A stretch of DNA of 64,000 bases from Intrasporangiaceae bacterium URHB0013 (GTDB lineage Bacteria; Actinomycetota; Actinomycetes; Actinomycetales; Dermatophilaceae): positions 434,001-498,000 of the forward strand of contig JIBA01000014.1 in the NCBI GenBank assembly GCA_000620545.1, written 5' to 3'. Position numbers and translations under genes: made by a program. Shown here one piece after another: positions 1-64,000 of this stretch. Every line of letters starts with the position of its first letter. Position 1 is the first letter of the stretch. The notes beneath the pieces were generated by a model. The model had not been told where the DNA came from and did not search any database. It saw only the letters and a program-made list of their open reading frames with translations.

Positions 1-28
1 CGCCTCGAGACGGCAGGCAGCCCGCCGG

Positions 29-1477
29 TCACGCGGCGTCCTCGTCGAAGCCGGTGCGGGTCATGACGCCCCAGACGTGCTTCTTGCCGCGCAGGCTCGA
101 CCACCAACCCTCGAGACGCCACCACACGGTGGCCTGGCGGTAGCCGATGTTCTCGAGGACGGATGCGGCGATCGTCTGCCACACGGCGCGCCACCGGTCG
201 TGCTTGTGGAAGGCCCACTCGTCGACGACCATCGCCGAGAGCGTCACGAGCACGGCATACCCGTAGGCCAGCACGAGGAAGAGGATCGCGTAGGGCACGT
301 TGACGACGCCGAGCGCCAACGCCAGCGGCACGATGAGAATGCCGAAGAGCTCGAGCAGCGGCGCGATGAGCTCGAAGAGCCAGTAGTAGGGCAGGGCGAG
401 CCACCCGACCCGCCCGTACTTCCGGCGGAAGAGCATCGTGCGGTAGGCCCAGAGCGTCTCCCAGAGGCCGCGGTGCCACCGGCGGCGCTGGTTGCGCAGC
501 ACCTTGGCGGTGACCGGGACCTCGGTCCACGACACCGGTTCGGGCACGAACTCGATGGCGTAGTCCCGGCCCTCGTCGCGCAACCTCTTGTGGATGCGCA
601 TGACGAGCTCGAAGTCCTCGCCGATGCTGTCGGGGTCCAGTCCCCCGACCTCGACGACGACGTCGCGGCGGAAGAGTCCGAAGGCGCCGCTGATGAGGAT
701 CAGCCCGCCCAGGCGCGACCATCCGGTGCGACCGAGGAGGAACGCGCGGAGGTACTCGACGAGCTGGATGCGTGGGAGCCACGTCTGGGGCATCTCGACA
801 CGGACGATGCGGCCCGAGACGACGCGGCTGCCGTTGACCGGTCGGATGGCTCCACCGGTCGCGACCATGCGCGTCGGGTCGTCCGCGAAGGGGCGGGTCA
901 CGTGCAGCAGACCGTCGGGCTCGAGGATCGAGTCGCCGTCGATCATGGCCACGAGAGGCTCGCTCGCAGCGTTGATGGCGACGTTGATGGCCTCGGAGCG
1001 GCCGGAGTTCTCCTTGCGGACGACGACGAGGCGCGTTCGACCGTCGCGCGGGACGTAGATCCCCAGCACCGTGGCCCGGACCGGGATCTCGTGGGGCAGC
1101 TCACGCGGCACCTGCACGAGGTCGAAGGCCTCCGCGAGGCGCGCGAAGGTCTGGTCGCTGCTGCCGTCGTCGACGACGACGACCTCGTGCCGGGGATAGC
1201 GCAGGGTGAGGAACGACTTGACCGCCATGACGATGCCGGCCTCCTCGTTGTACGCCGGGACCAGCAGCGACACCCCCGGCGCCAGGCCCGCGCCCTGCCA
1301 GGAGACTGCCGTCGACCGTCGACGCTGCTGGGCCCGGAACTCGAGGTAGGCCAGCACGATGAGCAGGAGCAACGAGGTGTTGATGAGGATGAAGTAGATG
1401 ATGATCGGCACCGCAGTGGCGTCCATGCTCCACACGACGAAGGACCGGAGCCCCTCGACGAAGCCGTCCCAGCTCAT
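29..1477 (-). CDS. Processive GT2 family membrane glycosyltransferase
   Basis: This 482-residue protein should polymerise or transfer sugars from a nucleotide-sugar at the membrane, like cellulose/hyaluronan-type synthases. A membrane helix lies at about residues 24-44. The GT-A domain follows, with the nucleotide-binding region VDDGSSD (102-108), a DGD metal site (180-182), an ED catalytic pair (287-288) and QRRRW (330-334), the QxxRW signature of processive enzymes. Three or four helices follow at about 360-420. Its ATG overlaps the stop of the HEAT gene upstream (ATGA), so the two are translationally coupled. The substrate cannot be read from the sequence. No PilZ domain is present, so c-di-GMP control is not evident. 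The fold is confident; the polysaccharide role is inferred. Confidence 0.85.
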   Translation of the reverse strand: MSWDGFVEGLRSFVVWSMDATAVPIIIYFILINTSLLLLIVLAYLEFRAQQRRRSTAVSWQGAGLAPGVSLLVPAYNEEAGIVMAVKSFLTLRYPRHEVVVVDDGSSDQTFARLAEAFDLVQVPRELPHEIPVRATVLGIYVPRDGRTRLVVVRKENSGRSEAINVAINAASEPLVAMIDGDSILEPDGLLHVTRPFADDPTRMVATGGAIRPVNGSRVVSGRIVRVEMPQTWLPRIQLVEYLRAFLLGRTGWSRLGGLILISGAFGLFRRDVVVEVGGLDPDSIGEDFELVMRIHKRLRDEGRDYAIEFVPEPVSWTEVPVTAKVLRNQRRRWHRGLWETLWAYRTMLFRRKYGRVGWLALPYYWLFELIAPLLELFGILIVPLALALGVVNVPYAILFLVLAYGYAVLVTLSAMVVDEWAFHKHDRWRAVWQTIAASVLENIGYRQATVWWRLEGWWSSLRGKKHVWGVMTRTGFDEDAA

Positions 1478-2532
1478 GCAGACGCCTTCTGCAGGCTGGC
1501 CAGCAGGCGTGCGGTGCGTACGGCGGGCTCGTCGTCGTGGCCGGCCAGGGCATGGCGCCCGTCGGGACCCATCGTCAGGAGCGCGGTCGCGGCCAGCTCT
1601 GCGAGCCGTGGATCCGCGTCGCCGAGCAGGAGCACGAGCGCCGGGATCGCCTCGGTCTCACCGAGCTCGCCGAGGGCGACGACGCAGGCCCGGCGCAGGG
1701 CGAGCGGCTCCGACGAGGCGGTGTGGGACACGAGGATGCCGACGTCCTCACCGCGACCGAGCCGACCGATGGCCACGGCGCTCGTCTCACGGACGGTGAG
1801 GTCGGGATCGAAGTCGAGCAGCCGGCGCAGCTCAGGCAGGCCTCGGGTGAAGCTGCGCTCGCCACTCAGGTGGGCGGCGACCATGCGGGTGCGGGCGTTC
1901 GGGTCGGCCATGCCGTCACGCAACACCCCCGAGATGCCGACGCCCATCGACTGCAGCGCCTCGGCCGCGGTGGCGGCCGGCAGCCCGCGCTCCGGCGCGC
2001 CGATCGCGGCGAGCACCGGACCGGCGGCCACGGGGTCGCCGATGAGCCCGAGCGCGTAGGCGGCGCTGTTGCGCACCTCCACCGACTCGTCGCCGAGGGC
2101 CTCGACGAGCAGCGGCACGGTGCGCTCGGCCCGGGCGAGGCCGAGCAGCTGGGCGGCTCTGGCCCGCTTGACCGTTGAGCGGCTCGTCAGGTCGTCGACC
2201 GCCGCATCGACTGCCCCGTGCACCTCCAGCACGTGGACGAGTTGCTCCGCGGGCACGCCCCGGACCTTGGTGAGCATCTCGGCGATGTTGCGGTCGAGAA
2301 CGGTGCGCGACACCCCGGTGGCCCAGGTCAGCTCCTCGGCAGCGGTGCCGTCGTCGTCCTCGCCGGCGGCCACCGTGATGAGCGGCTGCCGGAGCGGCGA
2401 GAGCAACATCTCGTCGCGCTGGTTGCGGCTGTGCCGCCGGGCGCGCACCGCGACGACGGCGATGATGAGGAGCACGCACGCCCCGAGGATGACGACGGTG
2501 GCGCCGACGAGCAGCGCCGCACCGACGATCAC
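1474..2532 (-). CDS. Membrane-anchored HEAT-repeat protein
   Basis: This 352-residue protein has one N-terminal transmembrane segment (about 5-29), a basic stop-transfer stretch (RARRHSRNQR) and a long cytoplasmic part. From about residue 110 it shows repeated 30-residue helical units with the HEAT pattern (for example VPLLVEALGDESVEVRNSAA and IPALVLLLGDADPRLAELAA). HEAT solenoids bind proteins, so this is probably a scaffold linking the regulator upstream to the glycosyltransferase downstream. That link is inference from the operon. The GTG start has GGAG 7 nt upstream and lies 13 nt after the response-regulator stop. No catalytic motif is visible. Confidence 0.8.
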   Translation of the reverse strand: MIVGAALLVGATVVILGACVLLIIAVVAVRARRHSRNQRDEMLLSPLRQPLITVAAGEDDDGTAAEELTWATGVSRTVLDRNIAEMLTKVRGVPAEQLVHVLEVHGAVDAAVDDLTSRSTVKRARAAQLLGLARAERTVPLLVEALGDESVEVRNSAAYALGLIGDPVAAGPVLAAIGAPERGLPAATAAEALQSMGVGISGVLRDGMADPNARTRMVAAHLSGERSFTRGLPELRRLLDFDPDLTVRETSAVAIGRLGRGEDVGILVSHTASSEPLALRRACVVALGELGETEAIPALVLLLGDADPRLAELAATALLTMGPDGRHALAGHDDEPAVRTARLLASLQKASA

Positions 2533-2545
2533 GACGCCGCTCCGT

Positions 2546-2947
2546 TCATCGAGCCCGGGCGAGCATGCCGTTGACGCGGTGGAGCAGCTCGCGTGGGCTG
2601 AACGGCTTGATGACGTAGTCGTCGGCGCCGACCGCGAATCCCGTGTCGACGTCGGAGTCGCGCGACTTCGCGCTCAGGAGCAGCACGGGCACGGACGAGA
2701 ACTCGCTCTCGCGGATCTTGCGGAGGACGTCGATGCCGGAGAGGCCGGGCATCATGACGTCGAGCACGGCCAGCTGCGGCGGGTTGGCGGCGAAGGCCTC
2801 CCAGGCGCTGATGCCGTCAGGCACCGCCTCGACGGCGTACCCCGCCTGGGTCAGCTTGAACTCGACGAGGTCTCGGATGTCGGCGTCGTCGTCGGCCACG
2901 AGGACGCGGACGGGACTGGCATCGGGGTCGCCGGCAGGCGCAGACAT
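2546..2947 (-). CDS. Stand-alone receiver-domain response regulator
   Basis: This is a 133-residue receiver domain with no output domain. It has the acidic pocket (VADDDAD), the phospho-acceptor Asp in LDVMMPGLSG, the Thr/Ser position in LLLSAKS and the conserved Lys in VIKPF. The ATG at 2947 (protein MSAPAG) was chosen because GGAG lies just upstream; an upstream in-frame start would add 22 poorly conserved residues. It begins the regulator-HEAT-glycosyltransferase operon. A CheY-like protein of this kind usually acts by protein-protein contact, and the membrane HEAT protein is the obvious candidate partner (inferred). The cognate kinase is not adjacent. Confidence 0.85.
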   Translation of the reverse strand: MSAPAGDPDASPVRVLVADDDADIRDLVEFKLTQAGYAVEAVPDGISAWEAFAANPPQLAVLDVMMPGLSGIDVLRKIRESEFSSVPVLLLSAKSRDSDVDTGFAVGADDYVIKPFSPRELLHRVNGMLARAR

Positions 2948-3102
2948 GGTGCTCCATGGTGAAGGTTCGGGGTGGTGAGTCCACTTTAGGAACATTTGCC
3001 CCGAATCGCGCACGAAACGCCCAAAGGGGACGGCGCCGATGTGGCGCCGCCCCCTGGTGGCGGTGGGTCAGGTCAGGGGCCTGCCCGGTCCGTCCGAGAC
3101 CG

Positions 3103-5304
3103 TCAGGACTCGTCGTCGAGCTTGGAGCCGCTCGTCTGCTGGACCTGGGTGAGGAACTCGTAGTTCGTCCGCGTCTTCTTGAGCCGGTCGATGAGCAGCT
3201 CGATCGCCTGCTGCGGGTCGAGTGCCGCGAGGACCCGGCGCAGCTTCCACATGATCTTCAGCTCCTCGCTCGCGAGCAGGATCTCCTCGCGGCGCGTGCC
3301 GGAGCTGTTGATGTCGACGGCCGGGAAGATCCGGCGGTTGGCCAGCTCGCGGCTGAGGCGCAGCTCCATGTTGCCGGTGCCCTTGAACTCCTCGAAGATC
3401 ACCTCGTCCATCTTCGAGCCGGTCTCGACGAGCGCGGTCGCGAGGATGGTGAGCGAGCCGCCGTTCTCGATGTTGCGTGCCGCGCCGAAGAACTTCTTGG
3501 GCGGGTAGAGCGCCGCCGAGTCGACGCCACCCGAGAGGATGCGCCCGCTGGCCGGGGCGGCGAGGTTGTACGCGCGACCCAGCTTGGTGATCGAGTCGAG
3601 CAGCACGACGACGTCGTGACCGAGTTCCACGAGACGCTTGGCCCGCTCGATGGCGAGCTCGGCGACCGTCGTGTGGTCCTCGGCCGGCCGGTCGAAGGTC
3701 GAGGAGATGACCTCACCCTTGACGGCGCGCTGCATGTCGGTGACCTCCTCGGGACGCTCGTCGACGAGGACGACCATGAGGTGGCATTCCGGGTTGTTCG
3801 TCGTGATCGCGTTGGCGAGCGTCTGCATGATCATCGTCTTGCCGGCCTTGGCCGGGGCGACGATGAGGCCGCGCTGTCCCTTGCCAATCGGGGCGACGAG
3901 GTCGATGATGCGCGTCGTCAGCACGTTCGGCTCGGTCTCCAACCGCAGTCGCTCCTGCGGGTAGAGCGGCGTGAGCTTGCCGAACTCCACTCGCTTGGCG
4001 GCCTCCTCGGGGGTCTGTCCGTTGACCGTGTCGAGGCGCACGAGGGCGTTGAACTTCTGCCGCCCGACGTTGCCGGAGGGCTGCTCGCCGTCCCGCAGCG
4101 CCTTGACAGCACCGGTGACCGCGTCGCCCTTGCGCAGACCGTTCTTCTTGACGATGCCGAGCGGCACGTAGACGTCGTTCGGGCCGGCGAGGTAGCCGGA
4201 CGTCCGCACGAAGGCGTAGTTGTCGAGGACGTCGAGGATGCCGCCGACGGGCACGAGCACGTCGTCGTCGCCGACCTGCAGGTCCGCGTCGTTCCAGTCC
4301 TGCCCGCCGCCCTCACGACCGCGACCGCGCTTGCGGTCGCGGCTGCGCTGGCGGTTCCGGCTGCGGCGGCTGCCGGCCTCGTCATCGTATGGGGACTGCT
4401 GACCACGGTTCTGGTCATTCGCGTCGCCGTGCTGGCGGTCCTGCTGGCGGTCCTGCTGGCGCGACTGCTGGGCACGGTCGCCCTGGCGCTCGCCCTGCTG
4501 ACGGTCCTGCTGGCGCTCGCCCTGCTGGCGGTCCTGGCGCTCGCCCTGCTGACGGTCCTGCTGGCGCTCGCCCTGCTGACGGTCCTGCTGGCGCTCGCCC
4601 TGCTGGCGGTCCTGGCGCTCGCCCTGCTGGCGGTCCTGCTGGCGCTCGCCCTGCTGACGGTCCTGCTGGCGCTCGCCCTGCTGACGGTCCTGCTGGCGCG
4701 ACTGCTGGCGATCGGACTGCTGGCGCTCCTGACGCTCGCCACGGCTGACCTGCTGACGATCGCCCTGCTGCCCACGGTCGGCCTGCTGCCCGCGCCGGTC
4801 GCGCTGACGGTCCTCGCGGTCGCCGGCGTCGGAGGCCTGCTGGTCGCCGGCGTCGGAGCGCTCGGTCGACGGGGCGGCGTCCTGGTCGTCGGCGCGAGCC
4901 GCACGGGCCTCGCTGGTTCCGCGGGCGCCCCGCTCGGAACGGGGTGCGCGGCCCTCGGCCGGCGCCTCGTCACGGTCCCGTCCGCGGTCGTCGGCCCCAG
5001 CCGCTGGCGCGGCGGACCCGGTGGACGCCTCCGGCGTCGTGGTGGAACCCGCCGGACGGCTGGCCCGACGCGAGGCGCGGGCCGGGGCCGCCTCGGCGAC
5101 GGCTGCGCCGTCGGAGCCCGTCGAGCGCGTCGCAGCGGCGGGGGCGGACGAGCCGCCGGACTGCCGGGCCTTGATCGCCTCGACGAGGTCGCTCTTGCGC
5201 ATCTTCGTCGTCCCGGTGATGCCCATCGACGACGCGACGCCCTTGAGCTCGTCCAGCTTCATGGCCGACAGGCCGGAGAGCGGACGGCTGGTTGTTTCTG
5301 ACAC
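3103..5304 (-). CDS. rho: Transcription termination factor Rho with long disordered insert
   Basis: Rho is the hexameric RNA-dependent ATPase that terminates transcription. The protein is about 733 residues against 419 in E. coli. It has a Rho N-terminal domain (about 10-48, LSAMKLDELKGVASSMGI), then about 285 low-complexity residues rich in Arg, Gln, Asp and Gly. The cold-shock-like RNA-binding domain begins near 338 (GGILDVLDNYAFVRTSGYL), followed by the P-loop GLIVAPAKAGKT (about 480) and Walker B VVVLLDSITKLGRAYN (about 563). The GTG at 5304 was chosen because AGGA lies 6 nt upstream; an ATG at 5340 is the alternative. Large basic inserts at this place are known in actinobacterial Rho proteins; here the insert is built from tandem repeats. 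The gene lies 229 nt downstream of thrB and has its own promoter candidate. Confidence 0.95.
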   Translation of the reverse strand: MSETTSRPLSGLSAMKLDELKGVASSMGITGTTKMRKSDLVEAIKARQSGGSSAPAAATRSTGSDGAAVAEAAPARASRRASRPAGSTTTPEASTGSAAPAAGADDRGRDRDEAPAEGRAPRSERGARGTSEARAARADDQDAAPSTERSDAGDQQASDAGDREDRQRDRRGQQADRGQQGDRQQVSRGERQERQQSDRQQSRQQDRQQGERQQDRQQGERQQDRQQGERQDRQQGERQQDRQQGERQQDRQQGERQDRQQGERQQDRQQGERQGDRAQQSRQQDRQQDRQHGDANDQNRGQQSPYDDEAGSRRSRNRQRSRDRKRGRGREGGGQDWNDADLQVGDDDVLVPVGGILDVLDNYAFVRTSGYLAGPNDVYVPLGIVKKNGLRKGDAVTGAVKALRDGEQPSGNVGRQKFNALVRLDTVNGQTPEEAAKRVEFGKLTPLYPQERLRLETEPNVLTTRIIDLVAPIGKGQRGLIVAPAKAGKTMIMQTLANAITTNNPECHLMVVLVDERPEEVTDMQRAVKGEVISSTFDRPAEDHTTVAELAIERAKRLVELGHDVVVLLDSITKLGRAYNLAAPASGRILSGGVDSAALYPPKKFFGAARNIENGGSLTILATALVETGSKMDEVIFEEFKGTGNMELRLSRELANRRIFPAVDINSSGTRREEILLASEELKIMWKLRRVLAALDPQQAIELLIDRLKKTRTNYEFLTQVQQTSGSKLDDES
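4487..4700 (-). repeat. Nested tandem repeat inside rho (27/24-bp units in a 78-bp super-unit)
   Basis: The string CGCTCGCCCTGCTG (plus strand) recurs at 4487, 4514, 4538, 4565, 4592, 4616, 4643 and 4670. The spacings are 27, 24, 27, 27, 24, 27 and 27 nt, so a 27+24+27 = 78-bp unit is itself repeated nearly three times. On the minus strand this encodes alternating QQDRQQGER and QDRQQGER units of the Rho insert. All spacings are multiples of three, so unit gain or loss would keep the frame. Confidence 0.9.
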
Positions 5305-5479
5305 GAAGGATCCTTCCCCCTCGTTTGCGGCCCGGGACATTCCAGCGGGCCGGACTTGGACCAGTTGGCTGGCCGTCTGAGATCCACCTCGGCGCAGAAC
5401 GCGCCCAGAGGCGAAGGAGTTCGCCTCAGTGTGGGGGTGATGCACCGGCCTGCGTTGTCGCGGCGTGTGGTGCGGGCTC

Positions 5480-5485
5480 ACGATA
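5480..5485 (-). promoter_or_regulatory. Candidate -10 box of rho
   Basis: TATCGT on the minus strand fits TAnnnT and would start a transcript near 5473, giving rho a 5' leader of about 170 nt. No clear -35 is seen. The rest of the 229-nt gap upstream of rho shows nothing else I can name. Confidence 0.35.
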
Positions 5486-5533
5486 CCACTCGAGGGGTCT
5501 CGGACGGGTGAAGGTGAGCAGCGGTGTCGCGGC

Positions 5534-6511
5534 TCAGCGCGCGTGCACCGTGGCGCCGAGCGCCGGGACCCTCGGCGTGAGCCGCTCCCAGTGGCCCGCG
5601 AGGGGTCCGGCGTCCACGTCTGCCGCGGCGTCGCGCGTCGTGAGGACGAGGACGCTCGGACCGGCCCCGGACACGACGGCCGCGTGGCCGTGGGACCGCA
5701 GCAGGTCGACGAGCTCCATCGTGGCCGGGTAGGAGGGGCGTCGCGCCTCCTGGTGGAGCCAGTCACGCGTCGCGGCGTGCAGGTGTGACGGGTCGGCCGT
5801 CAGTGCGTGCACGAGCAGGGCCGCACGTCCGGCACCTGCGGCCGCGGCTGCGAGCGGCACCGTTGCGGGCAGCACGGCACGGGCCGTGCGCGTCGCGAGC
5901 TGCGTCTCGGGGAGGAAGACCACGACCTCGACGTCGGCATGCGGGTCGAGGCGCGCGGTCACGGTGCGGTCGCCCTGGTCGCGTCCGGTGCCGTCCGGCA
6001 TCCAGCTCACCGTCAGCCCGCCGAGGACGCTGGCCGACGCGTTGTCGGGATGCCCCTCGAGCTCGCTCGACACGTGCGTCGCCAGGTCGAGGTCGACCGG
6101 TACGGCCGTGCCGGGAGCCGGCCACACGGCATACGCGCTCTCGTCCACGCCCAGCGAAAGAGCCTGTGCCGCAACGACTCCTGCGACGATGGCGGTCGCC
6201 GACGAGCCCAGGCCGCGGCCGTGTGGAACACCGTTGGTGGCCTCGATGTGCAGGCCCACCGGCGGTTCGACACCGAGGACCCCCCACGTGTGCCGCATCG
6301 TGGCGTGCACGAGGTGTCGCTCGTCGGTGGGCACGTCAGCCGCCCCCTCACCGGTGACCTCGATGACGAGACCGACTCTTCCGGAGGTCGTGACGACGTA
6401 GTCGTCCCAGAGACCGAGGGCCAGACCGATGGAGTCGAAGCCGGGCCCGAGGTTGGCGCTGCTCGCAGGCACGCGCACGCTCACGGAGCGGCCCGCGGGC
6501 ACCCGGTCCAC
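5534..6511 (-). CDS. thrB: Homoserine kinase
   Basis: This GHMP-family kinase phosphorylates L-homoserine with ATP, the penultimate step of threonine synthesis. The 325-residue protein begins near the GHMP N-terminal motif VRVPASSANLGPGFDS and has the ATP-binding glycine/serine loop HGRGLGSSATAIVAG. Near the C-terminus it has SGAGPSVLVL. The frame is open much further upstream, but that extension overlaps thrC antiparallel to its known domains. The GTG at 6511 lies 4 nt after the thrC stop with GAGG about 9 nt upstream, and gives the family's usual length. It is the last gene of hom-thrC-thrB. Chromosomal order thrC-thrB-rho is shared with Mycobacterium. Confidence 0.92.
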   Translation of the reverse strand: MDRVPAGRSVSVRVPASSANLGPGFDSIGLALGLWDDYVVTTSGRVGLVIEVTGEGAADVPTDERHLVHATMRHTWGVLGVEPPVGLHIEATNGVPHGRGLGSSATAIVAGVVAAQALSLGVDESAYAVWPAPGTAVPVDLDLATHVSSELEGHPDNASASVLGGLTVSWMPDGTGRDQGDRTVTARLDPHADVEVVVFLPETQLATRTARAVLPATVPLAAAAAGAGRAALLVHALTADPSHLHAATRDWLHQEARRPSYPATMELVDLLRSHGHAAVVSGAGPSVLVLTTRDAAADVDAGPLAGHWERLTPRVPALGATVHAR

Positions 6512-6515
6512 GCGG

Positions 6516-7610
6516 TCAGCCCTCGAGGCCGAGCGCCCGGGCCGCCGAGAACGCGTCGACCGAGACCCGGGTGGGCACGACGTCGCTGCCGTCGGCCGTG
6601 CGCAGCGCCCATTGGGGGTCCTTGAGCCCGTGGCCGGTGACGGTGCAGACGATGCGGGCACCGGGGGGCACGAGTCCGGCCGCGTGGCTAGCGAGCAGCC
6701 CAGCGACGGAGGCGGCCGAGCCGGGCTCGACGAAGACCCCCTCCTGCGACGACAGGTAGCGGTGCGCCTCGAGGATCTGCTCGTCGGTGACGGAGTCGAT
6801 GCGCCCACCTGACTCGTCGCGTGCAGCAACCGCCTGCTCCCACGATGCGGGGTTGCCGATGCGGATGGCGGTGGCGACGGTCTCGGGGTGGTCGACGGGG
6901 TGGCCGAGGACGATCGGCGCCGCACCGGCCGCCTGGAAACCCCACATCATCGGCAGGTGCGTGGCCGGGCCGGGCCGGTCGCTCACCGTCGGGTCGGCGG
7001 AGTACTCGCGGTAGCCCCGCCAGTACGCCGTGATGTTGCCGGCGTTGCCGACGGGCAGGCAGTGGATGTCGGGGGCGTCGCCCAGCGCGTCGACGACCTC
7101 GAAGCTCGCAGTCTTCTGGCCCTCGATGCGTGCCGGGTTCACCGAGTTGACGAGCTCGACGGGGTAGGCCTCGGCGAGCTTTCGCGCAAGCGTCAGGCAG
7201 TCGTCGAAGTTGCCGTCGACCTGCAGCAGCGTCGCGCCGTGGGCGATGGCCTGGCTCAGCTTGCCCATCGCGATCTTGCCGTCGGGCACGAGGACGCCGC
7301 AGGTCATGCCCGCCTTGGTCGCGTAGGCCGCCGCCGACGCGCTCGTGTTGCCCGTGCTCGCGCAGATGACGGCCCTGGCGCCCTTGCCGGCAGCGACGCT
7401 GATCGCCGTCGTCATGCCGCGGTCCTTGAACGATCCCGTGGGGTTGAGGCCCTCGTACTTGAGGTGCACCTCGGCCCCGACGCGCTCGGAGAGCTTCTCG
7501 GCGTGGATGAGCGGGGTGCCACCCTCGTGGAGCGTGACGACGGGCGCACCGTCGAGCATCGGCAGGCGGTCGGCGTACTCGCGGATCACTCCACGCCACT
7601 GGTGGGCCAT
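6516..7610 (-). CDS. thrC: Threonine synthase
   Basis: This PLP-dependent lyase converts O-phospho-L-homoserine to L-threonine. The 364-residue protein has the Schiff-base lysine in [10 protein letters not shown] (about Lys62), the substrate-binding [12 protein letters not shown] segment and the PLP-phosphate loop around [13 protein letters not shown]. The ATG at 7610 overlaps the hom stop by one base (TGATG), with GGAAGG 6 nt upstream; a GTG one codon earlier is possible. The stop lies 4 nt before thrB, so hom, thrC and thrB should be translated from one message. Confidence 0.95.
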
Positions 7611-8926
7611 CACGAACCTTCCACGCGCATCACGGAGTTGACACCACGGACGACGTCGAGCGTACGCAGTCGCTCCACCGTGGACGAGAGGGCTGCGTCG
7701 CTCGCGGAGTGCGTGACGACGATGAGGTTGGCGCGGGCGCCCTCGTCCTCGCCGGCGGGGACGAGCTGCTGGCGCACCGTCTCGATCGACACGTCGTGGT
7801 CGGCGAAGGCCGCTGCGACCTGCGCGAGCACACCGGAGCGGTCCTCGACGTCGAGGCTGATGTGGTACCTCGTCTGGGCATCGCCCATGGTCAGGACGGG
7901 TAGGTCGGCGTAGCTCGACTCCCCCGGGCCCAGGCCGCCGCCGACGCGGTGGCGGGCGACGGCGACGAGGTCCCCGAGGACCGCCGAGGCGGTCGGGTCA
8001 CCGCCGGCGCCCTTGCCGTAGAACATCAGCTCGCCGGCGGCGTCGGCCTCGACGAAGACGGCGTTGAACGCCTCGCGGACCCCGGCGAGGGGGTGCGACC
8101 GCGGGATCATCGCCGGGTGGACGCGGACGCTGATGCCCTTGTCGGTGCGCTCGCAGATGGCGAGCAGCTTGACCACGGAGTCCATCTCGCGGGCGGCCGC
8201 GACGTCGGCGGCCGACACCTCGGTGATGCCCTCCCGGTAGACGTCGGTGCCCGAGACCCGGGTGTGGAAGGCGAGCGAGGCGAGGATCGCCGCCTTGGCC
8301 GCGGCGTCGAAGCCTTCGACGTCCGCGGTCGGGTCGGCCTCGGCGTAGCCCAGCGCCTGGGCCTGCTCGACGGCGTCCGCGAAGCCGGCCCCCGTCGTGT
8401 CCATCTTGTCGAGGACGTAGTTGGTCGTGCCGTTGACGATCCCGAGGACCTTGCGCACCTCGTCCCCGGCGAGGGACTCGCGCAGCGGCCGCAGCAGGGG
8501 GATGGCGCCGGCGACCGCGGCCTCGTAGTAGAGGTCGACGCCGTGACGGGCGGCCGCGTCGTAGAGGGCGGGGCCGTCCTCGGCGAGGAGCGCCTTGTTG
8601 GCCGTGACGACCGAGGCGCCGTGCTCCATGGCGCGCAGGATGAGCGATCGGGCCGGCTCGATGCCGCCGATCACCTCGACGACGACGTCGGCCCGCGTCA
8701 CGAGCTCCTCGGCCTCCGTCGTGAAGAGGGCGGGGTCGACCCCGAGGGCGGCGCGGTCACGCCCGGCGCGGCGCACGGCGATGCCGACGATCTCGAGCGG
8801 CGTGCCGACGCGGGCCGACATGTCGTCGGCGTGCTCGGTGAGCAGGCGTGCGACGGCCCCGCCCACGACACCGGCCCCCAGCAGGGCGACGCGCAACGGC
8901 TGGATGTCACTCACGGCGCTGTCCAC
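7610..8926 (-). CDS. hom: Homoserine dehydrogenase with ACT domain
   Basis: This enzyme reduces aspartate semialdehyde to homoserine with NAD(P)H, at the branch point to threonine and methionine. The 438-residue protein has the Rossmann fingerprint [11 protein letters not shown] near the N-terminus, the catalytic region around [12 protein letters not shown] and [17 protein letters not shown], and a C-terminal ACT domain ([20 protein letters not shown]) expected to sense threonine. The GTG at 8926 has AGGA upstream; GTG at 8914 is an alternative. It lies 94 nt after lysA, so it may be read from the same transcript or from an internal promoter that I cannot identify. Confidence 0.95.
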
Positions 8927-9020
8927 GGTGCGAATCCTGCCGTCTGTCCGGGTGCTGGACGGTCATTGTTTCGCGATCCGGACATCTGCAGCGCAGGATC
9001 TCCACGATCTGCTGGATCCA

Positions 9021-10439
9021 TCAGACGTCGAGAGCGAGCAGGTCGTCGATCGTCTCGCGCCGCACGATGGTCCGGGCGACCCCGTCGCGCACCGCGACGA
9101 CCGGTGGGCGGGGCGTGTGGTTGTACTGGCTCGAGAGGGAACGGCAGTAGGCGCCGGTGCCCGGGACGGCGATGAGGTCGCCCGCGCCCACGTCCGCCGG
9201 CAGGAACTCGTCCTTGACGATGATGTCGCCGCTCTCGCAGTGCCTGCCGACGACCCGGGCGAGCACCGGGTCGGCTGTGGAGGCGCGGCCGGCGAGCGTG
9301 CAGGAGTAGTTGGCGTCGTAGAGCGCGGTGCGGACGTTGTCGCTCATGCCGCCGTCCACCGAGACGTAGACGCGCTGCGCGCCCCCGTCGAGGTCGACCG
9401 GCTTGACGGTGCCGACCTCGTAGAGGGTGAAGGTCGTGGGGCCGGCGATGGCGCGTCCCGGCTCGACGGAGATCCTCGGCACGGCGACCTGCTCGGCGCG
9501 GCACTCGCGCTCGATGATCTCCGCCATGCCGGCCGCGAGGTGCTTGGGCGGCAGCGGGTCGTGCTCCGTGGTGTAGGCGATGCCGAAGCCACCCCCGAGG
9601 TCGAGCTCGGGCAGCTCGACGCCCAGGTCCCGTGCGATCCGGGTGTGCAGGCCGATGATGCGCCGGGCCGACACCTCGAAGCCCGCCGTGTCGAAGATCT
9701 GCGAGCCGATGTGGCTGTGCAGACCGAGCAGGCGCAGCGACTCGGGCTTGTCGAGGATGCGGCGCGCAGCCTCGAAGGCGTGACCGCCGGACAGCGACAG
9801 ACCGAACTTCTGGTCCTCGTGCGCCGTCGCGATGAACTCGTGCGTGTGGGCCTCGACCCCGACGGTGACGCGGATGAGGACGGGGGCGACGACCCCGAGC
9901 TCGGTGGCGACGGCGGCGACACGCTCGATCTCGTCGAACGAGTCGATGACGATGCGGCTCACGCCGTAGTCGAGGGCGTCGCGGATCTCGGCGACGCTCT
10001 TGTTGTTGCCGTGCAGGCCGATCCGTTCACCCGGGACACCGGCACGTCTCGCCACCGCGAGCTCGCCACCGGTGCACACGTCGAGGTGCAGCCCCTCGTC
10101 GTGGACCCACCGGGCGACCTCGGTGCAGAGGAAGGCCTTGCCGGCGTAGAACACGTCTGCGCCACCTGACAGGCCGTCAAACACCTCGGCGTACGTCTCC
10201 TTGAAATCCCTTGCGCGCGAACGAAAGTCGTCCTCGTCGATGATGTATGCCGGCGTGCCGAAGTCCTGGGCCAGCTCGGTGACGCTCATCCCACCGACCG
10301 CGAGGACGCCGTCGCTTCCCCGGTTCACCGACCCCGCCCAGAGCGACGGGACGAGGGCGTTGACGTCGACGGGGGTCTGGAGCCACGTGGGGCCGCGATA
10401 GCCCTCCCCGTGCAGCGCTCCGGCTTCGTGTGCGCGCAT
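9021..10439 (-). CDS. lysA: Diaminopimelate decarboxylase
   Basis: This fold-type III PLP enzyme makes L-lysine from meso-diaminopimelate. The 472-residue protein shows the PLP lysine in VFYAGKAFL, the glycine loop DLGGGFGIAY, the phosphate-binding EPGRAI, the dimer-interface catalytic cysteine motif CESGD, and the C-terminal tyrosine region (VPGTGAYCRSLSSQYN). The ATG at 10439 is 2 nt after the stop of the ArgRS-like gene, with GAGAGG 8 nt upstream. The open frame extends further upstream but only across that gene. argS-lysA-hom-thrC-thrB is a known actinobacterial order; here a core-less ArgRS-like gene occupies the argS place. Confidence 0.95.
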   Translation of the reverse strand: MRAHEAGALHGEGYRGPTWLQTPVDVNALVPSLWAGSVNRGSDGVLAVGGMSVTELAQDFGTPAYIIDEDDFRSRARDFKETYAEVFDGLSGGADVFYAGKAFLCTEVARWVHDEGLHLDVCTGGELAVARRAGVPGERIGLHGNNKSVAEIRDALDYGVSRIVIDSFDEIERVAAVATELGVVAPVLIRVTVGVEAHTHEFIATAHEDQKFGLSLSGGHAFEAARRILDKPESLRLLGLHSHIGSQIFDTAGFEVSARRIIGLHTRIARDLGVELPELDLGGGFGIAYTTEHDPLPPKHLAAGMAEIIERECRAEQVAVPRISVEPGRAIAGPTTFTLYEVGTVKPVDLDGGAQRVYVSVDGGMSDNVRTALYDANYSCTLAGRASTADPVLARVVGRHCESGDIIVKDEFLPADVGAGDLIAVPGTGAYCRSLSSQYNHTPRPPVVAVRDGVARTIVRRETIDDLLALDV

Positions 10440-10441
10440 GG

Positions 10442-11236
10442 CTACATCCTCTCCGGGGCTGCGGCGCCGAGGCGGGTCAGTCCATTGCGCAAGACGACGC
10501 CGACGGCCTCGGCGAGGAGCAGACGGGCACCGTGGACCGGCTGCGGGTGCACGCCCACGGTCATGGGCCGCAGGGGGTGGTCCCAGGCGTCGGCGAGCGC
10601 GGCCAGGTCGCTCACGGCGCGACGCTGCTGGACGTCGTCGCCCGCATGGCTCGCGAGACGCTGTGGAAGGTCGGCCAGCGCGACGAGGAGGTGACGCTCG
10701 GAGACGTGCGTCAGCTCGCCGAGGGGGCTCGATGGACGCCTCTCGACGCCGGCGGCCTCGGCATTGCGGATGATGCGACACAGGCGGGCATGGGCGAGCT
10801 GGGCGGCGCGCACGGGGTCGTCCGCCGCTCGGGTGCCGGGCGCCTCGACGACGTCCCGGAGCACTCCGCCGGCTGCGAGGGCGTAGTGGTCCTGGTCCTC
10901 GAGCACGAGGGCGACGATGGCGGACCGCGTGGAGTCCTCCAGGGTCAGGGCGATGAGGCCGCTCGGCGCGACCTCGACCGCGGCAACCGACTTCTGGCGG
11001 GTCAGCCCCTGGGCGAGCACGCGTGCGAGGTCGCGCGGCTCGACGTCGATCCGGGGGGCCCAGCGTTGGGCCACGGGCGTCACCCAGTCCGCGACGACGC
11101 CTGCGACGCGGGTGTCCGTGGGCCGGAAGAGGGGACCGGGGGGCGCCCCGGCCTGTGCCTCGTCGGGCAGCGCCCCGGCCCGGGCCGCCTGCGCGGCCAC
11201 GTCCTCGAGGAGGGCGCGCAGCTGCTCCGGCGTCAT
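10442..11236 (-). CDS. Core-less arginyl-tRNA-synthetase-like protein (tRNA-binding domains only)
   Basis: This 264-residue protein resembles the two ends of ArgRS joined together. Residues 1 to about 110 look like the ArgRS N-terminal tRNA-binding domain (DWVTPVAQRWAPRIDVEPRD, VAAVEVAPSGLIALTLE, compare GDYATNVA and AGPGFINLRL). Residues about 140-264 look like the DALR anticodon-binding domain (PVRAAQLAHARLCRIIRNAE, ARLLLAEAVGVVLRNGLTRL) and end in APERM, the usual ArgRS C-terminus. The class I catalytic domain with HIGH and KMSKS is absent (a full ArgRS is about 550-590 residues), so it cannot charge tRNA. TAGACT lies 7 nt before the ATG without a Shine-Dalgarno sequence, suggesting a leaderless message. 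It heads the lysA operon and is divergent from tRNA-Arg(CCG). The function is unknown; tRNA binding is inferred. Confidence 0.8.
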   Translation of the reverse strand: MTPEQLRALLEDVAAQAARAGALPDEAQAGAPPGPLFRPTDTRVAGVVADWVTPVAQRWAPRIDVEPRDLARVLAQGLTRQKSVAAVEVAPSGLIALTLEDSTRSAIVALVLEDQDHYALAAGGVLRDVVEAPGTRAADDPVRAAQLAHARLCRIIRNAEAAGVERRPSSPLGELTHVSERHLLVALADLPQRLASHAGDDVQQRRAVSDLAALADAWDHPLRPMTVGVHPQPVHGARLLLAEAVGVVLRNGLTRLGAAAPERM

Positions 11237-11243
11237 GCGCCCG

Positions 11244-11249
11244 AGTCTA
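11244..11249 (-). promoter_or_regulatory. -10 box for leaderless ArgRS-like/lysA transcript
   Basis: TAGACT (minus strand) ends 7 nt before the ATG at 11236, and there is no Shine-Dalgarno sequence between them. Transcription would start at or next to the start codon. Confidence 0.5.
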
Positions 11250-11348
11250 TGAGCGGCCGCGGTGCTCGAGGTGGCCGCGCTCGTCGGGCTCGGGTGCCGG
11301 GGACGTCCACGTCCCGGGGCGCATTCAGCGTTGTGGTCGGTCTGCTGC

Positions 11349-11354
11349 TAATCT
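11349..11354 (+). promoter_or_regulatory. Candidate -10 box of tRNA-Arg
   Basis: TAATCT lies about 26 nt upstream of the mature tRNA. No convincing -35 is seen. Between it and the tRNA is a short hairpin with a GAAA loop (GCAC-GAAA-GTGC, about 11363-11374), which would lie in the 5' leader of the precursor. Confidence 0.4.
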
Positions 11355-11379
11355 CACCGGGCGCACGAAAGTGCGTGCC

Positions 11380-11452
11380 GCCCCCGTAGCTCAGGGGATA
11401 GAGCACCGCCCTCCGGAGGCGGGAGCGCAGGTTCGAATCCTGCCGGGGGCAC
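11380..11452 (+). tRNA. tRNA-Arg (anticodon CCG)
   Basis: A full cloverleaf can be folded. The acceptor stem GCCCCCG (11380-11386) pairs with CGGGGGC (11444-11450). The anticodon stem CCGCC/GGCGG encloses the loop CTCCGGA, and the T arm is GCAGG-TTCGAAT-CCTGC. Anticodon CCG (11413-11415) reads the codon CGG. CCA is not fully encoded. It is divergent from the ArgRS-like gene. Confidence 0.95.
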
Positions 11453-11459
11453 CGAGGGA

Positions 11460-11505
11460 CGAGAGGGCCGACCTGTTGGCGCGGAAGCGCTGGTCGGCCC
11501 TCTCG
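11460..11505 (+). terminator. Hairpin downstream of tRNA-Arg
   Basis: The perfect 14-bp inverted repeat CGAGAGGGCCGACC / GGTCGGCCCTCTCG has an 18-nt loop and begins 8 nt after the tRNA. There is no U-tract, as is common in actinobacteria. Confidence 0.7.
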
Positions 11506-11648
11506 TTCGTCTCAACCCGGGTCGGGCACGCGGCGCCGGCCGTCGAGTGCCGCCACGGCGACGTGAGGACCCGCAGCGACGCTTCGCCGCCCGAGTGGGT
11601 CCCGGAGGGCCGTCCGCCGACAGCGCCTGCACGTGCCACGATGAGGTC

Positions 11649-12266
11649 GTGCTCATCTCCAAGCCCGTCGCCGAGGCCATCCGCGCCGGCACGGTCACGC
11701 AGGCCTTCCGCAGGTGGGACGCGCCGCGCGTCAAGGTCGGTGGCGTGCAGCTGACCCCGGCCGGCCTGGTCCGGTTCGACAGCGTGAGCCGCGTGCGCGA
11801 CCCCGATCGGCTCACCGAGCAGGATGCACGCAAGGCCGGCGTCAAGGACCTCGCCACGCTCCAGAAGTTCCTCGCGCCGAGGGAGCGCAAGCCGTCATCC
11901 CGCGGTGGGCGCGGCGGCGACACGGTCTACCGCATCCGCCTCAGCTGGTCCGGCGAGGACCCGCGGATCGCCTTGCGCGAGAGTGTCCCCGACGACACGA
12001 CCCTCGGCGACATCGCAACCCGTCTGCAGCGGCTGGATGCCCGCCCGACGGGCGCGTGGACCCGCGAGATCCTCGAGTGGATCCGGGACAACCCTCGGGT
12101 GGTCTCGAAGGAGCTCGCGGCCCTGCGCGGTGTCGAGCTGCTCCCGATGAAGGTCGACATCCGCAAGCTCAAGGCCCTCGGCCTCACCATCAGCCACGAC
12201 GTCGGCTACGAGCTCTCACCGCGCGGCACGGCATACCTGGAGTGGCTGGAACGCCGACGCAGCTGA
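11649..12266 (+). CDS. ASCH/PUA-like domain protein with C-terminal helical domain
   Basis: The N-terminal half of this 205-residue protein (LISKPVAEAIRAGTVTQAFRRWDAPRVKVGG split over about residues 2-33) resembles ASCH/PUA-like domains, which bind RNA or modified nucleotides. I recognise the pattern, not a named family. The C-terminal half (LEWIRDNPRVVSKELAALRG to SHDVGYELSPRGTAYLEWL) looks like a small winged-helix module. The GTG at 11649 was chosen because MLISKPV matches the start of the domain and CACGAT lies 6 nt upstream, a weak -10 that could give a leaderless message. It lies just beyond tRNA-Arg on the same strand, with a hairpin between. The function is not known. Confidence 0.6.
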   Translation: MLISKPVAEAIRAGTVTQAFRRWDAPRVKVGGVQLTPAGLVRFDSVSRVRDPDRLTEQDARKAGVKDLATLQKFLAPRERKPSSRGGRGGDTVYRIRLSWSGEDPRIALRESVPDDTTLGDIATRLQRLDARPTGAWTREILEWIRDNPRVVSKELAALRGVELLPMKVDIRKLKALGLTISHDVGYELSPRGTAYLEWLERRRS

Positions 12267-12300
12267 CGATCAGCACCCGTGCTCTACGCGGGACGGCCGG

Positions 12301-13338
12301 TCAGCGCTGGGTCGTGTCCGTGACCTCGCCGACGAGCTCCTCGAGGACGTCCTCGAGGAAGACGACACCCGTCACCCCGGCGCTGTCGTCGATGACGCGG
12401 GCGAGGTGGGCACCGGTCAGCTGCATCGTGGCGAGGACGTCCTCGATGTCATCGTCCTCGCGCACGGTGGCGAGGCGACGGATCCGCTTGGGCGGGATCG
12501 GCTGTTCGTGCCGTTCGTCGTCGGCGTAGAGGATGTCCTTGAGGTGGAGGTAGCCGGCGATCTCGCCCGCGGGGTCACGCACCGGGTAGCGCGAGAACCC
12601 GTGCCTGGCGACGAGCCGCTCGATCTCGGCGGGCGTCGCGCCCAGCTCGACGGTCGTCAGCGACCTCACGTCGACCGCCACCTCGCGAGCGCGCTTGTCG
12701 GAGAACTCGAGGGTCTTGGCGACGAGGCCGTGACGCTCCTCCTCGATGAGGCCCTCACGGCGGGACTCCCCGACGATGTGGGCCACCTCCTCGACGGTGA
12801 AGGCCGACGTGATCTCGTCCTTGGGCTCGACCCGGAAGAGTCGTACGAGGGCCTTCGCGGTCGTCTCCATCGCGCGGATGATCGGGCGCAGGGCGCTCGC
12901 GATGAAGAAGAGGGGCGGCACGAGGACGAGAGCCGCGCGGTCGGGTCCGGCGATGGCGAGATTCTTCGGGATCATCTCGCCGACGACGACGTGCAGGTAC
13001 GAGACGATGAGCAGCGCGAGCGCGAGGGCCACGCCGCTCGCCCACGCGTCGGACAGTCCCCACTCGTGGAAGATCGGCTCGAGCAGGTGGTGCAGCGCCG
13101 CCTCGGCGAGCGCGCCGAGGCCGACCGAGCACACGGTGATCCCCAGCTGGGCGGTCGCCAGCATCGAACCGAGTCGTTCGAGCGCGAGCAGGCACGACTG
13201 CGCCCGCTTGCTCCCGGCATCGGCCAGCGGCTCGAGCGTCGAGCGTCGTACCGCCATGGCGGCGAACTCCGCGCCGACGAAGAAGGCGTTGCCGAGCAGG
13301 AGGAAGACCGACACGACGTAGACCCAGGCGCCACTCAT
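12301..13338 (-). CDS. CNNM/DUF21 membrane protein with CBS domains (shorter paralogue)
   Basis: This 345-residue protein has a DUF21/CNNM transmembrane domain (about 1-200: MSGAWVYVVSVFLLLGNAFF, FFVGAEFAAMAVRR) and then a CBS pair ending with GVVFLEDVLEELVGEV. It stops after the CBS pair, without the CorC/HlyC C-terminal domain. CNNM/CorC proteins are linked to Mg2+/Co2+ transport or resistance. The ATG overlaps the stop of the longer paralogue upstream (ATGA), so the two are coupled and may form a heterodimer (inference). Confidence 0.85.
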   Translation of the reverse strand: MSGAWVYVVSVFLLLGNAFFVGAEFAAMAVRRSTLEPLADAGSKRAQSCLLALERLGSMLATAQLGITVCSVGLGALAEAALHHLLEPIFHEWGLSDAWASGVALALALLIVSYLHVVVGEMIPKNLAIAGPDRAALVLVPPLFFIASALRPIIRAMETTAKALVRLFRVEPKDEITSAFTVEEVAHIVGESRREGLIEEERHGLVAKTLEFSDKRAREVAVDVRSLTTVELGATPAEIERLVARHGFSRYPVRDPAGEIAGYLHLKDILYADDERHEQPIPPKRIRRLATVREDDDIEDVLATMQLTGAHLARVIDDSAGVTGVVFLEDVLEELVGEVTDTTQR

Positions 13339-14726
13339 GACGCGTCCCCCGCTCCCCCGGCCGACGCCGTATGCCCGGAGCGGGCCGACGCCTCGGCAGC
13401 GCCCGCGGCGTCGGTGCCCGGCGGACGCGACTCCGGGTCGGGCACGAAGCGCAGCCGGTCGACCCGGCGCCCCTCCATGCCCACGACGTTGATGCGCCAG
13501 CCGGGCACCCGCACGACGTCGCCGACGACGGGTACGCGGCCGAGGCTCGTCATGACGAAGCCACCCATCGTCTCGTAGGTCGACCCGTCGGGGACCTCGG
13601 CGTCGAACGCCTCGCGCACCTCGTCGGGGCGCCACAGGCCGGGTACGGTCCAGGAGCCGTCGATGAGCTCGCGGCCACCTTGCCTGCTGCGGTCGTGCTC
13701 GTCGGACACCTCGCCGACGATCTCCTCGACGACGTCCTCGAGCGTGACGATGCCCGACGTGCCGCCGTACTCGTCCACGACCACGGCCATCTGGAAGCCA
13801 CCCACGCGCAGCTCGCGCAGCAGCGGGTCCAGGCGGATGGTCTCGGGGACGACGAGACGGTCGGACATGAGCGCCGAGACCGGGACGTCCTTGCGGCGCT
13901 CGTGCGGCACGGCCATCGCCTTCTTGACGTGGACGACGCCGTCGATGTCGTCCCAGTCCTCGCCGAGGACGGGGAAGCGCGAGTGACCGGTGCGGCGAGA
14001 GAGCCGCAGCACGTCGTCGGCCGACTCCTCGCGGTGGATGCCGGTGCAGCGCACCCGCGGCGTCATGACGTCGTCTGCCGTGCGCTCGCCGAAGCCGAGC
14101 GAACGCGTCAGCATCCGGGCGGTCGTGACGTCGAGGGTCCCGGCCTCGGCCGAGCGCTGGACGAGGCTCGCGAGCTCCTGCGGCGTGCGGGCGCCCGACA
14201 GCTCCTCCTGCGGCTCGATGCCGAGCGAGCGCAGGAAGGCGTTGGCCGAGCCGTTGAGCACGACGATGAGTGGCCTGGCGACGACGGCGAAGACGCGGAC
14301 GGGCAGCGCGACGACCTTGGCCGTCGCGAGCGGCGCCGAGATGCCGAGGAACTGCGGCAGCAGCTCGCCGAAGACCATCGAGAAGATCGTCGCGAGCACG
14401 AGCGCGAAGGTGCTCGAGATGGCCTCGACCGCGCCCGCGCCGAGGCCGAGGTCCGTGAGCGGGCCGGCGACGAGGGCACCGATCGACGGCTGCGCGAGAT
14501 AGCCGACGACGAGGGTCGTGATCGTGATGCCGACCTGGGCCGCCGACAGCTGGGTCGAGAGCTGCTTGAGCGACTGGAGCACGACGCGGGCCCGCGAGTC
14601 ACCTTCGTCGATGGCGCGCTGGACCGTGGGCCGGTCGAGGGCCACGAGGGAGAACTCGGCGGCGACGAAGAGCGCGGTACCCGCGGTGAGCAGCACGGCG
14701 CCCAGCACGAGGAGCCATTCGGTCAC
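13335..14726 (-). CDS. CNNM/CorC-type membrane protein with CBS and CorC_HlyC domains
   Basis: This protein of about 463 residues has a DUF21 transmembrane domain (TEWLLVLGAVLLTAGTALF, EFSLVALDRPTVQRAI), two CBS motifs (TRMLTRSLGF onward to IDGVVHVKK; VVDEYGGTSGIVTLEDVVEE) and a C-terminal CorC_HlyC transporter-associated domain (LIDGSWTVPG to GRVPVVGDVVRV). The start is uncertain: GTG at 14726 begins just before the first helix but has only a weak GGGCGG ribosome site. A 34-codon frame upstream ends on this GTG (GTGA), so initiation may be coupled. A proposed role in Mg2+ homeostasis rests on the family only. Confidence 0.82.
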   Translation of the reverse strand: MTEWLLVLGAVLLTAGTALFVAAEFSLVALDRPTVQRAIDEGDSRARVVLQSLKQLSTQLSAAQVGITITTLVVGYLAQPSIGALVAGPLTDLGLGAGAVEAISSTFALVLATIFSMVFGELLPQFLGISAPLATAKVVALPVRVFAVVARPLIVVLNGSANAFLRSLGIEPQEELSGARTPQELASLVQRSAEAGTLDVTTARMLTRSLGFGERTADDVMTPRVRCTGIHREESADDVLRLSRRTGHSRFPVLGEDWDDIDGVVHVKKAMAVPHERRKDVPVSALMSDRLVVPETIRLDPLLRELRVGGFQMAVVVDEYGGTSGIVTLEDVVEEIVGEVSDEHDRSRQGGRELIDGSWTVPGLWRPDEVREAFDAEVPDGSTYETMGGFVMTSLGRVPVVGDVVRVPGWRINVVGMEGRRVDRLRFVPDPESRPPGTDAAGAAEASARSGHTASAGGAGDAS

Positions 14727-14827
14727 CGACGAGCCGCCCGTCCAGCCGGGACGGCCTGGACGGCCGGGCCGAGACGGCTGCCGAGGGCTGCAGGCGTGGC
14801 CGGGACCTGGTCGCGATGGAAGGTCAT
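14723..14827 (-). CDS. Possible 34-residue leader ORF upstream of the CNNM pair
   Basis: An ATG at 14827 opens 34 codons (beginning MTFHRDQVPATPAALG) whose TGA overlaps the GTG of the CNNM gene as GTGA. A TATAGT -10 box lies upstream. The peptide is Ala/Pro/Arg-rich and resembles nothing I know. It may be a translationally coupled leader or chance in GC-rich DNA. Confidence 0.3.
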   Translation of the reverse strand: MTFHRDQVPATPAALGSRLGPAVQAVPAGRAARR

Positions 14828-14837
14828 GGTGCGCCCC

Positions 14838-14843
14838 ACTATA
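14838..14843 (-). promoter_or_regulatory. Candidate -10 box of the CNNM operon
   Basis: TATAGT on the minus strand lies about 10 nt before the leader ORF and about 110 nt before the CNNM start. It is a strong match to TAnnnT in otherwise GC-rich DNA. No -35 is recognised. Confidence 0.45.
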
Positions 14844-14977
14844 GGGAGCGTCCGCAGGCGACGGCGGCTCCGGACCGTTCGCCCCGACCTGCGTGTGACC
14901 GGCGTGTGGCGTGTGGTTGAGTTGGCCCATCACGGCGGGGGTCCACGGCTCCCGCGCGGGCCGACGGAGGGAGCACG

Positions 14978-16033
14978 GTGGTGCACGGACGACCGGAGTT
15001 CACCGGCCGGATCGAGGTGCGCGGGCTCACGAAGCGGTTCGGCTCCTTCACCGCCGTCGACCACCTCGAGTTCGACGTCGAGCCCGGACGTGTCACCGGG
15101 TTCCTCGGCCCCAACGGCAGCGGCAAGACGACGACCCTGCGCATGCTGCTCGGCCTGGTGCGTGCCACCGACGGCACCGCCACGATCGACGGCCACCGCT
15201 ACGCCGAGATCGCCAACCCGCTCACGGTCGTCGGCTCCGCGCTCGAGGCGACGAACTTCCATCCCGGGCGCACGGGCCGCAACCACCTGCGCGTGCAGGC
15301 CGCCGTCGCCGGGGTGCCCGACTCGCGTGTCGACGAGCTGCTCGAGCTCGTCGGCATCCCGGCCGCCGCCCGCAAGCGGGCAGGCGGCTACTCCATGGGC
15401 ATGCGCCAGCGGCTCGGCCTCGCCGGTGCGCTTCTCGGCGACCCCCGCGTCATCATCCTCGACGAGCCGGCCAACGGCCTCGACCCCGAGGGCATCCGCT
15501 GGCTGCGCGGCTTCCTGCGCCACCTCGCCGACGAGGGCCGCACGCTGCTCATCTCGAGCCACATGCTCTCCGAGGTGGAGCAGACGGTCGACGACGTCGT
15601 CATCATCGCCAACGGCCAGCGGGTCGCGCAGGGCACCGTCGCCGAGCTGCGCGGCGAGCCCACGGCATACGTCCGCACCTCCGACCCCGACCGGCTCTCC
15701 GAGGCGCTGCGCGGGCGCGGCCTCACCGTGACGCCCAGCGGGCGGGGGCTGCGCGTGACGACGGAGGACCTCGCCGTCGTCGGCGACGTGGCCCACGCCA
15801 GCGACGTGGCGATCCACGAGCTCCGCAGCGAGCAGACCCACCTCGAGGAGCTCTTCTTCAACCTCACCGAGAGCGAGGCGCACCGCAACCGCAACCTCGG
15901 TCTCGACGCCCCCGCACCGGGCGGCTCGCCCACCGATCTGCCCCCGCCGAGCGGGCCACCGATCGACCCCGCCCTGCTCGCCGAGCCCACCCCGCCGGCA
16001 CGCGTCGCCGACCGCGAAGGAGACCCGCGATGA
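14978..16033 (+). CDS. ABC transporter ATP-binding protein
   Basis: This 351-residue ATPase subunit has Walker A GPNGSGKTT, the Q-loop, an ABC signature GYSMGMRQRLGLAGALL (variant of LSGGQ), Walker B RVIILDEPANGLDP and the H-loop (ISSHM). A C-terminal extension of about 60 residues is rich in Pro. It resembles drug/antibiotic-exporter ATPases encoded with a separate multi-spanning permease. GTG 14978 or 14981 are both possible, with GGAGG 7-10 nt upstream. The stop overlaps the permease ATG (ATGA). The substrate is unknown. Confidence 0.9.
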   Translation: MVHGRPEFTGRIEVRGLTKRFGSFTAVDHLEFDVEPGRVTGFLGPNGSGKTTTLRMLLGLVRATDGTATIDGHRYAEIANPLTVVGSALEATNFHPGRTGRNHLRVQAAVAGVPDSRVDELLELVGIPAAARKRAGGYSMGMRQRLGLAGALLGDPRVIILDEPANGLDPEGIRWLRGFLRHLADEGRTLLISSHMLSEVEQTVDDVVIIANGQRVAQGTVAELRGEPTAYVRTSDPDRLSEALRGRGLTVTPSGRGLRVTTEDLAVVGDVAHASDVAIHELRSEQTHLEELFFNLTESEAHRNRNLGLDAPAPGGSPTDLPPPSGPPIDPALLAEPTPPARVADREGDPR

Positions 16034-16833
16034 CCGCGGCGGTGCGGGCCGAGCTCCGCAAGCTCTTCACGACCCGCCTCTGGTGGGGCATGGCCATCGC
16101 GGTCCTGCTCAGTGGCGCCGCGTTCGCCGTGCTCTTCGCCTTCGTCTTCACGAGCGACGCCCTCCAGGGACCCCAGGGCGCCGCTGCGCCGAGCACGGAC
16201 GCAGCGATCGCCAAGGCCGTCTTCACGGGCGGCCTGCAGGTCGGCTACCTGCTGACCCTGTCCATCGGCGTGCTCACGATCGGCTCGGAGTACCGCCACC
16301 AGACGATCACCGCCACCTTCCTCGCCATCCCGCGACGCGGCCGCGTCATGGCGGCCAAGGTCGTCTCGCTGCTCGCCATCGGCGTGTTCTACGGCCTTCT
16401 CTCGCTCGCGGGCGCCGTCGGCGCCGGCACGCTGGTGCTGACGTCCAAGGGTGTCGAGCCCTTCGCCGACCCGTCGATCTGGCGCACGCTCGCGCTCTCC
16501 CTGCTCGTGCTCGGGCTCTGGGCGCTGATCGGTCTCGGCGCCGGCATCCTCATCCCGAACCAGGTCGCCGCGCTGCTCATCTCCGTCGCCGTGGCGTGGA
16601 TCGTCGAACCGGTGCTCGGGCTCGTGCTCGCCCTGACCGACTGGGGCAAGACCGTGTCGCCCTACCTTCCGAGCCGCGCCACGAGCGCCATGCTCGAGGC
16701 GACGAGCGGCGGCTTCGACGGCCAGCCGGTCGCCCAGCTCTCCTGGTGGGCGGGCGCGCTCGTGCTCATGGCGTATGCCGCCGTGATGGCTGGGCTCGGT
16801 ACGTGGCGCACCCTGCGCGCCGACATCAGCTGA
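16030..16833 (+). CDS. ABC transporter permease (ABC-2-like)
   Basis: This 267-residue integral membrane protein has about six helices (for example WWGMAIAVLLSGAAFAVLFA, LLAIGVFYGLLSLAGAVGA, ALSLLVLGLWALIGLGAGIL, AALLISVAVAWIVEPVLGLV). The N-terminus AELRKLFTTRLWW is typical of ABC-2 type permeases of the YhaP/YxlG kind. Its ATG overlaps the ATPase stop, and the two together should form an exporter. The substrate cannot be inferred. Confidence 0.85.
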   Translation: MTAAVRAELRKLFTTRLWWGMAIAVLLSGAAFAVLFAFVFTSDALQGPQGAAAPSTDAAIAKAVFTGGLQVGYLLTLSIGVLTIGSEYRHQTITATFLAIPRRGRVMAAKVVSLLAIGVFYGLLSLAGAVGAGTLVLTSKGVEPFADPSIWRTLALSLLVLGLWALIGLGAGILIPNQVAALLISVAVAWIVEPVLGLVLALTDWGKTVSPYLPSRATSAMLEATSGGFDGQPVAQLSWWAGALVLMAYAAVMAGLGTWRTLRADIS

Positions 16834-16972
16834 CGACCCGCTCCTGGGCTCCCGTGGCCCGGTCTGCCGACCGGCGTGGTCGCATCGTCCGCCCCAGGCG
16901 GACGTGACGAAGCCCTCGTCGAGCCCCCGGTTCGACAGCCGAGCCCTCGTCCGGTATCGGGCCATGGAGGTC

Positions 16973-16993
16973 TAGGCTTGACCCCTGTACAGG
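16973..16993 (+). promoter_or_regulatory. kgd promoter: -10 box and adjacent palindrome
   Basis: TAGGCT (16973-16978) would start transcription near 16985. The perfect 10-bp palindrome CCTGTACAGG (16984-16993) sits on that start point and could bind a dimeric regulator. Both are read by eye; the regulator is unknown. A leader of about 50 nt follows, with GAGG 10 nt before the GTG. Confidence 0.35.
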
Positions 16994-17033
16994 CAACGAC
17001 GCACCCGAGCCAAACGAAAGAGGCGCATTCGCC

Positions 17034-20000
17034 GTGTCCGATCAGTCCACGTCCGGTGACCCGATTGCAGCGTTCGGGCCGAACGAATGGCTCGTCGACG
17101 AGCTCTACCAGCAGTTCCTGACCGACAAGACGTCGGTCGACAAGGCGTGGTGGGGATTCTTCGAGGACTACCGGCCGGGTGAGACGGACACGAGCACGGT
17201 GCCGGCCCGCACGGCGACCGCGACCGCGACGAAGCCACCGGCCCAGACCAAGCCCCAGCCGACCAGCGCGCCCGCCGGCAACGGGTCGGCCAACGGCGGC
17301 CCCGCGAAGGCGTCCGCGCCCGCCCCCGTCTCGAAGAGCGAGCCGAAGCCCGAGCCGAAGCCGGCGCCGACGGCAGCCGCGAAGACCACCGATGCCAAGG
17401 CCGAGCCGAAGGTGGCGCCGCGGGCCGAACCCAAGGCGGAGCCCCAGGGCGAGGTCGCAGGTGGGTCCCCGAAGCCCCGCGACATGCCCGCCGTCAAGGG
17501 CACCGGTCCGGTCAACGACGACCTGGTGACCCCCCTTCGCGGAGCGTCGTCGCGCGTCGTGTCCAACATGGAGGTCTCGCTCACCGTCCCGACGGCGACG
17601 AGCGTTCGCGCCGTGCCCGCCAAGCTGCTCATCGACAACCGTGTCGTCATCAACAACCACCTGGCCCGCTCGCGCGGCGGCAAGGTGAGCTTCACGCACC
17701 TCATCGGCTACGCCATGGTCAAGGCGCTGGCGCTCATGCCCGAGATGAACAACGGCTTCACCGAGAAGGACGGCAAGCCCGCCCTCGTCCGGCCTGCCCA
17801 CGTCAACTTCGGTCTCGCCATCGACCTGCAGAAGGACGACGGCAGCCGCACGCTCGTCGTGCCCTCCATCAAGTCGGCCGAGGAGATGGACTTCGTCCAC
17901 TTCTGGACCGCCTACGAGGACATCGTCCGGAAGGCCCGCGGCAACAAGCTCACCGTCGAGGACTTCCAGGGGACGACGATCTCGCTGACCAACCCCGGCG
18001 GCATCGGCACCGTGCACTCGGTCCCGCGCCTGATGAAGGGCCAGGGCGCCATCATCGGGGTCGGCGCCCTCGACTACCCCGCCGAGTGGCAGGGGGCGAG
18101 CAACGAGACGCTCAACCGGAACGCCGTGAGCAAGATCCTCACCCTGACCTCGACCTACGACCACCGCATCATCCAAGGTGCCCAGAGCGGCGACTTCCTG
18201 CGGATCATCCACCAGCTGCTCCTCGGCGACAACCGCTTCTACGACGAGATCTTCGAGTCGCTGCGCATCCCCTACGAGCCCATCCGGTGGATCCAGGACG
18301 TCGACTCCTCGCACGACGACGACATCAACAAGGTCGCCCGGGTCCAGGAGCTCATCCACGCCTACCGCGTGCGGGGCCACCTCATGGCCGACACGGACCC
18401 GCTCGAGTACAAGCAGCGCCGGCACCACGACCTCGACGTCACCACGCACGGCCTCAGCCTCTGGGACCTGGACCGCACCTTCGCCACCGGTGGCTTCGGC
18501 GGCTACCCGTTCCTCAAGCTGCGCAAGATCCTCGGCATCCTGCGGGACTCGTACTGCCGCACGGTCGGCATCGAGTACATGCACATCCAGGACCCCGAGC
18601 AGCGCAAGTGGATCCAGAACAAGGTCGAGCGGCCCTACGAGAAGGCCAACCGCGACGAGCAGATGCGCATCATGCGCCGCCTCAACGCCGCCGAGGCCTT
18701 CGAGACCTTCCTCCAGACGAAGTTCGTCGGGCAGAAGCGCTTCTCGCTCGAGGGCGGCGAGTCCGTCATCGCCCTGCTCGACCGCATCCTGTGCCGTGCC
18801 GCGAGCGAGAACCTCGACGAGGTCTGCATCGGCATGCCGCACCGTGGCCGCCTCAACGTGCTCGCCAACATCGCGGGCAAGTCCTACGGCCAGATCTTCC
18901 GCGAGTTCGAGGGCACCCAGGACCCCAAGTCGGTCCAGGGCTCGGGTGACGTGAAGTACCACCTCGGCACCGAGGGCGAGTTCGTCTCCGAGGACGGAAG
19001 CAAGACCAAGGTCTACCTCGCGGCCAACCCGTCGCACCTCGAGGCCGTCAACCCGGTGCTCGAGGGCATCGTGCGCGCCAAGCAGGACCGGCTCAACCTC
19101 GCCGGCGAGTCGTTCACCGTCCTGCCCGTGCTCATGCACGGTGACGCGGCCTTCGCCGGCCAGGGCGTCGTGGCGGAAACGCTCAACCTCTCGCAGCTTC
19201 GCGGTTACCGCACGGGCGGCACGATCCACGTCGTCATCAACAACCAGGTCGGCTTCACGACCTCGCCGAGCAGCTCGCGCTCGTCGGTCTACTCCACCGA
19301 CGTCGCCCGCATGATCCAGGCGCCGATCTTCCACGTCAACGGCGATGACCCCGAGGCGTGCGTGCGCGTGGCCGAGCTGGCCTACGAGTTCCGCCAGGAG
19401 TTCAACAAGGACGTCGTCATCGACCTGGTGTGCTACCGCCGCCGTGGTCACAACGAGGGTGACGACCCGTCGATGACGCAGCCGCTCATGTACAACCTCA
19501 TCGAGGCCAAGCGGTCGGTCCGCAAGCTCTACACCGAGTCGCTCATCGGCCGCGGCGACATCAGCGTCGAGGACGCCGAGGCCGCGCTGCGTGACTACCA
19601 GCAGCAGCTCGAGCGGGTCTTCGTCGAGACCCGCGAGGCGAAGAAGGCGCAGGCCGGCACGCCGGCCGTGCCCCACGACCGCGACTCCGACGCCCCCGAC
19701 AACGCCGGCCTCGAGCGTCCGACCGCACAGGTGCAGGACGACGAGGCACCGGTGCGTTCGGCGACCGAGACCGGCGTCCCGGCCAGCGAGCTCGTGCACA
19801 TCGGCGAGACGTTCGCGAGCCCGCCCGACGGCTTCACCATCCACCCGAAGCTCAAGCAGCTCATGGACAAGCGTGCCCAGATGGTCCACGAGGGCGGCAT
19901 CGACTGGCCGATGGCCGAGCTGCTCGCCTTCGGCACGCTGCTCAAGGAGGGCACGCCGATCCGGCTCGCCGGGCAGGACAGCCGCCGTGGCACGTTCGTC

Positions 20001-20930
20001 CAGCGCCACGCCGTCCTCATCGACAAGGACAACGCGGAAGAGTGGACGCCGCTGCTGTACCTCGGCGAGGGCCAGGCCCGCTTCTGGGTCTACGACTCCC
20101 TCCTGTCCGAGTACGCCGCGATGGGGTTCGAGTACGGCTACTCCGTCGAGCGCCCTGACGCGCTGGTGCTGTGGGAGGCACAGTTCGGCGACTTCGGCAA
20201 CGGCGCCCAGACCATCGTCGACGAGTTCATCTCCAGCTCGGAGCAGAAGTGGGGCCAGCGCAGCTCGGTCGTTCTCCTGCTGCCGCACGGCTACGAGGGC
20301 CAGGGCCCCGACCACAGCTCGGCGCGCATCGAGCGCTACCTGCAGCTGTGTGCCGAGAACAACATGACGGTCGCCTACCCGTCCACCGCAGCGAGCTACT
20401 TCCACCTGCTGCGCCGTCAGGCGTACGCCCGTCCGCGCACCCCGCTCGTGGTGTTCACCCCGAAATCGATGCTGCGCAGCAAGGCGGCGGCGAGCCCGGT
20501 GGAGGCGTTCACGCAGGGTGGCTTCCAGCCGGTCCTCGCCGACCACGACGGCGTGACGAAGGACGTCACCCGCGTGCTCTTCGCCAGCGGCAAGATCGTG
20601 CACGAGCTCGACGCCGAGCGCGAGAAGCGCGGCGACACCTCGACGGCCGTCATCCGGGTCGAGCAGCTCTACCCGATCCCCGAGCAGGAGATCATCGACG
20701 CTGCGGCCGCCTACCCCGGTGCGGAGCTCGTGTGGGTCCAGGACGAGCCGCGCAACCAGGGCGCCTGGCCGCTCATGGCCCAGTGGCTGCACGAGGACCT
20801 CTGCGGCATGGGAGAGAACCGGCCCTGGCGGGTCGTGGCCCGCAAGGCCGCGGCCTCCCCGGCCACCGGCTCCTCGAAGAAGCACGCGGCAGAGCAGGCC
20901 GAGCTCATGGAACGCGCGTTCGGCCGCTGA
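17034..20930 (+). CDS. kgd: Multifunctional 2-oxoglutarate dehydrogenase/decarboxylase E1 with fused E2 acyltransferase-like domain
   Basis: This 1298-residue enzyme of the TCA cycle is built like mycobacterial Kgd and corynebacterial OdhA. A short N-terminal helix ([20 protein letters not shown]) is followed by a Pro/Ala/Lys-rich linker (about 45-160, EPK repeats). The E2-type acyltransferase domain (about 165-400) has [10 protein letters not shown] where E2 has its catalytic His motif. The thiamine-diphosphate E1 region (about 420-1298) includes [33 protein letters not shown] and INNQVGFTT. There is no lipoyl domain, so lipoate must come from a separate E2 protein. The C-terminus ([20 protein letters not shown]) is the family's usual end. 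It is transcribed alone, with a terminator downstream. Confidence 0.95.
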
Positions 20931-20966
20931 GCAGACGCCCGCCGGCCTGAGCAGCCGAGAGCACCC

Positions 20967-20997
20967 GAGGGGCCCCGCCACGACGGCGGGGTCCCTC
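20967..20997 (+). terminator. Terminator hairpin after kgd
   Basis: GAGGGGCCCCGCC pairs with GGCGGGGTCCCTC (13 bp with one G-T wobble) across a 5-nt loop, 37 nt after the kgd stop. Confidence 0.75.
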
Positions 20998-21103
20998 GCG
21001 GCCTGCCCGGCCGGGCCGGCATACGCAGGCGTGGCTTCAGCGCGGCCAGGGGCGAACTGCCCGGTCCTCGGCCCGCCTCCGCCTGCCCCACCCCGGCACG
21101 CGA

Positions 21104-21109
21104 TAACCT
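21104..21109 (+). promoter_or_regulatory. -10 box for leaderless small gene
   Basis: TAACCT ends exactly 6 nt before the GTG at 21116. There is no Shine-Dalgarno sequence, so the message is probably leaderless. Confidence 0.5.
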
Positions 21110-21115
21110 CCCTTC

Positions 21116-21292
21116 GTGTACTTCACCGACAGGGGCATCGAGGAGCTGGCCGCGCGCCGCGGCGAGGACGAGGTCACCATCGAGTGGCTCGCCGAGCAGC
21201 TGCGCACGTTCGTCGACCTCAACCCCGAGTTCGAGGTGCCGGTCGAGCGACTCGCGACGTGGCTCGCCCGGCTGGACGACGACGAGGACTGA
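21116..21292 (+). CDS. 58-residue DUF6104-type protein
   Basis: This small acidic protein (MYFTDRGIEELAARRGEDEV at the start, then IEWLAEQLRTFVDLNPEFEV, ending LARLDDDED) resembles the actinobacterial family I know as DUF6104, found near kgd/sucA. It has no catalytic motif and is probably a short helical protein. The start follows a TAACCT box by 6 nt. The stop is 4 nt before the SGNH hydrolase start, so the two share a transcript. The function is unknown. Confidence 0.75.
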   Translation: MYFTDRGIEELAARRGEDEVTIEWLAEQLRTFVDLNPEFEVPVERLATWLARLDDDED

Positions 21293-21296
21293 GCCC

Positions 21297-22136
21297 GTGA
21301 GCGACCGCAGCGACAGCGCCGAGACACCGGCCGACGCACCGAGGGAGCCCTACGGTGTAGGCCCCGCCTATCCCTCGTCCCACACCCGCTTCACCAACGA
21401 CGCCCCGGGGAGGTATGCCGCCACGCCTGCTCCGGAGCCCACGGCACCGAACGCTGCTACCGCTCCCGCGGAGCCCGCGGCGCCGGCCGCCCCCGCCGAG
21501 GACCCGTACTACGTTCCCAGCGCCGAGTTCACCGTCGCCGAGGAAATCCGAGACGTCGGCATGGTCTTCGTCGGCGCCTCCTTGACGGCCGGCTACGGCG
21601 ACCCCAAGGGACTCGGCTGGGTCGGGCGCGTCGTCGCCCGCACGCAGCACCCCGACCTCGACCTCACGGCCTACAACCTCGGGGTGCGGGGCAACACCTC
21701 CGGCGACGTCGTGGCCCGCTGGGGCGCCGAGTGCCATCCCCGCTGGAAGGGTCGCACGGAGCGCCGGCTCGTGCTCAACGTAGGCACCAACGACGTGCTC
21801 TCCGGCATGACGATGGCCCGCTCGCGTCTCAACCTCGCCAACGTGCTCGACGAGGCGACCAACGCCGGGATCGGGGTCTTCGCCGTCGGCCTGACGCCCA
21901 CGCTCGACGACGAGATGAACCGCAAGATCGAGGCGCTCGCCGAGGCCCAGGCCGACGTGTGCGCACGACGCGGCATCACCTACGTCGACTGCTATCGCCC
22001 GCTCGCGACGCACGACCAGTGGATGGCCGACCTCGCGGCGAGCCCCGACCGCGCACACCCCGGTCAGGCCGGTTACGGCCTCATCGCGTGGCTCGTGCTC
22101 CACAACGGCTGGAACGACTGGCTCTCGCTCAGCTGA
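21297..22136 (+). CDS. SGNH/GDSL hydrolase
   Basis: This 279-residue esterase-like protein begins with a disordered Ala/Pro-rich segment (about 1-75). The SGNH hydrolase domain follows, with block I VFVGASLTAGYGDPKGLGWV (a Ser in GAS replaces the usual GDS), the block II Gly in LGVRGNTSG, block III VGTNDV and block V DRAHPGQAGYGLIAW with the catalytic Asp/His. No signal peptide is seen, so it is probably cytoplasmic. The GTG start lies 4 nt after the DUF6104-type stop, with GAGGA upstream; an internal start nearer the domain is possible. The substrate is unknown. Confidence 0.8.
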   Translation: MSDRSDSAETPADAPREPYGVGPAYPSSHTRFTNDAPGRYAATPAPEPTAPNAATAPAEPAAPAAPAEDPYYVPSAEFTVAEEIRDVGMVFVGASLTAGYGDPKGLGWVGRVVARTQHPDLDLTAYNLGVRGNTSGDVVARWGAECHPRWKGRTERRLVLNVGTNDVLSGMTMARSRLNLANVLDEATNAGIGVFAVGLTPTLDDEMNRKIEALAEAQADVCARRGITYVDCYRPLATHDQWMADLAASPDRAHPGQAGYGLIAWLVLHNGWNDWLSLS

Positions 22137-22557
22137 CGACGTCCGTGTCGGGTTCACCGTCAGGACGCCCGTCGGGCCGTCGCCCCGGTGCCGTCAGGGC
22201 TGCCGCGATGCTGGCGAGCGCGACGAGTCCCACGGCGAGGGCGACGGAGGTGCGGTCCGACTCGTGGAGCGACCACGCGACGGGCAGCAGGAGTGCGTTC
22301 CACAGCACGGTGGGCGTGCGCGGCCAGTCGGCGGCACGGGCCCAGCCCCGGGCCAACGCGAGCAGACCCAGTCCGAAGACCAGGATCAGCGCTCCGGAGG
22401 TCGCGGCCCGCGTGACATCGTCTGTGGCGCCCGTCACCATCTCGTAGACGTAGAACCCGGCGAAGCCCAGGACAGCGAGGGCCTCGAGAAGCGTGAGCAG
22501 GCCTGCAGCACGGTGGGATCCGCGCACGTCGCGGCTCGAGGAGGTGGATTCGGTCAC
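22129..22557 (-). CDS. Small four-helix membrane protein, unknown function
   Basis: This 142-residue protein has about four predicted helices (LLTLLEALAVLGFAGFYVYE, ALILVFGLGLLALARGWARA, PTVLWNALLLPVAWSLHE, SVALAVGLVALASIAAALT) and a charged C-terminal tail. I do not recognise a characterised family. The GTG at 22557 follows TAGGCT by 6 nt and lacks a Shine-Dalgarno sequence, so it is probably leaderless. Its last 8 nt overlap the convergent SGNH gene. Confidence 0.65.
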   Translation of the reverse strand: MTESTSSSRDVRGSHRAAGLLTLLEALAVLGFAGFYVYEMVTGATDDVTRAATSGALILVFGLGLLALARGWARAADWPRTPTVLWNALLLPVAWSLHESDRTSVALAVGLVALASIAAALTAPGRRPDGRPDGEPDTDVVS

Positions 22558-22563
22558 CCCGTC

Positions 22564-22569
22564 AGCCTA
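22564..22569 (-). promoter_or_regulatory. -10 box for leaderless membrane-protein gene
   Basis: TAGGCT on the minus strand ends 6 nt before the GTG at 22557, with no ribosome binding site between. Confidence 0.5.
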
Positions 22570-22654
22570 GCGATCCCGTTGTCCCGGGCCGTCCGGGCGG
22601 GGGCGCGGCACCCCGGGAGGGCCCCGAGGTCTGGAACTGGGAGCCGTCTGCCAG

Positions 22655-22905
22655 TAGACTCAATCCTTGGTGTGATTCGCGCCCAAGGCGTTGAACACGA
22701 CATGGTTGCTGGTCACACTGATCATGGCCCGCAACGCGTACGGAACAACTTCGTGCGCGTTTCCGTTGGTCAGGGGGTCATCCCCCGTGGCACGACGACA
22801 CCATGACGTGGCTCCGACAACGACGATGGCGCCCCCGAGCACATGCACCGCGACCGACACCCGGACGCCGGTGCGAACCGACATACATGAAGGAGCACGA
22901 TCCAC
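22655..22905 (+). promoter_or_regulatory. whiB1 promoter and long 5' leader
   Basis: TAGACT (22655-22660) has GGAACT 16 nt upstream, and would give whiB1 a leader of about 240 nt. The leader contains CCTTGG/CCAAGG (22665-22688) and GGGGG-TCAT-CCCCC (about 22772-22785) as possible hairpins, and AAGGAG 10 nt before the ATG. No known riboswitch is recognised. Apart from this, the 348-nt gap between 22557 and whiB1 shows no gene. Confidence 0.4.
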
Positions 22906-23154
22906 ATGGATTGGCGCGACCGCGCTGCCTGCCTGGAGGCCGATCCCGAGCTGTTCTTCCCCATCGGGAACACCGGCCCGGCCATCCTGCAGATCGAGGA
23001 GGCGAAGGCTGTGTGCCGGACCTGTCCGGTCATGGACACCTGCCTCAAGTGGGCACTCGAGACCGGCCAGGATGCCGGCGTCTGGGGTGGCCTGTCCGAG
23101 GACGAGCGCCGCGCCCTGAAGCGCCGCAACGCGCGGGCCCGCCGCGCTGGCTGA
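22906..23154 (+). CDS. whiB1: WhiB-family iron-sulfur transcription factor (WhiB1-like)
   Basis: This 82-residue WhiB protein has the four cluster-binding cysteines C9, C37, C40 and C46 (CxxC between 37 and 40), the GVWGG turn at 58-62 and a basic C-terminal tail (RRALKRRNARARR) for DNA contact. WhiB proteins hold a nitric-oxide-sensitive [4Fe-4S] cluster and bind the primary sigma factor. The pairing with a convergent pdtaS matches the M. tuberculosis whiB1/pdtaS neighbourhood, which is why I name it whiB1. An overlapping ATG at 22886 in another frame is not the start. Confidence 0.92.
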   Translation: MDWRDRAACLEADPELFFPIGNTGPAILQIEEAKAVCRTCPVMDTCLKWALETGQDAGVWGGLSEDERRALKRRNARARRAG

Positions 23155-23177
23155 ACCCCGCACGACCGACGTCGTCG

Positions 23178-23209
23178 AGCCCGGTGACCGTGAGGTCGCC
23201 GGGCTTTTG
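23178..23209 (+). terminator. Intrinsic terminator after whiB1
   Basis: AGCCCGGTGACC pairs with GGTCGCCGGGCT (one G-T wobble) around GTGA and is followed by TTTT, one of the few hairpins here with a U-tract. Confidence 0.8.
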
Positions 23210-23251
23210 GCTTGCCCGCGCGCCGTTCTGCTTCCCGGCGCCCAGGCGGGC

Positions 23252-24739
23252 TCAGGAGATCGGGCGGAGGCTTGCGGTGAACCGGGCCCGGGTGCCGTGC
23301 GGCACGACGGGCTCCCACGTGATGCGGCCCTGGAGGTCGCCCACGAGGGACTGGACGATCTGGGTGCCCAGGCCCGATCCCGGGCGCCGGGCGGGGTCGA
23401 TCCCCTTGCCGTCGTCCTCGACCGAGACGACGACCATGGGTTGGCCCCGGTCGTCGGACAGGCGCTCGATGGCGATGCGGACCTCTCCCCCGGTGTCGCC
23501 GAGGCCGTGCTCGATGGCGTTCTGGACGAGCTCGCTCATGATCATGGCGAGCGAGGTGGCGTCCTCGGCACGCAGGCGCCCGAAGGAGCCCTCGGTGACC
23601 GTGTGAACGGGCGCGCCGTTCGCCGAGACCTCGACGACGGCGTTGAGGCCTCGCTGGGCGATGGTGTCGAACTCGACGGTCTCGTCGAAGCCCTGGCTCA
23701 GCTGGTCGTGGACCATGGCGATCGTGCCGACCCGGCGCTCGGCCTCTGCGAGTGCGACCTTGGCCTCGCCGTCAGGCAGCCGGCGGGACTGCAGACGCAG
23801 CAGGGCGGCCACGGACTGGAGGTTGTTCTTGACGCGGTGGTGGATCTCGCGGATCGTCGCGTCCTTCGTCATGAGCTCGCGTTCACGCCGGCGCAGCTCG
23901 CCGACATCGCGCATGAGCACGATGGCACCGAACCGCTGACCCGCCTCGGTGAGCGGGATCGCCCGCATCGACACGGTCGTGCCGCCCGCCACGACCTCGG
24001 TCCGCCAGGGCTGACGCCCGGTGACGACGAGCGGCAGGCCCTCGTCGACGGGGTAGGACTCGCGGACGTTGTCGGTGACGATCTGGGCCAGGCTGGCCCC
24101 GACGACCTCGCCGAGGTGCCCGAGCCGGTGGAGCGCTGAGACGGCATTCGGGCTCGCGTAGGTGACGATGCCGTCGACATCGAGGCGGATGACGCCGTCA
24201 CCGACCCGGGGCGCGCCGCGCCGCAGGCCCGTCGGGGCGCCACTGTGCGGGAACTCCCCGCCGGTCACCATGCGGCACAGCGCGTCGGCCGTGGCGAGGT
24301 AGGTCAGCTCCAGACGGCTCGGTGTGCGCGTCGTCCAGAGGTTCGTGTGACGCGTCATCACGGCGACGACGTGACCGCCGCGGACGACGGGGATGTACTC
24401 CTCGCGGACCGACTGGTCGGGTCCGTGCTCGTGGGGGACGACCACCTGGCGCACGCGCAGGATGCGCTGCTCGGCGGCGGCCTCGTCGAGCAGGTCCCGG
24501 GCGCGGCCAGGCTCCGTGAGGCGGCCCACCTGGTCCTCGACGAAGACGAGCTGACCCGTCGTCGGGCGTACGTGCGCGACGGCCTCCCAGCGGTCGCTGG
24601 TCGAGCGGACCCAGAGCACGAGGTCGGCGAACGAGAGGTCGGCGACGAGCTGCCAGTCACCGACGAGCAGGTGGAGCCACTCGACGTCGTGGTCCGGCAG
24701 GTTCGTCCGCCCGCGAAGGAGCTCGCTCAGGGTTGCCAC
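23252..24739 (-). CDS. pdtaS: PdtaS-type sensor histidine kinase
   Basis: The kinase has 495 residues: an N-terminal GAF-like sensor (about 10-150), a PAS domain (about 175-285, GVIRLDVDGIVTYASPNAVS), a HisKA_2 dimerisation domain with the phospho-His in EIHHRVKNNLQS (about 297) and a HATPase (ELVQNAIEHGL, VEDDGKGIDP, GSGLGTQIV). PdtaS phosphorylates PdtaR, an RNA-binding ANTAR regulator, which is not in this window. It has no transmembrane segment, so it senses a cytoplasmic signal. The GTG at 24739 is 6 nt after TAGGCT and lacks a Shine-Dalgarno sequence. It is convergent with whiB1. Confidence 0.92.
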   Translation of the reverse strand: MATLSELLRGRTNLPDHDVEWLHLLVGDWQLVADLSFADLVLWVRSTSDRWEAVAHVRPTTGQLVFVEDQVGRLTEPGRARDLLDEAAAEQRILRVRQVVVPHEHGPDQSVREEYIPVVRGGHVVAVMTRHTNLWTTRTPSRLELTYLATADALCRMVTGGEFPHSGAPTGLRRGAPRVGDGVIRLDVDGIVTYASPNAVSALHRLGHLGEVVGASLAQIVTDNVRESYPVDEGLPLVVTGRQPWRTEVVAGGTTVSMRAIPLTEAGQRFGAIVLMRDVGELRRRERELMTKDATIREIHHRVKNNLQSVAALLRLQSRRLPDGEAKVALAEAERRVGTIAMVHDQLSQGFDETVEFDTIAQRGLNAVVEVSANGAPVHTVTEGSFGRLRAEDATSLAMIMSELVQNAIEHGLGDTGGEVRIAIERLSDDRGQPMVVVSVEDDGKGIDPARRPGSGLGTQIVQSLVGDLQGRITWEPVVPHGTRARFTASLRPIS

Positions 24740-24745
24740 TCCCCG

Positions 24746-24751
24746 AGCCTA
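24746..24751 (-). promoter_or_regulatory. -10 box for leaderless pdtaS
   Basis: TAGGCT on the minus strand ends 6 nt before the GTG at 24739. The rest of the roughly 290-nt gap to the glutamate dehydrogenase stop holds one CGGCATAC octamer and nothing else I can name. Confidence 0.5.
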
Positions 24752-25038
24752 GTGAGCCTGCCCGCTCCCCCTCGAGTGCCCTCGTCGGCCACCGAGCCCG
24801 AGTCAGGTCGGGAGCGGGGCCTGGCGGCACTCGCGGCGTGGAGCATCGGCGGGAGTGCCGTGACACCGGCTCCCAGCGTCCCTCACGCCTCCGATGCCGC
24901 TCCCACCACCAAGCCCCGATCCCTCACGTGCACATGTCTGGCGCGCGGGTCGAGGTGATGCGTCGCCACACGGCGCGACGGCATACCTCGCCCCGCCGCC
25001 GGCTGCGCGGCTCAGCTGCGGGAGCCGGCGGTCGTGGG

Positions 25039-28000
25039 TCAGGAGCGCGCCGCGGCGGCGGCCTTCTTCGCCGCAGTCTTCGTGGTCGTGGCGGCCGCCT
25101 TGCTCACGGCTGTCTTCGCAGCAGTCTTCGCCGCCGCCTTCGAGGCGGCCGCCTTCGTCGTGGCCTTCTTGGTGGCTGCCTTCTGGGCGGCTGCCTTCGT
25201 CGTCGGGGCGGGCTGGTCCGAGGCCGATGCCGGGGCGGGAGCGGGCGCACCCGACGAGGCCGGTTTCGTCACGGTGCGCAGGGTGCGCAGGGCGACCGAG
25301 AGCGCGGCGATACCGGCGTGGCTCATCCGCTCGATGCCGCCCAGCGCGGCTCGCGCGCGACCGAGCGCGTCGGCATTGAGCTCGGACCACTCGGCCAGGC
25401 GGGCCCGGGCGTCCTCACGTGGTCTGCTGACCTCGAGCACCGACCGGGTCAGGCTCTCGAGGACGGCGTAGAGGTCGTCGCGCAGCGCGCCGCGGGCCAT
25501 GGCGTCCCAGCGGTCGTCGCGCGGCAGCATCGTCACCCGCGTCAGCATGGCGTCGATCGAGAACGTCTCGGAGGTCAGGAAGTAGACCCCGACGACGTCG
25601 TCGAGCTTCTCGCCGGTGTCCTCGGCGATCTCGATGCAGTCGAGCAGCGAGTAGAGGTCGAGCAGCGATGCTGCGACGAGCGCCAGCTCCTGGGGCACGC
25701 CCTTGCCCTCGAGCTCACGGGCCCGCCGCTGCAAACGGGCGCGCTCGCTGCCCTGGAGCAGCTCGGGGACACGGCCGGAGAAGGCCTCGATGCCCGGGCG
25801 GAAGCGCGCCACCTCCGCAGCGATGTCGAGCGTCGCGGGACGGGAGGTGAGGAACCAGCGCACCGACCGGTCGATGAGGCGACGGAACTCGAGGTAGAGC
25901 GCCGTCTGCGCGCCGGTGCTCACCACGTTGTCGGTGGCCTCCACCCGGCGCACGTAGCCGGCGAGGCCGAACACCTCACGGCAGACGACGTACGCGCGGG
26001 CGACCTGCTCGGGAGTGGCCCCCGTCTCCTCGCCGGCCCGGTAGGCGAAGGTGATGCCACCGCGGTTCACCATCGAGTTCGCGACCGAGTTCGTGATGAT
26101 CTCGCGGCGCAGCGGGTGGGCCGCGATCTCCTCTGCGTACTTGCCGCGCAGCGGCTTCGGGAAGTACTCCGAGAGCGTCGACTCGAACCACGGGTCGTCG
26201 GGCAGCCCCGTCGCGATGAGCTGGTTCTTGAGGTAGAGCTTCGCGTACGCCACGAGCACCGAGAACTCCGGTGACGTGAGGCCCATCCCGTCCTTCTGAC
26301 GGCGCGCGATCTCGCCGTCGCTTGGGAGGAACTCGAGCGAGCGGTCGAGGTCCCCCTGGGCCTCGAGGAACTGGATGAGCCGCTCGTGCACGCCGAGCAT
26401 CGCGTGCTGCTGCGCACGGGCGTTGCCGAGCAGGACGTTCTGCTCGTAGTTGTCGCGCAGGACCTGCTCGGCGACCTCGTCGGTCATCGAGGCGAGCAGC
26501 GCGTTGCGCCGCTTGGTGGTGAGCTCGCCGGACCGGGTCAGCGCGGTGAGCAGGATCTTGATGTTGACCTCGTGGTCGGAGGTGTCGACGCCGGCGCTGT
26601 TGTCGATGGCGTCGGTGTTGATCCGCACCCCGGCGAGGGCCGCCTCGATGCGGCCGAGCTGGCTCGCTCCGAGGTTGCCACCCTCGCCGACGACCTTGCA
26701 GCGCAGGTCGCTGCCGTTGACGCGGATGGCGTCGTTGGCGCGGTCGCCGATCTCGGAGTGTGTCTCGACCGCGGCCTTGACGTAGGTTCCGATGCCCCCG
26801 TTCCACAGCAGGTCGACCGGGGCCAGCAGGATCGCCTTCATGAGGTCGGCGGGCGTCATCGACTTCGTGCCGGAGCGCAGGCCCAGGGCCGCGACCATCT
26901 CGGGACTCACCGGCACCGACTTGGCCGAGCGCGGGAAGATGCCGCCCCCCTTGCTGATCAGCTTCTCGTCGTAGTCGGCCCACGACGAACCGGGCAGGTC
27001 GAACATCCGCCGACGCTCGGCGTACGAGACCGCGGCGTCGGGGTCCGGGTCCACGAAGATGTGTCGGTGGTCGAAGGCCGCGAGGAGGCGGATGTGCTCG
27101 GACAGGAGCATCCCGTTGCCGAAGACGTCACCGCTCATGTCGCCGACGCCGACGACCGTGAACTCCTGGGACTGGGTGTCGACACCGAGCTCGCGGAAGT
27201 GGCGCTTGACCGACTCCCACGCGCCCCGCGCCGTGATGCCCATCCCCTTGTGGTCGTAGCCGGCCGAGCCGCCTGACGCAAACGCGTCGTCGAGCCAGAA
27301 GCCGTAGTCGGCCGACAGCCCGTTGGCGATGTCGGAGAACTTCGCCGTGCCCTTGTCGGCGGCGACGACGAGGTAGGTGTCGTCCTCGTCATGGCGCACG
27401 ACCCGGTGCGGCGGGACGGCGGCACCCGACACGAGGTTGTCGGTGAGGTCGAGCAGCCCGGAGATGAAGAGCTTGTAGGACGCGACGCCCTCGTCCATCC
27501 ACGCCGCTCGGTCGACGGCGGGGTCGGGCAGCTGCTTGGCGTAGAAGCCGCCCTTGCTGCCGGTCGGCACGATGACGGCGTTCTTGACCATCTGCGCCTT
27601 GACGAGGCCGAGGACCTCGGTGCGGAAGTCCTCACGCCTGTCGGACCAGCGCAGACCGCCGCGGGCGACCTTCCCGAAGCGGAGGTGCACGCCCTCGACG
27701 CGGGGGCTGTAGACCCAGATCTCGAACATCGGCCGAGGGGCCGGCAGGTCGGGGACCTTCTTCGGGTTGAGCTTGAGCGAGACGTAGGACTTGTCGCGGC
27801 CGGCTTCGTCCGGCTGGTAGAAGTTCGTGCGCAGGCTCGCCTGGATGACGCCGAGCAGGGCTCGCACGATGCGGTCGTGGTCGAGGCTCGCGACGTCGTC
27901 GAGCGACTCCCTGATGCGTGTCACGACGTGCTTCTGGCGCGACGCGCGCTTGTCGTGACCGGCCTCGGTCTCGGGGAAGGCGTCGGGGTCGAAGCGTGCC

Positions 28001-30168
28001 TCGAAGAGCTCGACGAGGCTACGGGCGATGCCGGTGTTGGCAGCGAGCGCCGACTCGACGTAGTCCTGCGAGAAGGTCGATCCGGTCTGACGGAGGTACT
28101 TCGCGACCGTGCGCAGGATGACGACCTGACGCCACGTGAGGCCAGCGGCGAGCACGAGCGCGTTGAACCCGTCGGACTCGGCCCGGCCGTCCCAGACGGC
28201 CCGGAACGCGTCCTCGAACCGGTCTCGGACGTCACCGGCGAGTGCCGCGTCGCCGGACCCCCACGTCTGGGCGTCGGAGCGCAGGCCGAAGTCGAAGATG
28301 TGCAGCGTGCGGCCGTCCGGACCGGGGACCTCGTAGGGGCGCTCGTCGGTCACCTCGACGCCGAGGTGCGTGAAGAGCGGGAGGACCTGGGTCAGTGACA
28401 GGTCGGCACGGCGGTAGAGCTTGAAGCGCCGCTCGCGCGGGTCGTCGGACGCCGGGTCGTCGTAGAGGTGCAGCGCGGTCGTGCGGTCGCCCTCGCCGAG
28501 CGCATCGATGCGGTCGAGGTCGGCGACCGCGGTCTCGACGTCGAAGTCCTCCTTGTAGGCCTCGGGCAGGGCCTTGGCGTAGGCCGCCATCGTCCGTGCC
28601 GCTCCCTCGAGACCCCGTGCCTGGCCGAGGGCCTCGGACAGGTCCTCGTCCCACGTGCGGGTCGCGTCGATGACGCGCTTCTCGAGGTCCGCCTCGTCGA
28701 CGTCGGGGATGTCGGTCCCCGTCGGCATACGGACGACGAAGTGGAGGCGCGCGAGCGTCGACTCGCTGACGCGCGTCGTGTTGTCGATGTTCTCGCCGCC
28801 GAAGGCGTCGAGCAGGATCGCCTGGATGCGCAGGCGGACCGTCGTGTTGTAGCGGTCGCGCGGGAGGTAGACGAGACAGGAGACGAAGCGGCCGAACTCG
28901 TCCCGGCGCAGGAAGAGCTTGGTCTTGCGGCGCTCCTGGAGGTGCAGGACGCTCGTCGCTATCTCGGCCAGCTGGGTCGCGCTCGTCTGGAAGAGCTCGT
29001 CGCGCGGATAGGTCTCGAGGATCTGGAGGATGTCCTTGCCGGAGTGGCTGTCGGCGCTCAGGCCCGTGAGGCGCAGCACCTCCTGTGCGCGCACGTCGAG
29101 GAGGGGGATGTCGTGGATCGTGTCGTTGTAGGCAGCCGAGGCGTAGAGGCCGAGGAAGCGCTGCTCGCCGACGCACTCGCCGCGGGCGTCGAAGCGCTTG
29201 ATCGAGATGTAGTCGAGGTAGACGTCGCGGTGCACCGTCGCGCGGGAGTTGGCCTTCGTGATGATGAGGATCGTCGAGTCGCGCGCCGCGCGACTGGCAG
29301 CCGGCGTCAGCACGAGTCCCTTTGCCGCAGAAGGACGGTCGTAGCGCAGCAGCCCGAGCCCGGTGCCGGGGACCTGGCGCGAGACGTCCTTGCCGCCCTC
29401 GTGCGCGAGGGAGTACTCGCGATAGCCGAGGAAGGTGAAGTTGTTGTGCGCGAGCCACTCGAGGAAACGGCTGGCCTCGCGTGCCTGGTGGGGATCGGTG
29501 CCCGGCGGCGTGGCCGAGCGCAGCTCGCTCGCGATGGTGAGCGCGTGGGCGCGCATCTTCGGCCAGTCCTCGACGGAGTCGCGGACGTTCTCGAGGACGT
29601 GGCGCAGACGGGCCTCGACATCGGACAGGGCGTCGGTCGGCAGGCGGTCGATCTCGAGGTGCATCCAGGACTCGCGGACCAGGCCGAGGGAGCTCGACCT
29701 GACGGTGGTCGAGCCATCCGTGATGACCGACTTGAGCTCGCCGGTGATGTCGCGCGACACGGTCATCTGCGGGTGCACGATGAGGTGCACGCCGCGGTCG
29801 AAGCCGCCGAGCGCGGCGACGACGGAGTCGACGAGGAAGGGCATGTCGTCGACGACGATCTGGACGACCGAGTGGCCCGTGGACCAGCCCTCGTCGTCAG
29901 CCGTCGGGTTGAAGGCGCGGACGTTGAACGTGCCCACCTGGCGCTGCTGGGCGAAGGCGCGGTGCTCGGTGGCGATCGTCGCGAGCTCGCGCGCCGGACG
30001 GGCCAGCAGGTCCTCGGTAGCGACGAGGTGGTAGTAGGCGAGGAGGAACTCCTCGAGCTCGCGGGACGCGGCGCCCCCGGATCGACCTCGACCCCGTCGA
30101 GGAGGCGCCACCGCAGCGGCAGCGGCCTTGATGACGTCGATTCGGGACTGTTCGAGTGACGCTGACAT
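25039..30168 (-). CDS. gdh: NAD-dependent glutamate dehydrogenase (large, 180-kDa class) with Lys/Ala-rich tail
   Basis: This 1709-residue enzyme of the large NAD-GDH class oxidises L-glutamate to 2-oxoglutarate and ammonia. A long N-terminal regulatory region is followed by the catalytic core, with GGLRWSDRREDFRTEVLGLV and the glutamate-binding lysines in VKNAVIVPTGSKGGF (about 850-860). The NAD-binding region holds VGVGDMSGDVFGNGML (about 1010-1025), then a long helical C-terminal region. The family is usually about 1600-1650 residues; here the last 75 (about 1635-1709) are a disordered Ala/Lys/Thr tail with 13 lysines and almost no acidic residues. The ATG at 30168 was chosen over an upstream GTG; its GAGGA is rather distant (13 nt). 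It is probably monocistronic. Confidence 0.93.
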   Translation of the reverse strand: MSASLEQSRIDVIKAAAAAVAPPRRGRGRSGGAASRELEEFLLAYYHLVATEDLLARPARELATIATEHRAFAQQRQVGTFNVRAFNPTADDEGWSTGHSVVQIVVDDMPFLVDSVVAALGGFDRGVHLIVHPQMTVSRDITGELKSVITDGSTTVRSSSLGLVRESWMHLEIDRLPTDALSDVEARLRHVLENVRDSVEDWPKMRAHALTIASELRSATPPGTDPHQAREASRFLEWLAHNNFTFLGYREYSLAHEGGKDVSRQVPGTGLGLLRYDRPSAAKGLVLTPAASRAARDSTILIITKANSRATVHRDVYLDYISIKRFDARGECVGEQRFLGLYASAAYNDTIHDIPLLDVRAQEVLRLTGLSADSHSGKDILQILETYPRDELFQTSATQLAEIATSVLHLQERRKTKLFLRRDEFGRFVSCLVYLPRDRYNTTVRLRIQAILLDAFGGENIDNTTRVSESTLARLHFVVRMPTGTDIPDVDEADLEKRVIDATRTWDEDLSEALGQARGLEGAARTMAAYAKALPEAYKEDFDVETAVADLDRIDALGEGDRTTALHLYDDPASDDPRERRFKLYRRADLSLTQVLPLFTHLGVEVTDERPYEVPGPDGRTLHIFDFGLRSDAQTWGSGDAALAGDVRDRFEDAFRAVWDGRAESDGFNALVLAAGLTWRQVVILRTVAKYLRQTGSTFSQDYVESALAANTGIARSLVELFEARFDPDAFPETEAGHDKRASRQKHVVTRIRESLDDVASLDHDRIVRALLGVIQASLRTNFYQPDEAGRDKSYVSLKLNPKKVPDLPAPRPMFEIWVYSPRVEGVHLRFGKVARGGLRWSDRREDFRTEVLGLVKAQMVKNAVIVPTGSKGGFYAKQLPDPAVDRAAWMDEGVASYKLFISGLLDLTDNLVSGAAVPPHRVVRHDEDDTYLVVAADKGTAKFSDIANGLSADYGFWLDDAFASGGSAGYDHKGMGITARGAWESVKRHFRELGVDTQSQEFTVVGVGDMSGDVFGNGMLLSEHIRLLAAFDHRHIFVDPDPDAAVSYAERRRMFDLPGSSWADYDEKLISKGGGIFPRSAKSVPVSPEMVAALGLRSGTKSMTPADLMKAILLAPVDLLWNGGIGTYVKAAVETHSEIGDRANDAIRVNGSDLRCKVVGEGGNLGASQLGRIEAALAGVRINTDAIDNSAGVDTSDHEVNIKILLTALTRSGELTTKRRNALLASMTDEVAEQVLRDNYEQNVLLGNARAQQHAMLGVHERLIQFLEAQGDLDRSLEFLPSDGEIARRQKDGMGLTSPEFSVLVAYAKLYLKNQLIATGLPDDPWFESTLSEYFPKPLRGKYAEEIAAHPLRREIITNSVANSMVNRGGITFAYRAGEETGATPEQVARAYVVCREVFGLAGYVRRVEATDNVVSTGAQTALYLEFRRLIDRSVRWFLTSRPATLDIAAEVARFRPGIEAFSGRVPELLQGSERARLQRRARELEGKGVPQELALVAASLLDLYSLLDCIEIAEDTGEKLDDVVGVYFLTSETFSIDAMLTRVTMLPRDDRWDAMARGALRDDLYAVLESLTRSVLEVSRPREDARARLAEWSELNADALGRARAALGGIERMSHAGIAALSVALRTLRTVTKPASSGAPAPAPASASDQPAPTTKAAAQKAATKKATTKAAASKAAAKTAAKTAVSKAAATTTKTAAKKAAAAARS

Positions 30169-30227
30169 GCGGTTGTCGGATTCCTCACCGTGCGACCCGT
30201 GCGGCGACACGTCGTCGTGCCGCGCAT

Positions 30228-30244
30228 CTCACGATGTGAGCCTA
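30228..30244 (-). promoter_or_regulatory. gdh promoter with overlapping palindrome
   Basis: TAGGCT (minus strand, 30239-30244) could start a transcript with a leader of about 64 nt. The palindrome CTCAC-GAT-GTGAG (30228-30240) overlaps the end of the -10 box and the start point and may be an operator. The binding protein is unknown. Confidence 0.35.
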
Positions 30245-30355
30245 TCCCGTCGGCGCACGCCCTCGAATCGCCCCTTCGGGGCACTCCGTCGATGACACTC
30301 GAACGACGCGCGAGCACCCGGTGGAGAACTCCGGCCCGCGGGAGCGGGCAGTCCC

Positions 30356-30361
30356 TAGAGT
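30356..30361 (+). promoter_or_regulatory. -10 box for leaderless two-gene unit
   Basis: TAGAGT ends 6 nt before the ATG at 30368. The intervening GGAGCC is too close to act as a normal Shine-Dalgarno sequence. Confidence 0.45.
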
Positions 30362-30367
30362 GGAGCC

Positions 30368-30679
30368 ATGACCGAGGGGAGCGGGGTGCCGAGCGCTGCG
30401 GACCCCGGGACCCTGCGGGCCCTCTCCTCGGGGAGGTCCTCGACGCGCACGCTGTCCGACGACCTGCTGACGCACCTTCCCGACCTCGGCGACCTGCCCA
30501 CGCAGCGGGCCCTCGACGCCTGGGTCGAGCAGGCGGCCGACACCCTCCGGGCGCTGTCGGAGGCTCTCGAGGAGCGGTTGCTCGATCTCGGCGCCGCACC
30601 CGCCCGGCAGCGCGAGGACGACGAGCACGGCGGCCCGGCGGCTCCCGGACCCTCGGCGCGGGCGGGTGGCTCCCGATGA
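30368..30679 (+). CDS. Hypothetical 103-residue protein
   Basis: I do not recognise this protein. It has a helical centre (LSDDLLTHLPDLGDLPTQRA, then LDAWVEQAADTLRALSEALE with heptad-like spacing) flanked by disordered Ser/Gly/Pro-rich ends. No signal peptide, cysteine or catalytic motif is visible. The stop overlaps the ATG of the next gene (ATGA), so the two products are probably made in equal amounts and may interact (inference). A leaderless start is likely. Confidence 0.6.
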   Translation: MTEGSGVPSAADPGTLRALSSGRSSTRTLSDDLLTHLPDLGDLPTQRALDAWVEQAADTLRALSEALEERLLDLGAAPARQREDDEHGGPAAPGPSARAGGSR

Positions 30680-31167
30680 GCCTCTCCCCCGGCGACACCG
30701 GGTCGACCTCGGCTCTCGGCGGCGCCCTGCGCACGCAGGCGAACCAGCTGGCCGACCTCGTCATCGACCTCGACGCGGCCGCGCGACGCGCAGCACGCAC
30801 CGGAACACCCGACCCGACGGGCCACGAGCGCGATCTCCTGACCCGCACGGCCACCGAGCTCGACCGCGTCGGCGGCTTGCTCCAGTGGTGGACCACCGCC
30901 GCCGTCGAGCAAGCGGCTCGCGTGCGCGCGCTCGAGCCGGCCCTGACCCGCTGCGACCTGGTCATCGACGGACAGCTCGTCGTCGAGCGCTCGGGTCCGA
31001 CCCGGGTCGAGCCCGTCGCACGGCTCGCGGAGCGTGAGCGCCTCCAGGAGCTGCTCAACCGCGTGACGGCCGTGCGCTCGCGCGAGCTCGGCCGTCTCCG
31101 CCGCGAGCTCGAGACGTCCGGCACCACGCTGGCAGCCCTCTCCGACCGCGCCCGGTCGGGCGCCTGA
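30676..31167 (+). CDS. Hypothetical 163-residue helical protein
   Basis: This protein is almost entirely predicted helix (TQANQLADLVIDLDAAARRA, LDRVGGLLQWWTTAAVEQAA, RELGRLRRELETSGTTLAAL) with a WW pair in a central helix, weakly recalling WXG-type helical hairpins. I cannot assign a family. It is coupled to the 103-residue gene by an ATGA overlap. The C-terminal third is strongly charged and coiled-coil-like. Confidence 0.6.
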   Translation: MSLSPGDTGSTSALGGALRTQANQLADLVIDLDAAARRAARTGTPDPTGHERDLLTRTATELDRVGGLLQWWTTAAVEQAARVRALEPALTRCDLVIDGQLVVERSGPTRVEPVARLAERERLQELLNRVTAVRSRELGRLRRELETSGTTLAALSDRARSGA

Positions 31168-31233
31168 GGCCGCACCACCGCTCGGGCGATCGGGCCGTGC
31201 GGCACTCGTCCTCTGGGGCGAAGGGCGGTGCAA

Positions 31234-31239
31234 TACGGT
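31234..31239 (+). promoter_or_regulatory. -10 box for leaderless DUF2505-type gene
   Basis: TACGGT ends 7 nt before the ATG at 31247, with no Shine-Dalgarno sequence. A GTG at 31238 in the same frame overlaps the box and is therefore unlikely to be the start. Confidence 0.45.
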
Positions 31240-31246
31240 GTCGGCC

Positions 31247-31744
31247 ATGAAGATCTCCGAGACGATCACGTATGCCGCTCCGCCCGAGACCGTCTACGCC
31301 ATGGTCACCGACGCGGCCTTCCAGAAGCGCAAGTGCGTCGAGGCCGGCGCCCGGCGGCACGAGGCCGCGGTCAGCCCGGCCGGAGACGGCGCACGGGTCG
31401 TGACGAAGCGCGACCTGCCGGCCGACGACCTTCCCGACTACGCGAAGTCCATCGTCGGCTCGACCCTCTCGGTCACGGAGACCTACGAGTGGGGCGCCGG
31501 CGGTGCTGACGGCTCGCGCCCGGGCACGCTCACGGTCGAGGTGGCGGGTGCCCCGGTCGCGATGCGGTCGACGATCCGGCTCAGCGCATCGGGGAGCGGC
31601 ACGCAGATCACCATCGACGGCGACCTCAAGGCGTCGATCCCGCTCTTCGGCGGCAAGATCGAGAAGGCCGCGGCCCCGGCCGTCATCCACGCGATCCGCA
31701 GCGAGCAGCGCACCGGGAACGCCTGGCTGTCCGAGCGCTCCTGA
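31247..31744 (+). CDS. DUF2505-type START-like protein
   Basis: This 165-residue protein has the look of the actinobacterial DUF2505 family within the START/polyketide-cyclase superfamily. It begins MKISETITYAAPPETVYAMV and has a long beta-sheet body (TLTVEVAGAPVAMRSTIRL, TQITIDGDLKASIPLFGGKI) and a C-terminal helix (AVIHAIRSEQRTGNAWLSER). Such folds bind hydrophobic ligands; the ligand is unknown. It converges on pruA, with a shared hairpin between them. Confidence 0.75.
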   Translation: MKISETITYAAPPETVYAMVTDAAFQKRKCVEAGARRHEAAVSPAGDGARVVTKRDLPADDLPDYAKSIVGSTLSVTETYEWGAGGADGSRPGTLTVEVAGAPVAMRSTIRLSASGSGTQITIDGDLKASIPLFGGKIEKAAAPAVIHAIRSEQRTGNAWLSERS

Positions 31745-31779
31745 GCATCTGCCACCCGGTCCGGCGAACGCCGACACGA

Positions 31780-31815
31780 CGCTGGGCCCGACGCCTGACG
31801 GAGACGGGCCCAGCG
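31780..31815. terminator. Bidirectional terminator between DUF2505-type gene and pruA
   Basis: An 11-bp perfect stem (CGCTGGGCCCG / CGGGCCCAGCG) with a 14-nt loop lies between two convergent genes. A CGGCATAC octamer overlaps its right end. Confidence 0.7.
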
Positions 31816-31842
31816 GCATACGGCATTGAGCCGCGGCGGGAG

Positions 31843-33471
31843 TCAGCCCATGTGCGGGTAGGTGTGGTTCGTCGGCGGGACGAAGGTCTCCTTGATCGAC
31901 CGGACGCTCGTCCAGCGCAGCAGGTTCTGGGCTGCCCCGGCCTTGTCGTTGGTGCCGGACGCCCGGCCGCCACCGAAGGGCTGCTGACCGACGACGGCGC
32001 CGGTCGGCTTGTCGTTGACGTAGAAGTTGCCGGCGGCGAAGCGCAGGCGCTTCGTGGCATCGGCGATGACGCGACGGTCCTGGGCGATGATCGAACCGGT
32101 GAGGCCGAACGGCGAGAAGCGCTCCATCTGGTCGAGCACCGTGTCGTACTCCGCGTCGGGGAAGACGTGGACCGACAGGATCGGGCCGAAGTACTCGGTG
32201 CGGAACGACTCGTCGGCGGCGTCGGTGATCTCGAGGACGGTCGGCCGCACGAAGTAGCCGACGGAGTCGTCGTAGGTGCCACCGGCCACGACGTCGATGC
32301 CCGCCTCGCCGTGCGCCCGGTCGATGGCGTCCTTGTGCTTGACGAACGCTCGCTCGTCGATGACGGCGCCCATGAAGTTGGACAGGTCGGTGACGTCGCC
32401 CTGGGTGAGGCCGTTGGTGATGTCGACGAGGTCACCCTTGATCTGCCTCCACACCGAGGCCGGGACATAGGCGCGCGAGGCGGCCGAGCACTTCTGGCCC
32501 TGGAACTCGAAGGCGCCGCGGATCATCGCGGTGCGCAGGACGGCCGGATCGGCGCTCGGGTGGGCCAGGATGAAGTCCTTGCCGCCGGTCTCTCCGACGA
32601 GGCGCGGATAGGTGCGGTAGCGGTCGAGGTTGGTGCCGACCTCCTGCCACAGGTGCTTGAACGTCGGGGTGGAGCCGGTGAAGTGGATGCCGGCGAGGTC
32701 CTCGTCGCACAGGGCGGCCTTGCTGACGTCGATGCCGTCGCCGGTGACGAGGTTGATGACGCCGGGCGGCATGCCGGCCTCCTCGAGCAGCTCCATCGTC
32801 AGCTGGGCGGCGAGCTGCTGGGTCGGGCTCGGCTTCCACACGACGGTGTTGCCCATGAGCGCCGGGGCGGTCGGGAGGTTGCCGGCGATCGCGGTGAAGT
32901 TGAACGGGGTGATCGCGTAGACGAAGCCCTCGAGCGAGCGGTAGTCGGACCGGTTCCAGATGCCCTTGGCGTTGAGCGGCGGCTGCTGCTCGAGGAGCTG
33001 GCGCGCGAAGTGGACGTTGATGCGCCAGAAGTCGATGAGCTCACAGGCCGCGTCGATCTCGGCCTGGTACGCGGTCTTGCTCTGCCCGAGCATCGTGGCG
33101 GCGTTGAGGCGGGCGCGCCACGGACCGGAGAGCAGCTCGGCGGCCTTGAGCAGGATGGCCGCGCGGTCGTCGAACGACAGCTCGCGCCACATCGGGGCCG
33201 CGGCCTTCGCGGCGTCGACGGCCGCCTGGCCCTCCTCGACGGTGGCGTTGCGCATCGTGCCGAGCACCTTGCGGTGCGCGTGCGGCTGGCGGACGGCGAT
33301 CTCGCGACCGGTTCCGGTGACGCGCTCGCCGTTGATGGTGTGGGGCAGCTCGGTCTGGGTCGAACCCAGCTCGGCGAGGGCGACCTCGAGCGCGGCTCGC
33401 TCGGGCGAGCCCGGCGCGTAGTCGAGCACCGGCTCGTTGGCCGGTGCGGGCACGTGGGTCACGGCGTCCAT
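31843..33471 (-). CDS. pruA: L-glutamate gamma-semialdehyde (1-pyrroline-5-carboxylate) dehydrogenase
   Basis: The second enzyme of proline catabolism, this protein oxidises glutamate semialdehyde to glutamate with NAD+. The 542-residue aldehyde dehydrogenase has the general-base Glu in VGETGGKDFI (about 293), the catalytic Cys in FQGQKCSAASRAYV (about 327) and the C-terminal FGGGRASGTNDKAGAAQNLL characteristic of the P5CDH branch. The ATG at 33471 has AGGAG 6 nt upstream. The proline dehydrogenase (putA/pruB) is not adjacent. Its product, glutamate, is the substrate of the large dehydrogenase encoded 1.7 kb away. Confidence 0.94.
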   Translation of the reverse strand: MDAVTHVPAPANEPVLDYAPGSPERAALEVALAELGSTQTELPHTINGERVTGTGREIAVRQPHAHRKVLGTMRNATVEEGQAAVDAAKAAAPMWRELSFDDRAAILLKAAELLSGPWRARLNAATMLGQSKTAYQAEIDAACELIDFWRINVHFARQLLEQQPPLNAKGIWNRSDYRSLEGFVYAITPFNFTAIAGNLPTAPALMGNTVVWKPSPTQQLAAQLTMELLEEAGMPPGVINLVTGDGIDVSKAALCDEDLAGIHFTGSTPTFKHLWQEVGTNLDRYRTYPRLVGETGGKDFILAHPSADPAVLRTAMIRGAFEFQGQKCSAASRAYVPASVWRQIKGDLVDITNGLTQGDVTDLSNFMGAVIDERAFVKHKDAIDRAHGEAGIDVVAGGTYDDSVGYFVRPTVLEITDAADESFRTEYFGPILSVHVFPDAEYDTVLDQMERFSPFGLTGSIIAQDRRVIADATKRLRFAAGNFYVNDKPTGAVVGQQPFGGGRASGTNDKAGAAQNLLRWTSVRSIKETFVPPTNHTYPHMG

Positions 33472-33517
33472 CAAGTTCTCCTGCGGTTGGCACGGGGTCG
33501 TCGCCCGGTGGGGCGAG

Positions 33518-33551
33518 TGGGGTGGCCCGCCTCATGGGCGGAGCCACCCCA
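33518..33551 (-). terminator. Hairpin after DUF4870-type gene
   Basis: TGGGGTGGC pairs with GCCACCCCA, with further pairing of CCGCC and GGCGG inside, 45-78 nt downstream of the minus-strand stop at 33596. Confidence 0.65.
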
Positions 33552-33595
33552 TCGTTCCATGCCTGTGGGAGTGCTGATCAGTGCCGCCGGCCCTG

Positions 33596-33994
33596 TCAGT
33601 GCAGGACCGGGATGCCCCACGGGTAGCGGAAGGCCTCGCCACGACTCGCGGCCATCGCGGCTCGGATGTGGAACCACAGGGCCGCCACCACGGCGACGAT
33701 CCACACGATGATGCCGATGGGGATGAGGATCACCGTGAAGAACATGACCCAGCCGACGATGATGGCGGCCCAGACGGCGAGGTTGAAGTTGAAGGAACCG
33801 GCGGCGGCCTGACGCACGAACGTGCTGCGGTCCTTGTAGAGGGCCCAGATGACGAGCGGGCCGACGAAGCTGAGCCAGCCGACGGAGATGATGGCGGCGA
33901 CGATGGCGGCGAGGTGACCCAGGATCGCCCAGGTACGCTCTTCGCTCGTCGGCGCCAGGGACTGGCCGTACGGGTGCGGGATCGGTTGTGTCAT
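33596..33994 (-). CDS. DUF4870 membrane protein
   Basis: This 132-residue protein has three or four helices (WAILGHLAAIVAAIISVGWL, NLAVWAAIIVGWVMFFTVIL, IGIIVWIVAVVAALWFHIRA) and the DUF4870 features: a Pro-rich cytoplasmic N-terminus, FVGPLVIWALYKDRSTFVRQ and the FNFNL motif. Related to Tic20-like small membrane proteins; the function is unknown. The start is 6 nt after CACGAT, a weak -10, with GGAG only 2 nt upstream. Confidence 0.8.
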   Translation of the reverse strand: MTQPIPHPYGQSLAPTSEERTWAILGHLAAIVAAIISVGWLSFVGPLVIWALYKDRSTFVRQAAAGSFNFNLAVWAAIIVGWVMFFTVILIPIGIIVWIVAVVAALWFHIRAAMAASRGEAFRYPWGIPVLH

Positions 33995-34111
33995 GACTCC
34001 ATCGTGGCGTGCCCAGTGGCCGTCTCGCTGCTGGGGACCCCCCTGACCCGACCCTGACCCACCCCTGATCCGCGGCGACCCACGTCGGGGTCGGCAGCCG
34101 TCTGCGGTTGG

Positions 34112-34825
34112 TCAGGCAGGGGCACTCACGGTGTCGTCGACGACGAGCGAGCAGACCTCGCTGGCAGGGTCGGCGATGCCGAGGGTCGACAGGAGGGTGA
34201 GCGCCAGCTGGTGGTGACCGCGCGCACCGGGGTGGAACGTGTCGTCGAGCCATCCGGCAGGCACGACGTCCTTGCCGACGTCCCGTGCGGCCGCGTCCCA
34301 CGCCGCAGCGTGGTCGACGACGAGGACCCCGAGGTCGCGCGCGACCTCGCGCACCGCCTCCGCGTAGACGGCGATGAGGCGAGGTCCGCGGCCACCGTCC
34401 TCGAGAACCGGCGGCGGTGTCTGGAGCACGACGGTGGCGCCGACGTCGCGAGAGCGCTGGACGATCTGGTCCAGTCGGTAGCGGAACCCGCGCACGCCGT
34501 CCTCTCCGGCGAGGATGTCATTGGTGCCGAACATCACGAAGACGACGTCGGGCGCGAACCGCCCCGCACGCCAGTGGAACTCGGGCAGCAGCTGTTCGGT
34601 CGTGGTCCCGGACACACCGGAGTTGATGACGGCGTCCCCACGACGTCCGAGCTCACCGCGTACGCGCTCGGCGAAGTGTTCGACGTAGCTGCGGTGCCCG
34701 TGCGTGTGCCCGACCCCCTGCGTGATGCTGTCGCCGAGGAAGACCCACGTCACGGGCGGTCCGGAGAGGATCTCGCGGAGGCGGTCGGCATCGCGGCGGG
34801 CGTACTCGTCAGCGGTGAAGTCCAT
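34112..34825 (-). CDS. SGNH/GDSL-family esterase
   Basis: This 237-residue hydrolase has all four SGNH blocks: FLGDSITQGVGHTHGHRSYV (Ser nucleophile), NSGVSGTTT (Gly), MFGTNDI (Asn) and DDTFHPGARGHHQLA (Asp/His). The length is typical of cytoplasmic SGNH lipases/acyl-esterases, and no signal peptide is seen. The ATG at 34825 is 6 nt after TACCTT, so the message is probably leaderless. It lies in the same direction as the downstream DUF4870 gene, 117 nt away. The substrate is unknown. Confidence 0.85.
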   Translation of the reverse strand: MDFTADEYARRDADRLREILSGPPVTWVFLGDSITQGVGHTHGHRSYVEHFAERVRGELGRRGDAVINSGVSGTTTEQLLPEFHWRAGRFAPDVVFVMFGTNDILAGEDGVRGFRYRLDQIVQRSRDVGATVVLQTPPPVLEDGGRGPRLIAVYAEAVREVARDLGVLVVDHAAAWDAAARDVGKDVVPAGWLDDTFHPGARGHHQLALTLLSTLGIADPASEVCSLVVDDTVSAPA

Positions 34826-34831
34826 TCGCGC

Positions 34832-34837
34832 AAGGTA
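34832..34837 (-). promoter_or_regulatory. -10 box for leaderless SGNH gene
   Basis: TACCTT on the minus strand ends 6 nt before the ATG at 34825, without a Shine-Dalgarno sequence. Confidence 0.4.
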
Positions 34838-34890
34838 ACAAGGGAGGAGGCGCCGGCGACTCCCCCGGACCAGCACGTGGGACGGACGGG

Positions 34891-35892
34891 TCAGGCCGCG
34901 CCGGCACGCTCCTGCGCGGCGGTCCCCGAACCGTCGGCGGCAGCCCGACCCGGGAGGGGTTGCGGCCGGTCTCCACCATGCAGGGTGGCCTCCACCGGAA
35001 GCCGGTCGACGAAGCGCGCCACTGCTCCCCCGACGGCCGCGTCGGCGAGCACCCGCCGGTGCCCGAGGCCGACGGTCGAGAGCAGCTGCGCCCCGGGCCA
35101 GCACTGCACGAGATGGGTGGACCGCTCGTGCGGCACCTCCCGGTCGAGGAGGTCGTGCACGACGAGGAGCTCGGGCCGCTCGTGCGGTTCGAGGGCTGTT
35201 GCGATCGTCACGAGCTCGAGCGCGTCGGGGGCGTATCCGGTGCGGAGACGGACGCGCTCGACGAGCTCGCGCGTCGTCCGCTCACCCAGGCCCAGCTCGC
35301 GCCGCAGCCGCTCGAGCAGCTCCGGTATGCCGCTGGGCGGGGCGATGAGCACGAGCCGCTCCGAGGCGAGCCAGCCGTCGCGGATGGCCAGCAGGGAGGA
35401 CAGGGCGCCCATCGAGTGCGCGACGACGGCGCGCGCCGGCCCGAAGCGGACTGCGACGGCGTCGAGGGAGTGGCCGAGCTCGACGGCATCCGAGGACACG
35501 GCACCGTGGGCGCCCGGGTCCGACCGGCCATGGCTCAGCCCGTCGAAGGAGACCACCTGCAGCCCCCGGTCGAGCAGTGGCCCGACGAGCGGCGTCAGCT
35601 GTTCGAGCGTTCCGCCCCAGCCATGGACGAGGTAGACGACAGGCCCCTCGCCCCACGTCCGCCCACGGACGACGTGGGCCCGGTGGTGGACCTCGAAGGC
35701 CGATCCGAGCAGCTCGCGGACCGGCGTCCCGGCGGTGATCGTCGACGCCGGCCGTTGGGCCGCGGGTAACCGGAACCACAGGCGCTCCGCGACTCGCGCC
35801 CCGATACCGGGCGCGACGGGTTCGGCCATCCGAAGGGCGGCTCGCCGAATAGACCGATCGATCGTGCTTTTCTGTAGTGCGGAAAAGACCAT
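34891..35892 (-). CDS. Alpha/beta-hydrolase
   Basis: This 333-residue hydrolase has the oxyanion motif HGWGG, the nucleophile elbow AHSMG, a probable acid in VVHDLLDREVP and the catalytic His in GLGHRRVLA. It lacks an obvious signal peptide. The 35-residue tail is Ala/Gly-rich. The ATG at 35892 has GGAGG 7 nt upstream. It lies 55 nt downstream of a TetR gene on the same strand and is probably co-transcribed and controlled by it. The substrate (an ester or lipid) is unknown. Confidence 0.83.
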   Translation of the reverse strand: MVFSALQKSTIDRSIRRAALRMAEPVAPGIGARVAERLWFRLPAAQRPASTITAGTPVRELLGSAFEVHHRAHVVRGRTWGEGPVVYLVHGWGGTLEQLTPLVGPLLDRGLQVVSFDGLSHGRSDPGAHGAVSSDAVELGHSLDAVAVRFGPARAVVAHSMGALSSLLAIRDGWLASERLVLIAPPSGIPELLERLRRELGLGERTTRELVERVRLRTGYAPDALELVTIATALEPHERPELLVVHDLLDREVPHERSTHLVQCWPGAQLLSTVGLGHRRVLADAAVGGAVARFVDRLPVEATLHGGDRPQPLPGRAAADGSGTAAQERAGAA

Positions 35893-35947
35893 GACGAGTT
35901 CCTCCAGCGGTGGTTGCGGTGTGTGGTGGCGTGGACGCGGACGAGAG

Positions 35948-36559
35948 TCAGGCTGATCGAGCGATGGGCCGGCAGCCGTCGACGAGACGGTCGAACGCCC
36001 GACGTGCGCGCTCCTCGGCCCGGCCGTCGCGCATCAGCCGACGTGCGTGGTGGTGGGCGAGCACGATGCCCTCGAGCTCGTAGGCGAACTGTTCGGGGTC
36101 GACGTCCTCGCGGAAGTGGCCCTCGCTGACGGCGGTGCCGATGATGAGGGTCAGGGACTCGAGCTTGTCGCGCTCGGCGCGGACGAGCTCGTCACGGACC
36201 TGGCCCTCCTGGTCGTCGAACTCGCTGGCCGCGTCGACGAAGATGCACCCACCCCCGAACGCCGTCGACTGCCAGCTGATCCAGCGGTCGAAGAACTCGC
36301 GCACCCTCGGCTCACCACGAGGTGCGGCCACGGTGGGGCGCATGACGACGTCGGTGAACCGGTCGCGCGCGTGCTGGAGAACCTGGACCTGGAGCGCCTC
36401 CTTGGAGGCGAAGTGGGCGTAGAGGCCGCTCTTGCTCAGCTTGGTGGCTGCGGCCAGCGTGCCGATGGTCAGACCACCGAGCCCGACGAGCGACGCCAGC
36501 TCGGTCGCCTCGTCGAGAATGGCCGTCTTCGTGCTCTCACCCTTGCCCATACGTGCCAT
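35948..36559 (-). CDS. TetR-family transcriptional repressor
   Basis: This 203-residue protein has an N-terminal TetR helix-turn-helix (LASLVGLGGLTIGTLAAATK to LSKSGLYAHFASKEALQVQV) and a C-terminal TetR_C ligand domain with WISWQSTAFGGGCIFVDAAS. It probably represses its own operon with the alpha/beta-hydrolase, in response to a hydrophobic ligand. ATG 36559 and ATG 36550 (MGKGES) are both plausible; neither has a good Shine-Dalgarno sequence. A palindrome overlapping the start is a candidate operator. Confidence 0.88.
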   Translation of the reverse strand: MARMGKGESTKTAILDEATELASLVGLGGLTIGTLAAATKLSKSGLYAHFASKEALQVQVLQHARDRFTDVVMRPTVAAPRGEPRVREFFDRWISWQSTAFGGGCIFVDAASEFDDQEGQVRDELVRAERDKLESLTLIIGTAVSEGHFREDVDPEQFAYELEGIVLAHHHARRLMRDGRAEERARRAFDRLVDGCRPIARSA

Positions 36560-36568
36560 AAAAGCACG
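36552..36568. promoter_or_regulatory. Candidate TetR operator
   Basis: CGTGC-CATAAAA-GCACG, a 5-bp arm palindrome with an AT-rich centre, overlaps the TetR start codon. The arms are short, so chance is possible. Confidence 0.3.
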
Positions 36569-36610
36569 ACCGTTCGGCCGCCGCAAGGGTCATCCGGAGA
36601 ACGTCAGAAC

Positions 36611-37132
<522 letters not shown>

Positions 37133-37141
37133 GACCGGGTC

Positions 37142-37582
37142 TCAGCCGAAGAAGGAGCGCACGTCGTCGAGCTCGGTGACGTCGTACCAGAGCAGCTCGT
37201 CGGGCTCCTCGTCGACGCTGCCGGTCACCTCGTCGTCGACATGGAAGGACGCCACCCGCGAAAGCGGAACGGGCGCCGTGAGCACCACCTTGGACACGGG
37301 CGACCCGTCCCGCGGCGAGACCGACGTGGCATCGGCGTCGGCCGCGGCGACGACCCGCCGCTCCGAACGCGCAGACCTCATCCCGGCCGCCGCCTCGACG
37401 GCATCGCTGAAGGCGGCGTACTCGAGGTCCTCGACGTCGAGACCCGGCGCGGCCTGTTCGAGACCCGACGTCACGGCATACGCGGTGCGCGGGGTGCCCG
37501 GTCCGGCGGCGAGCGCACCCGTGGTGGCCAGCTCCTCGAGGCCCGCCCGGCCCATCGGCACGTAGACCCGCACGACCTGCAT
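37142..37582 (-). CDS. DUF6912-type protein
   Basis: This 146-residue acidic protein (start MQVVRVYVPMGRAGLEELAT, end LLWYDVTELDDVRSFFG) resembles the actinobacterial family I know as DUF6912. There is no catalytic motif, cysteine or membrane segment. The ATG overlaps the acyltransferase stop by one base (TGATG), and the Nudix gene follows by 9 nt. Confidence 0.7.
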   Translation of the reverse strand: MQVVRVYVPMGRAGLEELATTGALAAGPGTPRTAYAVTSGLEQAAPGLDVEDLEYAAFSDAVEAAAGMRSARSERRVVAAADADATSVSPRDGSPVSKVVLTAPVPLSRVASFHVDDEVTGSVDEEPDELLWYDVTELDDVRSFFG

Positions 37583-39003
37583 CAGCCCTCCCTCCCGCTC
37601 GTCAGCTCCGCGAGCGACTCGACGATGGACTGACCGAGCACGTCGACGTCGGGCATGGCATCGCGGTCGGCGTTGAGACCGAAGTAGACGCTGCCGTTGT
37701 AGGACGTGATCCCGATGGAGAGGGCCTGTCCCTTGGCGAGCGGAGTGACGGGGTAGGTCGAGAGCATCTCGGCGTCACCGGCGTAGAGGGGGGTCTGCGG
37801 GCCCGGCACGTTGGTGATCATGACGTTGTAGAGGCGGCGCGACATGGCCGAGCCCAGGCGAGCGCCCAGCGCGTGCAGCGTCGGTGGTGCGAAACCTGCG
37901 AGGTTGGCGAGCGAGGTCGCGCCGACCGCCTGGCCACCCTCCATCTGCTGGCGCATGGCGAACGCGATCTGGTGCAGGCGCATCGACGCCCCCGGCTCGC
38001 CGACGGGGAGGTTGACGACACAGGCCATGACCTGGTTGGCGTACATGCCGGCCGGGTCGTCGCCGTAGATGCTGACCGGCACCATGGCGCGCACCGCCGT
38101 GTGGGGGCTCACGGCCTCCCCCCGCCCGAGCAGCCAGGCACGGAAACCACCGGCGATCGTCGCCAGCACGACGTCGTTGATCGTCACGTCCTCGGCGTAG
38201 GCCCCCCGGGCCAGGCGCTTGCGCACGAGGCGGTAGTCCTCGAGGTCGGTCGCGATCATGACCCACCGACGGGAGGAGCCGATCTCGGCGTTGAGAGGCG
38301 AGTCCGGCGCCGGACGCGCGGCCGTCCGGGCCACCGTGGAGAGCACCTGACCGAGGCCCTCGACGGCGCGGAGCCCCACGTTGAGGGCGTCGTTGAGGCC
38401 ACCCCGGACGAGGTCGACCACCTGCGTCGGACGCCGCACGGCGTCGATGACGGCGCCCGTCACGAGCTCGGCCGAGGAGGGTGACCGGCTCGGCTCCCAC
38501 GGCACCACGACGTCGTCGAGGTCCTCACCCTTGACGGCGTCGACGATGACGTGGGCGATGTCGAGGGCGTTGACGCCGTCGATGAGGGCATGGTGTGTCT
38601 TCGTGACGATCGCGAACCGGCCGTCGTGCAGCCCTTCGACGAGGTAGACCTCCCACAGCGGGCGGGTGCGGTCGAGCTTGCGCGGCTGGACGCGGGCCAC
38701 GAAGTCCTGCAGCTGACGGTCGCTCCCGGGGCGAGGCAGGCCCGCGCGGCGCACGTGGTAGCCGAGGTCGAACGCCTCGTCGTCGACCCACACGGGGTTG
38801 CCGATGCGTCCCGGGACGTCGCGCACCTTCTGCCGGAAGCGTGGGATCGCTCCGATGCGGCTCTCGATGATCCGGACGAGCTGGTCGTAGTCGAAGCCCT
38901 CGCTCGGAGGTTCGAAGACCATGACCGACCCGACGTGCATCGACGTGGTGGACTCCTCGAGGTAGAGGAACGACGCGTCGAGCGAGGTCAGGCGGTCAGA
39001 CAT
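37582..39003 (-). CDS. Wax ester synthase / diacylglycerol acyltransferase (WS/DGAT)
   Basis: This 473-residue bifunctional acyltransferase makes triacylglycerol and wax esters from acyl-CoA. It has the catalytic HHxxxDG motif in TKTHHALIDGVNALDI, the N-terminal LTSLDASFLYLEE typical of the family and the C-terminal ITNVPGPQTPLYAGDAEM and GQALSIGITSYNG motifs. It has no signal peptide. It heads a three-gene operon with the DUF6912-type and Nudix genes. ATG 39003 was chosen; a GTG two codons upstream is possible. CAGAGT lies 6 nt upstream of the ATG as a weak -10. Confidence 0.93.
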   Translation of the reverse strand: MSDRLTSLDASFLYLEESTTSMHVGSVMVFEPPSEGFDYDQLVRIIESRIGAIPRFRQKVRDVPGRIGNPVWVDDEAFDLGYHVRRAGLPRPGSDRQLQDFVARVQPRKLDRTRPLWEVYLVEGLHDGRFAIVTKTHHALIDGVNALDIAHVIVDAVKGEDLDDVVVPWEPSRSPSSAELVTGAVIDAVRRPTQVVDLVRGGLNDALNVGLRAVEGLGQVLSTVARTAARPAPDSPLNAEIGSSRRWVMIATDLEDYRLVRKRLARGAYAEDVTINDVVLATIAGGFRAWLLGRGEAVSPHTAVRAMVPVSIYGDDPAGMYANQVMACVVNLPVGEPGASMRLHQIAFAMRQQMEGGQAVGATSLANLAGFAPPTLHALGARLGSAMSRRLYNVMITNVPGPQTPLYAGDAEMLSTYPVTPLAKGQALSIGITSYNGSVYFGLNADRDAMPDVDVLGQSIVESLAELTSGREG

Positions 39004-39028
39004 GGTCACACTCTGCCAGAGGCCTGCC

Positions 39029-39034
39029 TAGGAT
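39029..39034 (+). promoter_or_regulatory. -10 box for leaderless lipoprotein gene
   Basis: TAGGAT ends 7 nt before the ATG at 39042. The upstream ATG at 39036 is only one base after the box, which argues against it as the start. Confidence 0.5.
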
Positions 39035-39041
39035 CATGGCC

Positions 39042-39428
39042 ATGCGTGCCCTTCGTGCCCTTCCGTATGCCGTGTGCGTCCTCGCCCTCGCCGGCGCGGC
39101 CGCCTGCTCGTCCAGCGGCCCCGAAGCGGGGCCCGGCGCTGCCACCGGCGTCGCCTCGACGGGCAGCGTCAAGCGCCTCGAGGTGACGATCTCGGGCAGC
39201 ACCGTGACGCCCGCGCCGGCGCAGGTCGACCTGCCCATCGGCTCCACACTGGAGCTCGTCGTGACGAGCGACCACGACGACGAGCTGCACGCCCACGGCT
39301 TCGACGTCGAGGCGGCGCTCAAGGCCGGGACACCGACGACGGTGCGCCTGACGGGCACGGAGGCCGGCGCGTACGAAGTCGAGACCCACGAGCCCGCCCT
39401 GACCCTGCTCACCGTCGCCGTCCGCTGA
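39042..39428 (+). CDS. Lipoprotein with cupredoxin-like domain
   Basis: This 128-residue lipoprotein has a signal peptide with lipobox LAGAAAC, giving lipidated Cys22. The mature part is a small beta-protein resembling cupredoxins (LEVTISGSTVTPAPAQVDLP, DHDDELHAHGFDVEA, ending ALTLLTVAV). The usual blue-copper cysteine is missing, but two histidines in ELHAHG remain, so metal binding is possible but unproven. It lies 2 nt upstream of a polytopic membrane protein and is divergent from the WS/DGAT gene across 38 nt. Confidence 0.75.
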   Translation: MRALRALPYAVCVLALAGAAACSSSGPEAGPGAATGVASTGSVKRLEVTISGSTVTPAPAQVDLPIGSTLELVVTSDHDDELHAHGFDVEAALKAGTPTTVRLTGTEAGAYEVETHEPALTLLTVAVR

Positions 39429-39430
39429 CC

Positions 39431-40798
39431 GTGGCCCTGCCGGCCGCACTCGTCCCGGCCATCGCCCCGGCCATCGCCCCGGCCATCGCACCGGCTCACG
39501 GGGTCGGCAGTCGCGGCGACCTGCCGCTGCCCTTCACCGCCCTCGTCATCGCGGCCGTCGCGGCCCTCGTCATCTCGTTCGTCGCCCTCGGGACCCTCTG
39601 GCGCGAGCCGCGTCTGCACGACACCGACGGGCTGCTGCTGCCCGGGCGCCTGGCGGCCGTTCTCGACTCACGCTGGCTCCGCGTCGTGGCGCGCCTCCTC
39701 GCCGCAGTCGTCACCGTGTGGACGCTGGCTGCACTCGTCTTCGGCCCTGACTCCGCCCGCAACCCGGTACCCCAGGTCGTCTACGTGTGGTTGTGGGTCG
39801 GTCTTGCCTTCCTCTCGATGCTCCTCGGTCCGGTGTGGCGGGTCATCAACCCGCTCCGGGCACTGCACGCCGGGCTGCTGCGTCTCGCGCGCGTCTCCCC
39901 CGACATCGCAGCCCTTCCCTACCGCTGGGGCCTGTGGCCCGCGGCGCTGGGTCTGGGCACCTTCACCTGGGTCGAGCTGGTTGCCGAGGACAACACGTCG
40001 CTCGGCCTCCTCCGGTTCCTCGTCGCGGCCTTCTTCGCGGTGTCGCTACTAGGCGCAGCCGTCTTCGGGCGCGCATGGTTCGACCTCGCGGACCCCTTCG
40101 AGGCGTGGTCACGGCTGCTCGGCCTGCTCTCACCGCTCGGCCGGCGTCGTGACAACCGATGGGTGCTGCGCACTCCCCTCCACGGCGTCAACGGCCTGCG
40201 CGGCCAGCGGGGGCTCGTCCCCACCGTCGCCGTCATGCTCGGCGGGACGGCATACGACGGCTTCTCGGCCAACCTCGCGTGGGCGACGTTCGTGCAGTCA
40301 TCCCCCGTGCCGTCGGTCGTGCTGAGGACCGCGACGCTGCTCGCCTTCTTCGGCCTCGTGGCCGCGACGATCTGGATGGCCTCGGCGGTCTCGATGAGGC
40401 TGGCCCGCCAGCCCTTCGCGAGCTCCTTCTCCTTCGTCAGCGACATCGCCCCCTCGCTGATCCCGATCGCCGGCGGCTACCTCGTCGCGCACTACTGGTC
40501 GCTGTGGGTCTACCAGGGGCAGTACGCATGGCGCCTGCTGACCGACCCTCTCGGCACGGGTGCAGACCTGCTCGGCACCGCCGACCTCACCCCGAACGAC
40601 CTGCTGATCCAGCCGACGCTCGTCGCGACGATTCAGGCCGTGAGCATCGTCGTCGGTCACCTGCTCGGCGTCCTCGCCGCCCACGAGCGCGCCATCACGG
40701 TCCTCGACCGTCGCTCCGCGGTGGTGGGGCAGGTGCCGCTGATGATCGTCATGGTCTTCTACACGCTCGGTGGTCTGACCATCCTCTTCGCCCCCTGA
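39431..40798 (+). CDS. Polytopic membrane protein, unknown function
   Basis: This 455-residue protein has about ten helices (for example LVIAAVAALVISFVALGTLW, LLAAVVTVWTLAALVFGPDS, VYVWLWVGLAFLSMLLGPVW, PLMIVMVFYTLGGLTILFAP). The N-terminus is a hydrophobic segment with three copies of PAIA ending APAHGVGSRGDLPLP; cleavage after APA would expose a histidine, but there is no basic n-region to support a signal peptide. I do not recognise a characterised family. The GTG at 39431 lies 2 nt after the cupredoxin-like lipoprotein stop, so the two probably act together. Confidence 0.7.
   Translation: MALPAALVPAIAPAIAPAIAPAHGVGSRGDLPLPFTALVIAAVAALVISFVALGTLWREPRLHDTDGLLLPGRLAAVLDSRWLRVVARLLAAVVTVWTLAALVFGPDSARNPVPQVVYVWLWVGLAFLSMLLGPVWRVINPLRALHAGLLRLARVSPDIAALPYRWGLWPAALGLGTFTWVELVAEDNTSLGLLRFLVAAFFAVSLLGAAVFGRAWFDLADPFEAWSRLLGLLSPLGRRRDNRWVLRTPLHGVNGLRGQRGLVPTVAVMLGGTAYDGFSANLAWATFVQSSPVPSVVLRTATLLAFFGLVAATIWMASAVSMRLARQPFASSFSFVSDIAPSLIPIAGGYLVAHYWSLWVYQGQYAWRLLTDPLGTGADLLGTADLTPNDLLIQPTLVATIQAVSIVVGHLLGVLAAHERAITVLDRRSAVVGQVPLMIVMVFYTLGGLTILFAP
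39455..39490 (+). repeat. Three 12-bp tandem repeats encoding PAIA
   Basis: CCGGCCATCGCC occurs at 39455, 39467 and (last base A) 39479, at the start of the membrane-protein gene. It adds hydrophobic PAIA units to the N-terminus. Confidence 0.85.
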
Positions 40799-40818
40799 CC
40801 CGGCCGCCTCGCCCGTCC

Positions 40819-42321
40819 TCAGGCGTCGACGGCGCTCGATGCCCGGCGACCCGTGGTCCGGCGCACCCGACGGTCACCGCGGTCACCGCGGCCACGGCGG
40901 CCACGGCGGTCACGGCCGTCCGGCGGGGCCGTCCAGGGCAGCAGGCTGGTGGCGAGGTCGGCGACGGCCCGGCGCACCGATGAGTCCGGGGCATGCTCGA
41001 CGAGCGAGCGTCCCGCGAGCAGCGCCCCGTCCAGGGCCGGTGCGTCGTCGGGCACGAACCGCACCGACGACAGTCTCGCGAAGCGCAGGAGCGAGTCGGC
41101 GATGCGCGACTCGGGCCGCGACCCGACAGCGCCGCTGCGGACCCGGTTGACGACGGGCACCGGGTCGCCGGACGGTACCGTGCCGAGCTCCTGGAGACCG
41201 CGGACGAAACGCTGAAGCGCCACGGGGTCGGCCCCACCGACGGCCACGACGACGTCGGAGGCAGCCAGGGAGGTCAGGGTCGCCTCGTTGCGTCGAGGGG
41301 CGACCGTGTCATAGCTCAGCTCCTCGTCGTCCTCGAGGCAGAAGCCGCAGTCGATGACGACGACCCGCACGAGTGACCGACTCAGCTCGAGCACGCGCTC
41401 GAGTGCTGCTGCCCGGACCTCGGGCCACCGTTCGGCCTTGGGCAGCCCGGTCAGCACGCGCAGCCTCGGGAAGACCTCAGGGGCGATCCGCGACAGCGCG
41501 GACAGGTCGAGCAGGCCCTGGTCGGCCGCCCGGCACGCAGCCGCGATCCCGGGCGCCTCGTCGAGCAGCCCCAGCGTCTGCGCCACGCAACCCCCGTAGG
41601 TATCGGCGTCGACGAGCAGCACCTCGACCCCACGGCTCGCCAGCTCGGCCGCGAGCGTCGTCGCGACGGTCGTGCGTCCGGGCGCCCCGGTGGGTCCCCA
41701 GACAGCGATGACGGGGGCACGCTCCGGACCACCGAGCGGCCCGGTCGGGTGAGTCGCGGTCGCGCCGCCGAGCGAGAGGTCCACGTCGTCGGGAGAGCCG
41801 CCGGCCGGTCCACCCGACGAGTCGATGGCGCCCGCCGGTCTCCAGTGCGAGCCGCCGTCATCGGCACCTGCAGGAGGCCCGACAGCGTCGTCAGGCCCCC
41901 CGGTGTCTGGGGTGGGCGCGGTGCCTCCGGGACGGACGTCGGTGTGCAGGACCGCCTCGAGCTCGTCGAGGGTGGCCGGGCCCTCCTCGAGCGACTGCAC
42001 CCACCGGTCGACGTCCGCATCGACAGGCAGGGTGACCGAGATCGTGAGCTGTCGCAGTCGGCGCTCCGCGGCCTCGTCGTCAGCGGGGTGCACCCCGACG
42101 ACCCGGATCCCGTTGGCCCGCAGACGGTTCACGACGGCGAGGTCGAGCCCGCGCAGGTCGGAGGAGACGACGGCGGTGTCGCCCAGACCCGCGTCGGCCA
42201 CCGAGAGCAGCTCGGGCACGTCGGCACAGCGGCGGATGACGCTCACGCCGCGCAGACCCTCGAGCGTCGTGGCGACTGCGGACTCCCACTGGTGGCTGAG
42301 GGCGGTCAGGACCTCGGTCAT
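40819..42321 (-). CDS. CpaE/TadZ-like MinD-ParA ATPase
   Basis: This 500-residue protein has an N-terminal receiver-like region (about 1-115), a Pro/Gly/Asp-rich linker and a MinD/ParA ATPase domain from about residue 205. The deviant Walker A is WGPTGAPGRTTVATTL, the A' motif VLLVDADTYGG and the distal motif VVVIDCGF. Such proteins position Flp/Tad pilus machinery or polar complexes. The C-terminal tail (about 30 residues) is strongly Arg-rich. It is coupled by an ATGA overlap to the SAF gene upstream. No tadA/cpaF, tadB, tadC or flp gene is in the window. Confidence 0.82.
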   Translation of the reverse strand: MTEVLTALSHQWESAVATTLEGLRGVSVIRRCADVPELLSVADAGLGDTAVVSSDLRGLDLAVVNRLRANGIRVVGVHPADDEAAERRLRQLTISVTLPVDADVDRWVQSLEEGPATLDELEAVLHTDVRPGGTAPTPDTGGPDDAVGPPAGADDGGSHWRPAGAIDSSGGPAGGSPDDVDLSLGGATATHPTGPLGGPERAPVIAVWGPTGAPGRTTVATTLAAELASRGVEVLLVDADTYGGCVAQTLGLLDEAPGIAAACRAADQGLLDLSALSRIAPEVFPRLRVLTGLPKAERWPEVRAAALERVLELSRSLVRVVVIDCGFCLEDDEELSYDTVAPRRNEATLTSLAASDVVVAVGGADPVALQRFVRGLQELGTVPSGDPVPVVNRVRSGAVGSRPESRIADSLLRFARLSSVRFVPDDAPALDGALLAGRSLVEHAPDSSVRRAVADLATSLLPWTAPPDGRDRRGRRGRGDRGDRRVRRTTGRRASSAVDA

Positions 42322-42980
42322 GCTCCGCCGCCCGAGACGGCACCGACGGACGGGACGAGCGTCAGCCTGGCCTCGCCGTCCACTGCCTCGACCAGGGGCT
42401 GCACCTTGTCGGCGGGCACGTAGATCTGCACCGAGGTCATCGAGCCGGCGCCGAAGCCTCCGCTGCTCGTCATCACTGCGGCCACCGCCGCGGACTCGAG
42501 GATCTTCTTCGTGGGATTGGTCGCTGCATCGCGCGTCGTCGACGACTTGGGGGTGATGAAGACGTCCACCCGGCTGCCTCGGGCGAGTCCGGTCGTCGCC
42601 ATGGCGTCGGCGCGCACGGTCACCCGCTGCACGTCGACGGCATCGGCGCCGCCCACCGCGGACACCGGCACCAGCTCACCGGCGCGCACATCACGGAGCA
42701 TGAACGAACCGGTCGGGGCGGGGGCGTCGGCGGCGAGGTAGGCGTTCATCCCGTCGGCGAGACGGACGTCCGCGCGCACGAAGGAGGCCTCCGCGATCTC
42801 GTCACCGGCGACGAGGTTGCTCGCTGCGACCCACACCGGGACGCGGTCGTCTGCACTGGCGACGGCCTTGGCGCCGAGGGTTGCCGCGACGACCACGAGC
42901 AGCACCCCGACGACGAGCCGGCTGTCACGCCAGGACGGTCGCTGCAGTCGCTTGGCCCTGGGACTGGCGAGCTCGGTCAT
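42318..42980 (-). CDS. SAF-domain membrane protein (CpaB/RcpC-like)
   Basis: This 220-residue protein has a short cytoplasmic basic N-terminus, one helix (RLVVGVLLVVVAATLGAKAV) and an extracytoplasmic SAF domain (VPVWVAASNLVAGDEIAEAS, SFMLRDVRAGELVPVSAVGG). Its C-terminus resembles RcpC/CpaB (ITPKSST, VQIYVPADKVQPLVEAVDG). CpaB-type proteins belong to Flp pilus assembly. The ATG at 42980 has a G-rich site upstream. It overlaps and precedes the CpaE-like gene. No Flp pilin is nearby. Confidence 0.8.
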   Translation of the reverse strand: MTELASPRAKRLQRPSWRDSRLVVGVLLVVVAATLGAKAVASADDRVPVWVAASNLVAGDEIAEASFVRADVRLADGMNAYLAADAPAPTGSFMLRDVRAGELVPVSAVGGADAVDVQRVTVRADAMATTGLARGSRVDVFITPKSSTTRDAATNPTKKILESAAVAAVMTSSGGFGAGSMTSVQIYVPADKVQPLVEAVDGEARLTLVPSVGAVSGGGA

Positions 42981-43130
42981 GGTGGGCCCCCTGTGGTCCG
43001 CTGGTCGATGGCCGTACGCACCCGACGCAGGCACCGGGACGACGCGGCAACATCTTGCATCACCTGGAGGCAGATCGCCCGTCGGGATGCACAGCTGGGG
43101 AGGACGGCCGAGCAGGGCCGCCTCGATCCC

Positions 43131-43136
43131 TAGGAT
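43131..43136 (+). promoter_or_regulatory. Candidate -10 box of the bldC-like gene
   Basis: TAGGAT would give the HTH gene a leader of about 130 nt. No -35 is seen. The 291-nt gap between the SAF gene and the HTH gene shows nothing else I can name. Confidence 0.35.
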
Positions 43137-43271
43137 GAGGTCGTTCCCTGCCGTCCGATCAGCTGCCTCGAGCTGCAGGTCGCGCAGCAGTGGGCGTGCT
43201 CGGACGCGCCCGCGGCGGGTACGGGTGTGATCGAGGCCGTCGTTGGGACGGTGCCGGAAGGAGGAGTCAAC

Positions 43272-43499
43272 GTGGCCCAGCGGTTCCTGCAGCTCGCCGA
43301 GGTGTCGGAGATCCTCAACATCTCCTCGGCGCAGGCGTACGCCTTGGTGCGCTCGGGCGAGCTGCCGGCCATCAAGATCGGTGGCCGGGGCCAGTGGCGC
43401 GTCGAGGCGACGGAGCTGGAGGGCTTCATCCAGCGCATGTACGCCGAGACGAAGTCCTTCGTGGAGGCACACCCGTTCGGCGGCACCGGCGAGGAGTGA
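43272..43499 (+). CDS. bldC: BldC-type small MerR-like DNA-binding protein
   Basis: This 75-residue protein is a single winged helix-turn-helix of the excisionase/MerR type (FLQLAEVSEILNISSAQAYA, LVRSGELPAIKIGGRGQWRV). Its length and the run of Q-A-Y-A-L-V-R match BldC, a developmental regulator known from Streptomyces, which binds DNA as head-to-tail oligomers. The GTG start has AGGAG 5 nt upstream. It is divergent from the SAF/CpaE pair and may regulate it (inference). Confidence 0.82.
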   Translation: MAQRFLQLAEVSEILNISSAQAYALVRSGELPAIKIGGRGQWRVEATELEGFIQRMYAETKSFVEAHPFGGTGEE

Positions 43500-43590
43500 G
43501 CCCGGGACCGCCGGGCCAAGCCGGTCCACGTGCGTGCCCGGCGAGTGACCGACCCGGCTGGCCGCACGTCGTGGAGGGCCCTGCGGTCCC

Positions 43591-44136
43591 CTAGAGCCGA
43601 CGCACGGAGCCGAGAGACCAGAAGGGCACGAGCAGCCGGCCGATGACGTTGACCGAGCGTCGGGTGTCGTCCGGCGCGTGCTCGGCCAGCTCGAGGTGGT
43701 CGGAGCCGACGACATCGACCGTCCCCGTGGCCGTCCTGCCGTCCACGTCGGCGACCTCCACCACGGCCCGGTCACGACTCACGGCTCGAAGGGCCAGTCC
43801 CAGCACGAACCGTCGGGCCACGACGGAGGGCGTACGCGCTCCCGGGCCGAGGCCGGACACGACGCGTACCGCCTGGAGCGCCACGAGGACCGGTCGCTGC
43901 GGCGCGGTCTCGAGAAGGGCCCAGTCGGGACCGACGTCGACGAGCCGGCCGGTCATCACGCGCTCGGACAGCCGCAGCCCGACGTGCGTGTTGCCGACGT
44001 TGGCGAGCAGGCGCGTGTGCAGGTCGAGCAGCGACCGCTCGCGCCTGGTCCGGTCGGCGACCTCGGCCTGCAGCTCGCGGGCGTCGTCCCGTGCCAGCTG
44101 CGCCTCGAGGTCGTCGAAGAGTCGTTCCCAGCGCAT
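43591..44136 (-). CDS. Conserved hypothetical 181-residue protein
   Basis: I do not recognise the family. The N-terminal third is a charged helix (RWERLFDDLEAQLARDDARE to VADRTRRERSLLDLHTRL). The rest looks like small beta-barrel repeats (GRLVDVGPDWALLETAPQRP; GTVDVVGSDHLELAEHA), recalling RNA- or ligand-binding barrels. The ATG at 44136 has GGAGG 8 nt upstream. It is divergent from the LysM gene. Confidence 0.65.
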   Translation of the reverse strand: MRWERLFDDLEAQLARDDARELQAEVADRTRRERSLLDLHTRLLANVGNTHVGLRLSERVMTGRLVDVGPDWALLETAPQRPVLVALQAVRVVSGLGPGARTPSVVARRFVLGLALRAVSRDRAVVEVADVDGRTATGTVDVVGSDHLELAEHAPDDTRRSVNVIGRLLVPFWSLGSVRRL

Positions 44137-44180
44137 GCGCACACCCTCCCCCACCCTGCCATGGCGAGCCAGCCGAGTTC

Positions 44181-44232
44181 TTGACCAACACCATACTTGA
44201 CCAAACGTAAGGAAACTACGTTAAATGAAGGT
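44181..44232 (+). promoter_or_regulatory. LysM-gene promoter with duplicated TTGACCAA
   Basis: CTTGACCAA occurs twice, 16 nt apart (TTGACC at 44181 and 44197), in an unusually AT-rich stretch. The second copy is 18 nt before TTAAAT (44221-44226), a reasonable -10 that ends 6 nt before the ATG at 44233. TACGTT (44217) is an alternative -10. The duplicate may be a second promoter or an operator. Confidence 0.45.
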
Positions 44233-45396
44233 ATGTACAGGGAATCGAGGTCACCGACGACCACACCGCCCGGTGCCGGGACCACGGCCTGGCACACCAG
44301 GCACGAGCCGCGCGCGACACGCGTTGCTGGCCTCGCCAACCACGTCGGTCGCGCCGGTCGTGCTGGCCGTGCCGGTCGGGTCGCGCGCGAGCTCGGAGCC
44401 GGGGCGCTCGGCCTCGGCGTCGCCGCCACGACGCTGACGCTCCTCGCAACGGTCGCGCGGCGGGGCATGGCCGCCTCGGGCGGCGCGCCACGCCCGGAAG
44501 ACGCGCTCCTCGTCCTCCTCGCCTGGGTGGGCGTCCTCCTCAGCGCGTGGTTGGCTCTCGGATCACTCCTCGCCGTGGCGGCCCTCCTTCCCGGGGTGGC
44601 GGGACGGGTCGCGGCCGAGGTCGCCGATCGAGTCACACCGGTCGCGCTGCGCCGGGCGGTGGCCCTGGTGCTCGGCGCCTCGGTCGGCTCCATGGCGCTT
44701 CCCGCGGCCCCGGTGTCAGGTGCCGGCACCCCTCACCTCCCACGCGGCGCGGGAGGTCGTGCGGCCCTCGCCGAACCCGTTCCGCATCTCGACCTCGTCC
44801 CCGGCTACACGCCGACCGAGACGACTCCTGGTTATGCGCCGACCGACACGACTCCCGGTTACGCGCCGACCGTTGACGCGGCAGCCGGCTCTGCTCCGAC
44901 GGGCGTTTCCCTCCCCGACCTTCCCGACCACGCCGGTCAGCGGAACGCGCCCGCCCGGGAACCCGCCCGGCAGGAGGTCGTCACGCCGGGACCACCGAGG
45001 TCGCCGCAAGAGCCGGGCTATCTCCCCACGCAACCCACGCCCGTCCACGACGCCGAGCGGTCACGGCTGATGGTGCCGACGCCGCGTCCGGCCACCTCGG
45101 TGCACGAGCACGTCACCGTCCGCCGCGGCGACTCCCTCTGGGCCATCGCTGCCCGACACCTCGGACCGGGCGCCTCCGACGCCCAGGTCGCCCGGGAGTG
45201 GCCGAGGTGGTACGCCGCCAACCGAGACGTCGTGGGAGCTGACCCCGACCTCCTCCTGCCCGGGCTGCAGCTGCGTCCGCCGTCGGGCACGTCATCGCCG
45301 GGCGCCCGTGTCTCCCGCACCACCGGGACACCTTCGTCCGACACGCATCCAGGCACCGACAGGAGTGCCCCCGCGGAGCACGGAGCCCGGCCATGA
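44233..45396 (+). CDS. LysM-domain membrane protein
   Basis: This protein of about 387 residues has a basic N-terminus, two or three helices (GAGALGLGVAATTLTLLATV, LLVLLAWVGVLLSAWLALGS, VALVLGASVGSMALPAAP), then a Pro/Thr-rich exported region with three PGYxPTxTT units. The LysM peptidoglycan-binding domain lies near the C-terminus (HVTVRRGDSLWAIAARHLGP, PDLLLPGLQLRPPSG). It probably binds the cell wall. The ATG at 44233 was chosen because of the promoter spacing; a TTG-type upstream start cannot be excluded. The stop overlaps the next gene (ATGA). Confidence 0.8.
   Translation: MYRESRSPTTTPPGAGTTAWHTRHEPRATRVAGLANHVGRAGRAGRAGRVARELGAGALGLGVAATTLTLLATVARRGMAASGGAPRPEDALLVLLAWVGVLLSAWLALGSLLAVAALLPGVAGRVAAEVADRVTPVALRRAVALVLGASVGSMALPAAPVSGAGTPHLPRGAGGRAALAEPVPHLDLVPGYTPTETTPGYAPTDTTPGYAPTVDAAAGSAPTGVSLPDLPDHAGQRNAPAREPARQEVVTPGPPRSPQEPGYLPTQPTPVHDAERSRLMVPTPRPATSVHEHVTVRRGDSLWAIAARHLGPGASDAQVAREWPRWYAANRDVVGADPDLLLPGLQLRPPSGTSSPGARVSRTTGTPSSDTHPGTDRSAPAEHGARP
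44800..44869 (+). repeat. Three 24-bp repeats encoding PGYxPTxT
   Basis: Units begin at 44800, 44824 and 44848 and encode PGYTPTET, PGYAPTDT and PGYAPT, in the linker between the membrane helices and the LysM domain. Confidence 0.8.
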
Positions 45397-45932
45397 CGCG
45401 AGCCACGACCACAGGCGGCGGTCCGGCCAGGTCTGCCCGCGACGGCTTCACCGTGCGGCGCATCCCCCAGACCGCGCCACGCGTCATCAGCGCCGACGAG
45501 GCCTGGCACGGCGAGCTGCCCTACGCCCAGGAGGCGCTCGCGCTCGACTTCTTCGGCGCCCGCGACGACGAGGACTTCGGCCGGCAGCCGACCCGCACGA
45601 GCCTGCTCCCGGAGCCGGCCCCGCTCGTCGCCCGCCTGGCGCAGGCCATCATCGAGGTCGTCTCGGGTTCGCGACCGGCCCCGCAGCTCATCCGGCACAC
45701 GGCGCCCACGATCTACTCCGTCATCGCCAGACAGGCCATGGTCGCCGGCCGGCGTCGCACTCCGGGCCCGCGCCGGCCCGCCATCGTGCGCCGGGTCCGC
45801 ATCTGCGAACCCGCCGACGGCATCGTCGAGGCGTGTGCCGTTGTCGTCTCCCACGGGCGCGTCCGCGCCCTCGCCCTGCGGCTCGAGGGCCTCGACGGGC
45901 GCTGGCTCGTCACCGCACTGACCATCGGCTGA
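45393..45932 (+). CDS. Rv3235-family (DUF6459-type) protein
   Basis: This 179-residue protein has a basic, disordered N-terminus and a compact C-terminal domain (LVARLAQAIIEVVSGSRPAP to IVRRVRICEPADGIVEACAV, ending LEGLDGRWLVTALTIG). It resembles the actinobacterial Rv3235 family, which in M. tuberculosis also lies near secA1. The function is unknown. The ATG overlaps the LysM stop, so the two should be made together. Confidence 0.75.
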   Translation: MTRATTTGGGPARSARDGFTVRRIPQTAPRVISADEAWHGELPYAQEALALDFFGARDDEDFGRQPTRTSLLPEPAPLVARLAQAIIEVVSGSRPAPQLIRHTAPTIYSVIARQAMVAGRRRTPGPRRPAIVRRVRICEPADGIVEACAVVVSHGRVRALALRLEGLDGRWLVTALTIG

Positions 45933-45996
45933 CCATGGGCTGACCGCGACTGACCCCGCTCGGCGCACCCGGCAGACCGCCACGGTGGGCACGCGA

Positions 45997-46028
45997 ACGG
46001 CCCGGGCACGCTCAGCTGCCCGGGCCGT
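45997..46028. terminator. Bidirectional terminator between Rv3235-type gene and secA
   Basis: A perfect 12-bp stem (ACGGCCCGGGCA / TGCCCGGGCCGT) with an 8-nt loop lies between convergent genes. Confidence 0.8.
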
Positions 46029-46041
46029 ATCGCTGTTCGTG

Positions 46042-48885
<2,844 letters not shown>

Positions 48886-49107
48886 CTGGTGATCTCACTC
48901 CCGACTCAACGTGTGGACTCGCCCGGTGGGCGGGCTCCATCGCCCGTGATGGGTCACGGACCCCGCCTAGGCTAGCCGCCTTCAGGACACAACGACCAAC
49001 GCATCGGCGGCCGGTCCGGTTCCAGCCGCCGTGCCACGCCGTCCCAGCCCCGTCCCGGCACGCTCGACATCCGTCACCGAGAAGGTATGCCGGGTGCCCG
49101 GCAGCGC

Positions 49108-50334
49108 TCAGCGGCTCGCGAGCGCCTCGGCGGAGTCACCGGCCAGGTCGACGCGACCGAGCCCGAGCCAGCTGGCCATCGACTCGAGGTTGGCGAGCAG
49201 GGCGGGACGCGCCTCGGCGGGCGCGCCGGGCTCCCACGTGACCCGGTGGCAGCGCAGCACGCCCGCGACGCGGTCGGCCTTGAGGTCGCACCGCGCGACG
49301 AGGTCGTCGCCGTGGAGGAAGGGCAGCACGTAGTAGCCGTGGACGCGCTTGTCTGCAGGTGTGTAGATCTCGATGCGGTAGTGGAAGTCCCAGAGGGCGT
49401 GGATGCGCTCCCGCTGCCAGACGAGCGAGTCGAAGGGACTGAGCAGCGCCTCCGCGTGGACGCGCCGGGGCAGTCGCGCCTCGGCGTGCAGCCACGCCGG
49501 CTTCCAGCCCGGCACGGTGACGGGGACGAGCTCGCCGGCTGCGACGAGCCGGGCGATGGCCGGGCGGGCGTCCTCCCGCTTGATCCGGAAGTAGTCGGCC
49601 AGGCAGAGCTCGGTGCCCACGCCGTGCGCACGGGCGGCGATGCGGACCAGCTCGACGTAGCGGTCCGGGTCGGCCTCGGGCCCGGGCCGGTCGGTCCAGG
49701 CCGACCGCAGCTGTGGTGGCGCGGTGGCGGTGAGGGCGGCATACCGACGCTCGAACGCGGTGGTGCGCCCGGCGGAGCTGATCTGACCGGCCCAGAAGAG
49801 GTACTCGAGGGCCTGCTTGACGTCGGACCAGTTCCAGCCCCAGTGGTCGGTACGGCGGGGCTGGTCGTGGGCGAGGGCGACCTCCACCTGTCGCGCGGTC
49901 ATCGGACCGCGGGCCTCGACCTCGGCCCGGACGAGGCCGACGTAGTCGGGGCGCTCCTCGAGGATGCGCCGCATCCCGCCCCATGCCTTCTCCGCGGCCG
50001 CGCGCATGCGGAAGTCGAGCAACGGCCACGTAGACGGTGGGACGAGACTCGCCTCGTGGGCCCAGTACTCGACGAGGCGCCGCGGGGCACGGTCGCGTGA
50101 CCGGTCGAGCAGCGTCATGTCGTACGGGCCCAGCCGCGAGAAGAACGGGAGGTACTGGCTCCGGGCGAGCACGTTGACGCTGTCGATCTGGACGACCCCG
50201 ACACGGTCGACGACGCGCTGGACATGGCGCATCGTGGCGGCGAACGGTGCGGGTCGCGGGTCGAGGAAGCCCTGCGCAGCGATGGCGACGCGGCGGGCCT
50301 GCTCGCGCGTCATCCGGCGCGTGGCAACGGTCAT
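49108..50334 (-). CDS. AlkZ/YcaQ-family winged-helix DNA glycosylase-like protein
   Basis: This 408-residue protein is of the HTH_42/YcaQ family, whose members AlkZ and YcaQ excise bulky or crosslinked purines. It begins with ARRVAIAAQGFLDPRP, and has VGVVQIDSVNVLARSQYLPF with the QxD catalytic motif of YcaQ-type enzymes, plus three winged-helix-like segments and LLSPFDSLVWQRERI near the end. The ATG at 50334 has GAGGAG upstream. It lies 24 nt after the LuxR-type regulator and is probably co-transcribed with it. The exact lesion is unknown. Confidence 0.82.
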   Translation of the reverse strand: MTVATRRMTREQARRVAIAAQGFLDPRPAPFAATMRHVQRVVDRVGVVQIDSVNVLARSQYLPFFSRLGPYDMTLLDRSRDRAPRRLVEYWAHEASLVPPSTWPLLDFRMRAAAEKAWGGMRRILEERPDYVGLVRAEVEARGPMTARQVEVALAHDQPRRTDHWGWNWSDVKQALEYLFWAGQISSAGRTTAFERRYAALTATAPPQLRSAWTDRPGPEADPDRYVELVRIAARAHGVGTELCLADYFRIKREDARPAIARLVAAGELVPVTVPGWKPAWLHAEARLPRRVHAEALLSPFDSLVWQRERIHALWDFHYRIEIYTPADKRVHGYYVLPFLHGDDLVARCDLKADRVAGVLRCHRVTWEPGAPAEARPALLANLESMASWLGLGRVDLAGDSAEALASR

Positions 50335-50358
50335 GGACGGTGCTCCTCGACGGCCGGG

Positions 50359-51042
50359 TCAGTCGGGGTCGATGAGCCGCTGGCGCACGGCATACATCGC
50401 AGCCTCCATGCGCGAGTGCATCTGCAGCTTGTCGAGGATGTTGCGGATGTGGTTGCGCACGGTGTTCTCGGAGATGAACAGCTCGGCGCCGATCTCGCGG
50501 TTGAGCTTGCCCTTGGCCACGCTCCGGAGGATCTCGAGCTCGCGGTGGGTCAGACGCGGCAGCTCCAGGCCAGGCGTGGGCGCCGGTGGCATCTCCTTCT
50601 GGCTGATCTGCTTGAACTCCTCGAGCAGCTTGGAGGCCATCAACGGCGAGAGCAGGGACTGACCCTGGAAGACGCCACGGATGCCGGCCGCGACCTCCTC
50701 GGGCGGCACGTCCTTGAGAAGGTAGCCGTTGGCGCCGGCGCGGACCGCCTCGAAGAGGTTGGCCTCATCGTCGGAGCTGGTCAGCATGAGGATGCGCGCC
50801 GAGGGGACCCGTTGCTTGATCACCCGGCAGGCGTCGATGCCGCCACGCTTGGGCATGCCGACGTCCATGACGATGACGTCGGGCAGGATCTCCTCGGCCT
50901 GGTCGACGGCCTCGATCCCGTCGGCGGCCTCACCGACCACCTCGATGCCGTCCTCCGTCGACAGGACGGTCTGCAGTCCCCGGCGGTAGAGCGCGTGGTC
51001 GTCGACGATGAGGACGCGAATGACGTCGGGGGGCGGGTTCAC
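50359..51042 (-). CDS. NarL/LuxR-type response regulator
   Basis: This 227-residue regulator has a receiver domain with VDDHALYRRGL, the phospho-acceptor Asp in VIVMDVGMPKRGG and the Lys in GYLLKDVPPEE. A LuxR HTH follows (LTHRELEILRSVAKGKLNRE, ISENTVRNHIRNILDKLQMH). No kinase is adjacent. The GTG at 51042 is 6 nt after CAAGAT, a weak -10, with GGAG only 2 nt upstream, so it may be leaderless. It lies between hpf and the glycosylase gene. Confidence 0.92.
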   Translation of the reverse strand: MNPPPDVIRVLIVDDHALYRRGLQTVLSTEDGIEVVGEAADGIEAVDQAEEILPDVIVMDVGMPKRGGIDACRVIKQRVPSARILMLTSSDDEANLFEAVRAGANGYLLKDVPPEEVAAGIRGVFQGQSLLSPLMASKLLEEFKQISQKEMPPAPTPGLELPRLTHRELEILRSVAKGKLNREIGAELFISENTVRNHIRNILDKLQMHSRMEAAMYAVRQRLIDPD

Positions 51043-51117
51043 GGCTCCATCTTGGACCACACCACGGACAGGACGCCTGCTGGAGCCACCGCGATCGTCG
51101 GCGAGGTCCCGGACCTC

Positions 51118-51153
51118 CGTCGGGGCGCCCCCTCGGAACGGGACGCCCCGACG
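51118..51153 (-). terminator. Terminator hairpin after hpf
   Basis: A perfect 10-bp stem (CGTCGGGGCG / CGCCCCGACG) with a 16-nt loop lies 27 nt downstream of the hpf stop. Confidence 0.7.
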
Positions 51154-51179
51154 CCGTCATTGCCCGGGGAGGACGGGGT

Positions 51180-51833
51180 TCAGCCCGTGGCGGCCACGGC
51201 AGTGTCCGCGTCGGTCTCGAGGTGCAGCACCCCGTAGCTCCAGCCGCGTCGCCGGTACACCACGCTCGGTCGGTCGGTGTCTGCGTCGTGGAAGAGGAAG
51301 AAGTCGTGTCCGACGAGCTCCATCTGGTTCACGGCATCCTCGAGGGACATGGGGGCGGCCGTGTGGATTTTCTCGCGGACCTCGATGGGAGAGTTGCCGA
51401 GCGCACCGAAGCGCTCGAGGTCGTCGACCCGACCGTCACCCGAATCTGCGGGTGCGGCGTCGGCCGCAGCCGACCCGTTCGCCGATGCGTCGATGCGGGC
51501 GGTCGCCTGTGCGACCGACTCGGGGATCCGTCGTCCGCGGCTGACCTTCCGCTTGTCGTGCACCCGCCTCAGGCGATCCATGAGCTTGTCCACGGCAGCG
51601 TCGAGGGCGGCGTACTTGTCGTCGAGGCAAGCCTCCGCCCGGATCACGGGGCCCTTTGCGTGGCAAGTGATCTCGACCTTCTCGGACCCACGGGCGACCC
51701 GCTCGTGGGTGACGACGACGTCGATGCGGTGCACCTTGGGGGCGAGCGCGGCCACCTTGGCCAGACGCTCGTCGAGCTGCTCACGGAATCGGTCGGGGAT
51801 CTGGACGTGGCGCCCAGTGACGACGATCTCCAC
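51180..51833 (-). CDS. hpf: Long-form ribosome hibernation promoting factor
   Basis: This factor pairs 70S ribosomes into inactive 100S dimers. The 217-residue protein has an N-terminal S30AE domain (EIVVTGRHVQIPDRFREQLD to DKYAALDAAVDKLMDRLRRV) and the C-terminal dimerisation domain of the long form (MSLEDAVNQMELVGHDFFLF, YRRRGWSYGVLHLE) joined by a variable linker. The GTG at 51833 has a strong AAGGAGG 4 nt upstream. Its place between secA and comF matches M. tuberculosis Rv3241c. Confidence 0.94.
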   Translation of the reverse strand: MEIVVTGRHVQIPDRFREQLDERLAKVAALAPKVHRIDVVVTHERVARGSEKVEITCHAKGPVIRAEACLDDKYAALDAAVDKLMDRLRRVHDKRKVSRGRRIPESVAQATARIDASANGSAAADAAPADSGDGRVDDLERFGALGNSPIEVREKIHTAAPMSLEDAVNQMELVGHDFFLFHDADTDRPSVVYRRRGWSYGVLHLETDADTAVAATG

Positions 51834-52101
51834 GGTTCCTCCTTATCGCGCACGTCTTGTTCGTGCGGGCAGTAAGAGTGTGTCCGGGCCTCTGGTCACC
51901 TAGGACAGGCCCGCCGGTCAACGCGGCACCACCCCTTCCTGTCGAGCACCTCCCCGGCAGGGCGGCCACCAGGCCGCTCCCCTCGGGACGGGGTGCATGC
52001 CTCGACACTACTTGGGCCGCGCGCCCACTGGAAGGCATGTCTGCCATCCCACCGGAACATCACCCACACCACCAACGGCGGCGGTCCCTCGCACGCACAG
52101 A

Positions 52102-52911
52102 TCACCCGCGTGTGCGCTGGGTGGCCGCCAGCGACACCCCCACGACGGACCCCGAACCGGCAGCTCGCAGGGCTCTGGCGGCCTCCGCGAACGTGGCCCC
52201 GGTCGTCACGACGTCGTCCACGAGAACGCACCTCCGGCGACGGATCACGCTGTGCCACATTGGGATCACGGACAACGCCCCAGCGAGGTTGCCGCGGCGC
52301 TCAACCGTCCCGAGCCCGGACTGGTCCTCGACCCGGCGCACGTGGCGCAGGACCGGGGCCACCCGCAGCACTGGTCCCGCTCGCCCCGTGAGCTCCGCGA
52401 CCGCGGCCTCACAGAGGCCGGTCAGCGGCGTGTCTCCGCGCTCGCGCACAGCACGTCGCGAGGAGGGTGCCGGGACGACGACCACCACTCCCCCGTTCCA
52501 GCCGACACCGGTGAGCGCCGCGTCGAGCGACGCCGCGAGAAGGGGCACGAGGACGGCGTCGAGGTCGCGTCGCCCGGCGTCCTTCCAGGCGGACACCGCG
52601 GCCCGCAGCGGGTCGGCGTAGACGCCCCAGGCATGCACCGGCGGCATGCCGTCCGGGAGGGGGTGCGGTACGACCCACGGACCACCGCCGTGCACACGGG
52701 CGTCGGCCGGCGTCCCCGATACACCCGGGAGCTCCCTGTGCGCGAGCCGCGCCCCGGGTGCGCCGAAGGCCAGGCCGGCCAGCGCACGCGCACAGCGAGC
52801 GCACCAGAGGGCACCGGGGCGCAGACACCCACCGCACTCGCGTGGGAGGACGAGGTCGGCGAGGTCGCTGTCGCGCACCCGGGCCAGGGCGAGTGGAAGA
52901 GCCCCGCTCAT
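52102..52911 (-). CDS. comF: ComF-family phosphoribosyltransferase-like protein
   Basis: This protein of about 269 residues has an N-terminal zinc-finger-like quartet C26, C29, C37, C40 (ECGGC, CARC) and a C-terminal PRTase domain (VVVVPAPSSRRAVRERGD, CVLVDDVVTTGATFAEA). ComF proteins are linked to DNA uptake in competent bacteria, but are also widespread in species not known to be competent. The ATG at 52911 lacks a clear ribosome site; GTG at 52986 is an alternative. The order hpf-comF-lpqB follows Mycobacterium. Confidence 0.88.
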   Translation of the reverse strand: MSGALPLALARVRDSDLADLVLPRECGGCLRPGALWCARCARALAGLAFGAPGARLAHRELPGVSGTPADARVHGGGPWVVPHPLPDGMPPVHAWGVYADPLRAAVSAWKDAGRRDLDAVLVPLLAASLDAALTGVGWNGGVVVVVPAPSSRRAVRERGDTPLTGLCEAAVAELTGRAGPVLRVAPVLRHVRRVEDQSGLGTVERRGNLAGALSVIPMWHSVIRRRRCVLVDDVVTTGATFAEAARALRAAGSGSVVGVSLAATQRTRG

Positions 52912-53093
52912 CCACTCGGCAGCACCGCCTCCGTCATGCTCGCGGCGCGAGCGGCTCCCCGGCCCGGACCCGCGATGCCCTCGCACGGGTCAAGCCGACC
53001 GCACGGCCGCCATCCGGTCGAGCCCGGCCATCGGCTCTGGGGACGACGGCACTGCGGCCGAGGGGGGCTGTGGAAGGAGGGGACCCCGCCCGG

Positions 53094-54887
53094 TCAGCCG
53101 CCGGGGACGAGGACGTCGCTGCCGCGCTCGATGAGGGGCCAGTTGGAGCCCGCCCTGGCCAGCACCCGGTTGTCGCTCGTGACGATGATGATGCCGCGCG
53201 GACCGCCGACGGTCGTGATGGTCACCGCTCCGGGGACGGCGTTGAGCCGTGGCGCCCCGCTTCTCGTCCCGTCGACGCCGGCGCCGACGGTCGCGAGCCA
53301 GGCACGCATCGCGTCGCCCCTGCGCACCTGGCCCAGCACGGCATAGTTGGTCGGATCCAGCCAGGTCACGTCCTGGATGCGCGTCAGGGACTGGGCCTGG
53401 CGCAGTGGCTTCGACAGTGCCTGCGGCTCGCCGTTCGTGGCCCGGACGATCCCGCTGAGGCCGAGCTGCTCGTCGCCCCCCGCCCGGTCCGTGGTGACGA
53501 CGAGCACGCGTGCGGCGTCCGCGGCGACAGCCATGGCCGTGACCCGCCGGTCGCCGAGCCACGGGGTGCTGAGAGCCTTGGGAGCCGAGTCGGGATCGCT
53601 GGAGACGGAGTCGAGGACGAAGACCCGGTCGTCACCCTGTTCGTCGCTGCCGGCGATCCAGAGGTACCCCTTGGCGTCATAGACGGGTCGGATGAGCGAC
53701 CCCGCGAAGGGTGCGACCGACCTTGGCTGCTCGGTGGCCCGCCAGATCGACAGGTCGCCGCGGTTGGCCGACACGGCAGCGATCTGCTTGCCGTCGACCG
53801 ACAGGGCGAGGCCTCGCCACGTGTCCGGGATCCGCGGGATGTCCCCGTCCTTGGGCTTGAGGTCAGGACGTCTCGCGTCCTGGGCGTCGGGCACGTAACG
53901 GGGGTCGAAACGTCGGAGGGTGTCACCCGTGCGCAGCACGGCGGTGTCCGGGAAGGTCTGGGGGACGACCGCGTACCCGAGCTCCGTCGCGGACGACACC
54001 GAGGTCACGCCGCCGGGGAGCTCGAGCTGGGTGCTGTCCACGGCGAGCGACACCGAGCTCACCGACGAGATCTGGCTCAGGGTCTTGGTCAGCTGGGCCC
54101 ACATCGCGGCCCGAGCGGCAGGGTCGGCGGAGAGCGCCTCGCTGCTGAGGTTGACCTGGGCCTTGCCGTTCGTGACGGGGACGGCGGCGACGGCGAGTCG
54201 CGTGCCCAACGGGACGCCCGTCTCGACGGCGCCGGCCAGGTGCTCGGGCACGGTGCTCAGCTGGGCGCGCGCCAGCGTCGTCGCGAGGCGCGAGCCGATC
54301 GGGAACCAGCGCGAGTCGGGCACGAGGTCCCGGCCGTTGCGCGTGACGTAGTAGATGAAGTGGTTGGCATAGACGCGGTAGAACTGGTCGTAGTCCAGCC
54401 ACAGTCCGAAACCCGTGCTCGGCAGCTCGACCCGCCACTCCCCGCCGACCTTCGTCAGCCCGAGCGTGACCTTCTCGCGGGCACCGGGTGGCTGCTCGAC
54501 GTAGCGGCCGTCGGGTGTCAACCGCGCTAGCACGGCCGCGCTGACCTCGACGGTGTCGTCGGTGAGCCGCCGGACCCTGAGGTCGCCGTCGTAGACGACG
54601 ACGTCCTCGGTGGACCAGCGCCAGAGGGCGAGCGACCGCGGGGCGAGGAAGGACAGACCGGTCGCATGGGTCTCGTCGGTGTCCTCACCCGCGCGGAGGA
54701 AGCCGCGGACGATGGACTCCTGACTGGCCCCGTCCACCGGACCGACGGCCACGACACGGACCCGCTCGTTGACGACCTCACCGAGGGCGCGTCCCTCGAG
54801 TACCGGACCGCTGCTGGGCAGGCCACCGCACGCCGCGAGCGCTGCGGACGCGACGAGCAGCAGGGCCGCCAGGCGACGACGTCTCAC
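53094..54887 (-). CDS. lpqB: Lipoprotein LpqB
   Basis: This 597-residue lipoprotein has a signal peptide with lipobox LAAC (lipidated Cys20), a GerMN-type domain (about 120-260) and a C-terminal beta-propeller-like region (LSVDGKQIAAVSANRGDLSI, GYLWIAGSDEQGDDRVFVLD). LpqB is known to interact with the MtrAB system. The GTG at 54887 overlaps the mtrB stop (GTGA), with GGAG 8 nt upstream. It is the last gene of mtrA-mtrB-lpqB. Confidence 0.93.
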   Translation of the reverse strand: MRRRRLAALLLVASAALAACGGLPSSGPVLEGRALGEVVNERVRVVAVGPVDGASQESIVRGFLRAGEDTDETHATGLSFLAPRSLALWRWSTEDVVVYDGDLRVRRLTDDTVEVSAAVLARLTPDGRYVEQPPGAREKVTLGLTKVGGEWRVELPSTGFGLWLDYDQFYRVYANHFIYYVTRNGRDLVPDSRWFPIGSRLATTLARAQLSTVPEHLAGAVETGVPLGTRLAVAAVPVTNGKAQVNLSSEALSADPAARAAMWAQLTKTLSQISSVSSVSLAVDSTQLELPGGVTSVSSATELGYAVVPQTFPDTAVLRTGDTLRRFDPRYVPDAQDARRPDLKPKDGDIPRIPDTWRGLALSVDGKQIAAVSANRGDLSIWRATEQPRSVAPFAGSLIRPVYDAKGYLWIAGSDEQGDDRVFVLDSVSSDPDSAPKALSTPWLGDRRVTAMAVAADAARVLVVTTDRAGGDEQLGLSGIVRATNGEPQALSKPLRQAQSLTRIQDVTWLDPTNYAVLGQVRRGDAMRAWLATVGAGVDGTRSGAPRLNAVPGAVTITTVGGPRGIIIVTSDNRVLARAGSNWPLIERGSDVLVPGG

Positions 54888-56683
54888 GGCGCACGCTCCA
54901 CGACGATCCGACGCAGGCGCAGCGTGTCGTCGTCGGCGGGTTGCCCCTGCCCCTCCGCGGCGCCGCCGGCGCCGCCCGCACCGCCCGCACCACCCGCACC
55001 GCCGGCACCGCCAGCGTCGCCTCCGCCACCCTGCTGCGCCCCGGCCGCACGAGCCCGGGCCGCCTCGGCCACGAGCGGGCTGAGCGGCAACGGCGAGCTC
55101 GTGATCGTCGCGTCGGCCTGGCGCGGGAGGGTCAGCCGGAAGCAGGACCCCTCGCCCCGGGCTCCCCAGGCCTCGAGTCGTCCTGCGTGCAGGCGGGCGT
55201 CCTCGAGGGCGATGGCGAGCCCGAGGCCGGTGCCACCGGTCGTCCGCGCACGTGCGGGGTCGGCCCGCCAGAAGCGAGTGAAGACGAGCGCAGCCTCGCC
55301 CGGCCGGAGGCCGACACCGTGGTCGCGCACGGTCACGGCGACGGCGGTGTCGTTGGATCCGATCGTGATCTCGACGGGCTTGCCCTCGCCGTGCTCGACG
55401 GCATTCGACACGAGGTTGCGCAGGATGCGCTCGATCCGCCGCGAGTCCATGTCTGCGACCACGGGGCTCGACGGCGCGTTGACGACGAGCTGTGTGCCCT
55501 TGCGGGCGGCGAGGGTGCGGTGGGCGTCGACGGCCCTCTCGACGCACCCGCGCAGGTCGCTCGCATCGACCTCCAGCACCGCTGCCCCGGCGTCGAACCG
55601 GGAGATCTCGAGGAGGTCGCCGAGCAGGGACTCGAAGCGGTCGAGCTCTCCCCGGAGCAGCTCGGCCGAGCGCGCCACGGTCGGCTCGAAGTCACCGCGG
55701 GAGTCGTGGATGAGATCGCCGGCCATGCGGATCGTCGTGAGCGGCGTGCGCAGCTCGTGCGAGACGTCCGACACGAAACGCTGCTGCACGCGGGAGAGGT
55801 TCTCGAGCTGCGCGATCTGCTGCTGGAGCGAGGCTGCCATGCCGTTGAAGGAGGTGCCGAGGCGGGCGAGGTCGTCCTCGCCCCTGGCCTGCATGCGCTC
55901 GTTGAGGTTGCCCTCGGCGAAACGCTCCGCCACGGCGGCCGCACGACGCACGGGGTCGGCCACCAGCCGCGTCACGACGAACGCGATGGCGCCGATGAGG
56001 AGCATCAGGGCCGCACCGCCGAAGAGGAACGTCTTCCCGATGAAGCTGATGATCTCGCGCTCGCGGTCCATCGGGTAGATGAAGTAGAGGCCGTAGTCGC
56101 CGGCCACCGGGAGCTCGACCTTCTGCCCGACGATGACGGCGGAGATGCTGTCGTTGCCCTCGTCGATGGTCGCGACCTGGAGGTGCTGCCGGTCGGGCTG
56201 GGCCGCGACCTGCTGGCGCAGCTCGTCCGGGATGAACCGGACGCCCACGCTGCCGCTCTCGATGGGACCGACGATGAAGGGCGAGGTGTTGTCGTCGAAC
56301 CGCGTCAGCACGACGTAGCGGGTCTCGTTCCCGGCGTCACGCCGGTAGGTGTTGATGAGCGTTGTCGCGAACTGCGTCAGCTTGGCCTGCGTGTCGGTCT
56401 GGTCGGTCGAGTCGAACTGCCCCTGCGCATCCGTGGCATCGCGCAGGCTGTCCTCCGACGCGATGCGCTGACGGCTGTCGACGAGTCCCTGGGCGATCGA
56501 GCCATAGAGATAGGTGCCCACGGCGGCGAGCACGAGGAGCCCCAGCAGCATCGTGACGACGACGACCCGGAACCCGAGCGAGGCCCGCCACAGGTGGAGC
56601 ACCCGCTGCCACGCGCGGCGCAGCACCGAGCCGACCCGCGAGGCCAGGCCCGCGGGTTCGTTCCGGGCCGCGCGCTCCCTCAT
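54884..56683 (-). CDS. mtrB: Sensor histidine kinase MtrB
   Basis: This 599-residue kinase controls cell-wall and division genes with MtrA. A cytoplasmic basic N-terminus precedes helix 1 (RVVVVTMLLGLLVLAAVGTY), an extracellular sensor (about 65-225), helix 2 (FLFGGAALMLLIGAIAFVVT), HAMP, HisKA with the phospho-His in SDVSHELRTPLTTIRM (about 308) and a HATPase (LVSNAVEHGEGKP, VRDHGVGLRPGEA, GGTGLGLAIA). The C-terminus has a run of about seven Gly-Gly-Ala units. Its ATG lies one base after the mtrA stop. Confidence 0.95.
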   Translation of the reverse strand: MRERAARNEPAGLASRVGSVLRRAWQRVLHLWRASLGFRVVVVTMLLGLLVLAAVGTYLYGSIAQGLVDSRQRIASEDSLRDATDAQGQFDSTDQTDTQAKLTQFATTLINTYRRDAGNETRYVVLTRFDDNTSPFIVGPIESGSVGVRFIPDELRQQVAAQPDRQHLQVATIDEGNDSISAVIVGQKVELPVAGDYGLYFIYPMDREREIISFIGKTFLFGGAALMLLIGAIAFVVTRLVADPVRRAAAVAERFAEGNLNERMQARGEDDLARLGTSFNGMAASLQQQIAQLENLSRVQQRFVSDVSHELRTPLTTIRMAGDLIHDSRGDFEPTVARSAELLRGELDRFESLLGDLLEISRFDAGAAVLEVDASDLRGCVERAVDAHRTLAARKGTQLVVNAPSSPVVADMDSRRIERILRNLVSNAVEHGEGKPVEITIGSNDTAVAVTVRDHGVGLRPGEAALVFTRFWRADPARARTTGGTGLGLAIALEDARLHAGRLEAWGARGEGSCFRLTLPRQADATITSSPLPLSPLVAEAARARAAGAQQGGGGDAGGAGGAGGAGGAGGAGGAAEGQGQPADDDTLRLRRIVVERAP

Positions 56684-56684
56684 G

Positions 56685-57362
56685 TCAGGACGGGCCGGCC
56701 TTGTATCCGACGCCACGCACGGTCACGACGATCTCGGGCCGCTCCGGGTCGTGCTCGATCTTCGAGCGGAGCCGCTGCACGTGGACGTTGACGAGCCGGG
56801 TGTCGCCGGCGTGCCGATAGCCCCACACCTGCTCGAGGAGCACCTCGCGGGTGAAGACCTGCCACGGCTTGCGCGCCAGGGCGACGAGCAGGTCGAACTC
56901 GAGCGGGGTGAGCGACAGGGACTCCCCTGCCCGCTTGACGGAGTGGCCGGCCACGTCGATCTCGAGGTCTCCGATGGAGAGCTTCTCGGGCGCCGGTTCG
57001 TCGCCGCGGCGCAGCCGGGCGCGGACGCGCGCGATCAGCTCCTGCGGCTTGAACGGCTTGACGACGTAGTCGTCGGCGCCGGACTCGAGACCCACGACGA
57101 CGTCGACGGTGTCGGTGCGCGCCGTCAGCATGACGATGGGGACGCCGCTCTCAGCGCGGATGCGGCGGCAGACCTCCATGCCGTCGAGCCCCGGCAGCAT
57201 GACGTCGAGCAGCACGAGGTCGGGCCGCGAGTCGCGGAAGGCGCCGACCGCCTCGGAACCGTCGGCCACGTGCGTGACGTCCAGCCCTTCGTTGCGCAGC
57301 ACGATCCCGAGCATCTCGGCGAGTGCAAGGTCGTCGTCGACGACCAGTACCCGACCCTTCAC
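56685..57362 (-). CDS. mtrA: OmpR-family response regulator MtrA
   Basis: This 225-residue regulator has a receiver domain (VLVVDDDLALAEMLGI, phospho-Asp in VLLDVMLPGLDGMEV, Lys in DYVVKPFKPQELIA) and an OmpR winged helix (SLTPLEFDLLVALARKPWQV, YRHAGDTRLVNVHVQRLRSK). It is almost the consensus MtrA. The GTG at 57362 has AAGGAG 6 nt upstream. The open frame upstream has no domain. It is the first gene of mtrA-mtrB-lpqB. Confidence 0.97.
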   Translation of the reverse strand: MKGRVLVVDDDLALAEMLGIVLRNEGLDVTHVADGSEAVGAFRDSRPDLVLLDVMLPGLDGMEVCRRIRAESGVPIVMLTARTDTVDVVVGLESGADDYVVKPFKPQELIARVRARLRRGDEPAPEKLSIGDLEIDVAGHSVKRAGESLSLTPLEFDLLVALARKPWQVFTREVLLEQVWGYRHAGDTRLVNVHVQRLRSKIEHDPERPEIVVTVRGVGYKAGPS

Positions 57363-57615
57363 GACAGGCTCCTTCCCGGGACCGCGGACCACGCACGCCG
57401 TACGTCCTGACCAAATCATCACACACGGCTGACGTCCCGCTGACGCTCCTGCGGGCCGCCCGAGGGCGTATGCCGTCCGCGCCCGTCCCCGCCTCCGCCC
57501 GGCAGACGTCGCCGGTGAGGCTGCTGGGGCGAGGCTCGGCCCCAGCCTGCAACGTCCAGGGACCGCACCCCCGGGCACCGGTGTCCGACGACCCGAGGGA
57601 CGCGGCGGCAGACGC

Positions 57616-58176
57616 TCAGCTCTGCGTGACGTACCACTTTCCGCCGATCTTGACGGCCTTGAAGCTCGAGACGACATCGGCGGCGAGCGCCGGCTCGGTC
57701 GTGACGCTCTCGAACGTGGCGTTGTTGCCGGTCACGGTCGCGCCGCTGATCTTGAGGCCCTGGAACGCGGCGCCGAGCTCCTTGATCTGGTCGAGCATGG
57801 GCGTGATCGTCTTGCCGCACGCGTCGGCGGCGCCCGGGATGCTCGAGATGGTCTTGCCGCCCGTGGCCATGAGCTCGCACACGGTGTTGCCGTCGCCGGC
57901 CACCATCGCGCCGAGCCACGACGTCATCGCCGCCTCGGGGGTCGCCTGGTCGACCGGCCCGGCCGTCGCGCTCGCGCTGCCGGTGCCGGTGGCGGTGCCG
58001 CCGGTGTCGTCGGTCGTGCCCGACGACATGGTGTCGGCCGGGGTGGTCGCGCTGGAGCTGGAGGTGGCTGATCCCGCCGGGGTGGTCGGGGTGGCCGCCG
58101 GATCGACGGACTTGGAGCAGGCGGCGAGCGAGACGGAGAGGGCCAGTGCCAGGGCACCGGTCAGGAGCTTCTTCAT
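57616..58176 (-). CDS. Secreted lipoprotein, unknown function
   Basis: This 186-residue lipoprotein has signal peptide MKKLLTGALALALSVSLAAC with lipidated Cys20. A Thr/Ser/Ala-rich linker (about 24-75) precedes a compact domain (TPEAAMTSWLGAMVAGDGNT to FKAVKIGGKWYVTQS) that looks like a DUF4878/nuclear-transport-factor-like fold. Two cysteines (in VCELM and DACGK) may form a disulfide. It lies upstream of mtrA on the same strand, 253 nt away, and is probably transcribed separately. Confidence 0.75.
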   Translation of the reverse strand: MKKLLTGALALALSVSLAACSKSVDPAATPTTPAGSATSSSSATTPADTMSSGTTDDTGGTATGTGSASATAGPVDQATPEAAMTSWLGAMVAGDGNTVCELMATGGKTISSIPGAADACGKTITPMLDQIKELGAAFQGLKISGATVTGNNATFESVTTEPALAADVVSSFKAVKIGGKWYVTQS

Positions 58177-58356
58177 GGAGGGTCCCTGCCAGACGGGTGG
58201 TCGGTGAGTCCCCCGATCCTCCCACGGGAGGTCTCGGGAGGGGGGTCGGGCCGGGAGCTGGCGAGGCTCCCGCTGAGGCCCGCCGAGCCGACGCTCGCCG
58301 GGTGTCAATCCCCCCAAAAGCCCCCGTCCGAGCCGGTGAGCGGGGATGATCGCCCG

Positions 58357-59928
58357 GTGACGAGCGACACGATGGGGACAACCCCGGCCGCCCAGCGGGA
58401 CACGCAGACCGCCCTGGCCACCGGGGCTCACCGGGCCGTCGCCGCCGCCGAGCCCGCTGCCGACGGCCCTGGGGGCTCCGTCACCGAGCGCTCCACCGGC
58501 GCCGCACCTGTCGCTGGGAGGGAGCCGGCCCCCCGTGCCCGCCGTGGTCCCCTCCCCCTTGCCGTGCGCCAGGGCCTGCCGGGGCTCGTCGTGCTCGCCG
58601 CCGTCATCCAGCTCGCCCGACCGCTGGGTGACCCCGACACCTTCTGGCACCTCGCGGCGGGCGACCGGCTCCGCGAGACCTGGAGCTTCAACGGGCCTGA
58701 CCCGTGGAGCACGATGTCGACCCAGCCGTGGCGGCTGCACGAATGGCTGCCCGAGCTGCTGATGAGCGTCGTCCAGCAGCTCGTGGGACTGCCCGGCGTC
58801 GCCTGGCTGCTCCCCCTCGGCGGTGCCGTCATCGGCATCACCCTCTGGCGTGCCACGCGGCCACGGGCGTCACTCCTCGCCTCGGCCGCCGTGACGTCCG
58901 TCGCTCTCGTCGCCATGAGCCAGAGCCTGTCGCTGCGGCCCCATCTGCTCTCCTTCGCGTTCGCCGTCGCGTTCACCGCCGCCTGGCTGCGCTCCGCAGC
59001 GGACGGTCGGCCGAGATGGTGGCTCGTGCCCGTCACCTGGGTGTGGGCCTGCACGCACGGGATGTGGTTCTTCGGCGTCGTCATCGGCGTCGTGGCCCTC
59101 CTCGGGATCGCGCTCGACCGTGCCGTCACCCGCCGGCAGTGGCTCCGCCTCGCCCTCGTGCCGCTCGGCTGCCTCGCGGCCGCCGCGCTCACACCGACCG
59201 GCCCGGAGCTGCTCCTGTCGCCCCTGGCCGTCAACGAGACGACCCAGTTCATCGAGGAGTGGCTGCCGCCGTCGCTGCGCCAGCCCGGCTTCCTCGCCTT
59301 CCTCGCCCTCGCCGGGACCGTCGTGCTCGTGTGGGCGCGCTCGCGTCACCGCGCTCGCTGGACCGACATCCTGCTCGTCGGCCTGGCGATCGGGCTGGCC
59401 CTGCTCTACAGCCGCACGGTGGCCGTGGGCGCTGCCGTCATCGCCCCCGTCGCCGCGGCGACCATCCAGGGCCTGCTCCCACCCGACCGGGAGCCGGTGA
59501 CCCGGCGCGAGGTGGGCCTGACCCTCGGCCCGACGGCCCTCGGTCTGCTCATCGCAGCCCTCGTGCTGCCGGCGAAGGCGGCCGTCCCCACGTGGGGCGC
59601 GGGCGACCTCGATGCCCGCCTCGCCGCCCTTCCGCAGGACACCGTCGTGTGCAACGACTACGGCGTCGGGGGCTGGCTCATCTGGCGCCACCCGAACGTC
59701 CGCCCGACCATCGACGGGCGGGTCGAGGTCTACGCGACGGGCCACGTCAAGGAGCACATCGACTTCGAGCGGGCGGCCCCCGGCTGGCAGGCCTACGTGC
59801 GCAGGACCGGGTGCACCCACGCCTTGCTCACCAAGGGCCAGCCGGTCGTCGAGGCGCTGACCCAGCAGGCCCGGTGGACCGTCGTCCAGCGCGGGTCCGA
59901 GTACGTCCTGCTCCGCGCGCCCGGCTGA
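58357..59928 (+). CDS. Polytopic membrane protein, possible glycosyltransferase
   Basis: This protein of about 523 residues has a disordered N-terminus (about 1-65) and roughly ten helices. The loop after the first helix (LGDPDTFWHLAAGDRLRETW) has the acidic DPDTFWHL pattern seen in GT-C-like membrane glycosyltransferases, and the C-terminal soluble part (VCNDYGVGGWLIWRHPNVRP, TIDGRVEVYATGHVKEHIDF) resembles actinobacterial proteins of that type. I cannot name the family or substrate. The GTG at 58357 is uncertain. It is divergent from the lipoprotein gene. Confidence 0.65.
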   Translation: MTSDTMGTTPAAQRDTQTALATGAHRAVAAAEPAADGPGGSVTERSTGAAPVAGREPAPRARRGPLPLAVRQGLPGLVVLAAVIQLARPLGDPDTFWHLAAGDRLRETWSFNGPDPWSTMSTQPWRLHEWLPELLMSVVQQLVGLPGVAWLLPLGGAVIGITLWRATRPRASLLASAAVTSVALVAMSQSLSLRPHLLSFAFAVAFTAAWLRSAADGRPRWWLVPVTWVWACTHGMWFFGVVIGVVALLGIALDRAVTRRQWLRLALVPLGCLAAAALTPTGPELLLSPLAVNETTQFIEEWLPPSLRQPGFLAFLALAGTVVLVWARSRHRARWTDILLVGLAIGLALLYSRTVAVGAAVIAPVAAATIQGLLPPDREPVTRREVGLTLGPTALGLLIAALVLPAKAAVPTWGAGDLDARLAALPQDTVVCNDYGVGGWLIWRHPNVRPTIDGRVEVYATGHVKEHIDFERAAPGWQAYVRRTGCTHALLTKGQPVVEALTQQARWTVVQRGSEYVLLRAPG

Positions 59929-59954
59929 TCCCGGCGCCTCCTGGCCCCGGACGG

Positions 59955-59993
59955 ACGTATGCCGCCCACCTCGGGGAGGTGGGCGGCATACGT
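59955..59993. terminator. Strong bidirectional terminator between membrane-protein gene and ahcY
   Basis: A perfect 18-bp inverted repeat (ACGTATGCCGCCCACCTC and its complement) with a 3-nt GGG loop lies between convergent genes. Both arms contain the octamer CGGCATAC/GTATGCCG that is over-represented in this window. Confidence 0.85.
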
Positions 59994-60039
59994 GAGCGGT
60001 CGCGTGCCGGCCCGTTGCAGGCCGACGGCGTCGGGTGGC

Positions 60040-61476
60040 TCAGTAGCGGTAGTGGTCCGCCTTGTACGGGCCCGCGACGTCCACACCGAGGTACTCGGCC
60101 TGGCCCTTGGTCAGCTCGGTGAGCCGGACGCCGAGGGCGTCGAGGTGCAGTCGGGCCACCTTCTCGTCGAGGTGCTTGGGCAGCGTGTAGACCTGCTTGT
60201 CGTAGTCAGCCGTCTTCGTGAAGAGCTCGATCTGGGCGATCGTCTGGTTGCTGAAGCTGTTGCTCATGACGAAGCTCGGGTGGCCGGTCGCGTTGCCGAG
60301 GTTCATCAGGCGGCCCTCGGACAGCACGATGATCGAGCTGCCCGACGGGAACGTCCACTCGTGGACCTGCGGCTTGATCTCCGTCTTCTGGATGCCGGGG
60401 ACGCGGGCGAGGCCGGCCATGTCGATCTCGTTGTCGAAGTGGCCGATGTTGGCGACGATGGCCTTGTTCTTCATCTTCGTCATGTGGTCGGCCGTGATGA
60501 CGTCGTAGCAGCCGGTCGTCGTGATGAAGATGTCGGCGCTCTCGACGACGTCCTCCATGCGAGCGACCTGGAAGCCCTCCATCGCGGCCTGGAGTGCGCA
60601 GATCGGGTCGATCTCGGTGACGATGACGCGGGCGCCCTGACCGCGCAGCGACTCGGCGCAGCCCTTGCCCACGTCGCCGTAGCCGGCGACGACGGCGACC
60701 TTGCCGCCGATGAGCACGTCGGTGGCGCGGTTGAGGCCGTCGATGAGCGAGTGGCGGCAGCCGTAGGTGTTGTCGAACTTGCTCTTGGTCACCGCGTCGT
60801 TGACGTTGATGGCCGGGAAGAGCAGCTCGCCGGACTCGGCCAGCTGGTAGAGGCGGTGGACGCCGGTCGTGGTCTCCTCGGTGACACCCTTGATGCCGGC
60901 GGCGACCGTCGTCCACTTCTGCGGCTCGGTGGCGATCGTCTGGCGGACGAGCTCCTTGAAGACGCCGAACTCCTCGGAGTCCTCCTCGGTGGTCGGCGGC
61001 ACCTGGCCGGCCTTCTCCCACTCGAGGCCCTTGTGGACGAGCATCGTGGCGTCGCCACCGTCGTCGAGGATCATGTTCGGGCCCTCGCCGCCGGGCCACG
61101 TGAGGATCTGGTCGGTGCACCACCAGTACTCCGGGAGCGTCTCGCCCTTCCAGGCGAAGACGGGGACGCCCTGGAGGTCGTCGGCCGAGCCACCGGGCCC
61201 GACGACGACGGCGGCCGCGGCCTCGTCCTGCGTGGAGTAGATGTTGCAGGAGGCCCAGCGGACCTCGGCGCCGAGCGCGGTGAGCGTCTCGATGAGCACG
61301 GCCGTCTGGACGGTCATGTGGAGCGAGCCGGCGATGCGGGCGCCCGCGAGAGGCTGGGCCTCTGCGTACTCCTCGCGGATCGCCATGAGGCCGGGCATCT
61401 CGTGCTCGGCGAGTCGGAGCTGGTGTCGGCCGGCCTCGGCGAGGCTCAGGTCGGCAACCTTGTAGTCGAAGGACAT
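60040..61476 (-). CDS. ahcY: S-adenosyl-L-homocysteine hydrolase
   Basis: This enzyme splits S-adenosylhomocysteine into adenosine and homocysteine in the methyl cycle. The 478-residue protein has the NAD-binding [18 protein letters not shown] (about 260-280), the substrate region around [14 protein letters not shown]-type residues ([19 protein letters not shown]), the catalytic [11 protein letters not shown] segment and the C-terminal KADHYRY typical of the family. A start at 61476 has AAGGA about 12 nt upstream. In M. tuberculosis sahH lies near mtrA with tmk between; here a lipoprotein and a membrane protein intervene. Confidence 0.96.
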
Positions 61477-61567
61477 GAGTGATCGTTTCCTTTGATCGTC
61501 GGTGTGCAGACCCGGCGCGCCCCTCTGGGCTCTTCTGGCGGGTCATCACCCACGCCGGCAGTCCCCC

Positions 61568-61573
61568 AGTCTA
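61568..61573 (-). promoter_or_regulatory. Candidate -10 box of ahcY
   Basis: TAGACT on the minus strand has TTCGAG 18 nt upstream and would give ahcY a leader of about 85 nt. The leader shows no SAH-riboswitch core that I can recognise. Confidence 0.4.
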
Positions 61574-61672
61574 GCGGCGTGGCGGGCAGCGCTCGAACGC
61601 CACGTGGCGGGGGCCCCGGCGTTCGGGAGCGACCGGCGGGGTTGGCACGGGCCCGGGACCCGCCCAGCCCCG

Positions 61673-62602
<930 letters not shown>

Positions 62603-62608
62603 GGCGTC

Positions 62609-62614
62609 ATCCTA
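62609..62614 (-). promoter_or_regulatory. -10 box for leaderless DUF808 gene
   Basis: TAGGAT on the minus strand ends 6 nt before the ATG at 62602. There is no ribosome binding site. Confidence 0.5.
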
Positions 62615-62644
62615 GGGCGGTCTGGGAACCGGCTGGGAACGCGT

Positions 62645-64000
62645 TCAGGCCGGGGCGTCGAGCTTCAGCCCGAGCAGCGCGTTCTCGACGACCTCGGCCA
62701 GCGCCGGGTGGATCCAGTACTGCCCACGAGCGAGGTCGTGGACCGTCGTGCCGAACGCCATCCCCTGCACGAGTGGCTGGATGAGGGAGGTGGCCAGGGG
62801 ACCCATGAGGTGCGCGCCGAGCAGGAGCCCCGTCGAGGGGTCGGCCACCAGCTTGCAGACGCTCGTCGTGTCCTCCATGGCCCAGCCGTATGCCGTGTCG
62901 CCGTACGCCTGGACGTGCACGGTGTGATGGCGCCCCTGCTCGATGCACTCCTGCTCGGTGAGGCCCACGGTCGCCACCTGCGGGTGGCTGAAGACCCCCG
63001 ACGGCACGTGCCGGTGCGGCAGCGGGCGCAGGTCCGCGGGGTGCACGAGGTTGTGCGCGATCGTCCGTGCCTCAGCGTTGGCCAGGTGCTTGAGCTGGTG
63101 GGGTGCGCTGACGTCGCCGAGGGCCCAGACGCCGGGTGCGCTCGTGCGGCCGTACTCGTCGACCGCGATGCGACCGTCGTCGAGCAGCCCGAGGCCGGCG
63201 GCCTGGGCCCCCAGCCCAGCACTGTTGGGTCGGCGACCGGTCGCGACGAGGAGCAGGTCGGCGTCGACCACCGCAGTGTTGTCGAGGTGCAGGCGGACCC
63301 CGGCGCCGTCGTCGCCGGGCTCGAGGGCCACGACGTTGGTGAGCGTGCGCACGTCCCACTGCTCGCGGGCCAGGTCGGTGAAGCGCTGCGCGATCTCGGT
63401 GTCGAGGTGACGCAGCAGCAGGGACGACCTGGCGATGACCGTCACGTGGACGCCGAAGGAGGCGAAGACGTGCGCCATCTCCGCCGCGATGAACCCGCCG
63501 CCGATGATCGCGAGGCGCTCGGGCAGCGCCTCGATGCGCATGACCGTGTCCGAGGTGTGGAACGGCAGACCCGACTCGGTGACGACGTCGGGCACGACGG
63601 GGTGCGCGCCGGCGGCCACGACGACCTGGTCGGCCGTCACGGTCTCCTGGCTGCCGTCGCCGAGCTCCACGGTGAGCGTCCGGTCTCCGGTGAAGTGGGC
63701 GTGCCCGAAGAAGGCCGTCGTGTTGGGCCCCTCCACGCGGTAGCGCCGGCCGCCCTCGGAGATGGGGTCGATGCGCCCGAAGACGCGGTCGCGGACATCG
63801 CTCCAGCGCACACCCTGCAGCGCCGCGTCGACGCCGTAGCGCCCTGCCTGACGCACGTCCAGCGCCAGGTCGGCCGCGTGGACGAACATCTTCGTCGGGA
63901 TGCAGCCGACGTTGAGGCAGGTCCCGCCGAACGTCCCACCCTCGATGATCGCGACGCGCTTGTCGTCGAAGTCCGGCGTCACGAGGGAGTTGCCCGAGCC
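62645..64000 (-). CDS. mtr: Mycothione reductase (5' end beyond the window)
   Basis: This flavoprotein reduces mycothiol disulfide with NADPH and keeps the actinobacterial thiol pool reduced. About 452 residues are visible. The window edge cuts the gene inside the FAD-binding GSGNS segment, so some ten N-terminal residues are missing. Visible motifs are the redox-active disulfide GGTCLNVGCIPTKM, the NADPH-binding IIGGGFIAAEMAHVFASFG, the FAD GVWALGDV motif and the C-terminal IHPALAEVVENALLGL with the catalytic His. The sequence TPDFDDKRVAIIE after the FAD motif is typical of mycothione rather than glutathione reductase. Confidence 0.9.
   Translation of the reverse strand, partial: GSGNSLVTPDFDDKRVAIIEGGTFGGTCLNVGCIPTKMFVHAADLALDVRQAGRYGVDAALQGVRWSDVRDRVFGRIDPISEGGRRYRVEGPNTTAFFGHAHFTGDRTLTVELGDGSQETVTADQVVVAAGAHPVVPDVVTESGLPFHTSDTVMRIEALPERLAIIGGGFIAAEMAHVFASFGVHVTVIARSSLLLRHLDTEIAQRFTDLAREQWDVRTLTNVVALEPGDDGAGVRLHLDNTAVVDADLLLVATGRRPNSAGLGAQAAGLGLLDDGRIAVDEYGRTSAPGVWALGDVSAPHQLKHLANAEARTIAHNLVHPADLRPLPHRHVPSGVFSHPQVATVGLTEQECIEQGRHHTVHVQAYGDTAYGWAMEDTTSVCKLVADPSTGLLLGAHLMGPLATSLIQPLVQGMAFGTTVHDLARGQYWIHPALAEVVENALLGLKLDAPA

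Follow-up and report, generated by a model that had tools for sequence, protein, structure and literature searches.

The window analyzed here is a 64,000-nucleotide stretch of contig JIBA01000014.1 from Intrasporangiaceae bacterium URHB0013. It harbors an nrtL-like gene of 264 codons on the minus strand (10442..11236; ATG at 11236, stop at 10444-10442), whose product is derived from arginyl-tRNA synthetase (ArgRS) and is not itself an ArgRS. On the same strand, 2 nt further 3', lies lysA, encoding diaminopimelate decarboxylase (9021..10439; TIGR01048, E=5.9e-131), followed by hom for homoserine dehydrogenase (7610..8926), thrC for threonine synthase (6516..7613), thrB for homoserine kinase (mechanical ORF, 5534..6925) and finally rho. 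The kinase match begins at residue 148 of the thrB frame, so the true thrB start is probably near 6484. The divergent neighbor of the coreless gene is a plus-strand gene for tRNA-Arg(CCG) (11380-11453), and a -10-like element, TAGACT (11244..11249, minus strand), lies 7 nt 5' of the ATG. An initial annotation of this DNA had described a 264-residue frame with ArgRS-like ends and without HIGH or KMSKS, placed 2 nt before lysA. The frame is real and lies on the minus strand, and the spacing is borne out with lysA starting at 10439.

The protein falls into three parts, all encoded on the minus strand. Residues ~1-113 (10898..11236) correspond to the ArgRS N-terminal domain, as judged from AlphaFold secondary structure and a Z of 9.6 to 3gdz. 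Residues ~114-138 (10823..10897) are a linker at the former site of the catalytic core, and residues ~139-264 (10445..10822) form the DALR anticodon-binding domain, which ends in APERM and is recognized by Pfam DALR_1 (PF05746) over residues 146-264 (E=1.2e-13, 51.6 bits vs a cut-off of 22.3). The catalytic domain, tRNA-synt_1d (PF00750), has no match in the protein at E<=1; as a control, the full-length ArgRS of the same genome matches it at 8.6e-104. In the alignment, the 264-residue protein has gaps at KMSKS, and the two clade members printed have gaps at HIGH. Pfam Arg_tRNA_synt_N reaches 16.7 bits, under its cut-off of 21.5, and the assignment of the N-terminal domain is therefore carried by the predicted fold, because both a solved N-terminal domain and full ArgRS superpose on it.

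Structure prediction and superposition on ArgRS, which the initial annotation had proposed as a check, yielded an end-to-end alignment with full ArgRS. With 19 homologues as input, the best of five AlphaFold models has a pLDDT of 89.0 and a pTM of 0.86 (means of the five: 89.0, 87.3, 77.5, 76.5 and 75.4). ArgRS chains occupy ranks 1-24 in Foldseek, two of them at E<=0.001 and the best at 4.3e-4. With VIA-align, 14 full ArgRS entries align over 222-242 residues at Z 15.4-19.9 and rmsd 2.8-3.8, the highest being 1iq0 (Z 19.9, 222 residues, rmsd 2.8), and the match to a fifteenth entry, 3fnr, is confined to residues 99-264. The solved N-terminal domain, 3gdz, aligns over 102 residues within 1-116 at an rmsd of 3.1. 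Non-synthetase structural matches, at Z 6.3 or less, were taken as common helical arrangements. Since a single superposition spans both end domains, the model sets the two tRNA-contacting domains in an ArgRS-like relative geometry, which is thus predicted to have been kept despite loss of the core.

The gene is by all appearances maintained. A full-length form occurs in 21 of 186 genomes of the family (URHB0013 included) and in 9/9 of the genus. This family, f1, we take to be the Dermatophilaceae from 18 named loci (Terrabacter, Terracoccus, Intrasporangium, Humibacillus and bins). The other 20 homologues are 57-88% identical to the 264-residue protein, and all 21 are intact, at ~264-277 residues with an APERM C-terminus; in L052 the match begins one codon after the start codon. 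Within the genus, 36 pairs with dS of 0.13-0.68 give a mean dN/dS of 0.203 and a maximum of 0.322, as compared with 0.102 for lysA and 0.160 for the genome's other ArgRS (28 pairs, 8 genomes). By part, the ratio is 0.157 for residues 1-112, 0.515 for the linker (113-138) and 0.186 for the DALR domain. These substitution ratios support purifying selection on the protein, with the linker left free and a constraint that appears somewhat looser than that on lysA. The earlier proposal that the gene is under selection, with dN/dS named as the check, agrees with the mean of ~0.20. Frameshifts in relatives had been named as the sign of a decaying pseudogene, and 21/21 frames are open; together with dN/dS, the intact frames rule out such a pseudogene in this clade.

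The pattern of conserved residues is mixed. Among the positions kept at >=90% in the 21 clade rows and in rows of the lysA-linked ArgRS (type A, below) are R38, P39, D50, H149, R151, R157 and E180, and likewise P191, P224, R238, A260, P261 and R263. Others have changed relative to type A: N54 to P, L59 to W, Y147 mostly to L and Y219 mostly to D, the last two being positions at which 100% and 96% of type A rows, respectively, have Y. A further set (R7, R43, R58, W59, R104, R154, R167, R181, R193 and R250) shows no variation within the clade and differs from type A. In an alignment read by eye, R151 and M264 align with R495 and M607 of yeast ArgRS. We take R495, M607 and Y565 of the yeast enzyme to be tRNA contacts, with R495 and M607 presumably contacting the anticodon. 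The passages of PMC4742068 examined do not contain these three residues. The pI of the protein is 6.1. As ArgRS positions are partly kept and partly changed, the protein is no copy of the ArgRS tRNA surface and has constraints of its own, and with part of the ArgRS residue set lost, its recognition may have changed.

This record bears on the idea that the reading frame survives as a cis relic, kept for translational coupling to lysA while the protein itself has no job. The gap to lysA is indeed 2-3 nt across the 21 close homologues, and lineages other than this one have a strongly diverged gene or none that was found. A coupling leader, however, would not need constrained domains, clade-specific residues or an intact frame, and here dN/dS is 0.20 with both domains constrained and the linker alone relaxed, the frame is intact in 21/21 genomes, and the clade has invariant residues unlike those of type A (R7, R58, W59, R104, R154, R167, R181, R193, R250). 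We regard a relic of this kind as very doubtful.

Two lineages of ArgRS have to be distinguished in the family: type A, which is linked to lysA, and type B, which is a separate and unlinked lineage. The URHB0013 genome has two DALR proteins, namely the 264-residue protein and a full ArgRS of 586 residues at G000:C4:38499-40256, in which the N-terminal, catalytic and DALR domains all score above cut-off. A search of the genome for a full argS, which the initial annotation had recommended, thus finds one, elsewhere and of the other lineage, type B. In the DALR region, the 264-residue protein matches type A ArgRS of relatives at 34-41% identity (among the matches listed), and the type B ArgRS of its own genome shows no match to it at E<=0.001, so the protein descends from type A. 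The same layout of the locus, in which a divergent tRNA-Arg(CCG) is followed by the gene and then by lysA, supports this descent, together with the TAGACT-like element. TAGACT stands 6-7 nt 5' of the start in the clade, with TANNNT at 5-9 nt in 21/21. Full type A argS has TAGACT, or a form differing by one letter, before it at 11 of 15 loci tried; at the remaining four the rule of the script gave no start. The element would be a leaderless promoter retained from argS.

By count of rows, 73 of the 186 family genomes have a type B ArgRS at E<1e-100. All 21 genomes with the coreless gene carry it at E=0, each with a single match to the 264-residue protein, and a full type A argS was found in none of these 21. 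At least 11 genomes of the family have both kinds of ArgRS (G288, G303, G304, G308, G315, G317, G322, G324, G328, G335 and G361); their type A frames span 551-628 residues, and the assignment draws on a comparison with the type A profile in four (G288, G335, G361 and G317) and on the length of the open frame in the other seven. As side observations, G081 has two equally scoring type B argS on different contigs (C2 and C4) along with another argS-like stretch that is interrupted by a TGA. Searches against plasmids matched 17 records, none at 80% coverage, and two that were inspected gave nothing useful; in one of the plasmid stretches, a full argS that escaped annotation could fit close to hom and thrC.

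It had been suggested that an ancestral argS lost its core, perhaps after a second ArgRS took over charging. This history is well supported, with a linked argS in relatives and type B in 21/21, and the order of events is a reconstruction. The further suggestion of the initial annotation, that the product acts as a tRNA-Arg-binding regulator, chaperone or decoy, is a hypothesis about function. The constant company of type B could also mean that the coreless protein is its partner in trans, a stand-alone tRNA-binding module that aids the charging of tRNA-Arg(CCG). The type B enzyme of URHB0013 has all three domains of a complete ArgRS, however, and no conserved coreless gene was seen in a number of genomes with type B, so that a partnership of this sort seems quite unlikely.

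A third alternative is that the protein regulates its own operon by sensing free tRNA-Arg, and with it arginine supply, and tuning the leaderless nrtL-lysA-hom-thrCB transcript. Its gene is the first of the run, lies 2 nt 5' of lysA and has the conserved TAGACT 6-7 nt 5' of its start, and the argS-lysA pair of corynebacteria reportedly responds to arginine. This position is, however, inherited from full argS and says little, and tRNA-Arg and lysA remain adjacent in relatives that lack the gene. We consider such a regulator unlikely.

Across the genomes compared, the region upstream of lysA presents a graded series. L121 and L127-L131 have a full type A gene 5' of lysA, coreless or decayed type A genes occupy the locus in L093, L113, L122 and L123, the DALR end alone is in view in L111, and faint remnants persist in L098, L101, L104 and L119. 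Nothing was recognized between tRNA-Arg(CCG) and lysA in, for example, L094-L096, L103, L110, L120, L124 and L125, and L117 has a diverged coreless gene away from lysA. Relatives that have type B and nothing recognizable before lysA indicate that the coreless gene is dispensable in some lineages. Part of the series is found within one genus, g125, in which G289 has type A only, G288 has both types and G290 has type B and a coreless gene. In G288 (L121) and G290 (L122), the type B argS lies near the tRNA-Arg(CCG)/type A locus, on opposite sides of the tRNA, as if the foreign type B gene had entered there. In L127 (G330), type A argS is present as a full-length tandem pair, with HLGG instead of HIGH in the lysA-proximal member and HIGH in the upstream one; the HLGG copy is perhaps a synthetase becoming a pseudoenzyme.

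Coreless genes are also found in other families. In f22, which we take to be streptomycetes on the grounds that 13 of the 15 genomes sampled exceed the NrtL cut-off discussed below, 15 loci (L003-L016 and L022) have lysA in 15 and tRNA-Arg(CCG) in 14; the gene is coreless in the 14 loci read whole, and in L016 it is split over two frames. On this identification of f22, the statement of the initial annotation that Streptomyces has argS next to lysA is contradicted, the coreless gene standing there in 14/14 loci read whole. In f21, a coreless gene lies 5' of lysA in L017, L019, L020 and L192. Among the 15 genomes of f20, 12 have both ends and no core within 1.5 kb 5' of lysA, and of the other three, L194 has only the DALR end, located where the stretch stops, another is cut off by the end of its contig, and the third shows none. 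One f21 genome, G172, has a coreless gene and no type B over the 1e-100 threshold, its best match being a 558-residue frame at 26%, and this ties the coreless gene to the presence of some other ArgRS. The 558-residue ArgRS-like frame may itself represent a third ArgRS lineage.

The number of core losses was approached with two trees, whose rows were chosen and are not random draws. The lysA tree has 54 rows, made up of 13 of the 21 clade members, 40 other genomes of the 186 in the family and one outgroup, and 34 of its 51 inner branches are starred. The URHB0013 clade groups with G343, G344 and G278-G280 (97/97), and the sister of this group, by a weak link (77/81), is a set that keeps full type A (G330, G371 and G374). 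By parsimony, this tree requires the full linked argS to have been lost six times in the sample. Coreless genes persist at three of the six: the URHB0013 clade with G344, the G197-G263-G265 group (G263 being scored coreless, with the DALR end only on its contig) and G290. The second tree, of the two end domains, has 70 rows after the split frames L016 and L057 and the divergent or cut relics L098, L101, L104, L111 and L119 were left out, and its branches are long. The coreless genes of f22 and f21 group here with the full argS of other families and apart from the URHB0013 clade; for f22 this grouping has support of 100/99. For topology tests, four long rows (L022, L117, L122 and L123) were further removed. 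A tree in which the URHB0013 clade is forced to group with f22 is worse by 20.2 log units (p-AU 0.062), which is no firm rejection, and one in which f21 joins them is worse by 25.0 (p-AU 0.040); f22 with f21 gives an AU p of 0.273, and the URHB0013 clade with the type A of its own family is not rejected (AU p 0.405). Independent losses of the core are thus favored by the trees and the shared locus, a reading from sequence that falls short of proof.

The closest named kind is NrtL, the ArgS-related anticodon-binding protein of NCBIfam NF045898 (NCBI name). Like the protein described here, NrtL has the ArgRS N-terminal and DALR domains without the core and is encoded 5' of lysA with tRNA-Arg(CCG) near. 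The model picks up each of the 21 homologues at E<=0.001. The 264-residue protein, however, scores 88.1 bits, under the curated cut-off of 340, and is shorter than the 327 positions of the model. The family is thus already named in a public database, and the diverged, below-cut-off form is a new variant. No literature on an NrtL-type protein or its function was found among the matches listed. The lysA-linked ArgRS of actinomycetes shares the fold of both end domains, the locus and the promoter-like element, and differs in having a core with HIGH and KMSKS-like motifs and a length of ~550-570 residues.

The best functional parallel, by analogy, may be DALRD3 of vertebrates, which according to passages of PMC7237682 purifies with arginine tRNAs and is needed for their m3C modification by METTL2, the m3C of two arginine tRNAs depending on it. 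Descent from an ArgRS that had lost catalysis is offered there as one possibility. DALRD3 resembles the 264-residue protein in having a DALR domain without a recognized synthetase core, and it differs in its N-terminal part, for which PMC7237682 describes no recognizable motif and where the bacterial protein has the ArgRS N-terminal domain.

Taken together, we consider it probable that the gene is a former argS that lost its core after type B was gained and now encodes a non-catalytic tRNA-Arg-binding factor. In such a scenario, the lineage would first have acquired an additional, unlinked ArgRS, type B, and the catalytic core of its lysA-linked argS would then have been lost in frame, with the N-terminal and DALR domains retained under purifying selection. 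The product would be a free factor that docks on arginine tRNA using the two end portions of the ancestral tRNA-binding surface, and the bound tRNA may be protected, delivered or presented to another enzyme, as by DALRD3 to a methyltransferase. The origin, predicted fold, selection, intactness, co-occurrence with a second ArgRS and operon position are supported; tRNA binding itself, the tRNA that is bound and the downstream step are what we infer from them. The adjacently encoded tRNA-Arg(CCG) would be the first candidate ligand. This tRNA gene adjoins full and coreless argS alike at the loci compared, so the adjacency is ancestral and is no evidence of partnership. A broader proposal, which we advance more tentatively, is that foreign replacement repeatedly turns the tRNA-Arg(CCG)/lysA-linked ArgRS of actinomycetes coreless, in several independent events that all spared both tRNA-contacting end domains, and that charging-free binding of tRNA-Arg is itself selected.

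A single syntenic locus here displays the full enzyme, the full enzyme with its replacement, the coreless gene with the replacement, and nothing, with part of the range inside one genus. It offers a natural series in which to follow an essential enzyme on its way to a pseudoenzyme. If the tRNA binding is true, the protein would be a bacterial counterpart to DALRD3 and would raise the question of what arginine tRNAs need beyond charging.

The tRNA-Arg(CCG) has its own pattern of change. Base 7 is G in 140 of the 186 family genomes, including URHB0013 (pair 7:66), and A or T in 20, with 26 fitting neither pattern; in the loci that were fetched, the partner base 66 co-varies with it by eye. None of the 20 genomes with A or T is among the 21 of the coreless clade, and in none was a full type A argS seen. 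On the lysA tree, base 7 changed at least five times. The changed tips belong only to lineages without the full gene outside the URHB0013 clade (6.04 branch units), with zero changes in the clade (1.70 units) and zero in the rest (6.56 units); the Poisson chance of zero is ~0.24 for the former, which is not significant, and ~0.004 for the latter. In f20, T7 is found in 15/15 genomes although most retain a diverged coreless gene. The change of base 7 therefore tracks replacement of type A and not loss of the coreless gene, with the exception of G195, which has A7 although it lacks type B (best E 2.8e-16). That f20 keeps its coreless genes and yet has an altered tRNA-Arg(CCG) counts against tRNA binding by such proteins. 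The orientation of the tRNA gene also varies. It is co-directional with the coreless gene in 8 of 18 loci (L161-L164, L167, L168, L171 and L173), at a distance of ~1.1 kb in L171 and L173, and divergent in the other 10, as in URHB0013.
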